Assembly (NCBI GenBank): GCA_021373255.1 | Contig: JAJFTD010000060.1 | Coordinates: 1 to 36,434, forward strand | Direction of reading: 5' to 3' | DNA from: a bacterium | GTDB lineage: Bacteria > Armatimonadota > UBA5829 | DNA length: 36,434 nt | Shown: piece after piece, positions 1-36,434 of the stretch | Layout: the number at the start of each line of letters is the position of its first letter | Numbering within the stretch: the stretch's first letter is position 1 | The notes under the pieces: generated by a model | Told to the model about the DNA's origin: nothing | The model's database searches: none | The model's input: the letters and a program-made list of their open reading frames with translations, nothing else | Program-made: the position numbers and the translations under genes

Positions 1-802
1 AGTTTTCCGACACTCTCCGGCCGATAATATCTTCAATACCCTCAAAAGCCCCGCCACAGATGAACAGGACGTTTGTCGTATCAATGTGGACATACTCCTG
101 CTGCGGGTGCTTCCTGCCGCCCTGCGGGGGAACAGCCGCCACTGTGCCCTCAAGAATCTTGAGCAAGGCCTGTTGCACGCCTTCACCGGAGACATCACGC
201 GTAATAGAAGGGTTCTCAGACTTGCGAGAGATCTTATCGATCTCATCTATGTAGATGATACCCCTCTGCGCATTCTTGATGGTGTTCTGAATGCTGTCAC
301 CGGTATCCGCAGCCTGAAGCAGCTTAAGGAGAATGTTTTCAACGTCCTCTCCCACATACCCCGCCTCAGTAAGCGAGGTCGCGTCCGCCACAGCAAAGGG
401 AACGTTCAGGATCTTTGCAAGAGTCTGGGCAAGCAGAGTCTTACCTGAACCAGTGGGGCCGATCAGCAGAATATTGGACTTCTGCAGTTCAACATCGGAA
501 GCCCCTGCATTAATTCGCTTAAAATGATTGTACACCGCCACCGACAGGGAGCGCTTGGCTTTTTCCTGTCCTACGACGTGTTGGCTCAGAATACGATAAA
601 TTTCCTTCGGCTTGGGCATGGACCCAGCGGAAGCAAGATCATCCGTCTGACCTGTCTCACCCTTGATAATGTCATTACACAGCTCGACGCATTCGACACA
701 TATACCGCCGTATACGCCCACGAGCAGTTTCTTGACTTGATCGCGGCTCTTGCCGCAGAGAGCGCACCGCTCACCGGTGCGATCGTAGCCGATCCTTGCC
801 AA
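1..802 (-). CDS. clpX: ATP-dependent Clp protease ATP-binding subunit ClpX (3' part beyond window)
   Basis: ClpX is the AAA+ unfoldase that feeds tagged proteins into the ClpP chamber in the cytoplasm. The N-terminal 267 codons are visible. They contain the zinc-binding domain (CALC near residues 13-16, then CVECVELC), the Walker A motif GPTGSGKT, the Walker B segment [10 protein letters not shown], and the run [14 protein letters not shown] at the window edge. The frame opens with TTG at 802, giving [13 protein letters not shown]. An AGGGGGA Shine-Dalgarno lies nine bases upstream and no ATG fits better, so TTG is the chosen start. The gene follows clpP by 136 bp, a spacer holding a perfect inverted repeat. 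The C-terminal part lies off the window, so completeness cannot be judged. Confidence 0.96.
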
Positions 803-889
803 GTTGGTAATCCCCCTAAAGAATGCGGTGACGTAATGCCAGAGAGGCAAGAATGCGGGGCCATAGCCCTGCACTGCGATAAATCGCCG

Positions 890-920
890 CTAAAGCCGGA
901 TCACTTAGATCCGGCTTTAG
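890..920. terminator. Perfect 13-bp inverted repeat between clpP and clpX
   Basis: CTAAAGCCGGATC (890-902) and GATCCGGCTTTAG (908-920) are perfect complements around a 5-nt loop. The element lies just after the clpP stop on the minus strand. No long T-run follows, so it may be an attenuator or mRNA-stabilising hairpin rather than a full terminator. The stem core AGCCGGAT resembles the second hairpin at 26554-26573. Confidence 0.5.
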
Positions 921-938
921 CTGAATATACACACGGGC

Positions 939-1526
939 TTATTCTTGGCCCGGGGTAAGCACTTTGTCAATTAAGCCGTAATCCGCGGCTTCGCCTGGCG
1001 ACATGTAGTAGTCACGGTCGATATCCTTCTCGACCTTCTCGCGGGGCTGCCCACTATGCTTTGCAAGCAGGTCAACCAGCAGCGACTTATACCGTAGAAC
1101 TTCCTTAGCGACAATATCAATGTCGGAAGGCGTTCCTTGGAAACCTGCGCTGCCCTGGTGAATCATGATCCTCGAGTTGGGAAGCGCAAGCCTCTTGCCT
1201 TTCGCCCCACCAGCCAGCAATACTGCACCCATGCTCATTGCGTGACCCACGCACATAGTAGCCACGTCGGGCTTTACTATTTGCATTGTATCATAAATCG
1301 CCAGTCCAGCGATCACTGATCCACCGGGACTGTTGATATAAAGCTCTATATCACGATCAGGGTCTTCCTTCTGAAGGAACAGCATCTGCGCAACAACAAG
1401 GTTTGCAATATCATCATCAATAGGAGTACCTATGAAGATGATCCTGTCCTTCAAGAGCCGGGAGTATATATCATACGCACGTTCTCCGCGCGCGCTCTGC
1501 TCCACTACCATCGGTACTAGCGCCAT
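939..1526 (-). CDS. clpP: ATP-dependent Clp protease proteolytic subunit ClpP
   Basis: ClpP is the serine peptidase that forms the barrel partnered by ClpX. The 195-residue protein has normal family length. The catalytic triad is visible: Ser98 in GHAMSMGA, His123 in IMIHQ and Asp172 in DRDYYM. The oxyanion strand INSPGGS is at residues 64-70. The start ATG at 1526 is preceded by AAAGGAG at a normal distance. It lies 55 bp downstream of tig and upstream of clpX on the same strand, the classical tig-clpP-clpX order, so co-transcription is likely. The short N-terminal stretch [22 protein letters not shown] matches bacterial ClpP that need little or no propeptide. Confidence 0.98.
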
Positions 1527-1581
1527 GAACTTGAACTCCTTTCAAATTAGGCGCAGGTGAGGGGCTCTATTCCAGAACCCG

Positions 1582-2901
1582 CTACCCTACGTTATTAATA
1601 TTGGAAGCCTGGACCAAAAAGTCCATGACTTTTTTTGTGAGTATGCGATTTCTGATAGCCTGCATACCGCCGGTCTTGTCAAGATACGCTCTCACAGTCT
1701 CTACAGGCACATGGCTTTCTTCAGCCATATCCTGCAAATCTTTGTCGACATCCTCGTCTTCGATTGTGATCTTTTCTTTCTCGACTATCTCACGGAGAGT
1801 AAGGCTGGCTTTGAGCTGCTCGCTCGCTTCAGCCTCAAACTCCTTGCGAAGGTCTTCCATACTTATATCACGATACTTGAGGAAATCATCAAGTGTCAGC
1901 TTTCGCTTCTTGAGATTTTCTATCAGTTCATCGATGTGCTCATCAATCTGATCCTGCAGCATAACGCCCGGGAAGCAGACATTTGAACCCTCGACAACCT
2001 TTCCAACTACTTTATTCCGTACTTCGCTGTCAGCCGCAGCCACAGCAGACTTTTCCATCAAACTCTTTATTCGTTCCTTGAGCTTTGCAACCGTATCCAC
2101 TAATTCCTCAGCAGGCTCCGGCGCGCCCTCGGGAGCGGTACCAAACTGCTCTTTCACCCATTCGTCTGTGAGTTCCGGCATTTTCTTCTCCCGGATCTCA
2201 AGAAGTTTTACATGAGTATGCTCTGTCTTTCCACGCAGTTCCTCATTTGCATAGTCCTCGGGATATGTAACATCGATATCTTTCTCATCATCAATGTTCA
2301 TACCCTCAAGTCCCTTGTCAAAGTCAGGCAGGTTAGTGCCGATTTCAACTACGTGTACCGCAGGCTCAGCGTCCGGCTTCTCTACATCACGAGACTCTAT
2401 CCGCACCAAATCGCCTTTTTGAGCTTCGCGCTCGAATACTTCAGGATACTGCGCGCTTCTTTCCAGCAAGTGCTCGATCTCATGATCTACATCTTCATCA
2501 CTAACGGGCTGTACCTTGCGCTCGACTTCCAGGCCGGTATATGTTCCCAACTCGACTTTCGGGTCAAGCGGCACAATGGCCTTGAAGACCAGCGGCTGGC
2601 CGAGTTCAAATGTTTCTACTTCGACATCAGCCGGTGCAAAAGGCTCGAGTTTGCTCTCTTCCAACGCTTCGATATATGCGCCCTTAAGAAGTTTATCAGC
2701 TACGCGCTCCTTGACTCTCTCTTCATCAAGCACGCGCTCCAGCACGACTCTTGGAGCCTTGCCTTTTCGGAACCCTGGAATGTTGGTAACCTTGCCCAGT
2801 TCGGCATATGTGTCATCAACAGCCGCGTCGACTTTTTCGGCATCGATTTGAATCTGCAGTTCGACCTCGCAAGGGCTTACCTGCTCCTGTTTAACCAGCA
2901 T
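1582..2901 (-). CDS. tig: Trigger factor, ribosome-associated chaperone and peptidyl-prolyl isomerase
   Basis: Trigger factor binds the ribosome exit tunnel and shields nascent chains. The 439-residue product has the usual length and order: an N-terminal ribosome-binding domain with the signature loop IPGFRKGKAP at residues 41-50, a central FKBP-like domain (about 150-235, QKGDLVRIESRD and following strands), and a long helical C-terminal domain with many charged residues. The ATG at 2901 is preceded by GGAG. It is the first protein gene after the tRNA trio and heads the tig-clpP-clpX group. The tRNA terminator at 2995-3054 separates it from the tRNAs, so it probably has its own promoter in the 90 bp before the start, which I could not pin down confidently. 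Confidence 0.97.
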   Translation of the reverse strand: MLVKQEQVSPCEVELQIQIDAEKVDAAVDDTYAELGKVTNIPGFRKGKAPRVVLERVLDEERVKERVADKLLKGAYIEALEESKLEPFAPADVEVETFELGQPLVFKAIVPLDPKVELGTYTGLEVERKVQPVSDEDVDHEIEHLLERSAQYPEVFEREAQKGDLVRIESRDVEKPDAEPAVHVVEIGTNLPDFDKGLEGMNIDDEKDIDVTYPEDYANEELRGKTEHTHVKLLEIREKKMPELTDEWVKEQFGTAPEGAPEPAEELVDTVAKLKERIKSLMEKSAVAAADSEVRNKVVGKVVEGSNVCFPGVMLQDQIDEHIDELIENLKKRKLTLDDFLKYRDISMEDLRKEFEAEASEQLKASLTLREIVEKEKITIEDEDVDKDLQDMAEESHVPVETVRAYLDKTGGMQAIRNRILTKKVMDFLVQASNINNVG

Positions 2902-2994
2902 TTCTCGCTTTTCTCCATTTGTCGTACTTGGGAATTGGTCCTGCAGGACATAATGTATGCCTCAGGGACACTGCCCATACTTGGAATATGATAC

Positions 2995-3054
2995 AAAAAA
3001 AGGATACAGGACAGCGACACATTAATGCGCTGGCAACCAGCGTGTCCGCTATCC
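2995..3054 (-). terminator. Rho-independent terminator of the tRNA operon
   Basis: On the minus strand GGATA-GGACA (3054-3043) pairs with the complement at 3002-3013. An inner hairpin CGCTGG/CCAGCG sits at 3028-3042. Seven T residues follow (2995-3001 read on the minus strand). It lies 22 bases beyond the tRNA-Gly gene and before tig, so it should end the tRNA transcript. Confidence 0.75.
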
Positions 3055-3075
3055 TATACCCTGTTTTTGCAAATC

Positions 3076-3150
3076 TGGAGCGGGGGACGGGACTCGAACC
3101 CGCGACATCCACCTTGGCAAGGTGGCGTTCTACCACTGAACCACCCCCGC
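3076..3150 (-). tRNA. tRNA-Gly (anticodon GCC)
   Basis: The full cloverleaf can be drawn: 7-bp acceptor GCGGGGG/CCCCCGC, D arm with TTCAGTGGTAGAA, anticodon loop TTGCCAA flanked by CCACC/GGTGG, and T arm with GGTTCGAGTCC. The discriminator is T and the CCA end is encoded (3076-3078). It is the last of three tRNA genes read leftward. Confidence 0.97.
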
Positions 3151-3175
3151 ACAGTCTCTACTTACCACCTGGCAG

Positions 3176-3259
3176 TGGTGGGCGAGAGGAGAGTTGAACT
3201 CCTACGCCTTTCGGCACTAGATCCTAAATCTAGCGTGTCTGCCATTCCACCACTCGCCC
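3176..3259 (-). tRNA. tRNA-Leu (anticodon TAG)
   Basis: This is a class II tRNA with a long variable arm. The acceptor is GGGCGAG/CTCGCCC, the D region is TGGTGGAATGGCAGACAC, the anticodon loop is TTTAGGA (anticodon TAG, reading CUN codons), and the T arm contains GTTCAACTC. Discriminator A and an encoded CCA (3176-3178) are present. It is the middle gene of the trio, 16 bases after tRNA-Lys. Confidence 0.97.
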
Positions 3260-3276
3260 ACGCTTCGTAGGGGAGA

Positions 3277-3352
3277 TGGTGGACGATCAGGGACTCGAAC
3301 CCTGGACCAATGGATTAAGAGTCCACTGCTCTACCAACTGAGCTAATCGTCC
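3277..3352 (-). tRNA. tRNA-Lys (anticodon CTT)
   Basis: The acceptor is GGACGAT/ATCGTCC, the D arm contains AGCTCAGTTGGTAGAGC, the anticodon loop is CTCTTAA (anticodon CTT, reading AAG), and the T arm is GGTTCGAGTCC. Discriminator A and CCA (3277-3279) are encoded. It is the promoter-proximal member of the trio. Confidence 0.97.
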
Positions 3353-3376
3353 AAGCCATTCTCGCGGCCGGGATTA

Positions 3377-3406
3377 ATTATATCAAACCGCGCTCGGATT
3401 CGTCAA
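3377..3406 (-). promoter_or_regulatory. Sigma-70-type promoter of the tRNA operon
   Basis: On the minus strand TTGACG (3406-3401) is followed after 18 bases by a perfect TATAAT (3382-3377). The predicted start near 3370 is about 18 bases before the mature 5' end of tRNA-Lys. Only tRNA genes lie directly downstream before the terminator at 2995-3054. Confidence 0.8.
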
Positions 3407-3505
3407 GCGCAACGCTAAAACATTCCGCTCATTCCGAAGCATAACAACTCTCGGCCACCACAGTCGAGCAAGCAAATTATAACAACTCGCACGGCCATTG
3501 TCAAT

Positions 3506-3617
3506 ACGAAAATTCAAAGAAACGAGTTATGCGTTGTGGGTTGGAGCGTTGCGCGTTATGCGTTTCCTATGCGTCTGTGGATACGGCAGTATTGGCGGAA
3601 GGGCTTCCTGATACAAC
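3506..3617. repeat. Repeat modules X1 (3506-3564) and Y1 (3576-3617)
   Basis: Module X (an ACGAAAATTCAA stretch, then GCGTTGTGGGTTGGAGCG and GCGTTGCGCGTTATGCGTT) recurs at 4993-5053 with only a few changes. Module Y (GTGGATACGGC, then GGGCTTCC and GATACAAC) recurs at 4947-4988. Here the order is X then Y; at the second site it is Y then X, all in the same orientation. The pair brackets the two hypothetical genes. The X core also belongs to the GCGTT-rich family found at 23066, 24741 and 26277. Confidence 0.85.
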
Positions 3618-3629
3618 CAGAATTGCGCC

Positions 3630-4316
3630 TCAACTCCCATCACTTGTTACAATGTGGCCATTCTTCTGGATTATGATCATAATAGGGCAGTTAGGTCCTA
3701 ATCTTAGTTTGATCTGCCGTCTTATCTCTTCACTCTTACCTTTGTTTGAATGCACAATGATGTCAGCAGTCTCCCGACCGATCAACTTCTTATCTCCAAT
3801 GCGTGGACCAGCGCCGCACTCAACAGAATAAGCACCAATATTCGAATCCATGCCACCGCCACCGCGCCGAAACTTTACGCTTACTGATGCTTTGTCATCT
3901 GTATCATTGGCCACGAAGAAGACCTGAGGTCCAAGGGGATCGCCTGGGTCGGGCTCCAAAACATCACAATTAGTGTAGCCGTCGCCCATTACCATTTCAA
4001 CTAGCTCATGCTTGGATGAGTCTAGTCTGCAACTTCTATTCTCAACTTCACCGGTCGCATATCGAACCATCAAGCTCAAGTCTCGGCTCTGTAAATGCAG
4101 AGGTCGAAAAGCCTGTGAATTCCGACCGATGCGGCCAAAATCATATTTTACGCCATTTGCATCACGCACAGTGATGGACGAAATCTCTTTTCTCGTTCGG
4201 TTGCTTATGCGGATTCCAAATGGAGGGCCATAGGTTTTCACTTCGCCACAACCACTCAGCACTAAAACAACAGCCGATAATGTCACGATTAGTCGTCCAG
4301 CTAGCAAGTAGCTCAT
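3630..4316 (-). CDS. Putative lipoprotein of unknown function
   Basis: I do not recognise the family. The preferred start is ATG at 4316, with AAAGGTG five bases upstream; a 22-codon upstream extension lacks such a site. From there the 228-residue protein opens with a lipoprotein signal peptide: MSYLLAGR, a hydrophobic run, then lipobox LSGC with Cys23. The mature part is beta-rich and hydrophilic, with a glycine run (RRGGGGMD) and several cysteines, and no catalytic motif that I can name. It is read away from a second small envelope protein (4416-4916) and both lie between repeat copies, suggesting a small accessory insertion. Expected location is the outer face of a membrane. No terminator was seen before the flanking repeat. 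Confidence 0.7.
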   Translation of the reverse strand: MSYLLAGRLIVTLSAVVLVLSGCGEVKTYGPPFGIRISNRTRKEISSITVRDANGVKYDFGRIGRNSQAFRPLHLQSRDLSLMVRYATGEVENRSCRLDSSKHELVEMVMGDGYTNCDVLEPDPGDPLGPQVFFVANDTDDKASVSVKFRRGGGGMDSNIGAYSVECGAGPRIGDKKLIGRETADIIVHSNKGKSEEIRRQIKLRLGPNCPIMIIIQKNGHIVTSDGS

Positions 4317-4415
4317 TTGTACACCTTTAGCAGATTGCTTGCCTCTTATCTTATCACGTTGACTACACTGTCGTGAACTCATCGCACATCGAGAAAAGAC
4401 GATCCTTGAGCCAGC

Positions 4416-4916
4416 TTACCATGATGCAGTGCTGAACATATACACGACGCTTCGCCGTGGGCCGTTATCTACAATGAGGATCTGTATTTCCTTAAACACA
4501 TTGGCTTTGGGGGGATAATGTGCACTAATAGCAGTGAATGAAGCTGCGGAATCCGGATCCCACCAAGCAATTTGGCTGTGACTGTAATCTGACATCGAGT
4601 TGCTTATGCCAAATCTGTCGGTTCGCGAAGTCCTGTGAGATGACGGTATAGAATCCACAAATCTCTGTACACTTGATTTGTTCATCACTAGTTTTGCCCT
4701 GAGCTCCCACCCTTGTCCGCCTACGAAACAGGAACCGAGCAATTTTGTCGTCGAAGGAAAAGTAACCTCGGTTAGCTCCTCTATTCGGTGCAAAGATACT
4801 CTCTTTACAGGCCGAAAAAGGCTGGGTGCCAAACGCCACACAGCAAGAACAACCAGTGCGAGTATAACAAACAAAACCAAGCCAGTCCCTAACCATATCC
4901 TCGTGTTGTCTTTCAT
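4416..4916 (-). CDS. Hypothetical single-pass membrane protein
   Basis: The family is not recognised. The likely start is ATG at 4916 (MKDNTRIWLG), with GGGAG 11 bases upstream. The longer open frame to 4994 is created by repeat module Y and is not trusted. The 166-residue protein has one transmembrane segment at about residues 8-28 (LGTGLVLFVILALVVLAVW), then a soluble domain of about 135 residues with several Trp, Ser and Arg residues. This is the topology of a membrane-anchored extracytoplasmic protein. It precedes the lipoprotein gene by 99 bases on the same strand and may be co-transcribed with it. It could be a degraded or lineage-specific gene. Confidence 0.6.
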   Translation of the reverse strand: MKDNTRIWLGTGLVLFVILALVVLAVWRLAPSLFRPVKRVSLHRIEELTEVTFPSTTKLLGSCFVGGQGWELRAKLVMNKSSVQRFVDSIPSSHRTSRTDRFGISNSMSDYSHSQIAWWDPDSAASFTAISAHYPPKANVFKEIQILIVDNGPRRSVVYMFSTASW

Positions 4917-4946
4917 GTGTTTCGGCACTCCCTGTCCAGTAGCGTA

Positions 4947-5092
4947 TGTGGATACGGCGGTATCGAGAAGAGGGCTTCCCGATACAACGAACACGAAAAT
5001 TCAAGGAAAAAGAGCTATGCGTTGTGGGTTGGAGCGTTGCGCGTTATGCGTTATGAGTCAGGCGTCTTGCGTCAAGCGTCGCGCGTCTCTCT
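4947..5092. repeat. Repeat modules Y2 (4947-4988) and X2 (4993-5053) with a GCGTC-rich tail
   Basis: This is the second copy of the two modules seen at 3506-3617, in reversed order (Y then X) but the same orientation. The tail at about 5058-5092 (GGCGTCTTGCGTCAAGCG and following) is closely similar to 24770-24790. Module Y reads through in frame with the small gene at 4416-4916 and artificially lengthens its open frame. Confidence 0.85.
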
Positions 5093-5108
5093 ACTTCAAA
5101 CGTGAGAA

Positions 5109-5129
5109 GAGGGAGGACCAGCCTCCCTC
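5109..5129 (-). terminator. Hairpin after the GH130 gene
   Basis: GAGGGAGG (5109-5116) and CCTCCCTC (5122-5129) form a perfect 8-bp GC-rich stem around a 5-nt loop, 30 bases beyond the GH130 stop codon. The following T content on the minus strand is low, so it is a weak terminator candidate. Confidence 0.45.
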
Positions 5130-5159
5130 CAAACCGTATAGAACCATCAGACAGCGGAA

Positions 5160-6110
5160 CTACTCCAGGTCAGCACCTTCGGTGTCTAGCCTGCATCGGT
5201 CTATGAGATGATTAACATCAGCGAAACCCAAGCAGATGCAGGTGTCTGCAGCGCCGTAGTATATCTTCAGCTTGCCGCCATCTTCAAGGATAGCGCCACA
5301 GGAGAAGACAACGTTGCCTACGTCCCCTACCCGTTCGTAATACTCCCGAGGGGTGAGAATAGGCACAGCACTTCGGCATAGCACCTTGGACGGGTTTTCC
5401 AAGTCCAGCAATGCGGCACCCATTCTGTAGATAGGTCCTGCACTTGTGTTTTTTACGCCGTGATAAATCTCAAGCCAGCCCTGCTCCGTCTCGATAGGAG
5501 GAGCGCACGCGCCGATCCGGTCGGTATCCCAGAAACCGCCGCGAGTGGTCATCACTACCTCAGAGTCTCCCCAATGAAGGAGGTCGTCAGAGTACGATAG
5601 CCATATATTGCCTATGCCGCCGCCGTAGGGCCTGTCCAAACGGACATATCTTCCCTTGATCTTTCTGGGGAATAAACAGCCGTCTTTGTTATCCGGCTGA
5701 GAGATCAAACCGAGTCTCTCATAAGTCTTAAAGTCGTTAGTCTTGCACAGGGCCAGGCGCGCGCCATAGCGAGAATAGGCCGTGTACATTATGTAGTATT
5801 CGCCTTCCAGATACGTTATCCGTGGGTCTTCAATTCCGCGGCGCTCGTAAGAACGGAAAGGTTCTTCCTTCGACGGTTCCAGCGCGGGAGCTGGATCAAC
5901 CGTGAAGTGGTAACCATCATCACTTCTTGCAAGCGCAAAAACTGAACGACCAGCCAGGTCCTCAATGCGAAGGAGCAATATATACTCGTCACCCATCTTT
6001 GTGGCAGCCGCATTGAATACCGTATTGCACGGGAAGGGAACATGTTCGAGTGTGATGATCGGGTTCTTATACCATCGCTCGACTACGTCTCTTCCAAGCC
6101 TCATTGGCAT
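5160..6110 (-). CDS. Glycoside hydrolase family 130 (beta-mannoside phosphorylase-like)
   Basis: GH130 enzymes phosphorolyse or hydrolyse beta-mannosidic bonds using a five-bladed propeller. The 316-residue length fits. Family hallmarks are the opening NPIIT..FPCNTVFNAAATKMGDEY, the catalytic-acid strand GIEDPRI (Asp95), IWLSYSDDLLHWG, GVKNT, and the closing YYGAADTCICLGF. The ATG at 6110 has GGAGG seven bases upstream. There is no signal peptide, so it should act on imported oligosaccharides in the cytoplasm. The gene stands alone, divergent from the antiporter and about 4 kb from the sugar ABC transporter; a functional link to that transporter is only an inference. Exact linkage specificity cannot be read from sequence alone. 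Confidence 0.9.
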   Translation of the reverse strand: MPMRLGRDVVERWYKNPIITLEHVPFPCNTVFNAAATKMGDEYILLLRIEDLAGRSVFALARSDDGYHFTVDPAPALEPSKEEPFRSYERRGIEDPRITYLEGEYYIMYTAYSRYGARLALCKTNDFKTYERLGLISQPDNKDGCLFPRKIKGRYVRLDRPYGGGIGNIWLSYSDDLLHWGDSEVVMTTRGGFWDTDRIGACAPPIETEQGWLEIYHGVKNTSAGPIYRMGAALLDLENPSKVLCRSAVPILTPREYYERVGDVGNVVFSCGAILEDGGKLKIYYGAADTCICLGFADVNHLIDRCRLDTEGADLE

Positions 6111-6267
6111 TAATATCCTCCGTGAATTACAATTATCCTGTCCATTATATCGGGTGAAAGCCCTGTCGGATAGAGGGCATCCACGCTATTTTGCGTATTA
6201 ACCCAGCATTATTACCAGGACTGAGAGCTTTACCAGGATACGGCGGCAGTGCATGTATAAGTTCCCA

Positions 6268-6297
6268 TTGTCACAAAACCCGCGATGTGTGTATAAT
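6268..6297 (+). promoter_or_regulatory. Promoter of the antiporter gene
   Basis: TTGTCA (6268-6273), an 18-base spacer, then a perfect TATAAT (6292-6297). The predicted start near 6304 leaves a leader of about 66 bases before the ATG at 6370. Confidence 0.7.
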
Positions 6298-6369
6298 ATA
6301 CTCGATAAGCGTTCGCTGCCCGACGGCGCGTGGCTACTCGCTGTAAATAGCTTATTCACGAGGTGCCCA

Positions 6370-7821
6370 ATGAAAACACTGTCGACACGCCGCGCAACGT
6401 TGCTCCGGTATGTCCTACCCGCACTGGTCTTCTTGTCCGTATCTTCTTATCACGCCTACGCATCTTCAGGCAGCCACGCAGCCGGCGGAGAGATGGGATT
6501 GCCCCAGGTCTTGCTCGGTCTCATAGTGATACTCGTCACAGCAAAGCTGGGCGGCGATGTCATGGTAAGACTTGGACAGCCTGCGGTGCTCGGTGAACTG
6601 ATCTTCGGCATAATCATCGGCAACGTGTACCTGACAGGATTCCACAGTTTCGAGTTTATTAAAACAAACCCCAATATTGAGATGCTCTCCGAGATTGGCG
6701 TGATATTGTTGCTTTTCCAGGTAGGGCTGGAATCGGACATGGCGAAGATGATGAAAGTCGGAGCCTCTTCTCTAATCGTGGCAACCCTTGGTGTGATTGC
6801 TCCATTCTTCCTGGGATGGGCAGTTTCCACTGTATTCCTGCCTCATGAAAGCGTATATGTGCACGTTTTCGTTGGAGCGGCGCTGTGCGCCACCAGCGTG
6901 GGAATTACTGCCCGTGTGCTGATGGACCTGGGACGCGTGCAAACAGCAGAAGCGCGAATAATCCTTGGGGCTGCTGTAATTGACGACGTGCAGGGGCTGG
7001 TGATCCTCGCGGTAGTGAGCGGAATAATCCAGGCGGCTACTACCGGAGCGCAGATGTCGTCATTAGCAGTCTTGTTGATTATCATCAAGGCGGCAGGATT
7101 CCTGGTTGCTGCCCTGCTGATCGGTCAGCGCCTATCCCCCCGCGTATTCCACTTGACTGCTCGAATGAAGTCCTCTGACCTGCTCATTTGCACATCGCTG
7201 GCAATCTGCTTCGGCTTTGCATATATGGCAACAAGAATCGGCCTGGCACCTATAGTCGGAGCCTTTGCCGCAGGGCTTATACTCGACGAGGTCCACTGGC
7301 GCAACTTCGCCGAACGTGGAGAGCACTCAGTAGATGATCTCGTAAAACCACTGGCGGCTTTTCTTGTGCCAATCTTCTTTGTTCGTATGGGAGCAAAGGT
7401 GGAGCTGGCAAAGTTGGTCTCACCCGAAGTATTGGGGTTTGCTGCTGCGCTTACCATTATAGCAATCATCGGCAAACAGGTATGCGGGCTTGGAGTGCTG
7501 CAAAAAGGTCTGGACCGTGTCAGCATCGGCATTGGAATGATCCCAAGAGGTGAGGTAGGCCTGATTTTTGCCGCTATAGGCAGCAAGATCATAATGAATG
7601 GTGAGCCGGTGGTAAACCAGGCGACTTTCTCAGCAGTTGTGTTGATGGTAGTCGTGACCACTATGATCACGCCTCCGGCGTTGAAATGGAGCCTCAACAG
7701 GTCCGATAATGCCAGGCGTAAACTTGCAGATGGAGTGAATAAATCCGACGCTATCCGGGAATCAACCATTGGCTCACAGACCACTGGCGCAATGACCGGA
7801 AAGGACTCGGACGATGAGTGA
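6370..7821 (+). CDS. CPA2-family Na+(K+)/H+ antiporter
   Basis: This is a secondary transporter exchanging monovalent cations for protons across the cytoplasmic membrane. The start ATG at 6370 follows GAGGTG; the open frame continues upstream through the promoter and is not coding there. The 483-residue protein begins with a hydrophobic, signal-like segment. It then shows about a dozen membrane helices typical of the Na+/H+ exchanger fold: LGQPAVLGELIFGIIIG, EIGVILLLFQVGLE, CATSVGITARVL, and the paired acidic residues in AAVIDDVQGLVILA (Asp205-Asp206). A cytosolic tail of about 40 residues follows the last helix; no RCK/TrkA-N domain is attached. It overlaps the next gene by 8 bases, implying translational coupling. 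The transported ion cannot be told from sequence. Confidence 0.9.
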   Translation: MKTLSTRRATLLRYVLPALVFLSVSSYHAYASSGSHAAGGEMGLPQVLLGLIVILVTAKLGGDVMVRLGQPAVLGELIFGIIIGNVYLTGFHSFEFIKTNPNIEMLSEIGVILLLFQVGLESDMAKMMKVGASSLIVATLGVIAPFFLGWAVSTVFLPHESVYVHVFVGAALCATSVGITARVLMDLGRVQTAEARIILGAAVIDDVQGLVILAVVSGIIQAATTGAQMSSLAVLLIIIKAAGFLVAALLIGQRLSPRVFHLTARMKSSDLLICTSLAICFGFAYMATRIGLAPIVGAFAAGLILDEVHWRNFAERGEHSVDDLVKPLAAFLVPIFFVRMGAKVELAKLVSPEVLGFAAALTIIAIIGKQVCGLGVLQKGLDRVSIGIGMIPRGEVGLIFAAIGSKIIMNGEPVVNQATFSAVVLMVVVTTMITPPALKWSLNRSDNARRKLADGVNKSDAIRESTIGSQTTGAMTGKDSDDE

Positions 7822-8251
7822 ACAAGACATTAGGGAACGTGCACGTGCTATTATCAACTCTTCAGAGAACTCCGTGCTGATAACTCAAGACGAGCACGGC
7901 TTCCCACACCCACGGACTATGTGGACCGCTGGGGTGGACGATGATTTCACAACATACTTTGTAACTGGCCGACCACTGCTCAAGATACACCAGGTAGAAG
8001 CAAACAACAAAGTCTGCTGTTTCTGGACGCAGGTGGACGGGAAATCTATTGGCTGGAACTACGCTCACATTAAAGGAGAGGCGTCGGTTTCAGACGATCA
8101 GGCACTCCGCGACCGCTTCTGGAACGACATGCTCAAGGATTACTTCCCACAGGGTAAAGACGACCCAAACTTCGTGGTACTCGTTATCAAGCCCAAGGAA
8201 CTAATGGTAATGGACTCCCACAAGTATCCTTTGGACAAGATTGAATTTTAA
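7814..8251 (+). CDS. Pyridoxamine 5'-phosphate oxidase-like FMN split-barrel protein
   Basis: The 145-residue protein resembles the general-stress FMN-binding split-barrel family: an N-terminal helix (DIRERARAIINSSENSVLIT), then DEHGFPHPRTMW, FVTGRPLLKIHQVEANNKVCCFW, GEASVSDDQALRDRFWNDML, and a C-terminal strand VVLVIKPKELMVMDSHK. Such proteins bind a flavin and are rarely true PdxH enzymes; this one is much shorter than PdxH. The ATG at 7814 lies inside the last codons of the antiporter gene (8-base overlap), so the two are coupled. A strong hairpin follows directly. A role in stress or redox response alongside the antiporter is plausible but inferred. Confidence 0.85.
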   Translation: MSEQDIRERARAIINSSENSVLITQDEHGFPHPRTMWTAGVDDDFTTYFVTGRPLLKIHQVEANNKVCCFWTQVDGKSIGWNYAHIKGEASVSDDQALRDRFWNDMLKDYFPQGKDDPNFVVLVIKPKELMVMDSHKYPLDKIEF

Positions 8252-8257
8252 CAAGGA

Positions 8258-8294
8258 GAGAGGGGAATGGCTGATAGCTAGCTATCCCCCTCTC
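8258..8294 (+). terminator. Terminator-like hairpin, repeat family D copy 1
   Basis: GAGAGGGGAATGGCT (8258-8272) pairs with AGCTATCCCCCTCTC (8280-8294), 13 of 15 positions Watson-Crick, around the loop GATAGCT. It lies six bases after the stop of the FMN-binding protein. The loop, stem core and the following TTAACTCTTCATT are shared with the hairpin at 10257-10295, so this is a repeated element that doubles as a terminator. The following 180 bases to 8477 hold only the Shine-Dalgarno AAGGAGG of the next gene. Confidence 0.7.
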
Positions 8295-8477
8295 TTAACT
8301 CTTCATTTTCTTACTGCTGGTTGGTGATTTCCAGGCCAGCGCCCACTGCATAGCGAACGTCTGCCAGTCACGCATACTCATCAAGCACAAGTGCATCTTC
8401 ACTGATTAATCTATCCCCAGGGGAGGGTAGACTCGCCACGAACAAGTTAGCGAAGATGGCGTTAAGGAGGACTCGGG

Positions 8478-9350
8478 ATGTGGCATAGCAGTGCTAAAGT
8501 AGATGGACTCGACATTTTTTATCGTGAGGCAGGTAAGAAAGACAAGCCGACAATCCTCTTACTACATGGTTTTCCGACCTCATCCTACCAGTTTCGGAAC
8601 CTGATACCACTGCTGGCGGATCAATTTCATGTCGTGGCTCCGGATTATCCGGGCTTCGGCAACAGCTCAATGCCTAGCGTAGATGAGTTCGACTACACTT
8701 TCGATCATCTCTCAGAGATTGTCGAACGGTTTATAGAAGCGTTGGGACTACGACAATATAGCCTCTACCTCTTTGACTACGGTGCGCCTATAGGATTCCG
8801 AATTGCGTCCAAATACCCAGAGCGAGTCGAATCACTCATCATTCAAAACGGCAATGCATACAACGAGGGGCTTCGGGAGTTCTGGGAGCCATTCAAGGCA
8901 TATTGGAAAGATCGCTCGCCGGAGAACGCTAATGCGCTCCGCAAATTCTTAACCATCGACGCCACCAAGTGGCAGTATACAAACGGCACGCGCAACCCCG
9001 ACAGAATCAGTCCCGACAACTGGAACATGGACCAGTTCTTTTTGGACCGTCCAGGAAACGATGAGATTCAGCTCCAATTGTTTTACAGCTACGGAAGCAA
9101 TCCTCCACTCTATCCCAAATGGCAGGAGTACTTCCGGCAGCATCAGCCTCCGACACTTCTAGCTTGGGGAAAGAACGACGCTATATTCCCAGGAGAAGGG
9201 GCGTATCCCTACCAGCGGGATCTGAAGAACATCGAGTTCCATCTGCTCGACACCGGGCACTTTGCCCTCGTTGAAGACGGGAACGAGATCGCTGGTTTGA
9301 TCCGGCAGTTCCTGATTACCAGTTTGCCGATAGAGATGGCGGCTATTTAG
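8478..9350 (+). CDS. Alpha/beta hydrolase with Asp nucleophile (haloalkane dehalogenase/epoxide hydrolase type)
   Basis: This is a cytosolic 290-residue alpha/beta hydrolase. The oxyanion motif HGFPTSS is at 30-36, the nucleophile elbow LYLFDYGAP places Asp100 where lipases have Ser, the acid candidate is Asp234 in WGKNDAIF, and the general base is His261 in DTGHFAL. An Asp nucleophile is characteristic of haloalkane dehalogenases and epoxide hydrolases, which use a covalent ester intermediate. A cap domain of about 80 residues (about 130-215) matches that group. The ATG at 8478 has AAGGAGG upstream. It is followed 40 bases later by a second, Ser-type hydrolase. The substrate is unknown; the gene may act on xenobiotics or secondary metabolites. 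Confidence 0.87.
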
Positions 9351-9390
9351 CGAGTCGATCAGATGTTACTAATCACAACGGAGATGTGCC

Positions 9391-10212
9391 ATGACCGCAA
9401 TTACGACTAAAGACGGTACTCAGATTTACTACAAAGACTGGGGCAGCGGACAGCCTGTGGTTTTCAGCCATGGCTGGCCGCTCTCCGCAGATGCCTTTGA
9501 GGACCAGATGTTCTTTCTGGCTTCGCACGGATACCGATGCATCGCGCACGACCGACGCGGCCATGGCCGCTCAAGCCAACCGTGGAACGGAAATGACATG
9601 GACACATACGCCGACGATCTGGCGACACTTGTTGAATCGCTGGATTTGAGCAACGCTATCCTTGTCGGGCATTCTACTGGTGGCGGCGAAGTTGCTCGCT
9701 ATATTGGCCGCCATGGCACTAAGCGTGTGGCTAAAGCAGTATTGATTAGCGCTATCCCGCCGCTGATGCTGAAGACACCGACCAATCCTGGCGGTATGCC
9801 GATAGAAGCGTTCAATCAGATGCGCGATAGCCTCCAAGCCAACCGCGCACAGTTTTGGAAGGATCTCAGCCTGCCGTTCTATGGCTATAACAGACCGGGC
9901 GCAAAGATCTCAGAAGGCGTGCGTGAGTCATTCTGGCTACAGGGAATGATGGCAAGCCTCCCTGCCTCGTACTTTTGTGTCAAGGCGTTTTCCGAAACTG
10001 ATCTCACCGAGGACCTCAAGGCATTCGATATACCGACACTGATCCTTCATGGTGACGACGATCAAATTGTCCCGATTGCGGATTCTGCTCTGCTTTCTTC
10101 GAAGATCATCAAGGACGCGACACTTAAAATCTACGAAGGTGCCCCGCATGGTATGTGCACGACTCTCAAGGACCGGGTCAACGAGGACTTGCTCGCATTC
10201 TTCAAGACGTAG
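9391..10212 (+). CDS. Alpha/beta hydrolase, cofactor-free haloperoxidase/arylesterase type
   Basis: The 273-residue protein matches non-heme chloroperoxidase-like esterases throughout: [50 protein letters not shown], the nucleophile elbow GHSTGGGE with Ser95, the acid Asp224 in GDDDQIVP, and His253 in APHGMC. Members are esterases that can perform perhydrolysis with short-chain acids, which gave rise to the haloperoxidase name. The physiological substrate is usually unknown. The ATG at 9391 is preceded by GGAG. It probably shares a transcript with the preceding hydrolase and ends at the perfect hairpin 10257-10295. Confidence 0.92.
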
Positions 10213-10256
10213 GCGATTACCTGTTTCAGGGTGAGAATTCAGATATCTTCACTCAG

Positions 10257-10299
10257 AAATAGGGGAATGGCTGATAGCTAGCCATTCCCCTATTTTAAC
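10257..10299 (+). terminator. Terminator hairpin, repeat family D copy 2
   Basis: AAATAGGGGAATGGCT (10257-10272) and AGCCATTCCCCTATTT (10280-10295) are perfect complements over 16 bp around the loop GATAGCT, followed by TTAACTCTTCATT. It ends the hydrolase pair and, read the other way, also lies 30 bases after the aminotransferase stop, so it may serve both convergent units. Confidence 0.8.
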
Positions 10300-10329
10300 T
10301 CTTCATTCTCAAATCTTACTTCTTAATTA

Positions 10330-11604
10330 CTACCCAATGCCGGCCAGCATTTCAGATGTCTCAGCTACTGACTCGCTAATCGCGGCGACGGCGCGGTCCA
10401 GCTCAGACTCCTCAATGATCAGCGGGGGTTCCACGCGGATCACTTTTGGATTGTTGAGGCTGTAAGCGACCAGAACATCTTTTCGGCCGCACCCGGCTAT
10501 CATCAGAGCGGCGAAATCCTCGTGGTCGAACTCTATTCCCGCCAACAAACCCTTGCCTCGAACATCTTTAACTATGTTCGGGTATTGTGCTTGAACACTC
10601 TTCAGGCCATCCAGCAGCTTTGCGCCGAGACGAGCGGAGCGCTCAACCAGGCCCTCTTCAATTGTTGTCTTGATAGCGGCTATTACGGCTGCACAGGCCA
10701 GTGGGTTGCCCCCGAAAGTAGTTGAATGCAGATATGGGTTCGATCCGAACAGCGAGTCCCATATTTCAGCATTAGCAGCAAATGCGCCAACCGGCATCAC
10801 ACCGCCGCCCAGAGCTTTTGCCATTGTGACGATATCTGGCTTAATTCCATAATGCTCGGATGCGAACATCTTGCCAGTGCGGCCGAAACCGGTGCGGACT
10901 TCATCAAGAATGAGCATCGCACCGTTGGCTGTGCATATTTCGCGAACCTTGGGGAAGAAACCGTCCGGGGCGATATTCACTCCCGCCTCCCCCTGCACAA
11001 CCTCAAGAATAACAGCGGCGGTCTGGTCAGTTACGGCTTCAGCTACGGCGTCTGCGTCGCCAAACGGCACATGCTTAGCTACAGGAAGCAGCGGTTTGAA
11101 TTTCTCCTTATAAACCTCTCTGCCGGACACGGACAAGCTGCCGTAACTCTTGCCATGGAAACCGTTTATGGCTCCAACATATTCAGTTCGGCCGGTATGG
11201 ATTCTGGCGGCCTTGAGCGCCCCCTCTACTGCTTCCGTGCCGGAATTGCATAGGAATGAGTAGTTGATATCACCCGGCAGCACATTCGCCATCGCCTCGC
11301 AAGCCTCAGCCAGTTCGATGGACATAAAGAAGTGGCTCTTTAACGCTTCTTTGTCCAACTGTGCTTTCACAGCCTCGACTACCTTCGGATGCCTGTGACC
11401 CAGGCTGAATGCGCCATAACCACCTACACAGTCCAAAAACTTCCTGCCGGACACATCATATATATAGCACCCCTCGGCCCAGTCCTCCGGCACATCGAAC
11501 CCGCTGAACTTCAGTATATTCGCAATTCCAGGGTTCACGTAATTGCGATATTTTTCAGCGATCTCCTCGCTCACGCGCTCGATCGAATCCTCATCACGTA
11601 TCAT
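10330..11604 (-). CDS. Class III (ornithine/putrescine-type) PLP aminotransferase
   Basis: This PLP enzyme moves an amino group between an omega-amine or amino-aldehyde and a 2-oxo acid. The start is ATG at 11604 with GGAGG five bases upstream; a longer GTG frame to 11622 contains that site and is rejected. The 424-residue protein shows FLCNSGTEAVEGALKAAR (phosphate and ring binding), NGFHGKSYGSLS, the cofactor Asp234 in LILDEVRTGFGRTG, and the Schiff-base Lys263 in TMAKALGGG. The family usually has Gln after DEV; Arg here is a small deviation. It is the last gene after the ABC importer, 43 bases beyond permease 2 with a hairpin between them. It could act on an amino sugar or polyamine taken up by that system, but this is inference. 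Confidence 0.9.
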   Translation of the reverse strand: MIRDEDSIERVSEEIAEKYRNYVNPGIANILKFSGFDVPEDWAEGCYIYDVSGRKFLDCVGGYGAFSLGHRHPKVVEAVKAQLDKEALKSHFFMSIELAEACEAMANVLPGDINYSFLCNSGTEAVEGALKAARIHTGRTEYVGAINGFHGKSYGSLSVSGREVYKEKFKPLLPVAKHVPFGDADAVAEAVTDQTAAVILEVVQGEAGVNIAPDGFFPKVREICTANGAMLILDEVRTGFGRTGKMFASEHYGIKPDIVTMAKALGGGVMPVGAFAANAEIWDSLFGSNPYLHSTTFGGNPLACAAVIAAIKTTIEEGLVERSARLGAKLLDGLKSVQAQYPNIVKDVRGKGLLAGIEFDHEDFAALMIAGCGRKDVLVAYSLNNPKVIRVEPPLIIEESELDRAVAAISESVAETSEMLAGIG

Positions 11605-11622
11605 TTTGCCTCCAGTAAACAC

Positions 11623-11645
11623 TTAGTGGACCTAAAATCCACTAA
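11623..11645 (-). promoter_or_regulatory. Intercistronic hairpin between permease and aminotransferase
   Basis: TTAGTGGA (11623-11630) and TCCACTAA (11638-11645) form a perfect 8-bp stem around CCTAAAA. No T-run follows, and the aminotransferase Shine-Dalgarno comes directly after. A segmental-stability or attenuation role for the operon mRNA is likelier than full termination. Confidence 0.5.
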
Positions 11646-11647
11646 CG

Positions 11648-12526
11648 CTACCTACCGCCCAGACCGGAGAGCTTGATGCCCTCCACAAAGTAGCGCTGAT
11701 TAAAAATGAACAGCAGGATCACGGGAACAACAACCATCATCGACGCAGCCATTAGCTGCGTGTAGTTGGTTAAGTGCAATCCCACGAAATAGCTTAAACC
11801 GATAGGTAGAGTCCTGATCTGCTCAGAAATAGTTACGACCAACGGCCACATAAAATTGCCCCAGAAGCCCATAAATGTGAACGTTGTAAGCGTCGCGATA
11901 GCAGGTTTGCTCAGCGGCAGAATAACCTGCCTCAAGATACTCGTATAGCCACAGCCGTCGATTTTTGCAGCATCCTCAAGCTCAGCAGGCAGGCTCATGA
12001 AGAATTGCCGGAGCATAAATGTGCCGCCCGCGCTGAACATACCGGGAATGATCAACGCCGAATATGTATCGATCAATCCGATGTGCTTCAAAATAACGAA
12101 TACAGGGATCATCGTGACTGATCCTGGAATCATCATCGTGCCAAGATACGCAAGGAACAGCCTGTCCCTGCCTGGGAACTGCAGTCTGGCAAATGCGTAA
12201 GCGGCCATAATGCTCGTCCCAACCTGCCCAATTGTGCCCACACACGCCACAAATATGCTGTTAAGATACAGCCGGAAGAGGTTTACTTCCTTCCAAGCGT
12301 CAGGATAGTTCCCCCACCACGCACGAATCTTCTCACCATCGATCACAGCATCATGCCAAATAAGGTGTTTGGGAATCCATTGAATCCCGCCGCTCGTTGA
12401 GAAAACCTCGCCTGGCTGCTTAATCGAAGTAACAGCCATCCACAGGAACGGGATCAACATGCCCACCGCTCCCAAGATTAATGCGACGTAAAGGAAGATT
12501 TGCGTGCTAACTTTTAACTTATTCAT
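11648..12526 (-). CDS. Carbohydrate ABC transporter permease (MalG/AraQ type)
   Basis: This inner-membrane subunit pairs with the permease encoded just upstream to form a sugar importer channel. The 292-residue length is standard. Six membrane segments can be traced, from the N-terminal FLYVALILGAVGMLIPFLWM to VVVPVILLFIFNQRY near the end. The cytosolic EAA loop that docks the ATPase is ELEDAAKIDGCG and following residues (about 182-211). The ATG at 12526 has AAAGGTAG upstream and overlaps the end of the preceding permease gene by 8 bases. The protein ends with the usual FVEGIKLSGLGGR tail of this subfamily. No ATPase gene is in the window, so a shared MsmX/UgpC-type ATPase encoded elsewhere is expected. 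Confidence 0.94.
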   Translation of the reverse strand: MNKLKVSTQIFLYVALILGAVGMLIPFLWMAVTSIKQPGEVFSTSGGIQWIPKHLIWHDAVIDGEKIRAWWGNYPDAWKEVNLFRLYLNSIFVACVGTIGQVGTSIMAAYAFARLQFPGRDRLFLAYLGTMMIPGSVTMIPVFVILKHIGLIDTYSALIIPGMFSAGGTFMLRQFFMSLPAELEDAAKIDGCGYTSILRQVILPLSKPAIATLTTFTFMGFWGNFMWPLVVTISEQIRTLPIGLSYFVGLHLTNYTQLMAASMMVVVPVILLFIFNQRYFVEGIKLSGLGGR

Positions 12527-13727
12527 ATGTTACTACCTTTCCGCCGACTTTCCACGTAACCAGGGTCAGGATGAAAACGACGATGAATAAGAACCAGGAT
12601 ATCGCCGACGCATAACCCATATTGAACTTCTCGAATGCGTTGGTGTACAAATAATATTCAATGGTCGTGGTGCTTCCCGCAGGGCCACCACCGGTCATAA
12701 TCCTTGCCGTCATAAATCCACTCTGGAAACCACCGATGATGCTCATGATAAGTATGTAAAACGTTGTCGGGCTGATCATAGGCCACGTCACAGCCCAGAA
12801 TTTCTTCCAACCACCAGCTCCATCGATCTCAGCCGCCTCATACATTGACGGTGGCACACCTTGCAGAGCGGCGAGGTAAAGAATCATATTCATGCCACCC
12901 AGGCCGCCCCAGAGCCCCATAATAATCAGCGAGGGTTTCGCCCACTTCACAGTCCCCAGCCAGTCAGGAGGGGTAGACATGAACGAATTGATGCCGAAGA
13001 ACAAACTGCGGCCATAAACACCGATCAGCACAAAAATCGCAGCTCCAACAATTATCATAAGAACCCTATAAAGGTTCTCGGGCCAAAGGAGGTTCAGCTT
13101 CTCACATATCCACTGAAGGAAAGCAAACACCGCAGCAATAACCCCCACGATAGTCGCCCCCACAACCAAGGCACACACTATTGTAAAGGGTATGGACAAC
13201 AACGGCGTGGAAAATATCTTCTCTCCAGCATCGCGTATGACTTGATTGAGCAACCCGACCTCGGGATTGAATAGATACTTCCACAAGATCAAAAGCGCCA
13301 CACCAGCCGAGACCGATGGCAGGAAGTAGATAGTCCTGAAGACGACAACTCCCTTGATCTTCTGGTTCATCATAAGTGCCACAATCAGGCAACTGGCCAT
13401 CCCCAGCGGGATACCGACCATCAAGTAGATCGTGTTATAGAGATACTGCCAGAAGAACGGGTCATTGGCTACCAGGTGACCAGCTTCTCTGTGGAATCCC
13501 AGCAAGCTCTTGAAATTGGTCAACCCGACCCACACCGGGCTTTTGAAGATGTTCCACTCGGTGAACGCCATCAGGAGCGATATCACAACCGGAATGGACG
13601 TAAATACAACGAATCCGATGAAGTTTGGCATCAGGAACCCATACGCGGCCAGCGCCTCGCGAGCCTTGTTGCCTCTTCTCCTCGATCGTCCCTTCTGTGG
13701 TGCTGTCTTTGTGTTTACTACGCTCAT
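12519..13727 (-). CDS. Carbohydrate ABC transporter permease (MalF/LacF type) with an inserted membrane pair
   Basis: This is the partner permease of the importer. Typical features are the first membrane helix FLMPNFIGFVVFTSIPVVIS, FRTIYFLPSVSAGVAL, and the EAA loop MYEAAEIDGAGGWKKF (about 295-310). At 402 residues it is about 100 longer than common LacF-type permeases. The extra length lies at about residues 172-253, between FNPEVGLLNQ and DWLGTVKWAKP, where two additional hydrophobic segments occur (FTIVCALVVGATIVGVIAAVF and LYRVLMIIVGAAIFVLIG regions). The N-terminus is rich in Lys and Arg. The ATG at 13727 has GAGGTAAG upstream, overlapping the stop of the binding-protein gene, so the three transport genes are coupled. 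Confidence 0.93.
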   Translation of the reverse strand: MSVVNTKTAPQKGRSRRRGNKAREALAAYGFLMPNFIGFVVFTSIPVVISLLMAFTEWNIFKSPVWVGLTNFKSLLGFHREAGHLVANDPFFWQYLYNTIYLMVGIPLGMASCLIVALMMNQKIKGVVVFRTIYFLPSVSAGVALLILWKYLFNPEVGLLNQVIRDAGEKIFSTPLLSIPFTIVCALVVGATIVGVIAAVFAFLQWICEKLNLLWPENLYRVLMIIVGAAIFVLIGVYGRSLFFGINSFMSTPPDWLGTVKWAKPSLIIMGLWGGLGGMNMILYLAALQGVPPSMYEAAEIDGAGGWKKFWAVTWPMISPTTFYILIMSIIGGFQSGFMTARIMTGGGPAGSTTTIEYYLYTNAFEKFNMGYASAISWFLFIVVFILTLVTWKVGGKVVTYE

Positions 13728-13731
13728 TTTC

Positions 13732-15198
13732 TTACCTCAGGAAGTTGGGGTTTGCTAGATTGCGGTTAATTATATCGTTTATCTGCATGGCAATCTTATC
13801 ACAGGTTTCATCAGGCCCCTGCGATCCCAACCACATCTTGCTGACCTCCATTCCTACAATTGCATTTACATCGGTGTTGTCGATATAATGCGACCATTCA
13901 GTGATACGTCCCCACTTGAGCTCATCAATATACAATTGATTGCTGGTTTCCTTAGGATATTTAGGATCATAAAGAAAATCCTTAACGATCTGCTTATTGC
14001 GCCGAGTTGGTAAACCGTCACCATAACTGGCGACAAGATCCTCATTATCACGACTCAACAAGTGGCAGATAAACTGAATCGCTTCTTTTTTATGCTTGCA
14101 ATTCTTAGGAATAGCGTAACACTTGCTTGTGAACGGTACTACGTGGTTTGGCGAGATAGGCATCGCTGTCGTAGCCCACTCCAAATCTTTGTGTAAACGG
14201 TATTCGGAGATCAGCCATCGTCCCACTATCACCATGGCTACCTTGCCCTGTGCAAACAGCAGCAAGTCTCCTCCATATCCACCGGTCGGGGCCATACTTT
14301 GTGCCTCACTGGCTGATGGAATAACGCGATATTTGAGCTTCATATCCGCGAAGAACCGCATGCCTTTCTTGGCTGCCTCGCTGTCAACGATGCACTTCTT
14401 CCCGTCAGGGCTGAACATGCTGCCTCCGTTAATCCATGCGAAGTAGTTAGCCATCGAGTCAGCGATATATATCCCTTTCTGCACCGCTACCTTTCTGCCG
14501 TTGACTACACGATACTTGGTAAGTTTCTTTGCAGAATCAAGGCACTCATCCCAAGTCCACCCTGGCCGAGGATACGGCACACCTGCTTCCCTGAACAGTT
14601 TCTTATTGTAGAAAACAACATATGTGCCGCAGTTCTCAGGAATACCTACGATTTTTTTACCTACACGAACATACGGGTCCAACTGAGGGTATAGGTCATC
14701 GACGGGAATGTTATACTCCTTGACGTAAGGGCTGAGATCCAAAAGCAAATCATTCTGAGCGAATATATACAGGATTGAAGGCTCATAGATCGCCATCACA
14801 TCTGGGGGAACATCACCAGCTATCTGTGTAAGCAGCCGTTGGGGACCAGCGTCCGGGTCATTGATTACGTGAATGTTGGGGTGTTTCTTCTCGAAGAGAG
14901 TAATACTCTCCTTGCGAATCGGGTGCGGATCCACTACCCATCTGATGGTCACTTTCTCTCCCATAGGCAGGTTCTTCGTGTTCACCAGATAAACACCGAG
15001 GCCTATTAGGAGCAACAGGCCGACGAATGGCAGAACTAACTTGATGGCGTTGATAAATACGTTTCTGTTTTCCAATCTGTTTGGCACATCCTGTAAATTT
15101 GTAAAACTACCAAAACCAAACTTTCGGTTTACAATGGCAAGGGCATCCCCGTTATAATATTGCGCAGGAACGCCCATTAGGGTGTACTTATGCAGCAC
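13732..15198 (-). CDS. Extracellular sugar-binding protein of the ABC importer (family 1), membrane-anchored
   Basis: The mature part from about residue 80 matches family 1 solute-binding proteins: VTIRWVVDPHPIRKESITLFEKKHPNIHV, DVPPDVMAIYEPSILYIF, GIPENCGTYVVFYNKKLFREAGVPYPRPGWTWDEC, FAQGKVAMVIVGRW. It captures an oligosaccharide or sugar for the two permeases encoded directly downstream. There is no lipobox; instead a hydrophobic helix (about 51-72) follows a polar N-terminal stretch of 50 residues, suggesting an uncleaved anchor. The start is uncertain: GTG at 15198 has AGGA about ten bases before it, while a TTG at residue 42 would give a conventional short N-terminus just before the helix. 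The protein body is secure. Confidence 0.88.
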   Translation of the reverse strand: MLHKYTLMGVPAQYYNGDALAIVNRKFGFGSFTNLQDVPNRLENRNVFINAIKLVLPFVGLLLLIGLGVYLVNTKNLPMGEKVTIRWVVDPHPIRKESITLFEKKHPNIHVINDPDAGPQRLLTQIAGDVPPDVMAIYEPSILYIFAQNDLLLDLSPYVKEYNIPVDDLYPQLDPYVRVGKKIVGIPENCGTYVVFYNKKLFREAGVPYPRPGWTWDECLDSAKKLTKYRVVNGRKVAVQKGIYIADSMANYFAWINGGSMFSPDGKKCIVDSEAAKKGMRFFADMKLKYRVIPSASEAQSMAPTGGYGGDLLLFAQGKVAMVIVGRWLISEYRLHKDLEWATTAMPISPNHVVPFTSKCYAIPKNCKHKKEAIQFICHLLSRDNEDLVASYGDGLPTRRNKQIVKDFLYDPKYPKETSNQLYIDELKWGRITEWSHYIDNTDVNAIVGMEVSKMWLGSQGPDETCDKIAMQINDIINRNLANPNFLR

Positions 15199-15254
15199 GG
15201 ATGAGAAATCCTACGCCTTTCCATGAAAGTTTGTCAGACACATCTAATCTGCTC

Positions 15255-15283
15255 TTGCCACCTATTATACCGTGATGTAAAAT
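15255..15283 (+). promoter_or_regulatory. Divergent promoter region between the ABC operon and the UROD-like gene
   Basis: On the plus strand TTGCCA (15255-15260), a 17-base gap and TAAAAT (15278-15283) make a promoter for the gene at 15315. Within the gap, a perfect TATAAT on the minus strand (15269-15264) is a -10 box for the ABC operon, with a poor -35. The two promoters overlap, so the polymerases would compete. Confidence 0.6.
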
Positions 15284-15314
15284 CAATGCATCCGCACTGG
15301 TAAGGGAGATGTAA

Positions 15315-16400
15315 ATGCGCTCGGTAATGACATCTAAAGAACGAGTCCTAACTGCATTCGCTAATCAGGAACCGGACCGTGTTCCTATCAATTATTTCGC
15401 TAATGCTGGTATTCACTCCAGGCTCATGCGCCACTTCGAGCTGGCAGACACTGATAGTGAGGGACTTTATCAGGCACTTGGCGTGGATTTTAGATCGGTC
15501 GGGGCACCCTATGTGGGTCCGCGATTGCACCCTGAAGTGCCCGAACGCAACATTGATCCGTGCTGGGGTATTCATACGAGATGGATAGAGCATAAAAGCG
15601 GCGGTTATTGGGACTACTGTGACTTCCCCCTGAGAAATGCGACGCTGGACAACGTGCTTGAATGGCCAATGCCATCGCCGGATGACCACGACTACAGTGG
15701 GATATTTGAGATCTGCAAGAAGTATTCTGAATATGCTATTCACATTGGCAACCCCGGCCTTGGAGATGTCATTAACTCCACTGGAATGCTCTGCGGAATG
15801 GAAGATGTGCTCATTGCCCTGGCTCTTGATGACGAACCTATACGCACCCTGATTGATAGAAAAATCGATGTCCAACTCGAGATAACCCGTCGAGTATTAG
15901 AAGCCGCCAGGGGCGGAATCGACTTTATGTGGTTGGGCGAAGATTTGGGCACGCAGAAGAGCCCATTGATAAGCATGGACCTGTTCCGAAAACAGATTCG
16001 CCCACGGCACCAAAAGTTTATCAACCTCGCCAAAGCATACGACTTGCCGGTGATGATCCACACCTGTGGATCGAGCAGTTGGGCCTATGAAGACTTCATA
16101 GAAATGGGAATGAATGCTGTTGACACCCTGCAGCCCGAAGCTGCTAATATGGACCCGCAGTATCTAAAGGAGCACTTTGGTGGGCGGTTGGCGTTCCACG
16201 GTTGCATAAGTACTGCTGGACCTGTGGCTTATGGCTCAGTAGATGATGTTATCGCCGACTGCCGGAAGACGCTGGATATCATGATGCCCGGCGGTGGCTA
16301 CTGTTTCGCTCCCACCCACGCGCTTCAAGACAATTCGCCTACGGAAAATGTGGTGGCGATGTATGAGGTTGCGCAAAATTATGGAAAATACAGGGACTGA
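15315..16400 (+). CDS. Uroporphyrinogen decarboxylase/MtaA-family protein
   Basis: The 361-residue protein has the UROD-like TIM barrel: TSKERVLTAFANQEPDRVPI at the start, GNPGLGDVINSTGMLCGMEDVL in the middle, WLGEDLGTQKSPLISMDLFRKQIRP, and LPVMIHTCGSS near 245-254. His249-x-Cys251 plus Cys297 (HGCIST) fit the HxC...C zinc-binding pattern of corrinoid-dependent methyltransferases (MtaA/MtbA group) rather than haem HemE. The ATG at 15315 has GGGAGA upstream. It is divergent from the sugar ABC operon. A role in methyl transfer from a methylated compound, perhaps a methylated sugar, is possible, but no corrinoid protein is encoded nearby. The gene ends at a strong terminator. Confidence 0.88.
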   Translation: MRSVMTSKERVLTAFANQEPDRVPINYFANAGIHSRLMRHFELADTDSEGLYQALGVDFRSVGAPYVGPRLHPEVPERNIDPCWGIHTRWIEHKSGGYWDYCDFPLRNATLDNVLEWPMPSPDDHDYSGIFEICKKYSEYAIHIGNPGLGDVINSTGMLCGMEDVLIALALDDEPIRTLIDRKIDVQLEITRRVLEAARGGIDFMWLGEDLGTQKSPLISMDLFRKQIRPRHQKFINLAKAYDLPVMIHTCGSSSWAYEDFIEMGMNAVDTLQPEAANMDPQYLKEHFGGRLAFHGCISTAGPVAYGSVDDVIADCRKTLDIMMPGGGYCFAPTHALQDNSPTENVVAMYEVAQNYGKYRD

Positions 16401-16421
16401 TGGTCTGATAGCTAGCCGATC
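16398..16421 (+). repeat. Degenerate family D repeat with GATAGCTAGC loop
   Basis: A short imperfect inverted repeat sharing the loop sequence GATAGCTAGCC with the hairpins at 8258 and 10257 overlaps the stop region of the UROD-like gene. Its stem is poor. It is probably a decayed or partial copy. Confidence 0.45.
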
Positions 16422-16439
16422 ATAAACACTAAGTTGAAA

Positions 16440-16489
16440 ACACGCCGCCTATCAGAGGATTTCCAGTAGGCGGCGTGTGATTGTTTTTG
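16440..16489. terminator. Bidirectional Rho-independent terminator
   Basis: ACACGCCGCCT (16440-16450) and AGGCGGCGTGT (16468-16478) form a perfect 11-bp GC-rich stem with a 17-nt loop. GATTGTTTTT follows on the plus strand and TTTTC on the minus strand. It lies between convergent genes (15315-16400 and 16505-17152) and should end both transcripts. Confidence 0.88.
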
Positions 16490-16504
16490 ATAAGAACGGA
16501 TGTG

Positions 16505-17152
16505 CTAGAAGCCTGCGTTGTAGCTCATTCCCAAACCAAGGTTGTCGCCTCCCAAGAGCCCAGCGTGTAAACGCAGGTTTTGGGCGGCTGCGAACTGCAG
16601 ACCAAAGTTAACGTCATCGGTGTCATACTCGACCATCAACTGCGTTCGATCACTAATTCTCGCAGATAGTCCGGCAAACAAACCATCCAGATTCCCGCCG
16701 CCCACGCCGACGTGCAATCTTGGCGCCAACAGACTCTGATTCTTCAGTTGAAGTGACTTACTCACAACAACGTATGGAGTTGAGTCGAATTGATCAGTCA
16801 GGTCGCTCACGCCGATCGCCAACGCCGGAGTAGTCAAATTCTCCTTCAGCAATCCGAACTTGGCATTAATGATACCGTTGCTATCGCCATGTTCCGGGGA
16901 AACCATTGCGGCGCCTACTTCCAGAGAGTCCAGCAGGCCGAAGTTACCTGATACAAAAGTAGTATCGTTGTTGTCATTGTTAAGGAAGACCGCGCCAAAA
17001 TCGACGCCGCCGGTCCTCAGCGTGTCAGCCGTCGGTGTCATCATAAGTCCGGTATAACCGAAGTAGGCTGGTGTAGCCGCTACCTGGCTGGACATTGCCG
17101 CCAGAACAAAGATGACAAGTAGATACGAGGAAAATCTTTTACAGTTCTTCAA
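16505..17152 (-). CDS. Small YjbH-like outer-membrane beta-barrel protein
   Basis: The start is taken as TTG at 17152 with AAAGGTAAGGA directly upstream. It gives MKNCKRFSSYLLVIFVLAAM and then SSQVAAT, a clean signal peptide cleaved near residue 26. A GTG 15 codons earlier would bury this signal. The mature part begins PAYFGYTGLMMTPTADTLRTGG, which resembles the opening of YjbH/exopolysaccharide outer-membrane proteins. It continues as alternating amphipathic beta strands with glycine-rich turns and ends in an aromatic residue (YNAGF), typical of barrel C-termini. At 215 residues it is much shorter than E. coli YjbH, so only one barrel-sized domain is present. It has its own promoter at 17292-17319. 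Assignment to the family is by motif resemblance only. Confidence 0.65.
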   Translation of the reverse strand: MKNCKRFSSYLLVIFVLAAMSSQVAATPAYFGYTGLMMTPTADTLRTGGVDFGAVFLNNDNNDTTFVSGNFGLLDSLEVGAAMVSPEHGDSNGIINAKFGLLKENLTTPALAIGVSDLTDQFDSTPYVVVSKSLQLKNQSLLAPRLHVGVGGGNLDGLFAGLSARISDRTQLMVEYDTDDVNFGLQFAAAQNLRLHAGLLGGDNLGLGMSYNAGF

Positions 17153-17291
17153 TTCCTTACCTTTCCATGCGTGCACAGGTTTTGCCGTCTTGGACACACG
17201 ACCACGATAGACAGTTTGCGCACAGCCATTGAATGCCAGACGGATATGGCTCTTCGGATGAATAGAGTCACTCCGTTCTAGCTCAACATTA

Positions 17292-17319
17292 ATTATATAC
17301 CCCAGCGGTATAAAATCAA
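17292..17319 (-). promoter_or_regulatory. Promoter of the YjbH-like gene
   Basis: On the minus strand TTGATT (17319-17314), 16 bases, then a perfect TATAAT (17297-17292). The predicted start near 17285 gives a leader of about 130 bases. It lies directly after the last gene of the large catabolic operon (stop at 17336). Confidence 0.65.
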
Positions 17320-17335
17320 GCTAACTCAAGGAAAA

Positions 17336-18832
17336 CTACTTTACCTGCTCCCAGATCGGAGGGATGCGCTTTTTGCCTTCTTCACCACCGATGATTGGGG
17401 TGATACCGGATATCTCGCACAGGTAGCGCAGAGCGTTAACTTTGTCACCAGCTACACCTTGGGCATGATTCGCCGGGAACAGGTCTTTGAACTCGTCAAA
17501 GCTGCACTTCAACTTAGCGTGAACGTGCGGCCAGGTCGGGTCGGTTAGGTTGTCGATTCGCTTGCGCTCCTCACCTGGAAGCTCCAGAGCTTCTCCCTTG
17601 GTAATGAACATAAATGGCTTCTCGTCCCACAAGCCCAGCCTCGCGAATGTCATCTCGCTGCCGCAGGCATCGAACTCAACCGATGCTCCACCAGCCTTGA
17701 AATAAAACTCAAGCGCGGGATGGAATGTGATCTTCTTGAAGTTCTCAGCCGGATCATATGACTGCGATGCATACCAGCTCGAGTGGTTGCCGGAGTTGCA
17801 CCAGTCCCAGATATCAAGCTCAGGGAGATACAGGCGCACGTCCATGAACAGGGTTGGCAAGCCACCGGAGACGTACTTTAGAAGCTGCATAGTAATAGCG
17901 GCATACGCGTCGGCCTCAGTGGCACATACCATGGGCTCCTTGGGGCCATTCCAGTCGTAGGGGTCGTTCATTACCATCTCAGGCACATCACCCAGGGTAT
18001 AATGCTCGGTGAGTTCACGCTGGCCCTTGAGCCCGCAGAAGTCGAAACCCTCTTCTTTGTTGATTTTGTCCATCGCTAGATAGATGCGAATCTGGCGCTC
18101 AAGGGTTTGTGGAGTGAGCATCTTGCCATCGTATTTCAGCCTGTCGCCGAGGAGTCCTTCAAACCACTTCCGGCCCTTTTCTACCTCTGCGGCGTCCATC
18201 TGCTCAGCATACTTAATGAGTAAATACTGATCAACTTGGTAGCAGTTGCAGCCTAAAGCCTTAACAGTAGGGGTTAGATGGAAGAAACCTGTCTCCATAC
18301 CCATCGAATGTCCACCATAAAGGCCGAAGACTTCGTTCTTGATGGTGGTAAGAGCATTGGCGCCGCGGATCCAGTCAAAAACATCCTGCTGAGTAACAGG
18401 TGAATCGATCTCACCGATAATTCGGTGCGTGCGCCTGCCCGCCTGCCGAAGAGCGCCATCGCTGGCGAGTAGACCGACATTACCCGGATACTGCCCGTTG
18501 TTATTTGAAAGCGAGAGGATCGGGATATCCCTGCCGAAGCAATTGATGAACGGCCACGCAAGGAATGGGAAATTCCAGACGTTGTAGCACATTATTACTT
18601 GCTTGCAGCCCTGGCGGACCAGATATTCGCCCATCTCCTGCGCTACACGAACGCCAGTGATGATCTTAGGCGCAACCACGATTTCCAACACGCTGCCGTC
18701 AGCATTCTTCAGACCAGTCCGCAGCACCTCCGCCCAGCGGTTAACAACCTGCATATTGGCGTCGTTGCTTATACTCCACACATGCTCGCGCTCATCGCTA
18801 AGCATAGCAATACCAATTGGTGTATTTCTCAA
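17336..18832 (-). CDS. L-fucose isomerase family protein
   Basis: The 498-residue protein resembles the L-fucose/L-arabinose isomerase superfamily: an N-terminal sugar-isomerase domain (NRWAEVLRTGLKNADGS, VIMCYNVWNFPFLAWPF, LSLSNNNGQYPGNVGLLASDGALRQAG), a middle domain with GGHSMGMETGFFH, and a C-terminal part with FMDVRLYLPELDIWDWCNSGNH. Such enzymes interconvert aldose and ketose with a divalent metal in the cytoplasm. The start is TTG at 18832, seven bases after a strong AGGAGG; no ATG competes. It is the last gene of the operon, 34 bases after the PHP gene. Its presence beside a rhamnose isomerase suggests use of more than one deoxysugar, or a divergent specificity. Confidence 0.88.
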   Translation of the reverse strand: MRNTPIGIAMLSDEREHVWSISNDANMQVVNRWAEVLRTGLKNADGSVLEIVVAPKIITGVRVAQEMGEYLVRQGCKQVIMCYNVWNFPFLAWPFINCFGRDIPILSLSNNNGQYPGNVGLLASDGALRQAGRRTHRIIGEIDSPVTQQDVFDWIRGANALTTIKNEVFGLYGGHSMGMETGFFHLTPTVKALGCNCYQVDQYLLIKYAEQMDAAEVEKGRKWFEGLLGDRLKYDGKMLTPQTLERQIRIYLAMDKINKEEGFDFCGLKGQRELTEHYTLGDVPEMVMNDPYDWNGPKEPMVCATEADAYAAITMQLLKYVSGGLPTLFMDVRLYLPELDIWDWCNSGNHSSWYASQSYDPAENFKKITFHPALEFYFKAGGASVEFDACGSEMTFARLGLWDEKPFMFITKGEALELPGEERKRIDNLTDPTWPHVHAKLKCSFDEFKDLFPANHAQGVAGDKVNALRYLCEISGITPIIGGEEGKKRIPPIWEQVK

Positions 18833-18866
18833 TTGTTCAACCTCCTGTTAGAACGCATCTGATTCT

Positions 18867-20048
18867 TTATCGAGTCGCTAGTGCAGTTGCTGTATACTTG
18901 TAAACGTACTCAGCTCCCGCAACAAAATCATCCACAAACGGCACGAGTTCAGGCGCGGCAAAGTTATCCACAAATGGCAATCCGGCTTTATTCATCTCAG
19001 TGCCCACAATTATTGGAAGATCAGCGGCTCGGCAAGCAGCAACTATTTCTCCAAGTTTCTTTACTTTGAGGGCTTTTTCCTCTTGGTTTTTGATATTCCA
19101 GTTCCTGTCAGGGATGATATTAAGTGCTCCAACCCCTTTGGACTGCATCAGCGCCACGAGCGCAGTGGAATCTTCTTCACCCGGATTGGTAGCATCGAGC
19201 CATGTGGCTGTGGGAATCGCTCCCATACCCTGCATCATGCTGACGGCTTCTTCGATGCTCGGGAAGCTGCCCGCATCCGGCTTCACATAGCCCACCCCGC
19301 CAAACTTCATCAGCTTGGAGCGCATAGTGTCGTGCAACTTAGGCGTATTACCCAACAGCGCCTCTGCGGCAGCTTGGTCGATCCCCAGCTTTGACGCCCA
19401 GAACGATGCAACTTTCTCGCGCATCACGTTTCTAGCCTTTATATCATAAGCCAGAAGCAGGTGGCGTTCCGTCACATTACCTGCCGGAGTAAGGGGCACA
19501 GCGTCTTTGTCATAATCCAACTGCACCTCGTCCAAAAATGCATTCACGCGTTCGACCAGGACGATATTCCGCTGCCTGGCGGTATCGCGCATGTTGAACA
19601 GAATCTTCTCTGCCTCACTGCCCGCATCCGGTTTTCGATAACATCCCGACGCCATAAAATATGAAATCCCAGGCTCGTTCGGGCTGTTTATGACCTTATC
19701 TGCCAATTCACTGATGAATACGCGAGTCTCCAACCCTGCGACAGCCTTGAGCCCCAACAGCTTGCCAGCAGCCAGGAACTCGTCCATGCCGTCCAGTACG
19801 TCGAAGTCAACTATACCAGCCACTTCCAGGCCATACTTCGCGCTCTCCCACGCGATCCGGCTGGGCGACCATCCATTGGCGTTGAACGAGAAGAATGTGT
19901 GGAAATGCAAATTAACTTCTCGCTTTTTCGCCGCCAGCGATACCTGCCCGGATTTCACTTGCTCAGCCAACTGCTCCAGTGCATCACGTCTCTGTGAGCT
20001 ATCAAAGCTATTAAGCTGTTCTTCTAGCAATGTTATATCTTTGGTCAA
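18867..20048 (-). CDS. PHP-domain metal-dependent phosphoesterase-like protein
   Basis: The 393-residue protein has a PHP-type metal motif HFHTFFSFNANGWSP (His48, His50), then GLEVAGIVDFDVLDGMDEF and GLKAVAGLETRVF, as in PHP phosphoesterases. A helical N-terminus of about 40 residues precedes the domain, and a central helical insertion separates the second half (GYVKPDAGSFPSIEEAV, ALNIIPDRNWN, PIIVGTEMNKAGLPF). The start is TTG at 20048 with AGGAG seven bases upstream. It lies between rhamnulokinase and the fucose-isomerase-type gene. Its substrate is unknown; a phosphorylated sugar of the same pathway is a reasonable guess. It is not a polymerase PHP domain or HisK by length and context. Confidence 0.8.
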   Translation of the reverse strand: MTKDITLLEEQLNSFDSSQRRDALEQLAEQVKSGQVSLAAKKREVNLHFHTFFSFNANGWSPSRIAWESAKYGLEVAGIVDFDVLDGMDEFLAAGKLLGLKAVAGLETRVFISELADKVINSPNEPGISYFMASGCYRKPDAGSEAEKILFNMRDTARQRNIVLVERVNAFLDEVQLDYDKDAVPLTPAGNVTERHLLLAYDIKARNVMREKVASFWASKLGIDQAAAEALLGNTPKLHDTMRSKLMKFGGVGYVKPDAGSFPSIEEAVSMMQGMGAIPTATWLDATNPGEEDSTALVALMQSKGVGALNIIPDRNWNIKNQEEKALKVKKLGEIVAACRAADLPIIVGTEMNKAGLPFVDNFAAPELVPFVDDFVAGAEYVYKYTATALATR

Positions 20049-20105
20049 TGGTTTTCTCCTGTTGGGGGATGTTATCTTTGAATCGCTGAAGGGATGAATG
20101 AAATG

Positions 20106-20156
20106 AAACGCTGAAGAAACTAACGCCAGGTGCGTATATATTCTTCTTCAGCGTTT
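20106..20156. terminator. Long-stem inverted repeat between rhaB and the PHP gene
   Basis: AAACGCTGAAGAA (20106-20118) and TTCTTCAGCGTTT (20144-20156) form a perfect 13-bp stem around 25 nt. The plus-strand side ends in TTTTC; the minus side has GTTTCATTTC. It occupies the 251-base gap within the operon and may attenuate transcription into the PHP and isomerase genes. Confidence 0.55.
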
Positions 20157-20200
20157 TCATCTCAATTCAATATCTCAGCGATTCTGGAATGTCAGAGATG

Positions 20201-20241
20201 GTGCGTCCGGTGGCTTCGGCAGCTTCGCAGTCCGAAGCAAC
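20201..20241. repeat. Repeat family B, copy 1
   Basis: The 41-base unit matches 26327-26367 at 40 of 41 positions (T versus C at position 11). It contains GCTTCGG and CCGAAGC, which pair around a 12-nt loop. An internal CTTCGC offers an alternative partner. It lies in the spacer before the PHP gene. The following stretch (20245-20297) is rich in TTCGCG and resembles 24815-24850. Confidence 0.9.
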
Positions 20242-20299
20242 TTTCGTTATCTATTCGTTCCTTTTCGCGATTTAGCTCTTTCGCGTTGTCGCGATTAAA

Positions 20300-21778
20300 C
20301 TACTTGCCTTGTATGCTCTCGAACTTCGCACAGGCCTCTTCCACTTCTGGAAGTGGCTGGGGGGTGTAGGAGTCCAAATCGAACGAGTTGCGTACGATCT
20401 CTCGGCACTCCTGCAGCGAGTTCAACTGCCCCAGGCCCATTGCCTGCACTAGAATGTTGCCTATAGCCGTGGCCTCAGACGGGCCTGCGAGGACGGGTTT
20501 GCCTGTGACATCAGCCGTGAGACGGCACAGCAGTTTGTTGTTCACGCCGCCACCGACTATGTTTATCTGTGGGATTGTCTTTCCAGTCAGTGACTCTATT
20601 GAGCTTATGACCCAGCGATACTTGAGCGCTAGGCTGTCCAGTGCTGTTCGGATTACGGCACCCTCATCCTCTGGAACGGGCTGACCGGTCTTCTTGCAGA
20701 ACTCGCGGATTCTCTCCGGCATATCACATGGCTTTAGGAAGCTCTCGTCATCCGGGTCGATGATCGAGCGGAACGGCTGCGCGGACTCCGCCAGGGATGC
20801 CAACTCACCGAAGGAGAACTCGTGTCCAGCTTCTTTCCACGCCCTTCGGCACTCCTGCACCAGCCACAGACCCATCACGTTTCTAAGGAACCTGACACCA
20901 CCCACGCCGCCTTCATTGGTAAAGTTCAGCGCGCGTGACTGTTCGTTGATAATCGGTTGGTCACACTCTATCCCCAGCAGTGACCATGTCCCCGAGCTGA
21001 GGTAGGCGCTGTCGGGGTTGTCCGACGGCACCGCCGCCACCGCAGAGCCCGTATCGTGGCTTGCAACAGCAACCACAGGTATAGCGTGAGCTTTGGTCTC
21101 CTCAGCCACACTCGCCTGCAGAGTTCCTATCACAGTGCCGGGTCTACATATCTTGCCGAGCATATGCGTCGGAATGCCCAGTCTTTCGAGCAGACAACGA
21201 GACCAGTCACCCGTCTTGGGATCATACATTCCGCTGGTGGAAACTATCGTGAACTCGTTAGACTTCACACCTGTCAGCCAGAAGTTGAACAGGTCCGGCA
21301 TCATAAGCATGCTCTGCGCCGTGTCCAGCATCCATGGGTTGCTCTGTGCGATTGCGAAAAGCTGGAAGATGGTATTGAACTGCATGAACTGGATGCCGGT
21401 CTCAGCGTAGATATCCGAGAGAGGAACAATCTCTCCGGCTTTTTCTATCATCCCATCCGTGCGGGAATCCCTATAATGACGCGGCATCTCGATGAGTAAA
21501 TCATTAGGGCCGAGCAGGCCGAAGTCCACGCCCCAGGTGTCGATGCCGATACCGGCAATTTCTTCACCATGTGCGCGAACCGCGAGCTTGATACCCTGCT
21601 TGATCTCTTCAAGAAGCCTGAATGCATCCCAATAAGCGCATCCGTTCACCATCACAGGACCATTGGGGAAGCGATGAACTTCCTCCATCTCCAGCTTGCC
21701 GTTGGCAATAGTTCCCAATACGGCTCTACCGCTGGAAGCGCCAAAATCAAACGCCAGATACTTTTGTGCTTTTGCCAT
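20300..21778 (-). CDS. rhaB: Rhamnulokinase (FGGY family)
   Basis: The enzyme phosphorylates L-rhamnulose at C1 with ATP in the cytoplasm. The 492-residue protein shows the nucleotide-binding opening FDFGASSGRAVLG (Asp11), IGIDTWGVDFGLLG at 77-90, MPRHYRDSRTDGM, the catalytic-base segment ASHDTGSAV with Asp242, SGTWSLLGIE and the C-terminal phosphate motif INIVGGGVNNKLLC. HYRDSRT and HDTGSAV are typical of RhaB within FGGY kinases. The ATG at 21778 lies nine bases after the rhaA stop, with AGGA between them, so the two genes are coupled. Isomerase, kinase and the aldolase encoded upstream complete a standard rhamnose route. Confidence 0.93.
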   Translation of the reverse strand: MAKAQKYLAFDFGASSGRAVLGTIANGKLEMEEVHRFPNGPVMVNGCAYWDAFRLLEEIKQGIKLAVRAHGEEIAGIGIDTWGVDFGLLGPNDLLIEMPRHYRDSRTDGMIEKAGEIVPLSDIYAETGIQFMQFNTIFQLFAIAQSNPWMLDTAQSMLMMPDLFNFWLTGVKSNEFTIVSTSGMYDPKTGDWSRCLLERLGIPTHMLGKICRPGTVIGTLQASVAEETKAHAIPVVAVASHDTGSAVAAVPSDNPDSAYLSSGTWSLLGIECDQPIINEQSRALNFTNEGGVGGVRFLRNVMGLWLVQECRRAWKEAGHEFSFGELASLAESAQPFRSIIDPDDESFLKPCDMPERIREFCKKTGQPVPEDEGAVIRTALDSLALKYRWVISSIESLTGKTIPQINIVGGGVNNKLLCRLTADVTGKPVLAGPSEATAIGNILVQAMGLGQLNSLQECREIVRNSFDLDSYTPQPLPEVEEACAKFESIQGK

Positions 21779-21787
21779 TGGCTAGTC

Positions 21788-23053
21788 CTACACTCGCTTG
21801 CTGGTCACTGTAGCCTCGTAGGCTTGCAGTTCACCGATCCAGTCCGCTCCCACCGGCACACCGGCCTGGAGGCAGTAATAATTCCACACATCTCCCATGG
21901 GCATCGCTTTGGCCTCTTCAGTCAACGCCAGGCGCTCGAAGAGCTTACCTGAATCCTCATACTCCTTGAGCATCGCAGACGGCTCCAAGAGACCAGCAAG
22001 GATACCCTTAAGAGTTGCGCGAGAACCGGTGACCCATGCGCCCACTCTGTTCAGAGTGCCATCAAAGTAATCCAGAGCAACATGAACTTTGTCCAGACCG
22101 TTGCGGACCACCTCGCGGGTGACGTCCATAAGGTCATCATTTGCGATCACGACATGGTCGCTGTCCCACCGCACACCACGGCTGACGTGCAGCAGCACCT
22201 CGTCCGAGAACATGAGCACTGATGAGATCTTGTCCGCTATCGACTCTGTGGGATGGAAATGGCCGAGATCCATACACACCATCAGGCCATTCTTCATTGC
22301 ATATCCCATATAGAACTCGTGCGAACCAACTACATAGCTTTCACTGCCGATACCGAACAACTTGCATTCGACTGCATCTCGAAGATAATCGGGCGAATAC
22401 TTGTCGGCATAGATAAGGTCCAGCGAATTCTTGAGTCTTTGTCGCGGAGCACGTCGATCAGCCGGGGTTTCCTTGCATCCATCAGGAATCCAGAGGTTAT
22501 GCACCACAGGGGTTCCAGTCTCGCGGCCCATGAACGCTGAAATCTCACGCGCCCGGCGGGTGTGTTCGATCCAAAACGCCCGGATCGATTTGTCTTCATG
22601 GCTGAGTGTGAAACCATCATCAGCCTTTGGGTGCGAGAACAGGGTGGCGTTGAAGTCCATCCCCACTCCATTCGCCTTTGCCCAATCTACCCAGCCCTGG
22701 AAATGCTCGGGAGCAATCTCATCACGGTCGACCAGCTTGCCGCCGAACTCACCGTAGATTGCGTGCAAGTTCACCCGGTGCTTTCCCGGAATCAGCGAAT
22801 ATGCCTTTTCAAGATCGCTCCGCAGCTCTGCCACGGTACGCGCTTTGCCCAGGTAGTTCCCCGTAACCTGAATTCCACCACCGGACAGCGATGCCGCAGG
22901 CTTCTCGAAGCCACCCACATCATCACCCTGCCAACAGTGCAGTGATAGCGAAACACCGGACAGCGCTTTGATCGCCTTGTCCGTATCTACGCCAAATTCC
23001 GCGTAACGTTCTTTCGCGGCTGAATATGCTGCTTCGATCCTATCCTTGTTCAA
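21788..23053 (-). CDS. rhaA: L-rhamnose isomerase
   Basis: RhaA converts L-rhamnose to L-rhamnulose using divalent metals. The protein matches the family throughout: SLSLHCWQGDDVGGFE, GGIQVTGNYLGKA, VNLHAIYGEFGG, MDFNATLFSHPKA, VVHNLWIPDG, MVCMDLGHFHPTESIADKIS, GVRWDSDHVVIANDDL. Length from the chosen start is 421 residues, close to E. coli RhaA. The start is placed at TTG 23053 (MNKDRIEAAYSA), six bases after GGAG. An ATG at 23065 lies before that GGAG and has only repeat sequence upstream with no Shine-Dalgarno. The start choice is moderately sure; the function is very sure. It is followed by rhaB. Confidence 0.94.
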   Translation of the reverse strand: MNKDRIEAAYSAAKERYAEFGVDTDKAIKALSGVSLSLHCWQGDDVGGFEKPAASLSGGGIQVTGNYLGKARTVAELRSDLEKAYSLIPGKHRVNLHAIYGEFGGKLVDRDEIAPEHFQGWVDWAKANGVGMDFNATLFSHPKADDGFTLSHEDKSIRAFWIEHTRRAREISAFMGRETGTPVVHNLWIPDGCKETPADRRAPRQRLKNSLDLIYADKYSPDYLRDAVECKLFGIGSESYVVGSHEFYMGYAMKNGLMVCMDLGHFHPTESIADKISSVLMFSDEVLLHVSRGVRWDSDHVVIANDDLMDVTREVVRNGLDKVHVALDYFDGTLNRVGAWVTGSRATLKGILAGLLEPSAMLKEYEDSGKLFERLALTEEAKAMPMGDVWNYYCLQAGVPVGADWIGELQAYEATVTSKRV

Positions 23054-23065
23054 TGGTGTCTCCAT

Positions 23066-23135
23066 GATCGCGTTATGCGTTAATGCGTTTTGCTTTGTTC
23101 GTTAATGCGTTGCGCGTTAATGCGTTATATGCGCG
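23066..23135. repeat. GCGTT-rich repeat (family A) upstream of rhaA
   Basis: Overlapping units of GCGTTAATGCGTT and GCGTTGCGCGTTAATGCGTT fill the whole spacer between the SDR stop and the rhaA start. The core GCGTTGCGCGTTA is also present at 3547, 5034 and 26281, with a shorter match at 24747. It reaches to within about ten bases of the presumed rhaA Shine-Dalgarno. Confidence 0.85.
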
Positions 23136-23139
23136 CTTC

Positions 23140-23940
23140 CTATGGGCTCATTACCTGGCCGCCGGTGACGTTGATCGCTTGGCCGGTCATATAACTGGAC
23201 TGGTCTGAGGCAAGGAAAACTACTGTGTTGGTAATGTCGTCATAAGACGTCCCTCGCCCTAGTGGCACCTGCGCTTCATACTTCTTGCGCACTTCTTCTT
23301 CGGTGATACCCCAACGCTCGGCGTATTGCTTATACAGGCTGTTCACCCACAGCGGGGAATCAAGCAGGTTGCCGGGGCAGATCGAGTTCACGCGCACCCC
23401 GAACGGGGCCAGTTCCAGCGCCAGGCTCTGGGTAAACCCGATACCGCCAAACTTGCTCGCGGCATAGGCAGAGTTCTTGAAACTGCCGCGCTTGCCGGAC
23501 TTCGAGTTGATCTGAATAATCGTGCCGCTCTTTTGCTGCTCCATCACCTTGGATGCCTCGCGAGCGCACACAAAATAACCGACCAGGTTAACGTCAATCA
23601 CCTTGCGCCAATCCGATGTAGCAAAGTCGCGCACATCACCAGACTTCAAAATACCTGCATTGCACACTAGGATATCGAGCTTGCCGAATGCATCCGTGCA
23701 CGCCTTGACCATCGCAGCAACATCGTCATCATTGGTAACATCGGCCTTCACTGGTATTGCTTTGACGTCGTATTCAGCCGCAACTGTTTCTGCAAGCTTG
23801 CTGCAGGCATCCAGATTAATATCAGCTATAACAACATTCGCGCCCTCACTCGCGAGCCTGCGGACTATTGCTTCACCCAGCCCCTGTCCGCCGCCGGTGA
23901 TGATTGCACTCTTTCCATCAAACTGTTTTTTGTTGCACAC
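23140..23940 (-). CDS. SDR oxidoreductase, sorbitol-6-phosphate 2-dehydrogenase (SrlD)-like
   Basis: This is a short-chain NAD(P)-dependent dehydrogenase. The 266-residue protein has the cofactor glycine motif TGGGQGLG (15-22), NAG at 94-96, Ser146 in INSKSGKRGS, and the catalytic pair Tyr159 and Lys163 in YAASK. The segment KSGKRGSFKNSAYAASKFGG and the C-terminal GNLLDSPLWVNSLY with EEVRKKYEAQVPLGRG closely recall SrlD, which oxidises sorbitol 6-phosphate. The start is GTG at 23940 with GGGAG upstream, six bases after the aldolase stop, so the two are coupled. In this operon it could reduce or oxidise a deoxysugar, a ketose phosphate or lactaldehyde; the exact substrate is open. Confidence 0.9.
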   Translation of the reverse strand: MCNKKQFDGKSAIITGGGQGLGEAIVRRLASEGANVVIADINLDACSKLAETVAAEYDVKAIPVKADVTNDDDVAAMVKACTDAFGKLDILVCNAGILKSGDVRDFATSDWRKVIDVNLVGYFVCAREASKVMEQQKSGTIIQINSKSGKRGSFKNSAYAASKFGGIGFTQSLALELAPFGVRVNSICPGNLLDSPLWVNSLYKQYAERWGITEEEVRKKYEAQVPLGRGTSYDDITNTVVFLASDQSSYMTGQAINVTGGQVMSP

Positions 23941-23946
23941 TTTGCT

Positions 23947-24723
23947 TTACTCCCGGTTTAGTCCTTCTATCAATTTCTTTCTGTCTAACTCATCCGGACG
24001 GGTATAAATACGGTCCACTGCTTCGGCAGTCATATAATTAGGTCCACCGAACTGGAATGTGCCTGCGAGCACCTTTGCGGTCTTGTCCCACATCGCGGTG
24101 ATGCTCTGCACTTCCGATACGGTGCCACCGACGGCGATCAAACCGTGGTTCTGCATCAACACCGACTTCGGTCGCTCGCCATACTGCTTCACATAGCTCT
24201 CGACTGATTCTTTGATGGTTCGCGCAAGGGTCACGCCAGGGTCTGTGTAGTCGATATACACAGGCGCGATTCCACAGCACACGATCTCGTCAGGGAACAA
24301 CCGCCCGCTGGTGAACTGCTTCCAGCCCGATGAGCAAGTGATCGAGTTTACCGATATAGGGTGGGTATGGCCGATGAAGTTCACACCCGGCAGCGAGAGC
24401 AGATACGCGTGGAATAGTGTTTCTATAGAGGGTGCGGGGCCACCGTCGTTGTTTAGCGTGGCCGCTTTGAGCCGGGCTTTGATCTCGGCATCCGTAAGCG
24501 CCGGGCCATCGAGCATATCCAGCACCTTGCTGAAACTCACTTCAACAATCCCGCGCTCGCTTATATTGCTAAGCTGTGCGCCGCTGGCTTTGACGTAGAA
24601 CGAGTCATCACCAATCTTGCCCGAGGTATTCCCCTCGCCAAGAATGGCAAATCCTCTGCTCTCCTCGCCCAGCCAGTGCGACATAGCTATCAATTGTTGC
24701 ATTGTCTGTTCTTTGTTTGACAT
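23947..24723 (-). CDS. Class II aldolase/adducin family protein, probable rhamnulose-1-phosphate aldolase
   Basis: Class II aldolases use zinc to cleave ketose 1-phosphates. The 258-residue protein shows the family order: ILGEGNTSGKIGDDSFYVKASG (substrate phosphate region), PSIETLFHAYLL, the zinc ligands His119 and His121 in GHTHP, and a third His193 in MQNHGL. The ATG at 24723 has GGGAGA upstream. Its position between E3 and the SDR-rhaA-rhaB set makes cleavage of rhamnulose 1-phosphate into dihydroxyacetone phosphate and lactaldehyde the likeliest job. It is not RhaD of the E. coli type by overall sequence, and a fuculose or other ketose-phosphate substrate cannot be excluded. Confidence 0.86.
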   Translation of the reverse strand: MSNKEQTMQQLIAMSHWLGEESRGFAILGEGNTSGKIGDDSFYVKASGAQLSNISERGIVEVSFSKVLDMLDGPALTDAEIKARLKAATLNNDGGPAPSIETLFHAYLLSLPGVNFIGHTHPISVNSITCSSGWKQFTSGRLFPDEIVCCGIAPVYIDYTDPGVTLARTIKESVESYVKQYGERPKSVLMQNHGLIAVGGTVSEVQSITAMWDKTAKVLAGTFQFGGPNYMTAEAVDRIYTRPDELDRKKLIEGLNRE

Positions 24724-24740
24724 ATAACATCTCCCAAGAT

Positions 24741-24797
24741 GTTGTGCGTTGCGCGTTGGCTCTGCGTCGAGCGTCTTGCGTCACGCGTCGTTATGGG
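24741..24797. repeat. GCGTT/GCGTC-rich repeat (family A) upstream of the aldolase gene
   Basis: GTGCGTTGCGCGTTGG followed by GAGCGTCTTGCGTCACGCGTC. The first half matches the family A core; the second matches the tail at 5058-5092. It starts just upstream of the aldolase Shine-Dalgarno. A TTCGCG-rich stretch at 24815-24852 resembles 20245-20297. Confidence 0.8.
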
Positions 24798-24873
24798 TCC
24801 AGCGTTACATTATCTCTTCGCGCTTTCGTTACTTCGCGTTTTCGCGATTAAGAGTCTCTCACAAACCAACTAC

Positions 24874-26265
24874 TTAGCTATGAATAGCGCTCCCGTTTAC
24901 GTTAAGAGCGGCTTCTTTTGTTACTTCGGAAAGAGTTGGGTGCGCGTGGATGGCGTTGGCTATGGTCTCAATGGTCGCTTCTGACTCCATGCCGATTACT
25001 ACCTCGTGGATCATGTCCGTGACGTGCGGCCCTACCATGTGGCATCCCAGAACTTCGCCATACTTGGTATCAGTAATGAATTTCACTGTGCCTTCGGCTT
25101 CGCCGATACCCAGCGCTTTACCGTTTGCCCTGAATGAGAACTTGCCGACTTTGTAATCTATGCCCTGAGCCTTGGCAGCGTCTTCAGTGATACCTACTGA
25201 CGCAACCTCGGGGCTGGTGTATACCGCGGCAGGCAAAACATTGTATTTCATCTTGCTCGCGTGGCCCATGCAGTTCTCTGAGGCGATAACACCCTCTTCA
25301 CTTGCTTTGTGAGCAAGGAGCGCGCCACCTACAACATCACCGATGGCATAAACGCTGGAAATGTTTGTCTGCATGCGATCGTTTACTATTATCCGGCCGC
25401 GGTCCGTGGCAACGCCGATCTCTTCAAGACCCAGACCGGTAGAAACTGAACGACGCCCAACAGCCACAAGTATCTTCTCAGCCGATATCTTGCGCTCATT
25501 ACTACCATCCGCCGTAACAACCGTCGCGACCATCTCGCCGTTGGCTTGCTCCACCTTGGTAACCTTGTGCTCGTTAAGGATCTCGATACCGCTGCGCTTG
25601 AGTGACTTTGCCAACTCGTCGGCTATCTCGGAATCGTTCAAAGGCAGAATATGCGGCATAAGTTCGACTATTGTCACCTTGCAGCCGAACTTGTTGAACA
25701 TGAAGCCCCACTCCAGGCCGATGGCGCCAGCGCCGATTACGAGCATGCTCTTAGGCACATTGTCCGCACCAAGCGCACCATCGCTGTCCCACACATTTTC
25801 GCCGTCCAAACCGGGAATAGGGATCTTTGCAGGCTCGGAGCCGGTCGCGATAATTATGTTGCGCGCCTCAAAAGTCTCCTTGGAGCCGTCAGCCGCTGTT
25901 ACCTCAACAGAGTTCGCCGAAGCCAGCCGACCTGCGCCCTTGAACACCTTTATGCTGTTCTTCTTCATCAAGAAACCGACACCGCTCACCAGGGTCTTCA
26001 CGACCTTCTGCCTGTGTGCGATCACCGCGGCATAGTCCAGGCTCGCACCTGTCACCTTGACACCGAAGTTGTCGCTGCGGTTCAGCACCGTATCATAAAG
26101 CTCGGCACATGCCAGCATTGCCTTTGTCGGGATACAACCCCTGTTAAGGCAGACCCCACCGAGTTCGTCTTTTTCAACTATAGCGACTTTGCCCCCGAGC
26201 TGAGCCGCCTTTATTGCGGCTACATATCCCCCGGGGCCACCGCCAATAACTGCTACATCGTACAT
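24874..26265 (-). CDS. lpdA: Dihydrolipoyl dehydrogenase (E3)
   Basis: This FAD enzyme reoxidises the dihydrolipoyl groups of E2 and makes NADH. The 463-residue protein has the FAD motif VIGGGPGGYVAA (6-17), the redox disulfide Cys39/Cys44 in GGVCLNRGCIPTK, the NAD motif VIGAGAIGLEWG, SVYAIGDVVGGALLAHKASEEG, and the C-terminal active-site His in HAHPTLSE. The ATG at 26265 has AGGA upstream. It lies 319 bases after the E2 gene, a gap filled with repeats and hairpins, but in the same direction. With E1 and E2 it makes a complete 2-oxoacid (or acetoin) dehydrogenase set. Confidence 0.96.
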   Translation of the reverse strand: MYDVAVIGGGPGGYVAAIKAAQLGGKVAIVEKDELGGVCLNRGCIPTKAMLACAELYDTVLNRSDNFGVKVTGASLDYAAVIAHRQKVVKTLVSGVGFLMKKNSIKVFKGAGRLASANSVEVTAADGSKETFEARNIIIATGSEPAKIPIPGLDGENVWDSDGALGADNVPKSMLVIGAGAIGLEWGFMFNKFGCKVTIVELMPHILPLNDSEIADELAKSLKRSGIEILNEHKVTKVEQANGEMVATVVTADGSNERKISAEKILVAVGRRSVSTGLGLEEIGVATDRGRIIVNDRMQTNISSVYAIGDVVGGALLAHKASEEGVIASENCMGHASKMKYNVLPAAVYTSPEVASVGITEDAAKAQGIDYKVGKFSFRANGKALGIGEAEGTVKFITDTKYGEVLGCHMVGPHVTDMIHEVVIGMESEATIETIANAIHAHPTLSEVTKEAALNVNGSAIHS

Positions 26266-26276
26266 TTTGGTCCTCG

Positions 26277-26308
26277 TTTTGCGTTGCGCGTTAATGCGTT
26301 GTGCGTTG
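26277..26308. repeat. GCGTT-rich repeat (family A) upstream of E3
   Basis: TTTTGCGTTGCGCGTTAATG then CGTTGTGCGTTG. The core GCGTTGCGCGTTAATGCGTT is identical to that before rhaA (about 23109-23128). It begins about 12 bases upstream of the E3 start codon, next to the AGGA site. Confidence 0.85.
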
Positions 26309-26326
26309 ATTGATTCCGGTCACGGT

Positions 26327-26367
26327 GTGCGTCCGGCGGCTTCGGCAGCTTCGCAGTCCGAAGCAAC
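26327..26367. repeat. Repeat family B, copy 2
   Basis: This is the second copy of the 41-base element at 20201-20241 (40 of 41 identical), in the same orientation. The complementary arms GCTTCGG (26339-26345) and CCGAAGC (26358-26364) allow a hairpin. Confidence 0.9.
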
Positions 26368-26517
26368 ATACGTATTGTTATGCTGCAGGAACGACGCTGA
26401 TATATAACATCTGGTAATACAGCATCGTAAGTTCCCGCAGCTTACTAACCTTGTTCTGTATACGCACAGCGTGTTTCCTCTCCTGGGGGAGGGAGCACGT
26501 TGTGCAACTGCCAAGAT

Positions 26518-26573
26518 GGGTGGCGATCTCCGAATCGCCACCCTAAAGCCAAAGCCGGATCTCTGAATCCGGC
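26518..26573 (-). terminator. Two tandem hairpins after the E2 gene
   Basis: GGGTGGCGAT/ATCGCCACCC (26518-26527 with 26534-26543, loop CTCCGA) is followed by GCCGGAT/ATCCGGC (26554-26560 with 26567-26573, loop CTCTGA). Both are perfect and have nearly the same loop. They lie 12 bases beyond the E2 stop. The second recalls the stem at 890-920. No T-run is present, so mRNA stabilisation or partial termination is likely. Confidence 0.6.
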
Positions 26574-26584
26574 ACCACAGCCTA

Positions 26585-27931
26585 TTACACCAACAGCATC
26601 AACGGCGATTCTAGCTTGTTCTTGAGTTCCTGCAGGAACTTGGCCGCCGGAGCGCCGTCTACTATCCTGTGATCGAACGACAGGCAGAGGTTCATCATCG
26701 ATCGAATGACGATCTGGCCGTCCTTCACAACCGGCTTCTCAGCTATTCGGCAAACACCGAGAATAGCGGTCTGACCGGGTGTGATGATCGGATTGAACAC
26801 TTCGATGCCGAACGCGCCCAGATTGCTGATTGTGAATGTGCCACCTGCAAGATCAGCGCCTGTAATGGAGTTGCTGCGAGCTTTCTCAGCCAACTGTTTG
26901 GCTTCGATTGAAATCTCAGAAACGCTCTTCTTCTCAGCATCCTTTATGACCGGCACAATCAGCCCGTCATCCAGGGTAACCGCGAGGCCCATGTTCACGC
27001 TATCAAATAAGCGAATCTCATTGCCCTGAAGAGCAGAGTTGATCATTGGGTGGTTAAGCAGGGTGAGCGCAGCCGCCTTGACTATGAAGTCGGTGAACGT
27101 CACGCGCACACCGTATCTCTTCTCGAACTCGCCAACGATCTTCTTGCGAAGCTCAACAGCCTCGGTCATATCAACTTCAGTAGTAAGTGTGACATGCGGG
27201 GCAGTCTGCGCGCTCTTGGATACATTGTCAGCAATGCGCTTGCGCATACCGGCAAACGGAACAACCCTGGCCGAAGTCGACGCAGGTTGAGCCGCCGGAG
27301 CAGCGGCGCGAAGAACATCATCACGCACCACTCTGCCGCCGGTACCTGTCCCAGCCACATTGCGAAGATTAACACCCTCCACATCAGCAATCTTCGATGC
27401 GAGCGGTGTAGCCTTTACCGCGCCCTCAGCTATGTAAGCAAGGACATCTTTTTCCACAACTCTGCCTTCGGGACCGGTGCCGCGACCGGCGAGGTCACTC
27501 ACTTGAACACCGTTCTCCATAGCCACGCGCTTGGCTCTTGGGGATGCAAAGACTCTATTTACATCTGCCGTATCCTTGGAAACACTCGCAGCGGCAGCAG
27601 CCGGAACTACAGCGGGGGCTGCAACTTCCTTCGGCTGCTCCTGAGCCGGGGCTGAAGGTTGTCCACCTGAAAGCAGGCCATCAATCGACTCATCGGCGGT
27701 ACCGATGATCGCCACGGGTTCAAGGATCGGGATAGTATCATCCACCTTGGCAATAATCTTGCGTAGAATACCGGACTCGGGCGCTTCTACTTCCATGTTG
27801 ACCTTGTCAGTCATCACTTCGTACAGCGGCTCGCCGGCTGTGATAGTGTCGCCTTCTTGCTTAAACCATTTACTGATGGTGCCTTCTTCCATCGTCTGGC
27901 CAAGCATAGGCAGCGTAATTACGTTAGCCAT
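26585..27931 (-). CDS. Dihydrolipoamide acyltransferase (E2) with two peripheral-subunit-binding domains
   Basis: E2 is the core of 2-oxoacid dehydrogenase complexes and transfers the acyl group from lipoyl to CoA. The 448-residue protein has one lipoyl domain (1-80; Lys43 in EVMTDKVNMEVEAP is the lipoylation site), an Ala/Pro linker, and then two adjacent E3/E1-binding motifs: FASPRAKRVAMENGVQVSDL with GRGTGPEGRVVEKDV (about 128-167) and TPLASKIADVEGVNLRNVAG with GGRVVRDDV (about 174-207). The catalytic domain ends with SFDHRIVDG (His421, Asp425). Its ATG overlaps the stop of the preceding MDR gene (TAATG), so the two are translationally coupled. Substrate type (pyruvate, acetoin or branched-chain) cannot be fixed from these motifs. 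Confidence 0.95.
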   Translation of the reverse strand: MANVITLPMLGQTMEEGTISKWFKQEGDTITAGEPLYEVMTDKVNMEVEAPESGILRKIIAKVDDTIPILEPVAIIGTADESIDGLLSGGQPSAPAQEQPKEVAAPAVVPAAAAASVSKDTADVNRVFASPRAKRVAMENGVQVSDLAGRGTGPEGRVVEKDVLAYIAEGAVKATPLASKIADVEGVNLRNVAGTGTGGRVVRDDVLRAAAPAAQPASTSARVVPFAGMRKRIADNVSKSAQTAPHVTLTTEVDMTEAVELRKKIVGEFEKRYGVRVTFTDFIVKAAALTLLNHPMINSALQGNEIRLFDSVNMGLAVTLDDGLIVPVIKDAEKKSVSEISIEAKQLAEKARSNSITGADLAGGTFTISNLGAFGIEVFNPIITPGQTAILGVCRIAEKPVVKDGQIVIRSMMNLCLSFDHRIVDGAPAAKFLQELKNKLESPLMLLV

Positions 27932-29676
27932 TATTCTTCCCCTATTATTTCCAGCTTCAGCATCGTCCGCAAGAGTTCTGCTTCAGCTTCACGATTCCAG
28001 AACATACCGTCAGTCAACTTCGCCGCAACACTAGGCAGCACCTTCCCAATTTCGGGCACAGCGGTCAGCGCAAGGCCGCTAATCTGCGGGTAGATAACTA
28101 CCCTACCAGGGAACTTGCCTTCCTTAACGGCTTTCATACCATCCCATGAGGCTTCAATTCCGCCCACTGCGGCAACCGAGGTGTTTGTGGAAAGCTCGCC
28201 GGACTCAGCGGCACCCAGGGTGTCCTGCATGTCCGTGACTTTGGACCCGCTGCTTCCAACAAATCTGACGCCTTTTGCATAGACACCAGTGAGGTCAAGC
28301 GAAGCAATAGTGCCCGTTGGGACACCTGCAAATATGTTCATAAGACACTGTTCGCCCATCCACGGCACAGCCTGCTCGACCAGCTTAGCGACAGGTGCGA
28401 GAGCAACAATGTCATCAAAGCCCTTGCCTCCGGTGAACTCCTCAAGCAGTTTGTTGAACTCCTCGGGGCTGATCTCCATAGGATTCACCACCCGCAGGTC
28501 TACTCCTCGCCGCTCGGCTATGGGCATAAAGCGCTGCTTCACACTCTCAAGCCTGGCGGTATCAACGTCAGTGGCGAGGATTTTCATCGGACCGTTGGGG
28601 AGTTCCACCGCTCTCTGCAGGTGCATCTGCCCCATAGGGCCACCCGCACCTATAAACCACGCGCTGCCACCCTGCTTAAGTTCACTGGGAACTCGCGTCG
28701 GGCCGTAAGCATCGGCCAACTTGCCGGTGGTAGCGCCGAGGTAGGAGTGGTTTTGGTAATGGATCTTACCGATGTCCACTTTAATCGGCCGCGTCATGTT
28801 GCCATTAGAAAGTATGCTCAATACGGCATCTCGTCCAAGACACTCAGCGGCTTTCTCAACCACATCAGCATCTGATCCGAGGATCACAACATCATCAAAC
28901 AAGCCATACTTGGCGGATAGAGCATCGATATCGCCTGCACCGGCTGAAGTGACAAGATCAAACTTGCCCTGCCCTGCCAGAGTTTTCAACTCATCAGCCA
29001 GTTTGCCTGTAACTCCGCTTGCAATGACGGTCTTGGAGTCGATGTTCATACCGAACGTGAAGTCGCCTTCACCGCCCGCGTTGACTATCCACATCACCCC
29101 ACCGGGCTTTATCGATGTTCTTCGATTGATTCTGTAAGAGGCCACCACGCATGCCCACGGTTCGGCCAAAGCGGCTTCAGCGTAGCCCGTAGTGTTCTGC
29201 ACGGGGAGCAGGTAGCAGCCTTCATCGCCAGCAAGCACTTCCTGCCCGACAACCTGATACTGGGTCTGCGCGCCCGGCAGCGCATAGCCGAACGCCATGC
29301 TCTTGCCATTTACAAATACATCAGCCTGCACGATAAATCGCTGGCCGATACTAAACTTGCCTTTAAGGCTATCGCCCACACCCGCCACCGTGACAGCGGC
29401 CTCGTGGCCCAACGTCACAGGGTCAACAGTCAGGTCACGTCCGATGACTCTGGGGTGCTGGTTGCCCTGGTTGATTACTTTAATATCACTAAAACAAATA
29501 CCCACGGCGTCAATGCGGAGAAGGAGTTGATCGGGGCCATAAATTGGGAGCGGCTTCGTTTCGGGCTTGCCGTCGCGGCCGAGGTTCTCTACCCCAGCGC
29601 CGTAGAGATGCCAGGTGTATATCGTATCAGGCAGCTTGTGCGCTACCCGCTTGTAGCTCTGCATTATGTCACTCAA
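27931..29676 (-). CDS. Long MDR-family (zinc alcohol dehydrogenase-like) oxidoreductase with an inserted domain
   Basis: Residues 45-200 form a GroES-like catalytic domain (LLLRIDAVGICFSDIK with Cys61, LGHEAAVTVAGVG with Glu92, and AEPWACV). The expected nucleotide fold with WFIGAGGPMGQMHLQ begins only near residue 339. Between them lie about 140 residues (GGVMWIVNAGGEG to ELKQGG) with Rossmann-like alternation, so the protein is 581 residues against about 350-410 for common MDR enzymes. The C-terminal half includes FDDIVALAPVAKLVEQA. Overall it recalls L-sorbose-1-phosphate reductase-type MDRs. The start is TTG 29676, eight bases after AGGAG; an ATG four codons later is too far from that site. 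It is coupled to E2 by a TAATG overlap. Substrate unknown. Confidence 0.85.
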   Translation of the reverse strand: MSDIMQSYKRVAHKLPDTIYTWHLYGAGVENLGRDGKPETKPLPIYGPDQLLLRIDAVGICFSDIKVINQGNQHPRVIGRDLTVDPVTLGHEAAVTVAGVGDSLKGKFSIGQRFIVQADVFVNGKSMAFGYALPGAQTQYQVVGQEVLAGDEGCYLLPVQNTTGYAEAALAEPWACVVASYRINRRTSIKPGGVMWIVNAGGEGDFTFGMNIDSKTVIASGVTGKLADELKTLAGQGKFDLVTSAGAGDIDALSAKYGLFDDVVILGSDADVVEKAAECLGRDAVLSILSNGNMTRPIKVDIGKIHYQNHSYLGATTGKLADAYGPTRVPSELKQGGSAWFIGAGGPMGQMHLQRAVELPNGPMKILATDVDTARLESVKQRFMPIAERRGVDLRVVNPMEISPEEFNKLLEEFTGGKGFDDIVALAPVAKLVEQAVPWMGEQCLMNIFAGVPTGTIASLDLTGVYAKGVRFVGSSGSKVTDMQDTLGAAESGELSTNTSVAAVGGIEASWDGMKAVKEGKFPGRVVIYPQISGLALTAVPEIGKVLPSVAAKLTDGMFWNREAEAELLRTMLKLEIIGEE

Positions 29677-29704
29677 AAGTATCTCTCCTGTTAGATGAGG
29701 GGGA

Positions 29705-29734
29705 GATGGTCCGGGCCAATGCACCCGGACCATC
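29705..29734 (-). terminator. Perfect 11-bp hairpin between E1 and the MDR gene
   Basis: GATGGTCCGGG (29705-29715) and CCCGGACCATC (29724-29734) pair perfectly around an 8-nt loop, 24 bases past the E1 stop. No T-run follows on the minus strand. It may stabilise the E1 message or attenuate downstream transcription. Confidence 0.6.
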
Positions 29735-29757
29735 AGAAACAAAGCTATAATTGTACC

Positions 29758-31989
29758 TTACAGTAGTGACTTTACAGCTTTTATAATGTCATCGCGAGAA
29801 GGCACGGCAGCATCCTCAAGCGGTGCGCTCATCGGAATCGGAACATCCTTTGCAGCAACAACCGCAGGCGGAGCGTCGAAGTAGTCGAAGCACAGGGTGC
29901 CATCGGCAAACTTGTACTCACTTACCTGCCTTACGATCTCACCAGCAACACCGCAGCGGGTGAATGCTTCGGATACGCTGATCAGTCGGCCGGTCTTCTT
30001 AACAGACTGCGCGATGGTTTCCACATCCAGCGGAGCAAGGGTGCGCGGGTCGATAACCTCAACGCTTATGCCCTCTTTTTCCAACTCAAGTGCAGCATCC
30101 ATAGCAAAGTGCAGCATTCGAGAGTAGGCAACGATAGTAGCATCCTTGCCCTCTTTCTTCACGTCGGCAACACCCAGCGGAATGATATACTCTTCCTCCG
30201 GAACCGGGCCCATAACGCCGCTGTAGAGGACTTTGTGCTCGATAAAGATTACAGGATTGTCATCTCTGATGGCAGCCTTGAGAAGTCCCTTTGCATCATA
30301 AGGAGTAGACGGCATAACCAGGTAGAGACCAGGGATATGCATAAACCAGGACTCAAGACTCTCGGAGTGGTGAGCTGCGATACTTCGTCCAACGCCGCCC
30401 TCTGTTCTGAGCACGCACGGAACCTTGGTCTTGCCACCGAACATATAGCGGTTGTAGGCCATATTGTGCACGATCTGGTCAGACGCGATGGTTACGAAGT
30501 CCACATACATGATCTCAGGAATGGGCCTCAAACCTCTCATAGCCGCACCGGCAGCAGCACCTGCGATAGCCGCTTCTGAAATGGCTGTGTCCATAACTCG
30601 TGTCGGGCCGAACTCGTCCAGAAGTCCGCGTGTAGCAGCATAAGCGCCGCCATAAAGGCCAACATCCTCGCCCAAGATCACGACGCTCTCGTCGCGCTTC
30701 ATTTCCTCACGCTGAGCTTCTACAAGAGCCTGTCCGTAGGTAAGAATCCGCGTGCCATACTTTCCTTCAAACTGACCCTGTCCAGCCTTGTTCAACTTTG
30801 GCAAAGCGGACTTGGCAGCGCCACCGGACTGTTCGCGGAGGAATCCTCTAATATCGTCTTCAATCGCTTTGACCTTCGCAGCGATCGGCTTCTCTGCAGC
30901 CTTTTCAGCAGCCATCTTAGCCGGATCAGCATCAACATACACGCCGTCGAACAGCTCGCTGGCATCCGGCAGTGGGCTATCGGTCGCAAACTTTGTAGCC
31001 GCTTCGATGGTTGCAGTTGCCTTGTCGCGGATGGTGTCCATCTCGGCTTCGGTCATAATTCCGGCGTCAGCAAGTTTTCCACGGAGCACGACTATCGGGC
31101 AGCGCTCTTTCCATGCAGCTTCTTCTTCGCGAGTGCGGTAGATTCTCTGGTCGCTGATGGAGTGGCCGAACCACCTGTAGGTCTTGGCTTCAATCAAGGC
31201 CGGGCCAGCGCCCTTTCTTGCATTCTCAACGGCTTTCTTCACGGCTTCGCGAACAGCCAACACATCCATACCGTCAACGATCTCACCGGGGATACCGTAA
31301 GCGGCGGCACGGTCGACAACATGATCTACCTTTGAGGCCTGACCCGCTGCGTCTACGCACTTCTGATGATAAGGAACGGACATTCCGTAGAGGTTGTTCT
31401 CACAAACATATACAATCGGTAAGCCACAAAGGAGAGTAGCGCCCATATTAAGCGCCTCGTGGAAGCTGCCGGTGTTGGTAGAGCCGTCCCCGAAGAAGCA
31501 GAGGACAACATTATCAGTGCCCTTGAGCTTCTCAGCGAGCGCTGCGCCCGTGGCGATGGGGATGTTACCGCCGACGATACCAGTGGAACCAAGGTTGCCT
31601 TTTTGGACGTCTGCGATGTGCATCGATCCGCCGCGGCCCCTGCAATAACCGGTAGCCTTGCCCATAAGCTCGGCCATCATCTTGTTCCAGTGGTCTTGGC
31701 GATCTTTTTCAGTGTGGGCATGTTTGTCGCCGATAGCGCCGCAGTGGCCGTGCCCGCGATGGGTACTTGCGATTATGTCGTCTTCAGAGATAGCGGAGAC
31801 GGCGCCCACGGCAACTGCTTCCTCGCCTGCGTAGAGGTGGGACGCACCTTTAATAATACCGGCCTTGAGAAGTTCTGCAACTTTCTCTTCAAAGAACCGA
31901 ATCTCATACATCTGACGCAGGAAATCAGCAAGTTGATCCTTGCCGAGGTCGAGCCCCGCTTTCGGGGCCGCTTTGCTTGCGGTAGCCAT
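29758..31989 (-). CDS. Fused E1 alpha-beta subunit of a 2-oxoacid/acetoin dehydrogenase complex
   Basis: This thiamine-diphosphate enzyme performs the first, decarboxylating or cleaving, step. Residues 1-360 match E1 alpha: YEIRFFEEKVAELLKAG, SHLYAGEEAVAVGA, GRGGSMHI, and the ThDP/Mg motif from GDGSTNTGSFHEALN (GDG at 167-169) to ENN (197-199). A charged Ala/Lys linker (about 355-410) leads to E1 beta (411-743): YGQALVEAQREEM, ILGEDVGLYGGAY, DTAISEAAIAGAAAGAAMRG, RTEGGVGRSIAAHHSES, VEVIDPRTLAPLDVETI. The two chains are normally separate genes; the fusion is uninterrupted and in frame. The ATG at 31989 has GGAGGAG eight bases upstream. It is the first gene of the operon, behind the promoter at 32067-32095. 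Substrate assignment is open. Confidence 0.94.
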   Translation of the reverse strand: MATASKAAPKAGLDLGKDQLADFLRQMYEIRFFEEKVAELLKAGIIKGASHLYAGEEAVAVGAVSAISEDDIIASTHRGHGHCGAIGDKHAHTEKDRQDHWNKMMAELMGKATGYCRGRGGSMHIADVQKGNLGSTGIVGGNIPIATGAALAEKLKGTDNVVLCFFGDGSTNTGSFHEALNMGATLLCGLPIVYVCENNLYGMSVPYHQKCVDAAGQASKVDHVVDRAAAYGIPGEIVDGMDVLAVREAVKKAVENARKGAGPALIEAKTYRWFGHSISDQRIYRTREEEAAWKERCPIVVLRGKLADAGIMTEAEMDTIRDKATATIEAATKFATDSPLPDASELFDGVYVDADPAKMAAEKAAEKPIAAKVKAIEDDIRGFLREQSGGAAKSALPKLNKAGQGQFEGKYGTRILTYGQALVEAQREEMKRDESVVILGEDVGLYGGAYAATRGLLDEFGPTRVMDTAISEAAIAGAAAGAAMRGLRPIPEIMYVDFVTIASDQIVHNMAYNRYMFGGKTKVPCVLRTEGGVGRSIAAHHSESLESWFMHIPGLYLVMPSTPYDAKGLLKAAIRDDNPVIFIEHKVLYSGVMGPVPEEEYIIPLGVADVKKEGKDATIVAYSRMLHFAMDAALELEKEGISVEVIDPRTLAPLDVETIAQSVKKTGRLISVSEAFTRCGVAGEIVRQVSEYKFADGTLCFDYFDAPPAVVAAKDVPIPMSAPLEDAAVPSRDDIIKAVKSLL

Positions 31990-32029
31990 GTTTCTAACTC
32001 CTCCGTTTCCAATCTAGAAAAACGCTAAA

Positions 32030-32045
32030 TGTGCGATATTGTGCG
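32030..32045. promoter_or_regulatory. Operator candidate: two TGTGCG boxes in the E1 leader
   Basis: TGTGCG at 32030-32035 and again at 32040-32045 form a direct repeat with 10-base periodicity. They lie about 15-30 bases downstream of the predicted E1 transcription start. The same hexamer occurs three times in the promoter of the adjacent deoR-type gene. A palindrome GATCGTTCGATC (32053-32064) overlaps the predicted start site. Confidence 0.6.
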
Positions 32046-32066
32046 TATCACTGATCGTTCGATCGC

Positions 32067-32095
32067 ATGTTAGCACTAAATCGAGCACATGTCAA
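32067..32095 (-). promoter_or_regulatory. Promoter of the E1-E2-E3/deoxysugar operon
   Basis: On the minus strand TTGACA (32095-32090), a 17-base spacer and TAACAT (32072-32067) precede E1. The predicted start near 32060 gives a leader of about 70 bases that contains the TGTGCG boxes. Confidence 0.72.
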
Positions 32096-32423
32096 CTTGC
32101 AATTTCTGAAAAAAGTGGCATATCTGGATTTCCTGATTAATAATTGTGAGGTTCGCTCTTTCCCAGTCCCCGCAGGGGGACTTTGTGCTGTTGTTACCGT
32201 GACTTTAGTCGCCGGGCGTAATAACTCACTCTTGATGAGTACAATAGGGAATCTATAACCATTACGTTGTCCCCCTCACCCTAACCCTCTCCCGCCAGGG
32301 GAGAGGGAACTAGGTTAGCTGCTAACCTTTCCCAAATTCATAATTCATACCTCATAATTCACCTGCTCCTCCCCAAACTCTCCATTCTCAATTCTAAATT
32401 CTTAATTCAATTTCCCCCGTTCC
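32096..32423. other. Spacer between the divergent E1 and deoR promoters
   Basis: No gene is supported. The stretch holds the hairpin elements at 32271-32328 and then, to 32411, an AT-rich run with repeated AATTC-type words (CATAATTCATACCTCATAATTC, AATTCTAAATTCTTAATTC). The open frame at 32067-32258 has no Shine-Dalgarno and overlaps the E1 promoter. Confidence 0.6.
32271..32328. repeat. CCCTCACCCTAACCCTCTCCC hairpin element
   Basis: CCCTCTCCC (32285-32293) pairs with GGGAGAGGG (32299-32307) around GCCAG; the preceding bases read CCCCTCACCCTAA. A second small hairpin AGGTTAG/CTAACCT (32312-32318 with 32322-32328) follows. Elements of this wording are common intergenic repeats in many bacterial genomes. 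Here it sits between the divergent E1 and deoR promoters. Confidence 0.7.
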
Positions 32424-32452
32424 TTGACAAGCTTGCATAGTCGAGATATACT
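32424..32452 (+). promoter_or_regulatory. Promoter of the DeoR-type regulator gene
   Basis: Perfect TTGACA (32424-32429), 17 bases, TATACT (32447-32452). The predicted start near 32459 lies inside the TGTGCG palindrome, so a bound repressor would block initiation directly. Confidence 0.85.
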
Positions 32453-32455
32453 GAA

Positions 32456-32481
32456 TGTGCGTTTCGCACAGTTATTGTGCG
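32456..32481. promoter_or_regulatory. Operator candidate: TGTGCG palindrome plus third box at the regulator start site
   Basis: TGTGCG (32456-32461) and CGCACA (32465-32470) form a perfect 6-bp palindrome around TTT; a third TGTGCG lies at 32476-32481. The two direct boxes are 20 bases apart. The element overlaps the predicted transcription start and ends just before the Shine-Dalgarno GGAGGG. Confidence 0.65.
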
Positions 32482-32492
32482 TGGAGGGAGAC

Positions 32493-33251
32493 TTGAACAG
32501 CCGCCAAACAACGATAATCGAGATGCTCGGTGATAACCAACGTATTGGAGTGAGGGAGCTTTCTGATCGATTCGGGGTTTCGGAGATGACGATACGCCGT
32601 GACCTTACTGAACTCGAAGAGCAGGGCCTCCTGGTACGGACTCACGGTGGGGCGACCGTGGCTGGACGACTGCGGGTGCTGCAGAGCGCTTTTCCGCATT
32701 ATTCTGTCACACCGGAGAAAGAAGCCATTGGTAAGCTCGCGGCAAGCCTGGTAGAGCCTGGACAGACCATTATGATCGATGCCGGAACAACTCCTCTGGA
32801 AGTGGCAATGCATTTGCCACAGGACGAGGGGATAACTGTGGTCACCACTTCAGTGTGCGTGGCTCAGGCACTGTTTGGTTCACCGGTCAGGGTACTTATG
32901 CTTGGAGGTTTCCTGAGGCACGAGTTCCCGAGCCTTTATGGACCACTCACTGAGAACACACTCAAGAATTTGCATGTAGATACGCTGTTCATCGGCTGTG
33001 ACGGCGCGGACAGTGTTGATGGCATGTACGCGCTGGACCTGCACATAGTAAACTTCGAACGCGCCATTATGCAGACTACGGACAAAGTGGTGGTAGTGGC
33101 TGAGAGCCAGAAGTTCGCCAAAAAGGCATTCGCACGGTATGGTGGGTGGAATGAAGTGCACGTATTGGTTACCGATCCAAACCTATCACCGAAAGATCGT
33201 GCGAACCTGGAATCATATAATTTAGAGTTACTCATGGCAGATCCCGCTTAA
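32493..33251 (+). CDS. DeoR/GlpR-family transcriptional regulator
   Basis: DeoR-family proteins are usually repressors of sugar genes that respond to a phosphorylated sugar. The start is TTG at 32493, five bases after GGAGGGAG; a longer ATG frame begins inside the -35 box and is not used. The 252-residue protein opens with RQTTIIEMLGDNQRIGVREL and the helix-turn-helix SDRFGVSEMTIRRDLTELEEQG, then RTHGGA, the family signature between DNA-binding and sensor domains. The sensor domain contains IGKLAASLVEPGQTIMIDAGTT, VVTTSVCVAQAL, VLMLGGFLR and TLFIGCDGAD. It is divergent from the catabolic operon and both promoters share TGTGCG boxes. It probably represses itself and that operon, with a pathway sugar phosphate as inducer. 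Confidence 0.92.
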   Translation: MNSRQTTIIEMLGDNQRIGVRELSDRFGVSEMTIRRDLTELEEQGLLVRTHGGATVAGRLRVLQSAFPHYSVTPEKEAIGKLAASLVEPGQTIMIDAGTTPLEVAMHLPQDEGITVVTTSVCVAQALFGSPVRVLMLGGFLRHEFPSLYGPLTENTLKNLHVDTLFIGCDGADSVDGMYALDLHIVNFERAIMQTTDKVVVVAESQKFAKKAFARYGGWNEVHVLVTDPNLSPKDRANLESYNLELLMADPA

Positions 33252-33285
33252 TGATTTCGGGTAGTGACACGAGCTTCTGCATGTT

Positions 33286-33314
33286 TTGTGACATAGTATT
33301 ATGGGTATTATAAA
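33286..33314 (+). promoter_or_regulatory. Promoter-like element before the RNA candidate
   Basis: TTGTGA (33286-33291) and TATAAA (33309-33314) are separated by 17 bases. The predicted start near 33321 is about 13 bases before the first stem of the folded region. It is weaker than the deoR and murA promoters but correctly spaced. Confidence 0.45.
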
Positions 33315-33333
33315 AGCGAATGGTACCAGACCT

Positions 33334-33428
33334 TCCCTGATTCGTGGACATGGTTCTCACTAACGGTCTGATCGGCACAGCCGACCCGGCAAGAGATGTG
33401 AGTAAAACCCAAGGCCACGAGTCAGGGA
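33334..33428 (+). ncRNA. Candidate structured small RNA, class unknown
   Basis: The outer stem pairs 33334-33347 with 33415-33428: 14 bp, one G-U. Inside it GGTT/AACC (33352-33355 with 33406-33409) stacks on CTCAC/GTGAG (33356-33360 with 33398-33402) with a three-base bulge. A terminal hairpin TCGGC-ACA-GCCGA (33372-33384) may be extended by CGG/CCG (33364-33366 with 33386-33388). The stems nest like a real RNA fold over 95 nt. I do not recognise 6S, SRP, tmRNA, RNase P or a known riboswitch in it. It lies between deoR and the murA promoter and has its own promoter-like sequence. The strand is inferred from that promoter. Confidence 0.4.
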
Positions 33429-33549
33429 TATATTTTGTACTGTATACCTTTTGCCCATTGGATGCGTTACTATATTGGTAGAGGTTAGCCCAAAAGCAGA
33501 GCTTACAACGACGCTGAAACATCATGCTGTGATTAGAGGCTAGATGAGC

Positions 33550-33578
33550 TTGACACAGGGGTATTCATTAGATATACT
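33550..33578 (+). promoter_or_regulatory. Promoter of murA-mreB
   Basis: Perfect TTGACA (33550-33555), 17 bases, TATACT (33573-33578), the same two hexamers and spacing as the deoR promoter. The predicted start near 33585 leaves a leader of about 209 bases before murA. Confidence 0.85.
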
Positions 33579-33584
33579 TGAGCC

Positions 33585-33793
33585 AAAGCAGCTATTATAC
33601 CAAGGCTCTCCCGGAAACGGGTGCTGGACGTTCTTGACTTGATGTTATATGGGTGTGAGCTTACGCTCAGCACTTGTCTTCGAAGGAAGAAGAGACATCA
33701 CGTCATACAATGCCACTACTCGAAAACGGGAAGAGCTCAAGATGTCGGTAGGCCAGTCGAGGGCGAAAGGATTCCGACAGGAGGTCTCATAAC
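33585..33793 (+). promoter_or_regulatory. Long structured 5' leader of murA
   Basis: Three local stems are visible: CCCG-GAAA-CGGG with a GNRA tetraloop (33610-33621), GTGTGAGC/GCTCA-CAC with one bulge (33653-33660 with 33665-33673), and TGTCGG/CCGACA (33743-33748 with 33774-33779). The last ends on the first base of the Shine-Dalgarno AGGAGG (33779-33784). No known riboswitch consensus is recognised. An open frame at 33621-33812 lacks a ribosome-binding site and runs into murA in another frame. Confidence 0.5.
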
Positions 33794-35077
33794 TTGGATA
33801 AACTCGTGTTGACCGGTGGTGCGCGACTGGACGGAACGGTTGTCACAAGCGGCAGCAAGAATGGTACACTCGCAATTATGGCCGGTGCCCTGCTGGGCAA
33901 AGGTGAAACTATACTCAAAAACGTTCCGTCAATCGGTGACTGCCGCACGATGATGGATATGCTCCGAGCTCTCGGAGTGAAATGCGAAGAAGAAGGCAAC
34001 GGTGTTGTTCGGATCGACGCCACTGAAATATCAGCCACGGAGGCGCCATATGAGCTCGTGAAACGGATGCGGGCTTCTTTTTGTGTACTGGGCCCCGTGC
34101 TCGCTCGTAAAGGCTACGCGAAAGTGGCAATGCCGGGTGGATGCGATATTGGCGCACGACCCATTGATTTCCATGTTAAAGGCATACAAACCCTTGGCGC
34201 TTATGTGAATATCGATCATGGCTTCGTTGAGGCCGAGTGCGAACAGCTCAAGGGTGCACAGGTTTACCTTAATTTCCCGAGTGCGGGCGCTACACAGCAT
34301 ATTATGTCCAGCGCATGTCTGGCTGAGGGCGTCACTACTATACATAACGCGGCTGCAGAGCCCGAAGTAACCCAGCTCGCCGAGTTTCTCACCAAAATGG
34401 GCGCAAGGATCGAAGGTGCGGGAACATCTACCGTTCGAGTCGAGGGTGTAGGCGAATTACACGGTGTTGAGTTCGATATGCCGCCGGATCGTATGGAAGC
34501 TGGAACATTTGCTGTCGCTGCTGTCGTAACCATGGGTGATGTACGAATCGAGAGGATACGCCCGGATGATGTTGAGCCATTCGCACTGAAGCTGCGTGAG
34601 TCTGGTGCCATAATTGAAATGACAGAAAACACCATGAGGGTACGCGCTAATTCGAGACCAATGGCCACCGACATCATGACTATGCCCCACCCCGGGTTTC
34701 CCACGGACCTCCAGCAGCCGTTCGCGGCTATGCTTGCGATTGCCGATGGGACCTCTGTTATTACTGAAAACGTTTATGAGCGGCGCTTCAGGTATGTGAA
34801 TGAGCTTACCAGAATGGGTGCCGACATCAAACAGGACGGCAGGACCGCTGTGATAAACGGCGTGCCCAAGCTGACTGGAGCCCAGACCACCGCGTCGGAC
34901 CTCCGCGCGGGAGCGGCCCTTGTCTGTGCCGCGCTTGCAGCCGAAGGGCAGAGCGAGATCAGTGGAATCGAGCATATCGAGCGCGGTTATGAGAAGATGG
35001 TCGACAAACTGAAGAGCATCGGCGCTCAGGTTGGCGTCGTGCCCGACGAACAGGAGAAAGAAGCTGTCTGTGTTTAA
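33794..35077 (+). CDS. murA: UDP-N-acetylglucosamine 1-carboxyvinyltransferase
   Basis: MurA transfers enolpyruvate from PEP to UDP-GlcNAc, the first committed step of peptidoglycan synthesis, in the cytoplasm. The 427-residue protein has family length and motifs: Lys22 in SGSKNGTLA, the PEP loop with catalytic Cys117 in MPGGCDIGARP (the Cys form, normally fosfomycin-sensitive), FPSAGATQHIMSSA, DRMEAGTFAVAA, HPGFPTDLQQPF, and DLRAGAALVCAAL near the end. The start is TTG at 33794, nine bases after AGGAGG. It overlaps the following mreB by 8 bases, linking wall precursor synthesis with rod-shape control. The strong promoter and long leader suggest post-transcriptional regulation. Confidence 0.97.
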   Translation: MDKLVLTGGARLDGTVVTSGSKNGTLAIMAGALLGKGETILKNVPSIGDCRTMMDMLRALGVKCEEEGNGVVRIDATEISATEAPYELVKRMRASFCVLGPVLARKGYAKVAMPGGCDIGARPIDFHVKGIQTLGAYVNIDHGFVEAECEQLKGAQVYLNFPSAGATQHIMSSACLAEGVTTIHNAAAEPEVTQLAEFLTKMGARIEGAGTSTVRVEGVGELHGVEFDMPPDRMEAGTFAVAAVVTMGDVRIERIRPDDVEPFALKLRESGAIIEMTENTMRVRANSRPMATDIMTMPHPGFPTDLQQPFAAMLAIADGTSVITENVYERRFRYVNELTRMGADIKQDGRTAVINGVPKLTGAQTTASDLRAGAALVCAALAAEGQSEISGIEHIERGYEKMVDKLKSIGAQVGVVPDEQEKEAVCV

Positions 35078-36089
35078 TTTGGTGCCAGAACTCGGCATCG
35101 ATCTGGGAACTGCCAACATCCTCGTCTACCTCAAGGGAAAAGGGATAGTGCTTCGCGAGCCCTCAGTGGTTGCGATGAATCTCACGAATCAAACCTTGGT
35201 GGCAGTGGGCGAAGAAGCACGTATGATGATCGGGAGGACCCCCGAGAACATCGCAGCTATTCGTCCGATGTGTGACGGCGTTATCGCCGATTACAGCACG
35301 ACGCAGAAGATGCTTGAGTACCTAATAGCTAAAGTCTGTGGAAAGAAGCGCATTCTCAAGCCTACTGTGATTGTGGCTGTACCGTCTCAGATTACCCCCG
35401 TCGAGAAGCGGGCGGTAGTGCAGGCGGCAAGAAGCGCGGGTGCTAAGCAGGCTTATCCCATCGAAGAGCCTTGGGCGGCTGCAATAGGCGCCGGGCTTCC
35501 GATTTCCTCTGCCGGTGGAAATATGGTTGTTGATATGGGTGGTGGGACCACCGATATCGCCGTTATTTCCCTCAATGGCATCGTCCTCTCACGCTCCATC
35601 CGCATTGGTGGAAACAAGATGGACGAGGTCATTCAGCGGCACATCAAGACCAAGTACAGCCTCATGATCGGTGATCGCACCGCCGAGGAGATCAAGGTCA
35701 AGATCGGAAGTGCGTTCCCGTTGGAGCAAGAACTCGCCCTTGAGGTGAGGGGCCGCGACCTTATCGCCGGATTACCGAAGACTATAGAAGTCACATCCAC
35801 GGAGATCAGGGAAGCGCTTACTGAGCCTATTATGGCGATCGTCGAGAGGGTAAAAAGTGTTCTTGAGCACACTCCTCCTGAGCTCAGCTCTGATATTATC
35901 GAGCGAGGAATTATGCTCACTGGTGGCGTTGCCCTGCTTAGGGGATTGGATAGGCTGCTATCCAGCCAGACCGGTATCCCCATCCACGTTGCCGAAGATC
36001 CGCTTTCCTGCGTAGCGCTGGGCTGCGGTCGAGCGCTGGAAAAGATTGACGAGATCCGAGACAAATTCATCGAGACGGGATTTGAATGA
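35070..36089 (+). CDS. mreB: Rod-shape-determining actin homologue MreB/Mbl
   Basis: MreB filaments guide lateral wall synthesis at the inner face of the membrane. The start is GTG at 35070, giving MFNLVPELGIDLGTANILVY. It lies inside the end of murA, with AGGAG about 13 bases upstream, a long but usable spacing. An upstream open frame to 35031 is murA in another frame. The 339-residue protein shows the phosphate-1 loop GIDLGTAN, KGKGIVLREPSVVA, the segment QAARSAGAKQAYPIEEPWAAAIGAGLPI, the phosphate-2 motif VVDMGGGTTDIAVISL, and GIMLTGGVALLRGLD. The closest Bacillus paralogue (MreB, Mbl or MreBH) cannot be told by eye. No mreC or mreD follows; the gene ends at a terminator. Confidence 0.96.
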   Translation: MFNLVPELGIDLGTANILVYLKGKGIVLREPSVVAMNLTNQTLVAVGEEARMMIGRTPENIAAIRPMCDGVIADYSTTQKMLEYLIAKVCGKKRILKPTVIVAVPSQITPVEKRAVVQAARSAGAKQAYPIEEPWAAAIGAGLPISSAGGNMVVDMGGGTTDIAVISLNGIVLSRSIRIGGNKMDEVIQRHIKTKYSLMIGDRTAEEIKVKIGSAFPLEQELALEVRGRDLIAGLPKTIEVTSTEIREALTEPIMAIVERVKSVLEHTPPELSSDIIERGIMLTGGVALLRGLDRLLSSQTGIPIHVAEDPLSCVALGCGRALEKIDEIRDKFIETGFE

Positions 36090-36140
36090 GTCCTATAGCC
36101 GAGAGGCCAGGATTCATAATCAGAGAGTAAAACAAACTAT

Positions 36141-36188
36141 AAGGTCAGAAGGTTGGGCAGAGTAGCTGCCGGATCTTTTGACCTTTTT
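36141..36188 (+). terminator. Rho-independent terminator after mreB
   Basis: AAGGTCAGAAG (36141-36151) pairs with CTTTTGACCTT (36175-36185) over 11 bp with one G-U; the loop holds a second small stem GGCAG/CTGCC. TTTTT and then GCTTTT follow. It separates murA-mreB from the SLH gene. Confidence 0.8.
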
Positions 36189-36210
36189 GCTTTTGGGTAT
36201 GGAGATTAAT

Positions 36211-36434
36211 ATGAAGACTATTATTGCAACCTGTGCTTTGATTTCATTAATAGCAGTTCCGTGTTTTAGCGCCGATGATTTTAAGGATGTTCCAAAAGAA
36301 CATTGGGCGGCTGACTCTGTGAGAGCGGTTGTCGATGCCGGCATTATGAAGGGTTATCCTGACGACACCTATAAAGGTGACAAGCCCGTCACCCGCTATG
36401 AGCTTGCTGCCGCACTCCAGCGGATGGTGGAGTT
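36211..36434 (+). CDS. S-layer-homology (SLH) domain protein, 5' part
   Basis: The first 74 codons are visible. A signal peptide (MKTIIATCALISLIAVPCFSA) is followed at once by an SLH domain: FKDVPKEHWAADSVRAVVDAG, IMKGYPDDTYKGDKPVTRYE, LAAALQRMVE. SLH domains bind secondary cell-wall polymers or, in some diderm phyla, anchor outer-membrane proteins to the wall. The ATG at 36211 has GGAG seven bases upstream. What follows the SLH domain lies outside the window; it could be an outer-membrane porin-like or S-layer protein. Its position after murA-mreB agrees with an envelope role. Confidence 0.9.
   Translation, partial: MKTIIATCALISLIAVPCFSADDFKDVPKEHWAADSVRAVVDAGIMKGYPDDTYKGDKPVTRYELAAALQRMVE

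Follow-up and report, generated by a model that had tools for sequence, protein, structure and literature searches.

Introduction

MDRs rank among the best-studied enzyme superfamilies, and ordinary members such as the alcohol and sorbitol dehydrogenases (for example, the Thermoanaerobacter secondary alcohol dehydrogenase) have one cofactor domain per chain. SorE, known from Klebsiella and from the sor operon of E. coli, is an MDR of 410 aa with one cofactor domain, encoded in a PTS operon that has an SDR (SorD) as neighbor and no aldolase partner. Its partner SDR oxidizes sorbitol-6-phosphate to fructose-6-phosphate. SorE itself converts L-sorbose-1-phosphate to sorbitol-6-phosphate (PMC12817954). 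For E. coli YggP, a related MDR of 425 aa, the literature searched gave no established function. In another system, RhaEW (YuxG) joins a rhamnulose-1-phosphate aldolase to a lactaldehyde dehydrogenase; a ketose-1-phosphate is cleaved to DHAP and an aldehyde, and RhaW oxidizes lactaldehyde (PMC3870299). Here we compare these proteins with a 581-residue MDR from Armatimonadota and with the genes that surround it.

Results

A long MDR in a rhamnose operon

The window analyzed is a stretch of 36,434 nucleotides (contig JAJFTD010000060.1, assembly GCA_021373255.1; Armatimonadota, UBA5829). Its minus strand carries the gene run E1, MDR, E2, E3, class II aldolase, SDR, RhaA, RhaB, PHP-like and fucose-isomerase-like, with intergenic gaps, in that order, of 81, −1, 319, 150, 6, 74, 9, 251 and 34 bases, and a divergent DeoR-type regulator gene lies upstream of the run. 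The features are as follows.

29758..31989, minus strand: fused alpha-beta E1 of PDH/2-oxoacid type, 743 aa
27931..29676, minus strand: zinc MDR of SorE/YggP type, 581 aa from a TTG start, cofactor domain duplicated in tandem
29134..29676, minus strand: MDR residues 1-181, GroES-like catalytic half (Pfam ADH_N, invariant columns)
28687..29124, minus strand: MDR residues 185-330, the insert, a degenerate cofactor-domain copy that has lost the Gly motif (profile, fold, conservation)
28216..28686, minus strand: MDR residues 331-487, intact cofactor domain with GAGGPMG at 343 and acidic D370, NAD type (Pfam ADH_zinc_N 349-487)
27934..28215, minus strand: MDR residues 488-581, return of the chain to the catalytic domain, then the C-terminal tail (alignment)
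26585..27931, minus strand: E2 acyltransferase, its start overlapping the MDR stop
24874..26265, minus strand: E3 dihydrolipoyl dehydrogenase (TIGR01350 over cut-off)
23947..24723, minus strand: class II aldolase, like the RhaE half of RhaEW
23140..23940, minus strand: SDR (NCBIfam NF009050, sorbitol-6-phosphate dehydrogenase, 367 bits vs cut-off 307)
21788..23065, minus strand: L-rhamnose isomerase RhaA
20300..21778, minus strand: FGGY kinase like rhamnulokinase RhaB (502.9 bits, cut-off 527.95)
18867..20048, minus strand: PHP-domain-like protein, weak Pfam score
17336..18832, minus strand: short L-fucose-isomerase-like protein, 498 aa, also in the rhamnose operon of genome G005

The TTG start of the MDR gene at 29676 is preceded by AGGAG, a good ribosome-binding site, and this choice of start agrees with the homologues, whose N-terminus likewise reads M-SD. 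At its other end the MDR stop and the E2 start have one base in common (TAATG), and the coupling of the two genes proposed from the letters alone is real in the window. A perfect 10-bp inverted repeat (ATGGTCCGGG/CCCGGACCAT) with an 8-base loop and no T run lies at 29706-29733 between E1 and the MDR gene, and a terminator-like hairpin at 26554-26573, followed by TTTGGCTTT, lies between E2 and E3.

The window SDR also resembles the SDR half of RhaEW, and its identity to Klebsiella SorD is only 30%. Scored against the RhaEW model TIGR02632, the separate aldolase and SDR genes reach 54.7 and 189.8 bits, below the cut-off of 567.75. The fucose-isomerase-like protein is about 90 aa shorter than FucI and is possibly another ketose isomerase; the protein cluster of the PHP-like gene recurs near the MDR in loci L056, L058, L083 and L086.

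Kinship of the long MDR with SorE and YggP

Within the MDR, Pfam places ADH_N at 47-145 and ADH_zinc_N only at 349-487, leaving about 200 residues between them with no Pfam domain; PF08240 passes its cut-off, and PF00107, at 30.2 bits, falls slightly below its cut-off of 31.8. A GroES-like catalytic domain and an MDR cofactor domain are both present, as in other members of the superfamily. By tblastn, YggP and SorE come out as the nearest short relatives; their matches fall into two pieces that omit the middle of the protein, at 150-201 bits and with 92% of the query covered, whereas other MDRs mostly score about 60-70 bits. In a 46-protein alignment, SorE and YggP align normally with the long MDR on both sides of a stretch of about 150 residues that they lack: the catalytic half lies before it, the cofactor domain and C-terminal return after it. 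The Pfam gap and this alignment confirm the domain-sized insertion that a sequence-only reading had placed between the GroES-like half and the cofactor glycine motif.

Identity to SorE and YggP is 25-28% (about 25% for SorE and about 28% for YggP), and the motifs are the same. The catalytic zinc residues C61, H91, E92, E172 and C176 (EPxxC motif) are kept in 39 of 39 long homologues, as are G343, G346 and G349 of the NAD loop in the intact cofactor domain. D370 is conserved in 35 of the 39, at a position where an acidic residue is typical of NAD-dependent MDRs. The residues K66, H74, R76, Q117, D422 and N447 are common to the long MDR and the SorE/YggP group and, as a set, are absent from 20 ordinary MDRs of Armatimonadota; the SorE-type motif is present in the window protein, including K66, H74, R76, Q117, FDD and N447-AG. 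By sequence similarity and by these residues, the long MDR is a zinc MDR of the SorE/YggP type, although its 581 aa and duplicated domain depart from the single cofactor domain and roughly 410-425 aa of that group. Given the conserved zinc residues and GxGGPMG, the second cofactor copy and the catalytic half would together be catalytically competent.

The insert is a decayed copy of the cofactor domain

The inserted segment lies between AEPWACV (residues 171-177) and GAGGPMG (343) and contains KPGGVMW (190) and FDDVVILG (260). Profiles of the insert (residues 185-328) and of the protein's own cofactor domain (residues 329-500) were compared by hhalign and matched in one colinear alignment of 138 columns, with a probability of 99.5 and an E-value of 5.7e-23, against a maximum of 1.5 for 60 column-shuffled control profiles. 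This match, well beyond chance, bears out the suggestion of a second, degenerate nucleotide fold. The insert profile scored highest, at 161, with the second domain of the long proteins themselves; SorE/YggP-type domains gave 118 and ordinary MDRs (n=20) only 38, an order that equal-sized subsets reproduced. This order places the origin of the tandem copy within this lineage.

Structure prediction pointed the same way. Folded alone from two sequences, the insert gave a model with a pLDDT of 69.8 and a pTM of 0.69, for which the best 50 PDB matches by Foldseek were all MDRs, with E-values no better than 0.003; the top matches are to MDR cofactor domains. When VIA-align was used to superpose the model on residues 163-296 of secondary alcohol dehydrogenases, 120 of 151 residues aligned with a Z of 11.5 and an rmsd of 3.0, so that by structural match the predicted insert has the MDR cofactor-domain fold that ordinary MDRs also possess. 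A full-length AlphaFold2 model, likewise from two sequences, had a pLDDT of 43 and was too poor for domain placement. Taken together, the profile comparison and the predicted model show the insert to be an internal tandem duplicate of the MDR's own cofactor domain, neither linker nor foreign.

The copy has decayed. The GxGxxG loop of NAD(P)-binding Rossmann domains is absent from the insert across the 39 homologues, which makes the usual NAD binding improbable, and the insert probably does not bind NAD in that manner. Among the homologues, pairs are on average 32% identical in the insert, 47% in the second cofactor copy and 57% in the catalytic half. No other part of the protein changes as fast as the insert, whose length ranges from 107 to 158 residues. 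We infer that it is a pseudo-domain retained for structure or assembly and not for NAD binding. Such an arrangement works like that of the polyketide-synthase ketoreductase, where a truncated pseudo-Rossmann structural subdomain sits beside an active catalytic one; that enzyme is an SDR and not an MDR, is of unrelated origin, and has a structural role that is known, whereas for the insert the role is inferred.

A profile search of the PDB returned no chain with the long-MDR layout among the matches listed, the longest of which has 447 aa. No paper on an MDR with a duplicated cofactor domain was found in a partial coverage of the literature, and the term 'undescribed' is accordingly provisional. 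Among the literature searched and the solved structures matched, then, the claim that no enzyme of this layout had been described stands, and the long MDR with its tandem-duplicated cofactor domain, one copy decayed, appears to be an undescribed layout.

Distribution and probable horizontal transfer

The family profile (E below 1e-30) matches 131 of 201 genomes drawn from Armatimonadota, a count that includes a few short forms lacking the insert, such as those of G008 and G012. A 66% relative is present in the same class of the phylum, and a scan of a single genome collection returned one relative only, in Armatimonadota. Spread beyond the phylum is known from one Deinococcus plasmid only, where a long form adjoins an SDR and an FGGY kinase, and a scan of viral contigs yielded no relative of the long MDR.

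In the tree, the window MDR pairs with that of G024 (100/99) inside family f5 (99/99), and a second MDR of the same genome clusters with genus mates. MurA on the window contig is 85-88% identical to genus mates, on which ground a contaminant contig was rejected, and 63-65% identical to f5. By MurA the contig is native, and as the MDR falls within f5, the window copy of the MDR was probably gained by horizontal transfer.

A conserved aldolase-MDR-SDR unit

The neighbors of the widespread long form were examined at 73 loci. A class II aldolase gene is directly upstream of the long MDR in 44 of 73 loci, and an SDR gene directly downstream in 34, with the MDR and SDR fused in one open frame in 10 of the 73; further fusions were seen besides. 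Two loci, L056 and L058, show an aldolase-SDR fusion like RhaEW; it adjoins the MDR and has a gene resembling mannitol-1-phosphate dehydrogenase nearby. An MtlD-like gene occurs close to the MDR in three loci. The two partners of the MDR are homologues of the RhaEW halves. RhaEW has no MDR; at the loci studied here, the MDR gene either separates the two halves or is joined in one frame with the SDR half. Three triad SDRs among those scanned pass the sorbitol-6-phosphate dehydrogenase cut-off. Conserved gene order and fusions show that the predicted aldolase, MDR and SDR form a three-enzyme unit, beside which no recurrent sugar kinase or transporter was found.

Single MDR-SDR open frames of about 840-920 aa were seen in several families (L033, L034, L045, L046, L051, L099, L101, L102, L105, L016, L017). 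In the window's own family, a gene resembling GH130 beta-1,2-mannobiose phosphorylase adjoins the MDR(-SDR) or lies just downstream of it (L022, L029, L030, L032, L036, L037, L042).

As a general role, a bypass of PFK or FBP aldolase by the triad was rejected, given that 195 of the 201 genomes have PFK and 166 have class II FBP aldolase, most triad bearers included. Many genomes of the 201-genome set with no class II FBP aldolase match fall in families f16 and f24, both of which also lack the long MDR.

Discussion

With modest confidence, we favor as the best overall explanation an NAD-dependent polyol/ketose-phosphate MDR that works with an SDR and an aldolase and carries a duplicated cofactor domain, one copy of which is a structural pseudo-domain. 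In an MDR of the SorE/YggP lineage, the cofactor domain underwent tandem duplication; the first copy then lost the loop that binds the dinucleotide and turned into a fast-changing pseudo-domain, and the second would have kept NAD binding and would carry out the chemistry together with the catalytic half. By family resemblance at the identity noted above, the substrate is likely a polyol or ketose phosphate, and by analogy to SorE the MDR most likely interconverts ketose phosphate and polyol phosphate. Its partners are an SDR resembling sorbitol-6-phosphate dehydrogenase and a class II aldolase that would cleave a ketose-1-phosphate; on the simplest view of all three, a shift of the keto group via the polyol phosphate would yield or drain the aldolase substrate. 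In the window, this unit has been incorporated into a rhamnose operon that also holds E1-E2-E3. The extra domain is probably structural, and may pack against the real cofactor domain, replacing a partner subunit or sitting beside it.

Other substrates have to be weighed against a sugar phosphate. The MDR could oxidize or reduce a C3 compound released when a deoxysugar is cleaved (L-lactaldehyde, L-1,2-propanediol or hydroxyacetone) together with the RhaE-like aldolase and RhaW-like SDR, since the two partners are homologous to the halves of RhaEW (PMC3870299) and stand directly before RhaA-RhaB in both the window and G005, and since a SorE-type MDR, long or short, is present in every one of the 19 genomes (of 61) that bear RhaA (Fisher p 0.004, a test that ignores kinship). 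We regard this as possible, if on the whole unlikely: 29 of the 48 genomes that bear the MDR have no RhaA, the rhamnose operon of G005 contains no MDR (the genome has one elsewhere), and the relative SorE works on a phosphorylated sugar, with K66, H74 and R76 retained in the long MDR. A strictly rhamnose-specific role is not supported, given the same absence of RhaA and that of a RhaB-like kinase from some genomes. The sequence-only reading had instead made the MDR the supplier of a 2-oxo or keto substrate to the adjacent E1-E2-E3, with the insert possibly as a built-in regulatory domain for that task. The TAATG coupling to E2 favors such a role, as do the E1 or E2 genes near the MDR in L058, L086 and L105 as well as the window, and the operon of G008 and G012 in which an insert-less SorE-type MDR is joined with SDR-E2-E3-E1. 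(In loci L060 and L061, a SorE-type MDR that lacks the insert shares an operon with SDR, E2, E3 and a fused E1 of 825 aa.) However, most long-MDR loci have no E1, E2 or E3 within about 9 kb; the five independent E1/E2 neighborhoods stand against an expectation roughly estimated at about 1.8 (Poisson p 0.036); and the E1 scores with pyruvate dehydrogenases. As the complex-linked MDRs of G008 and G012 lack the insert, the insert is not tied to the complex. Moreover, contig 11 of G005 (L129, 9197-17814) holds a contiguous E1-aldolase-SDR-RhaA-RhaB-FucI-like operon, 71-84% identical to the window genes, that has no MDR, E2, E3 or PHP gene, the MDR of that genome sitting beside a GH130 gene. With most long MDRs far from the complex and this operon without one, the supply of a 2-oxo substrate is not supported and we consider it quite improbable; the link to E1-E2-E3 is hence a local assembly, mostly of one family, and not the defining context of the MDR.

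The insert, too, admits other readings. Five of its residues, G193, D262, H306, Y307 and G314, are invariant in the 39 homologues, as might be expected if it bound a ligand (a nucleotide, sugar phosphate or CoA) as an allosteric switch. Yet D262 and the H-Y-G stretch can also be matched in the cofactor domains of ordinary SorE-type MDRs and are hence perhaps relics of the fold, and so fast-changing a region, shrunken to 107 residues in some members, makes such a switch distinctly unlikely. That the long layout is an artefact, whether a frameshift, a misassembly or the chance likeness of a low-complexity linker, has a negligible probability given the recurrence of the layout as an open frame in many genomes, the colinear profile match and the independent fold match.

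Returning to the structural pseudo-domain and its sugar-phosphate partners, a broader picture can be sketched tentatively, although we think it doubtful as a whole: a phylum-wide form of MDR in which a pseudo-domain made by internal duplication gates the active site or stands in for a partner subunit, and in which intermediates are handed to the fused SDR, feeding the aldolase. If true, this two-dehydrogenase ketose-phosphate converter would be a new sugar-phosphate route in Armatimonadota. The long MDR is a clean test of why a pseudo-domain persists across a phylum, and the conserved aldolase-MDR-SDR unit hints at an undescribed sugar-phosphate pathway in these bacteria.
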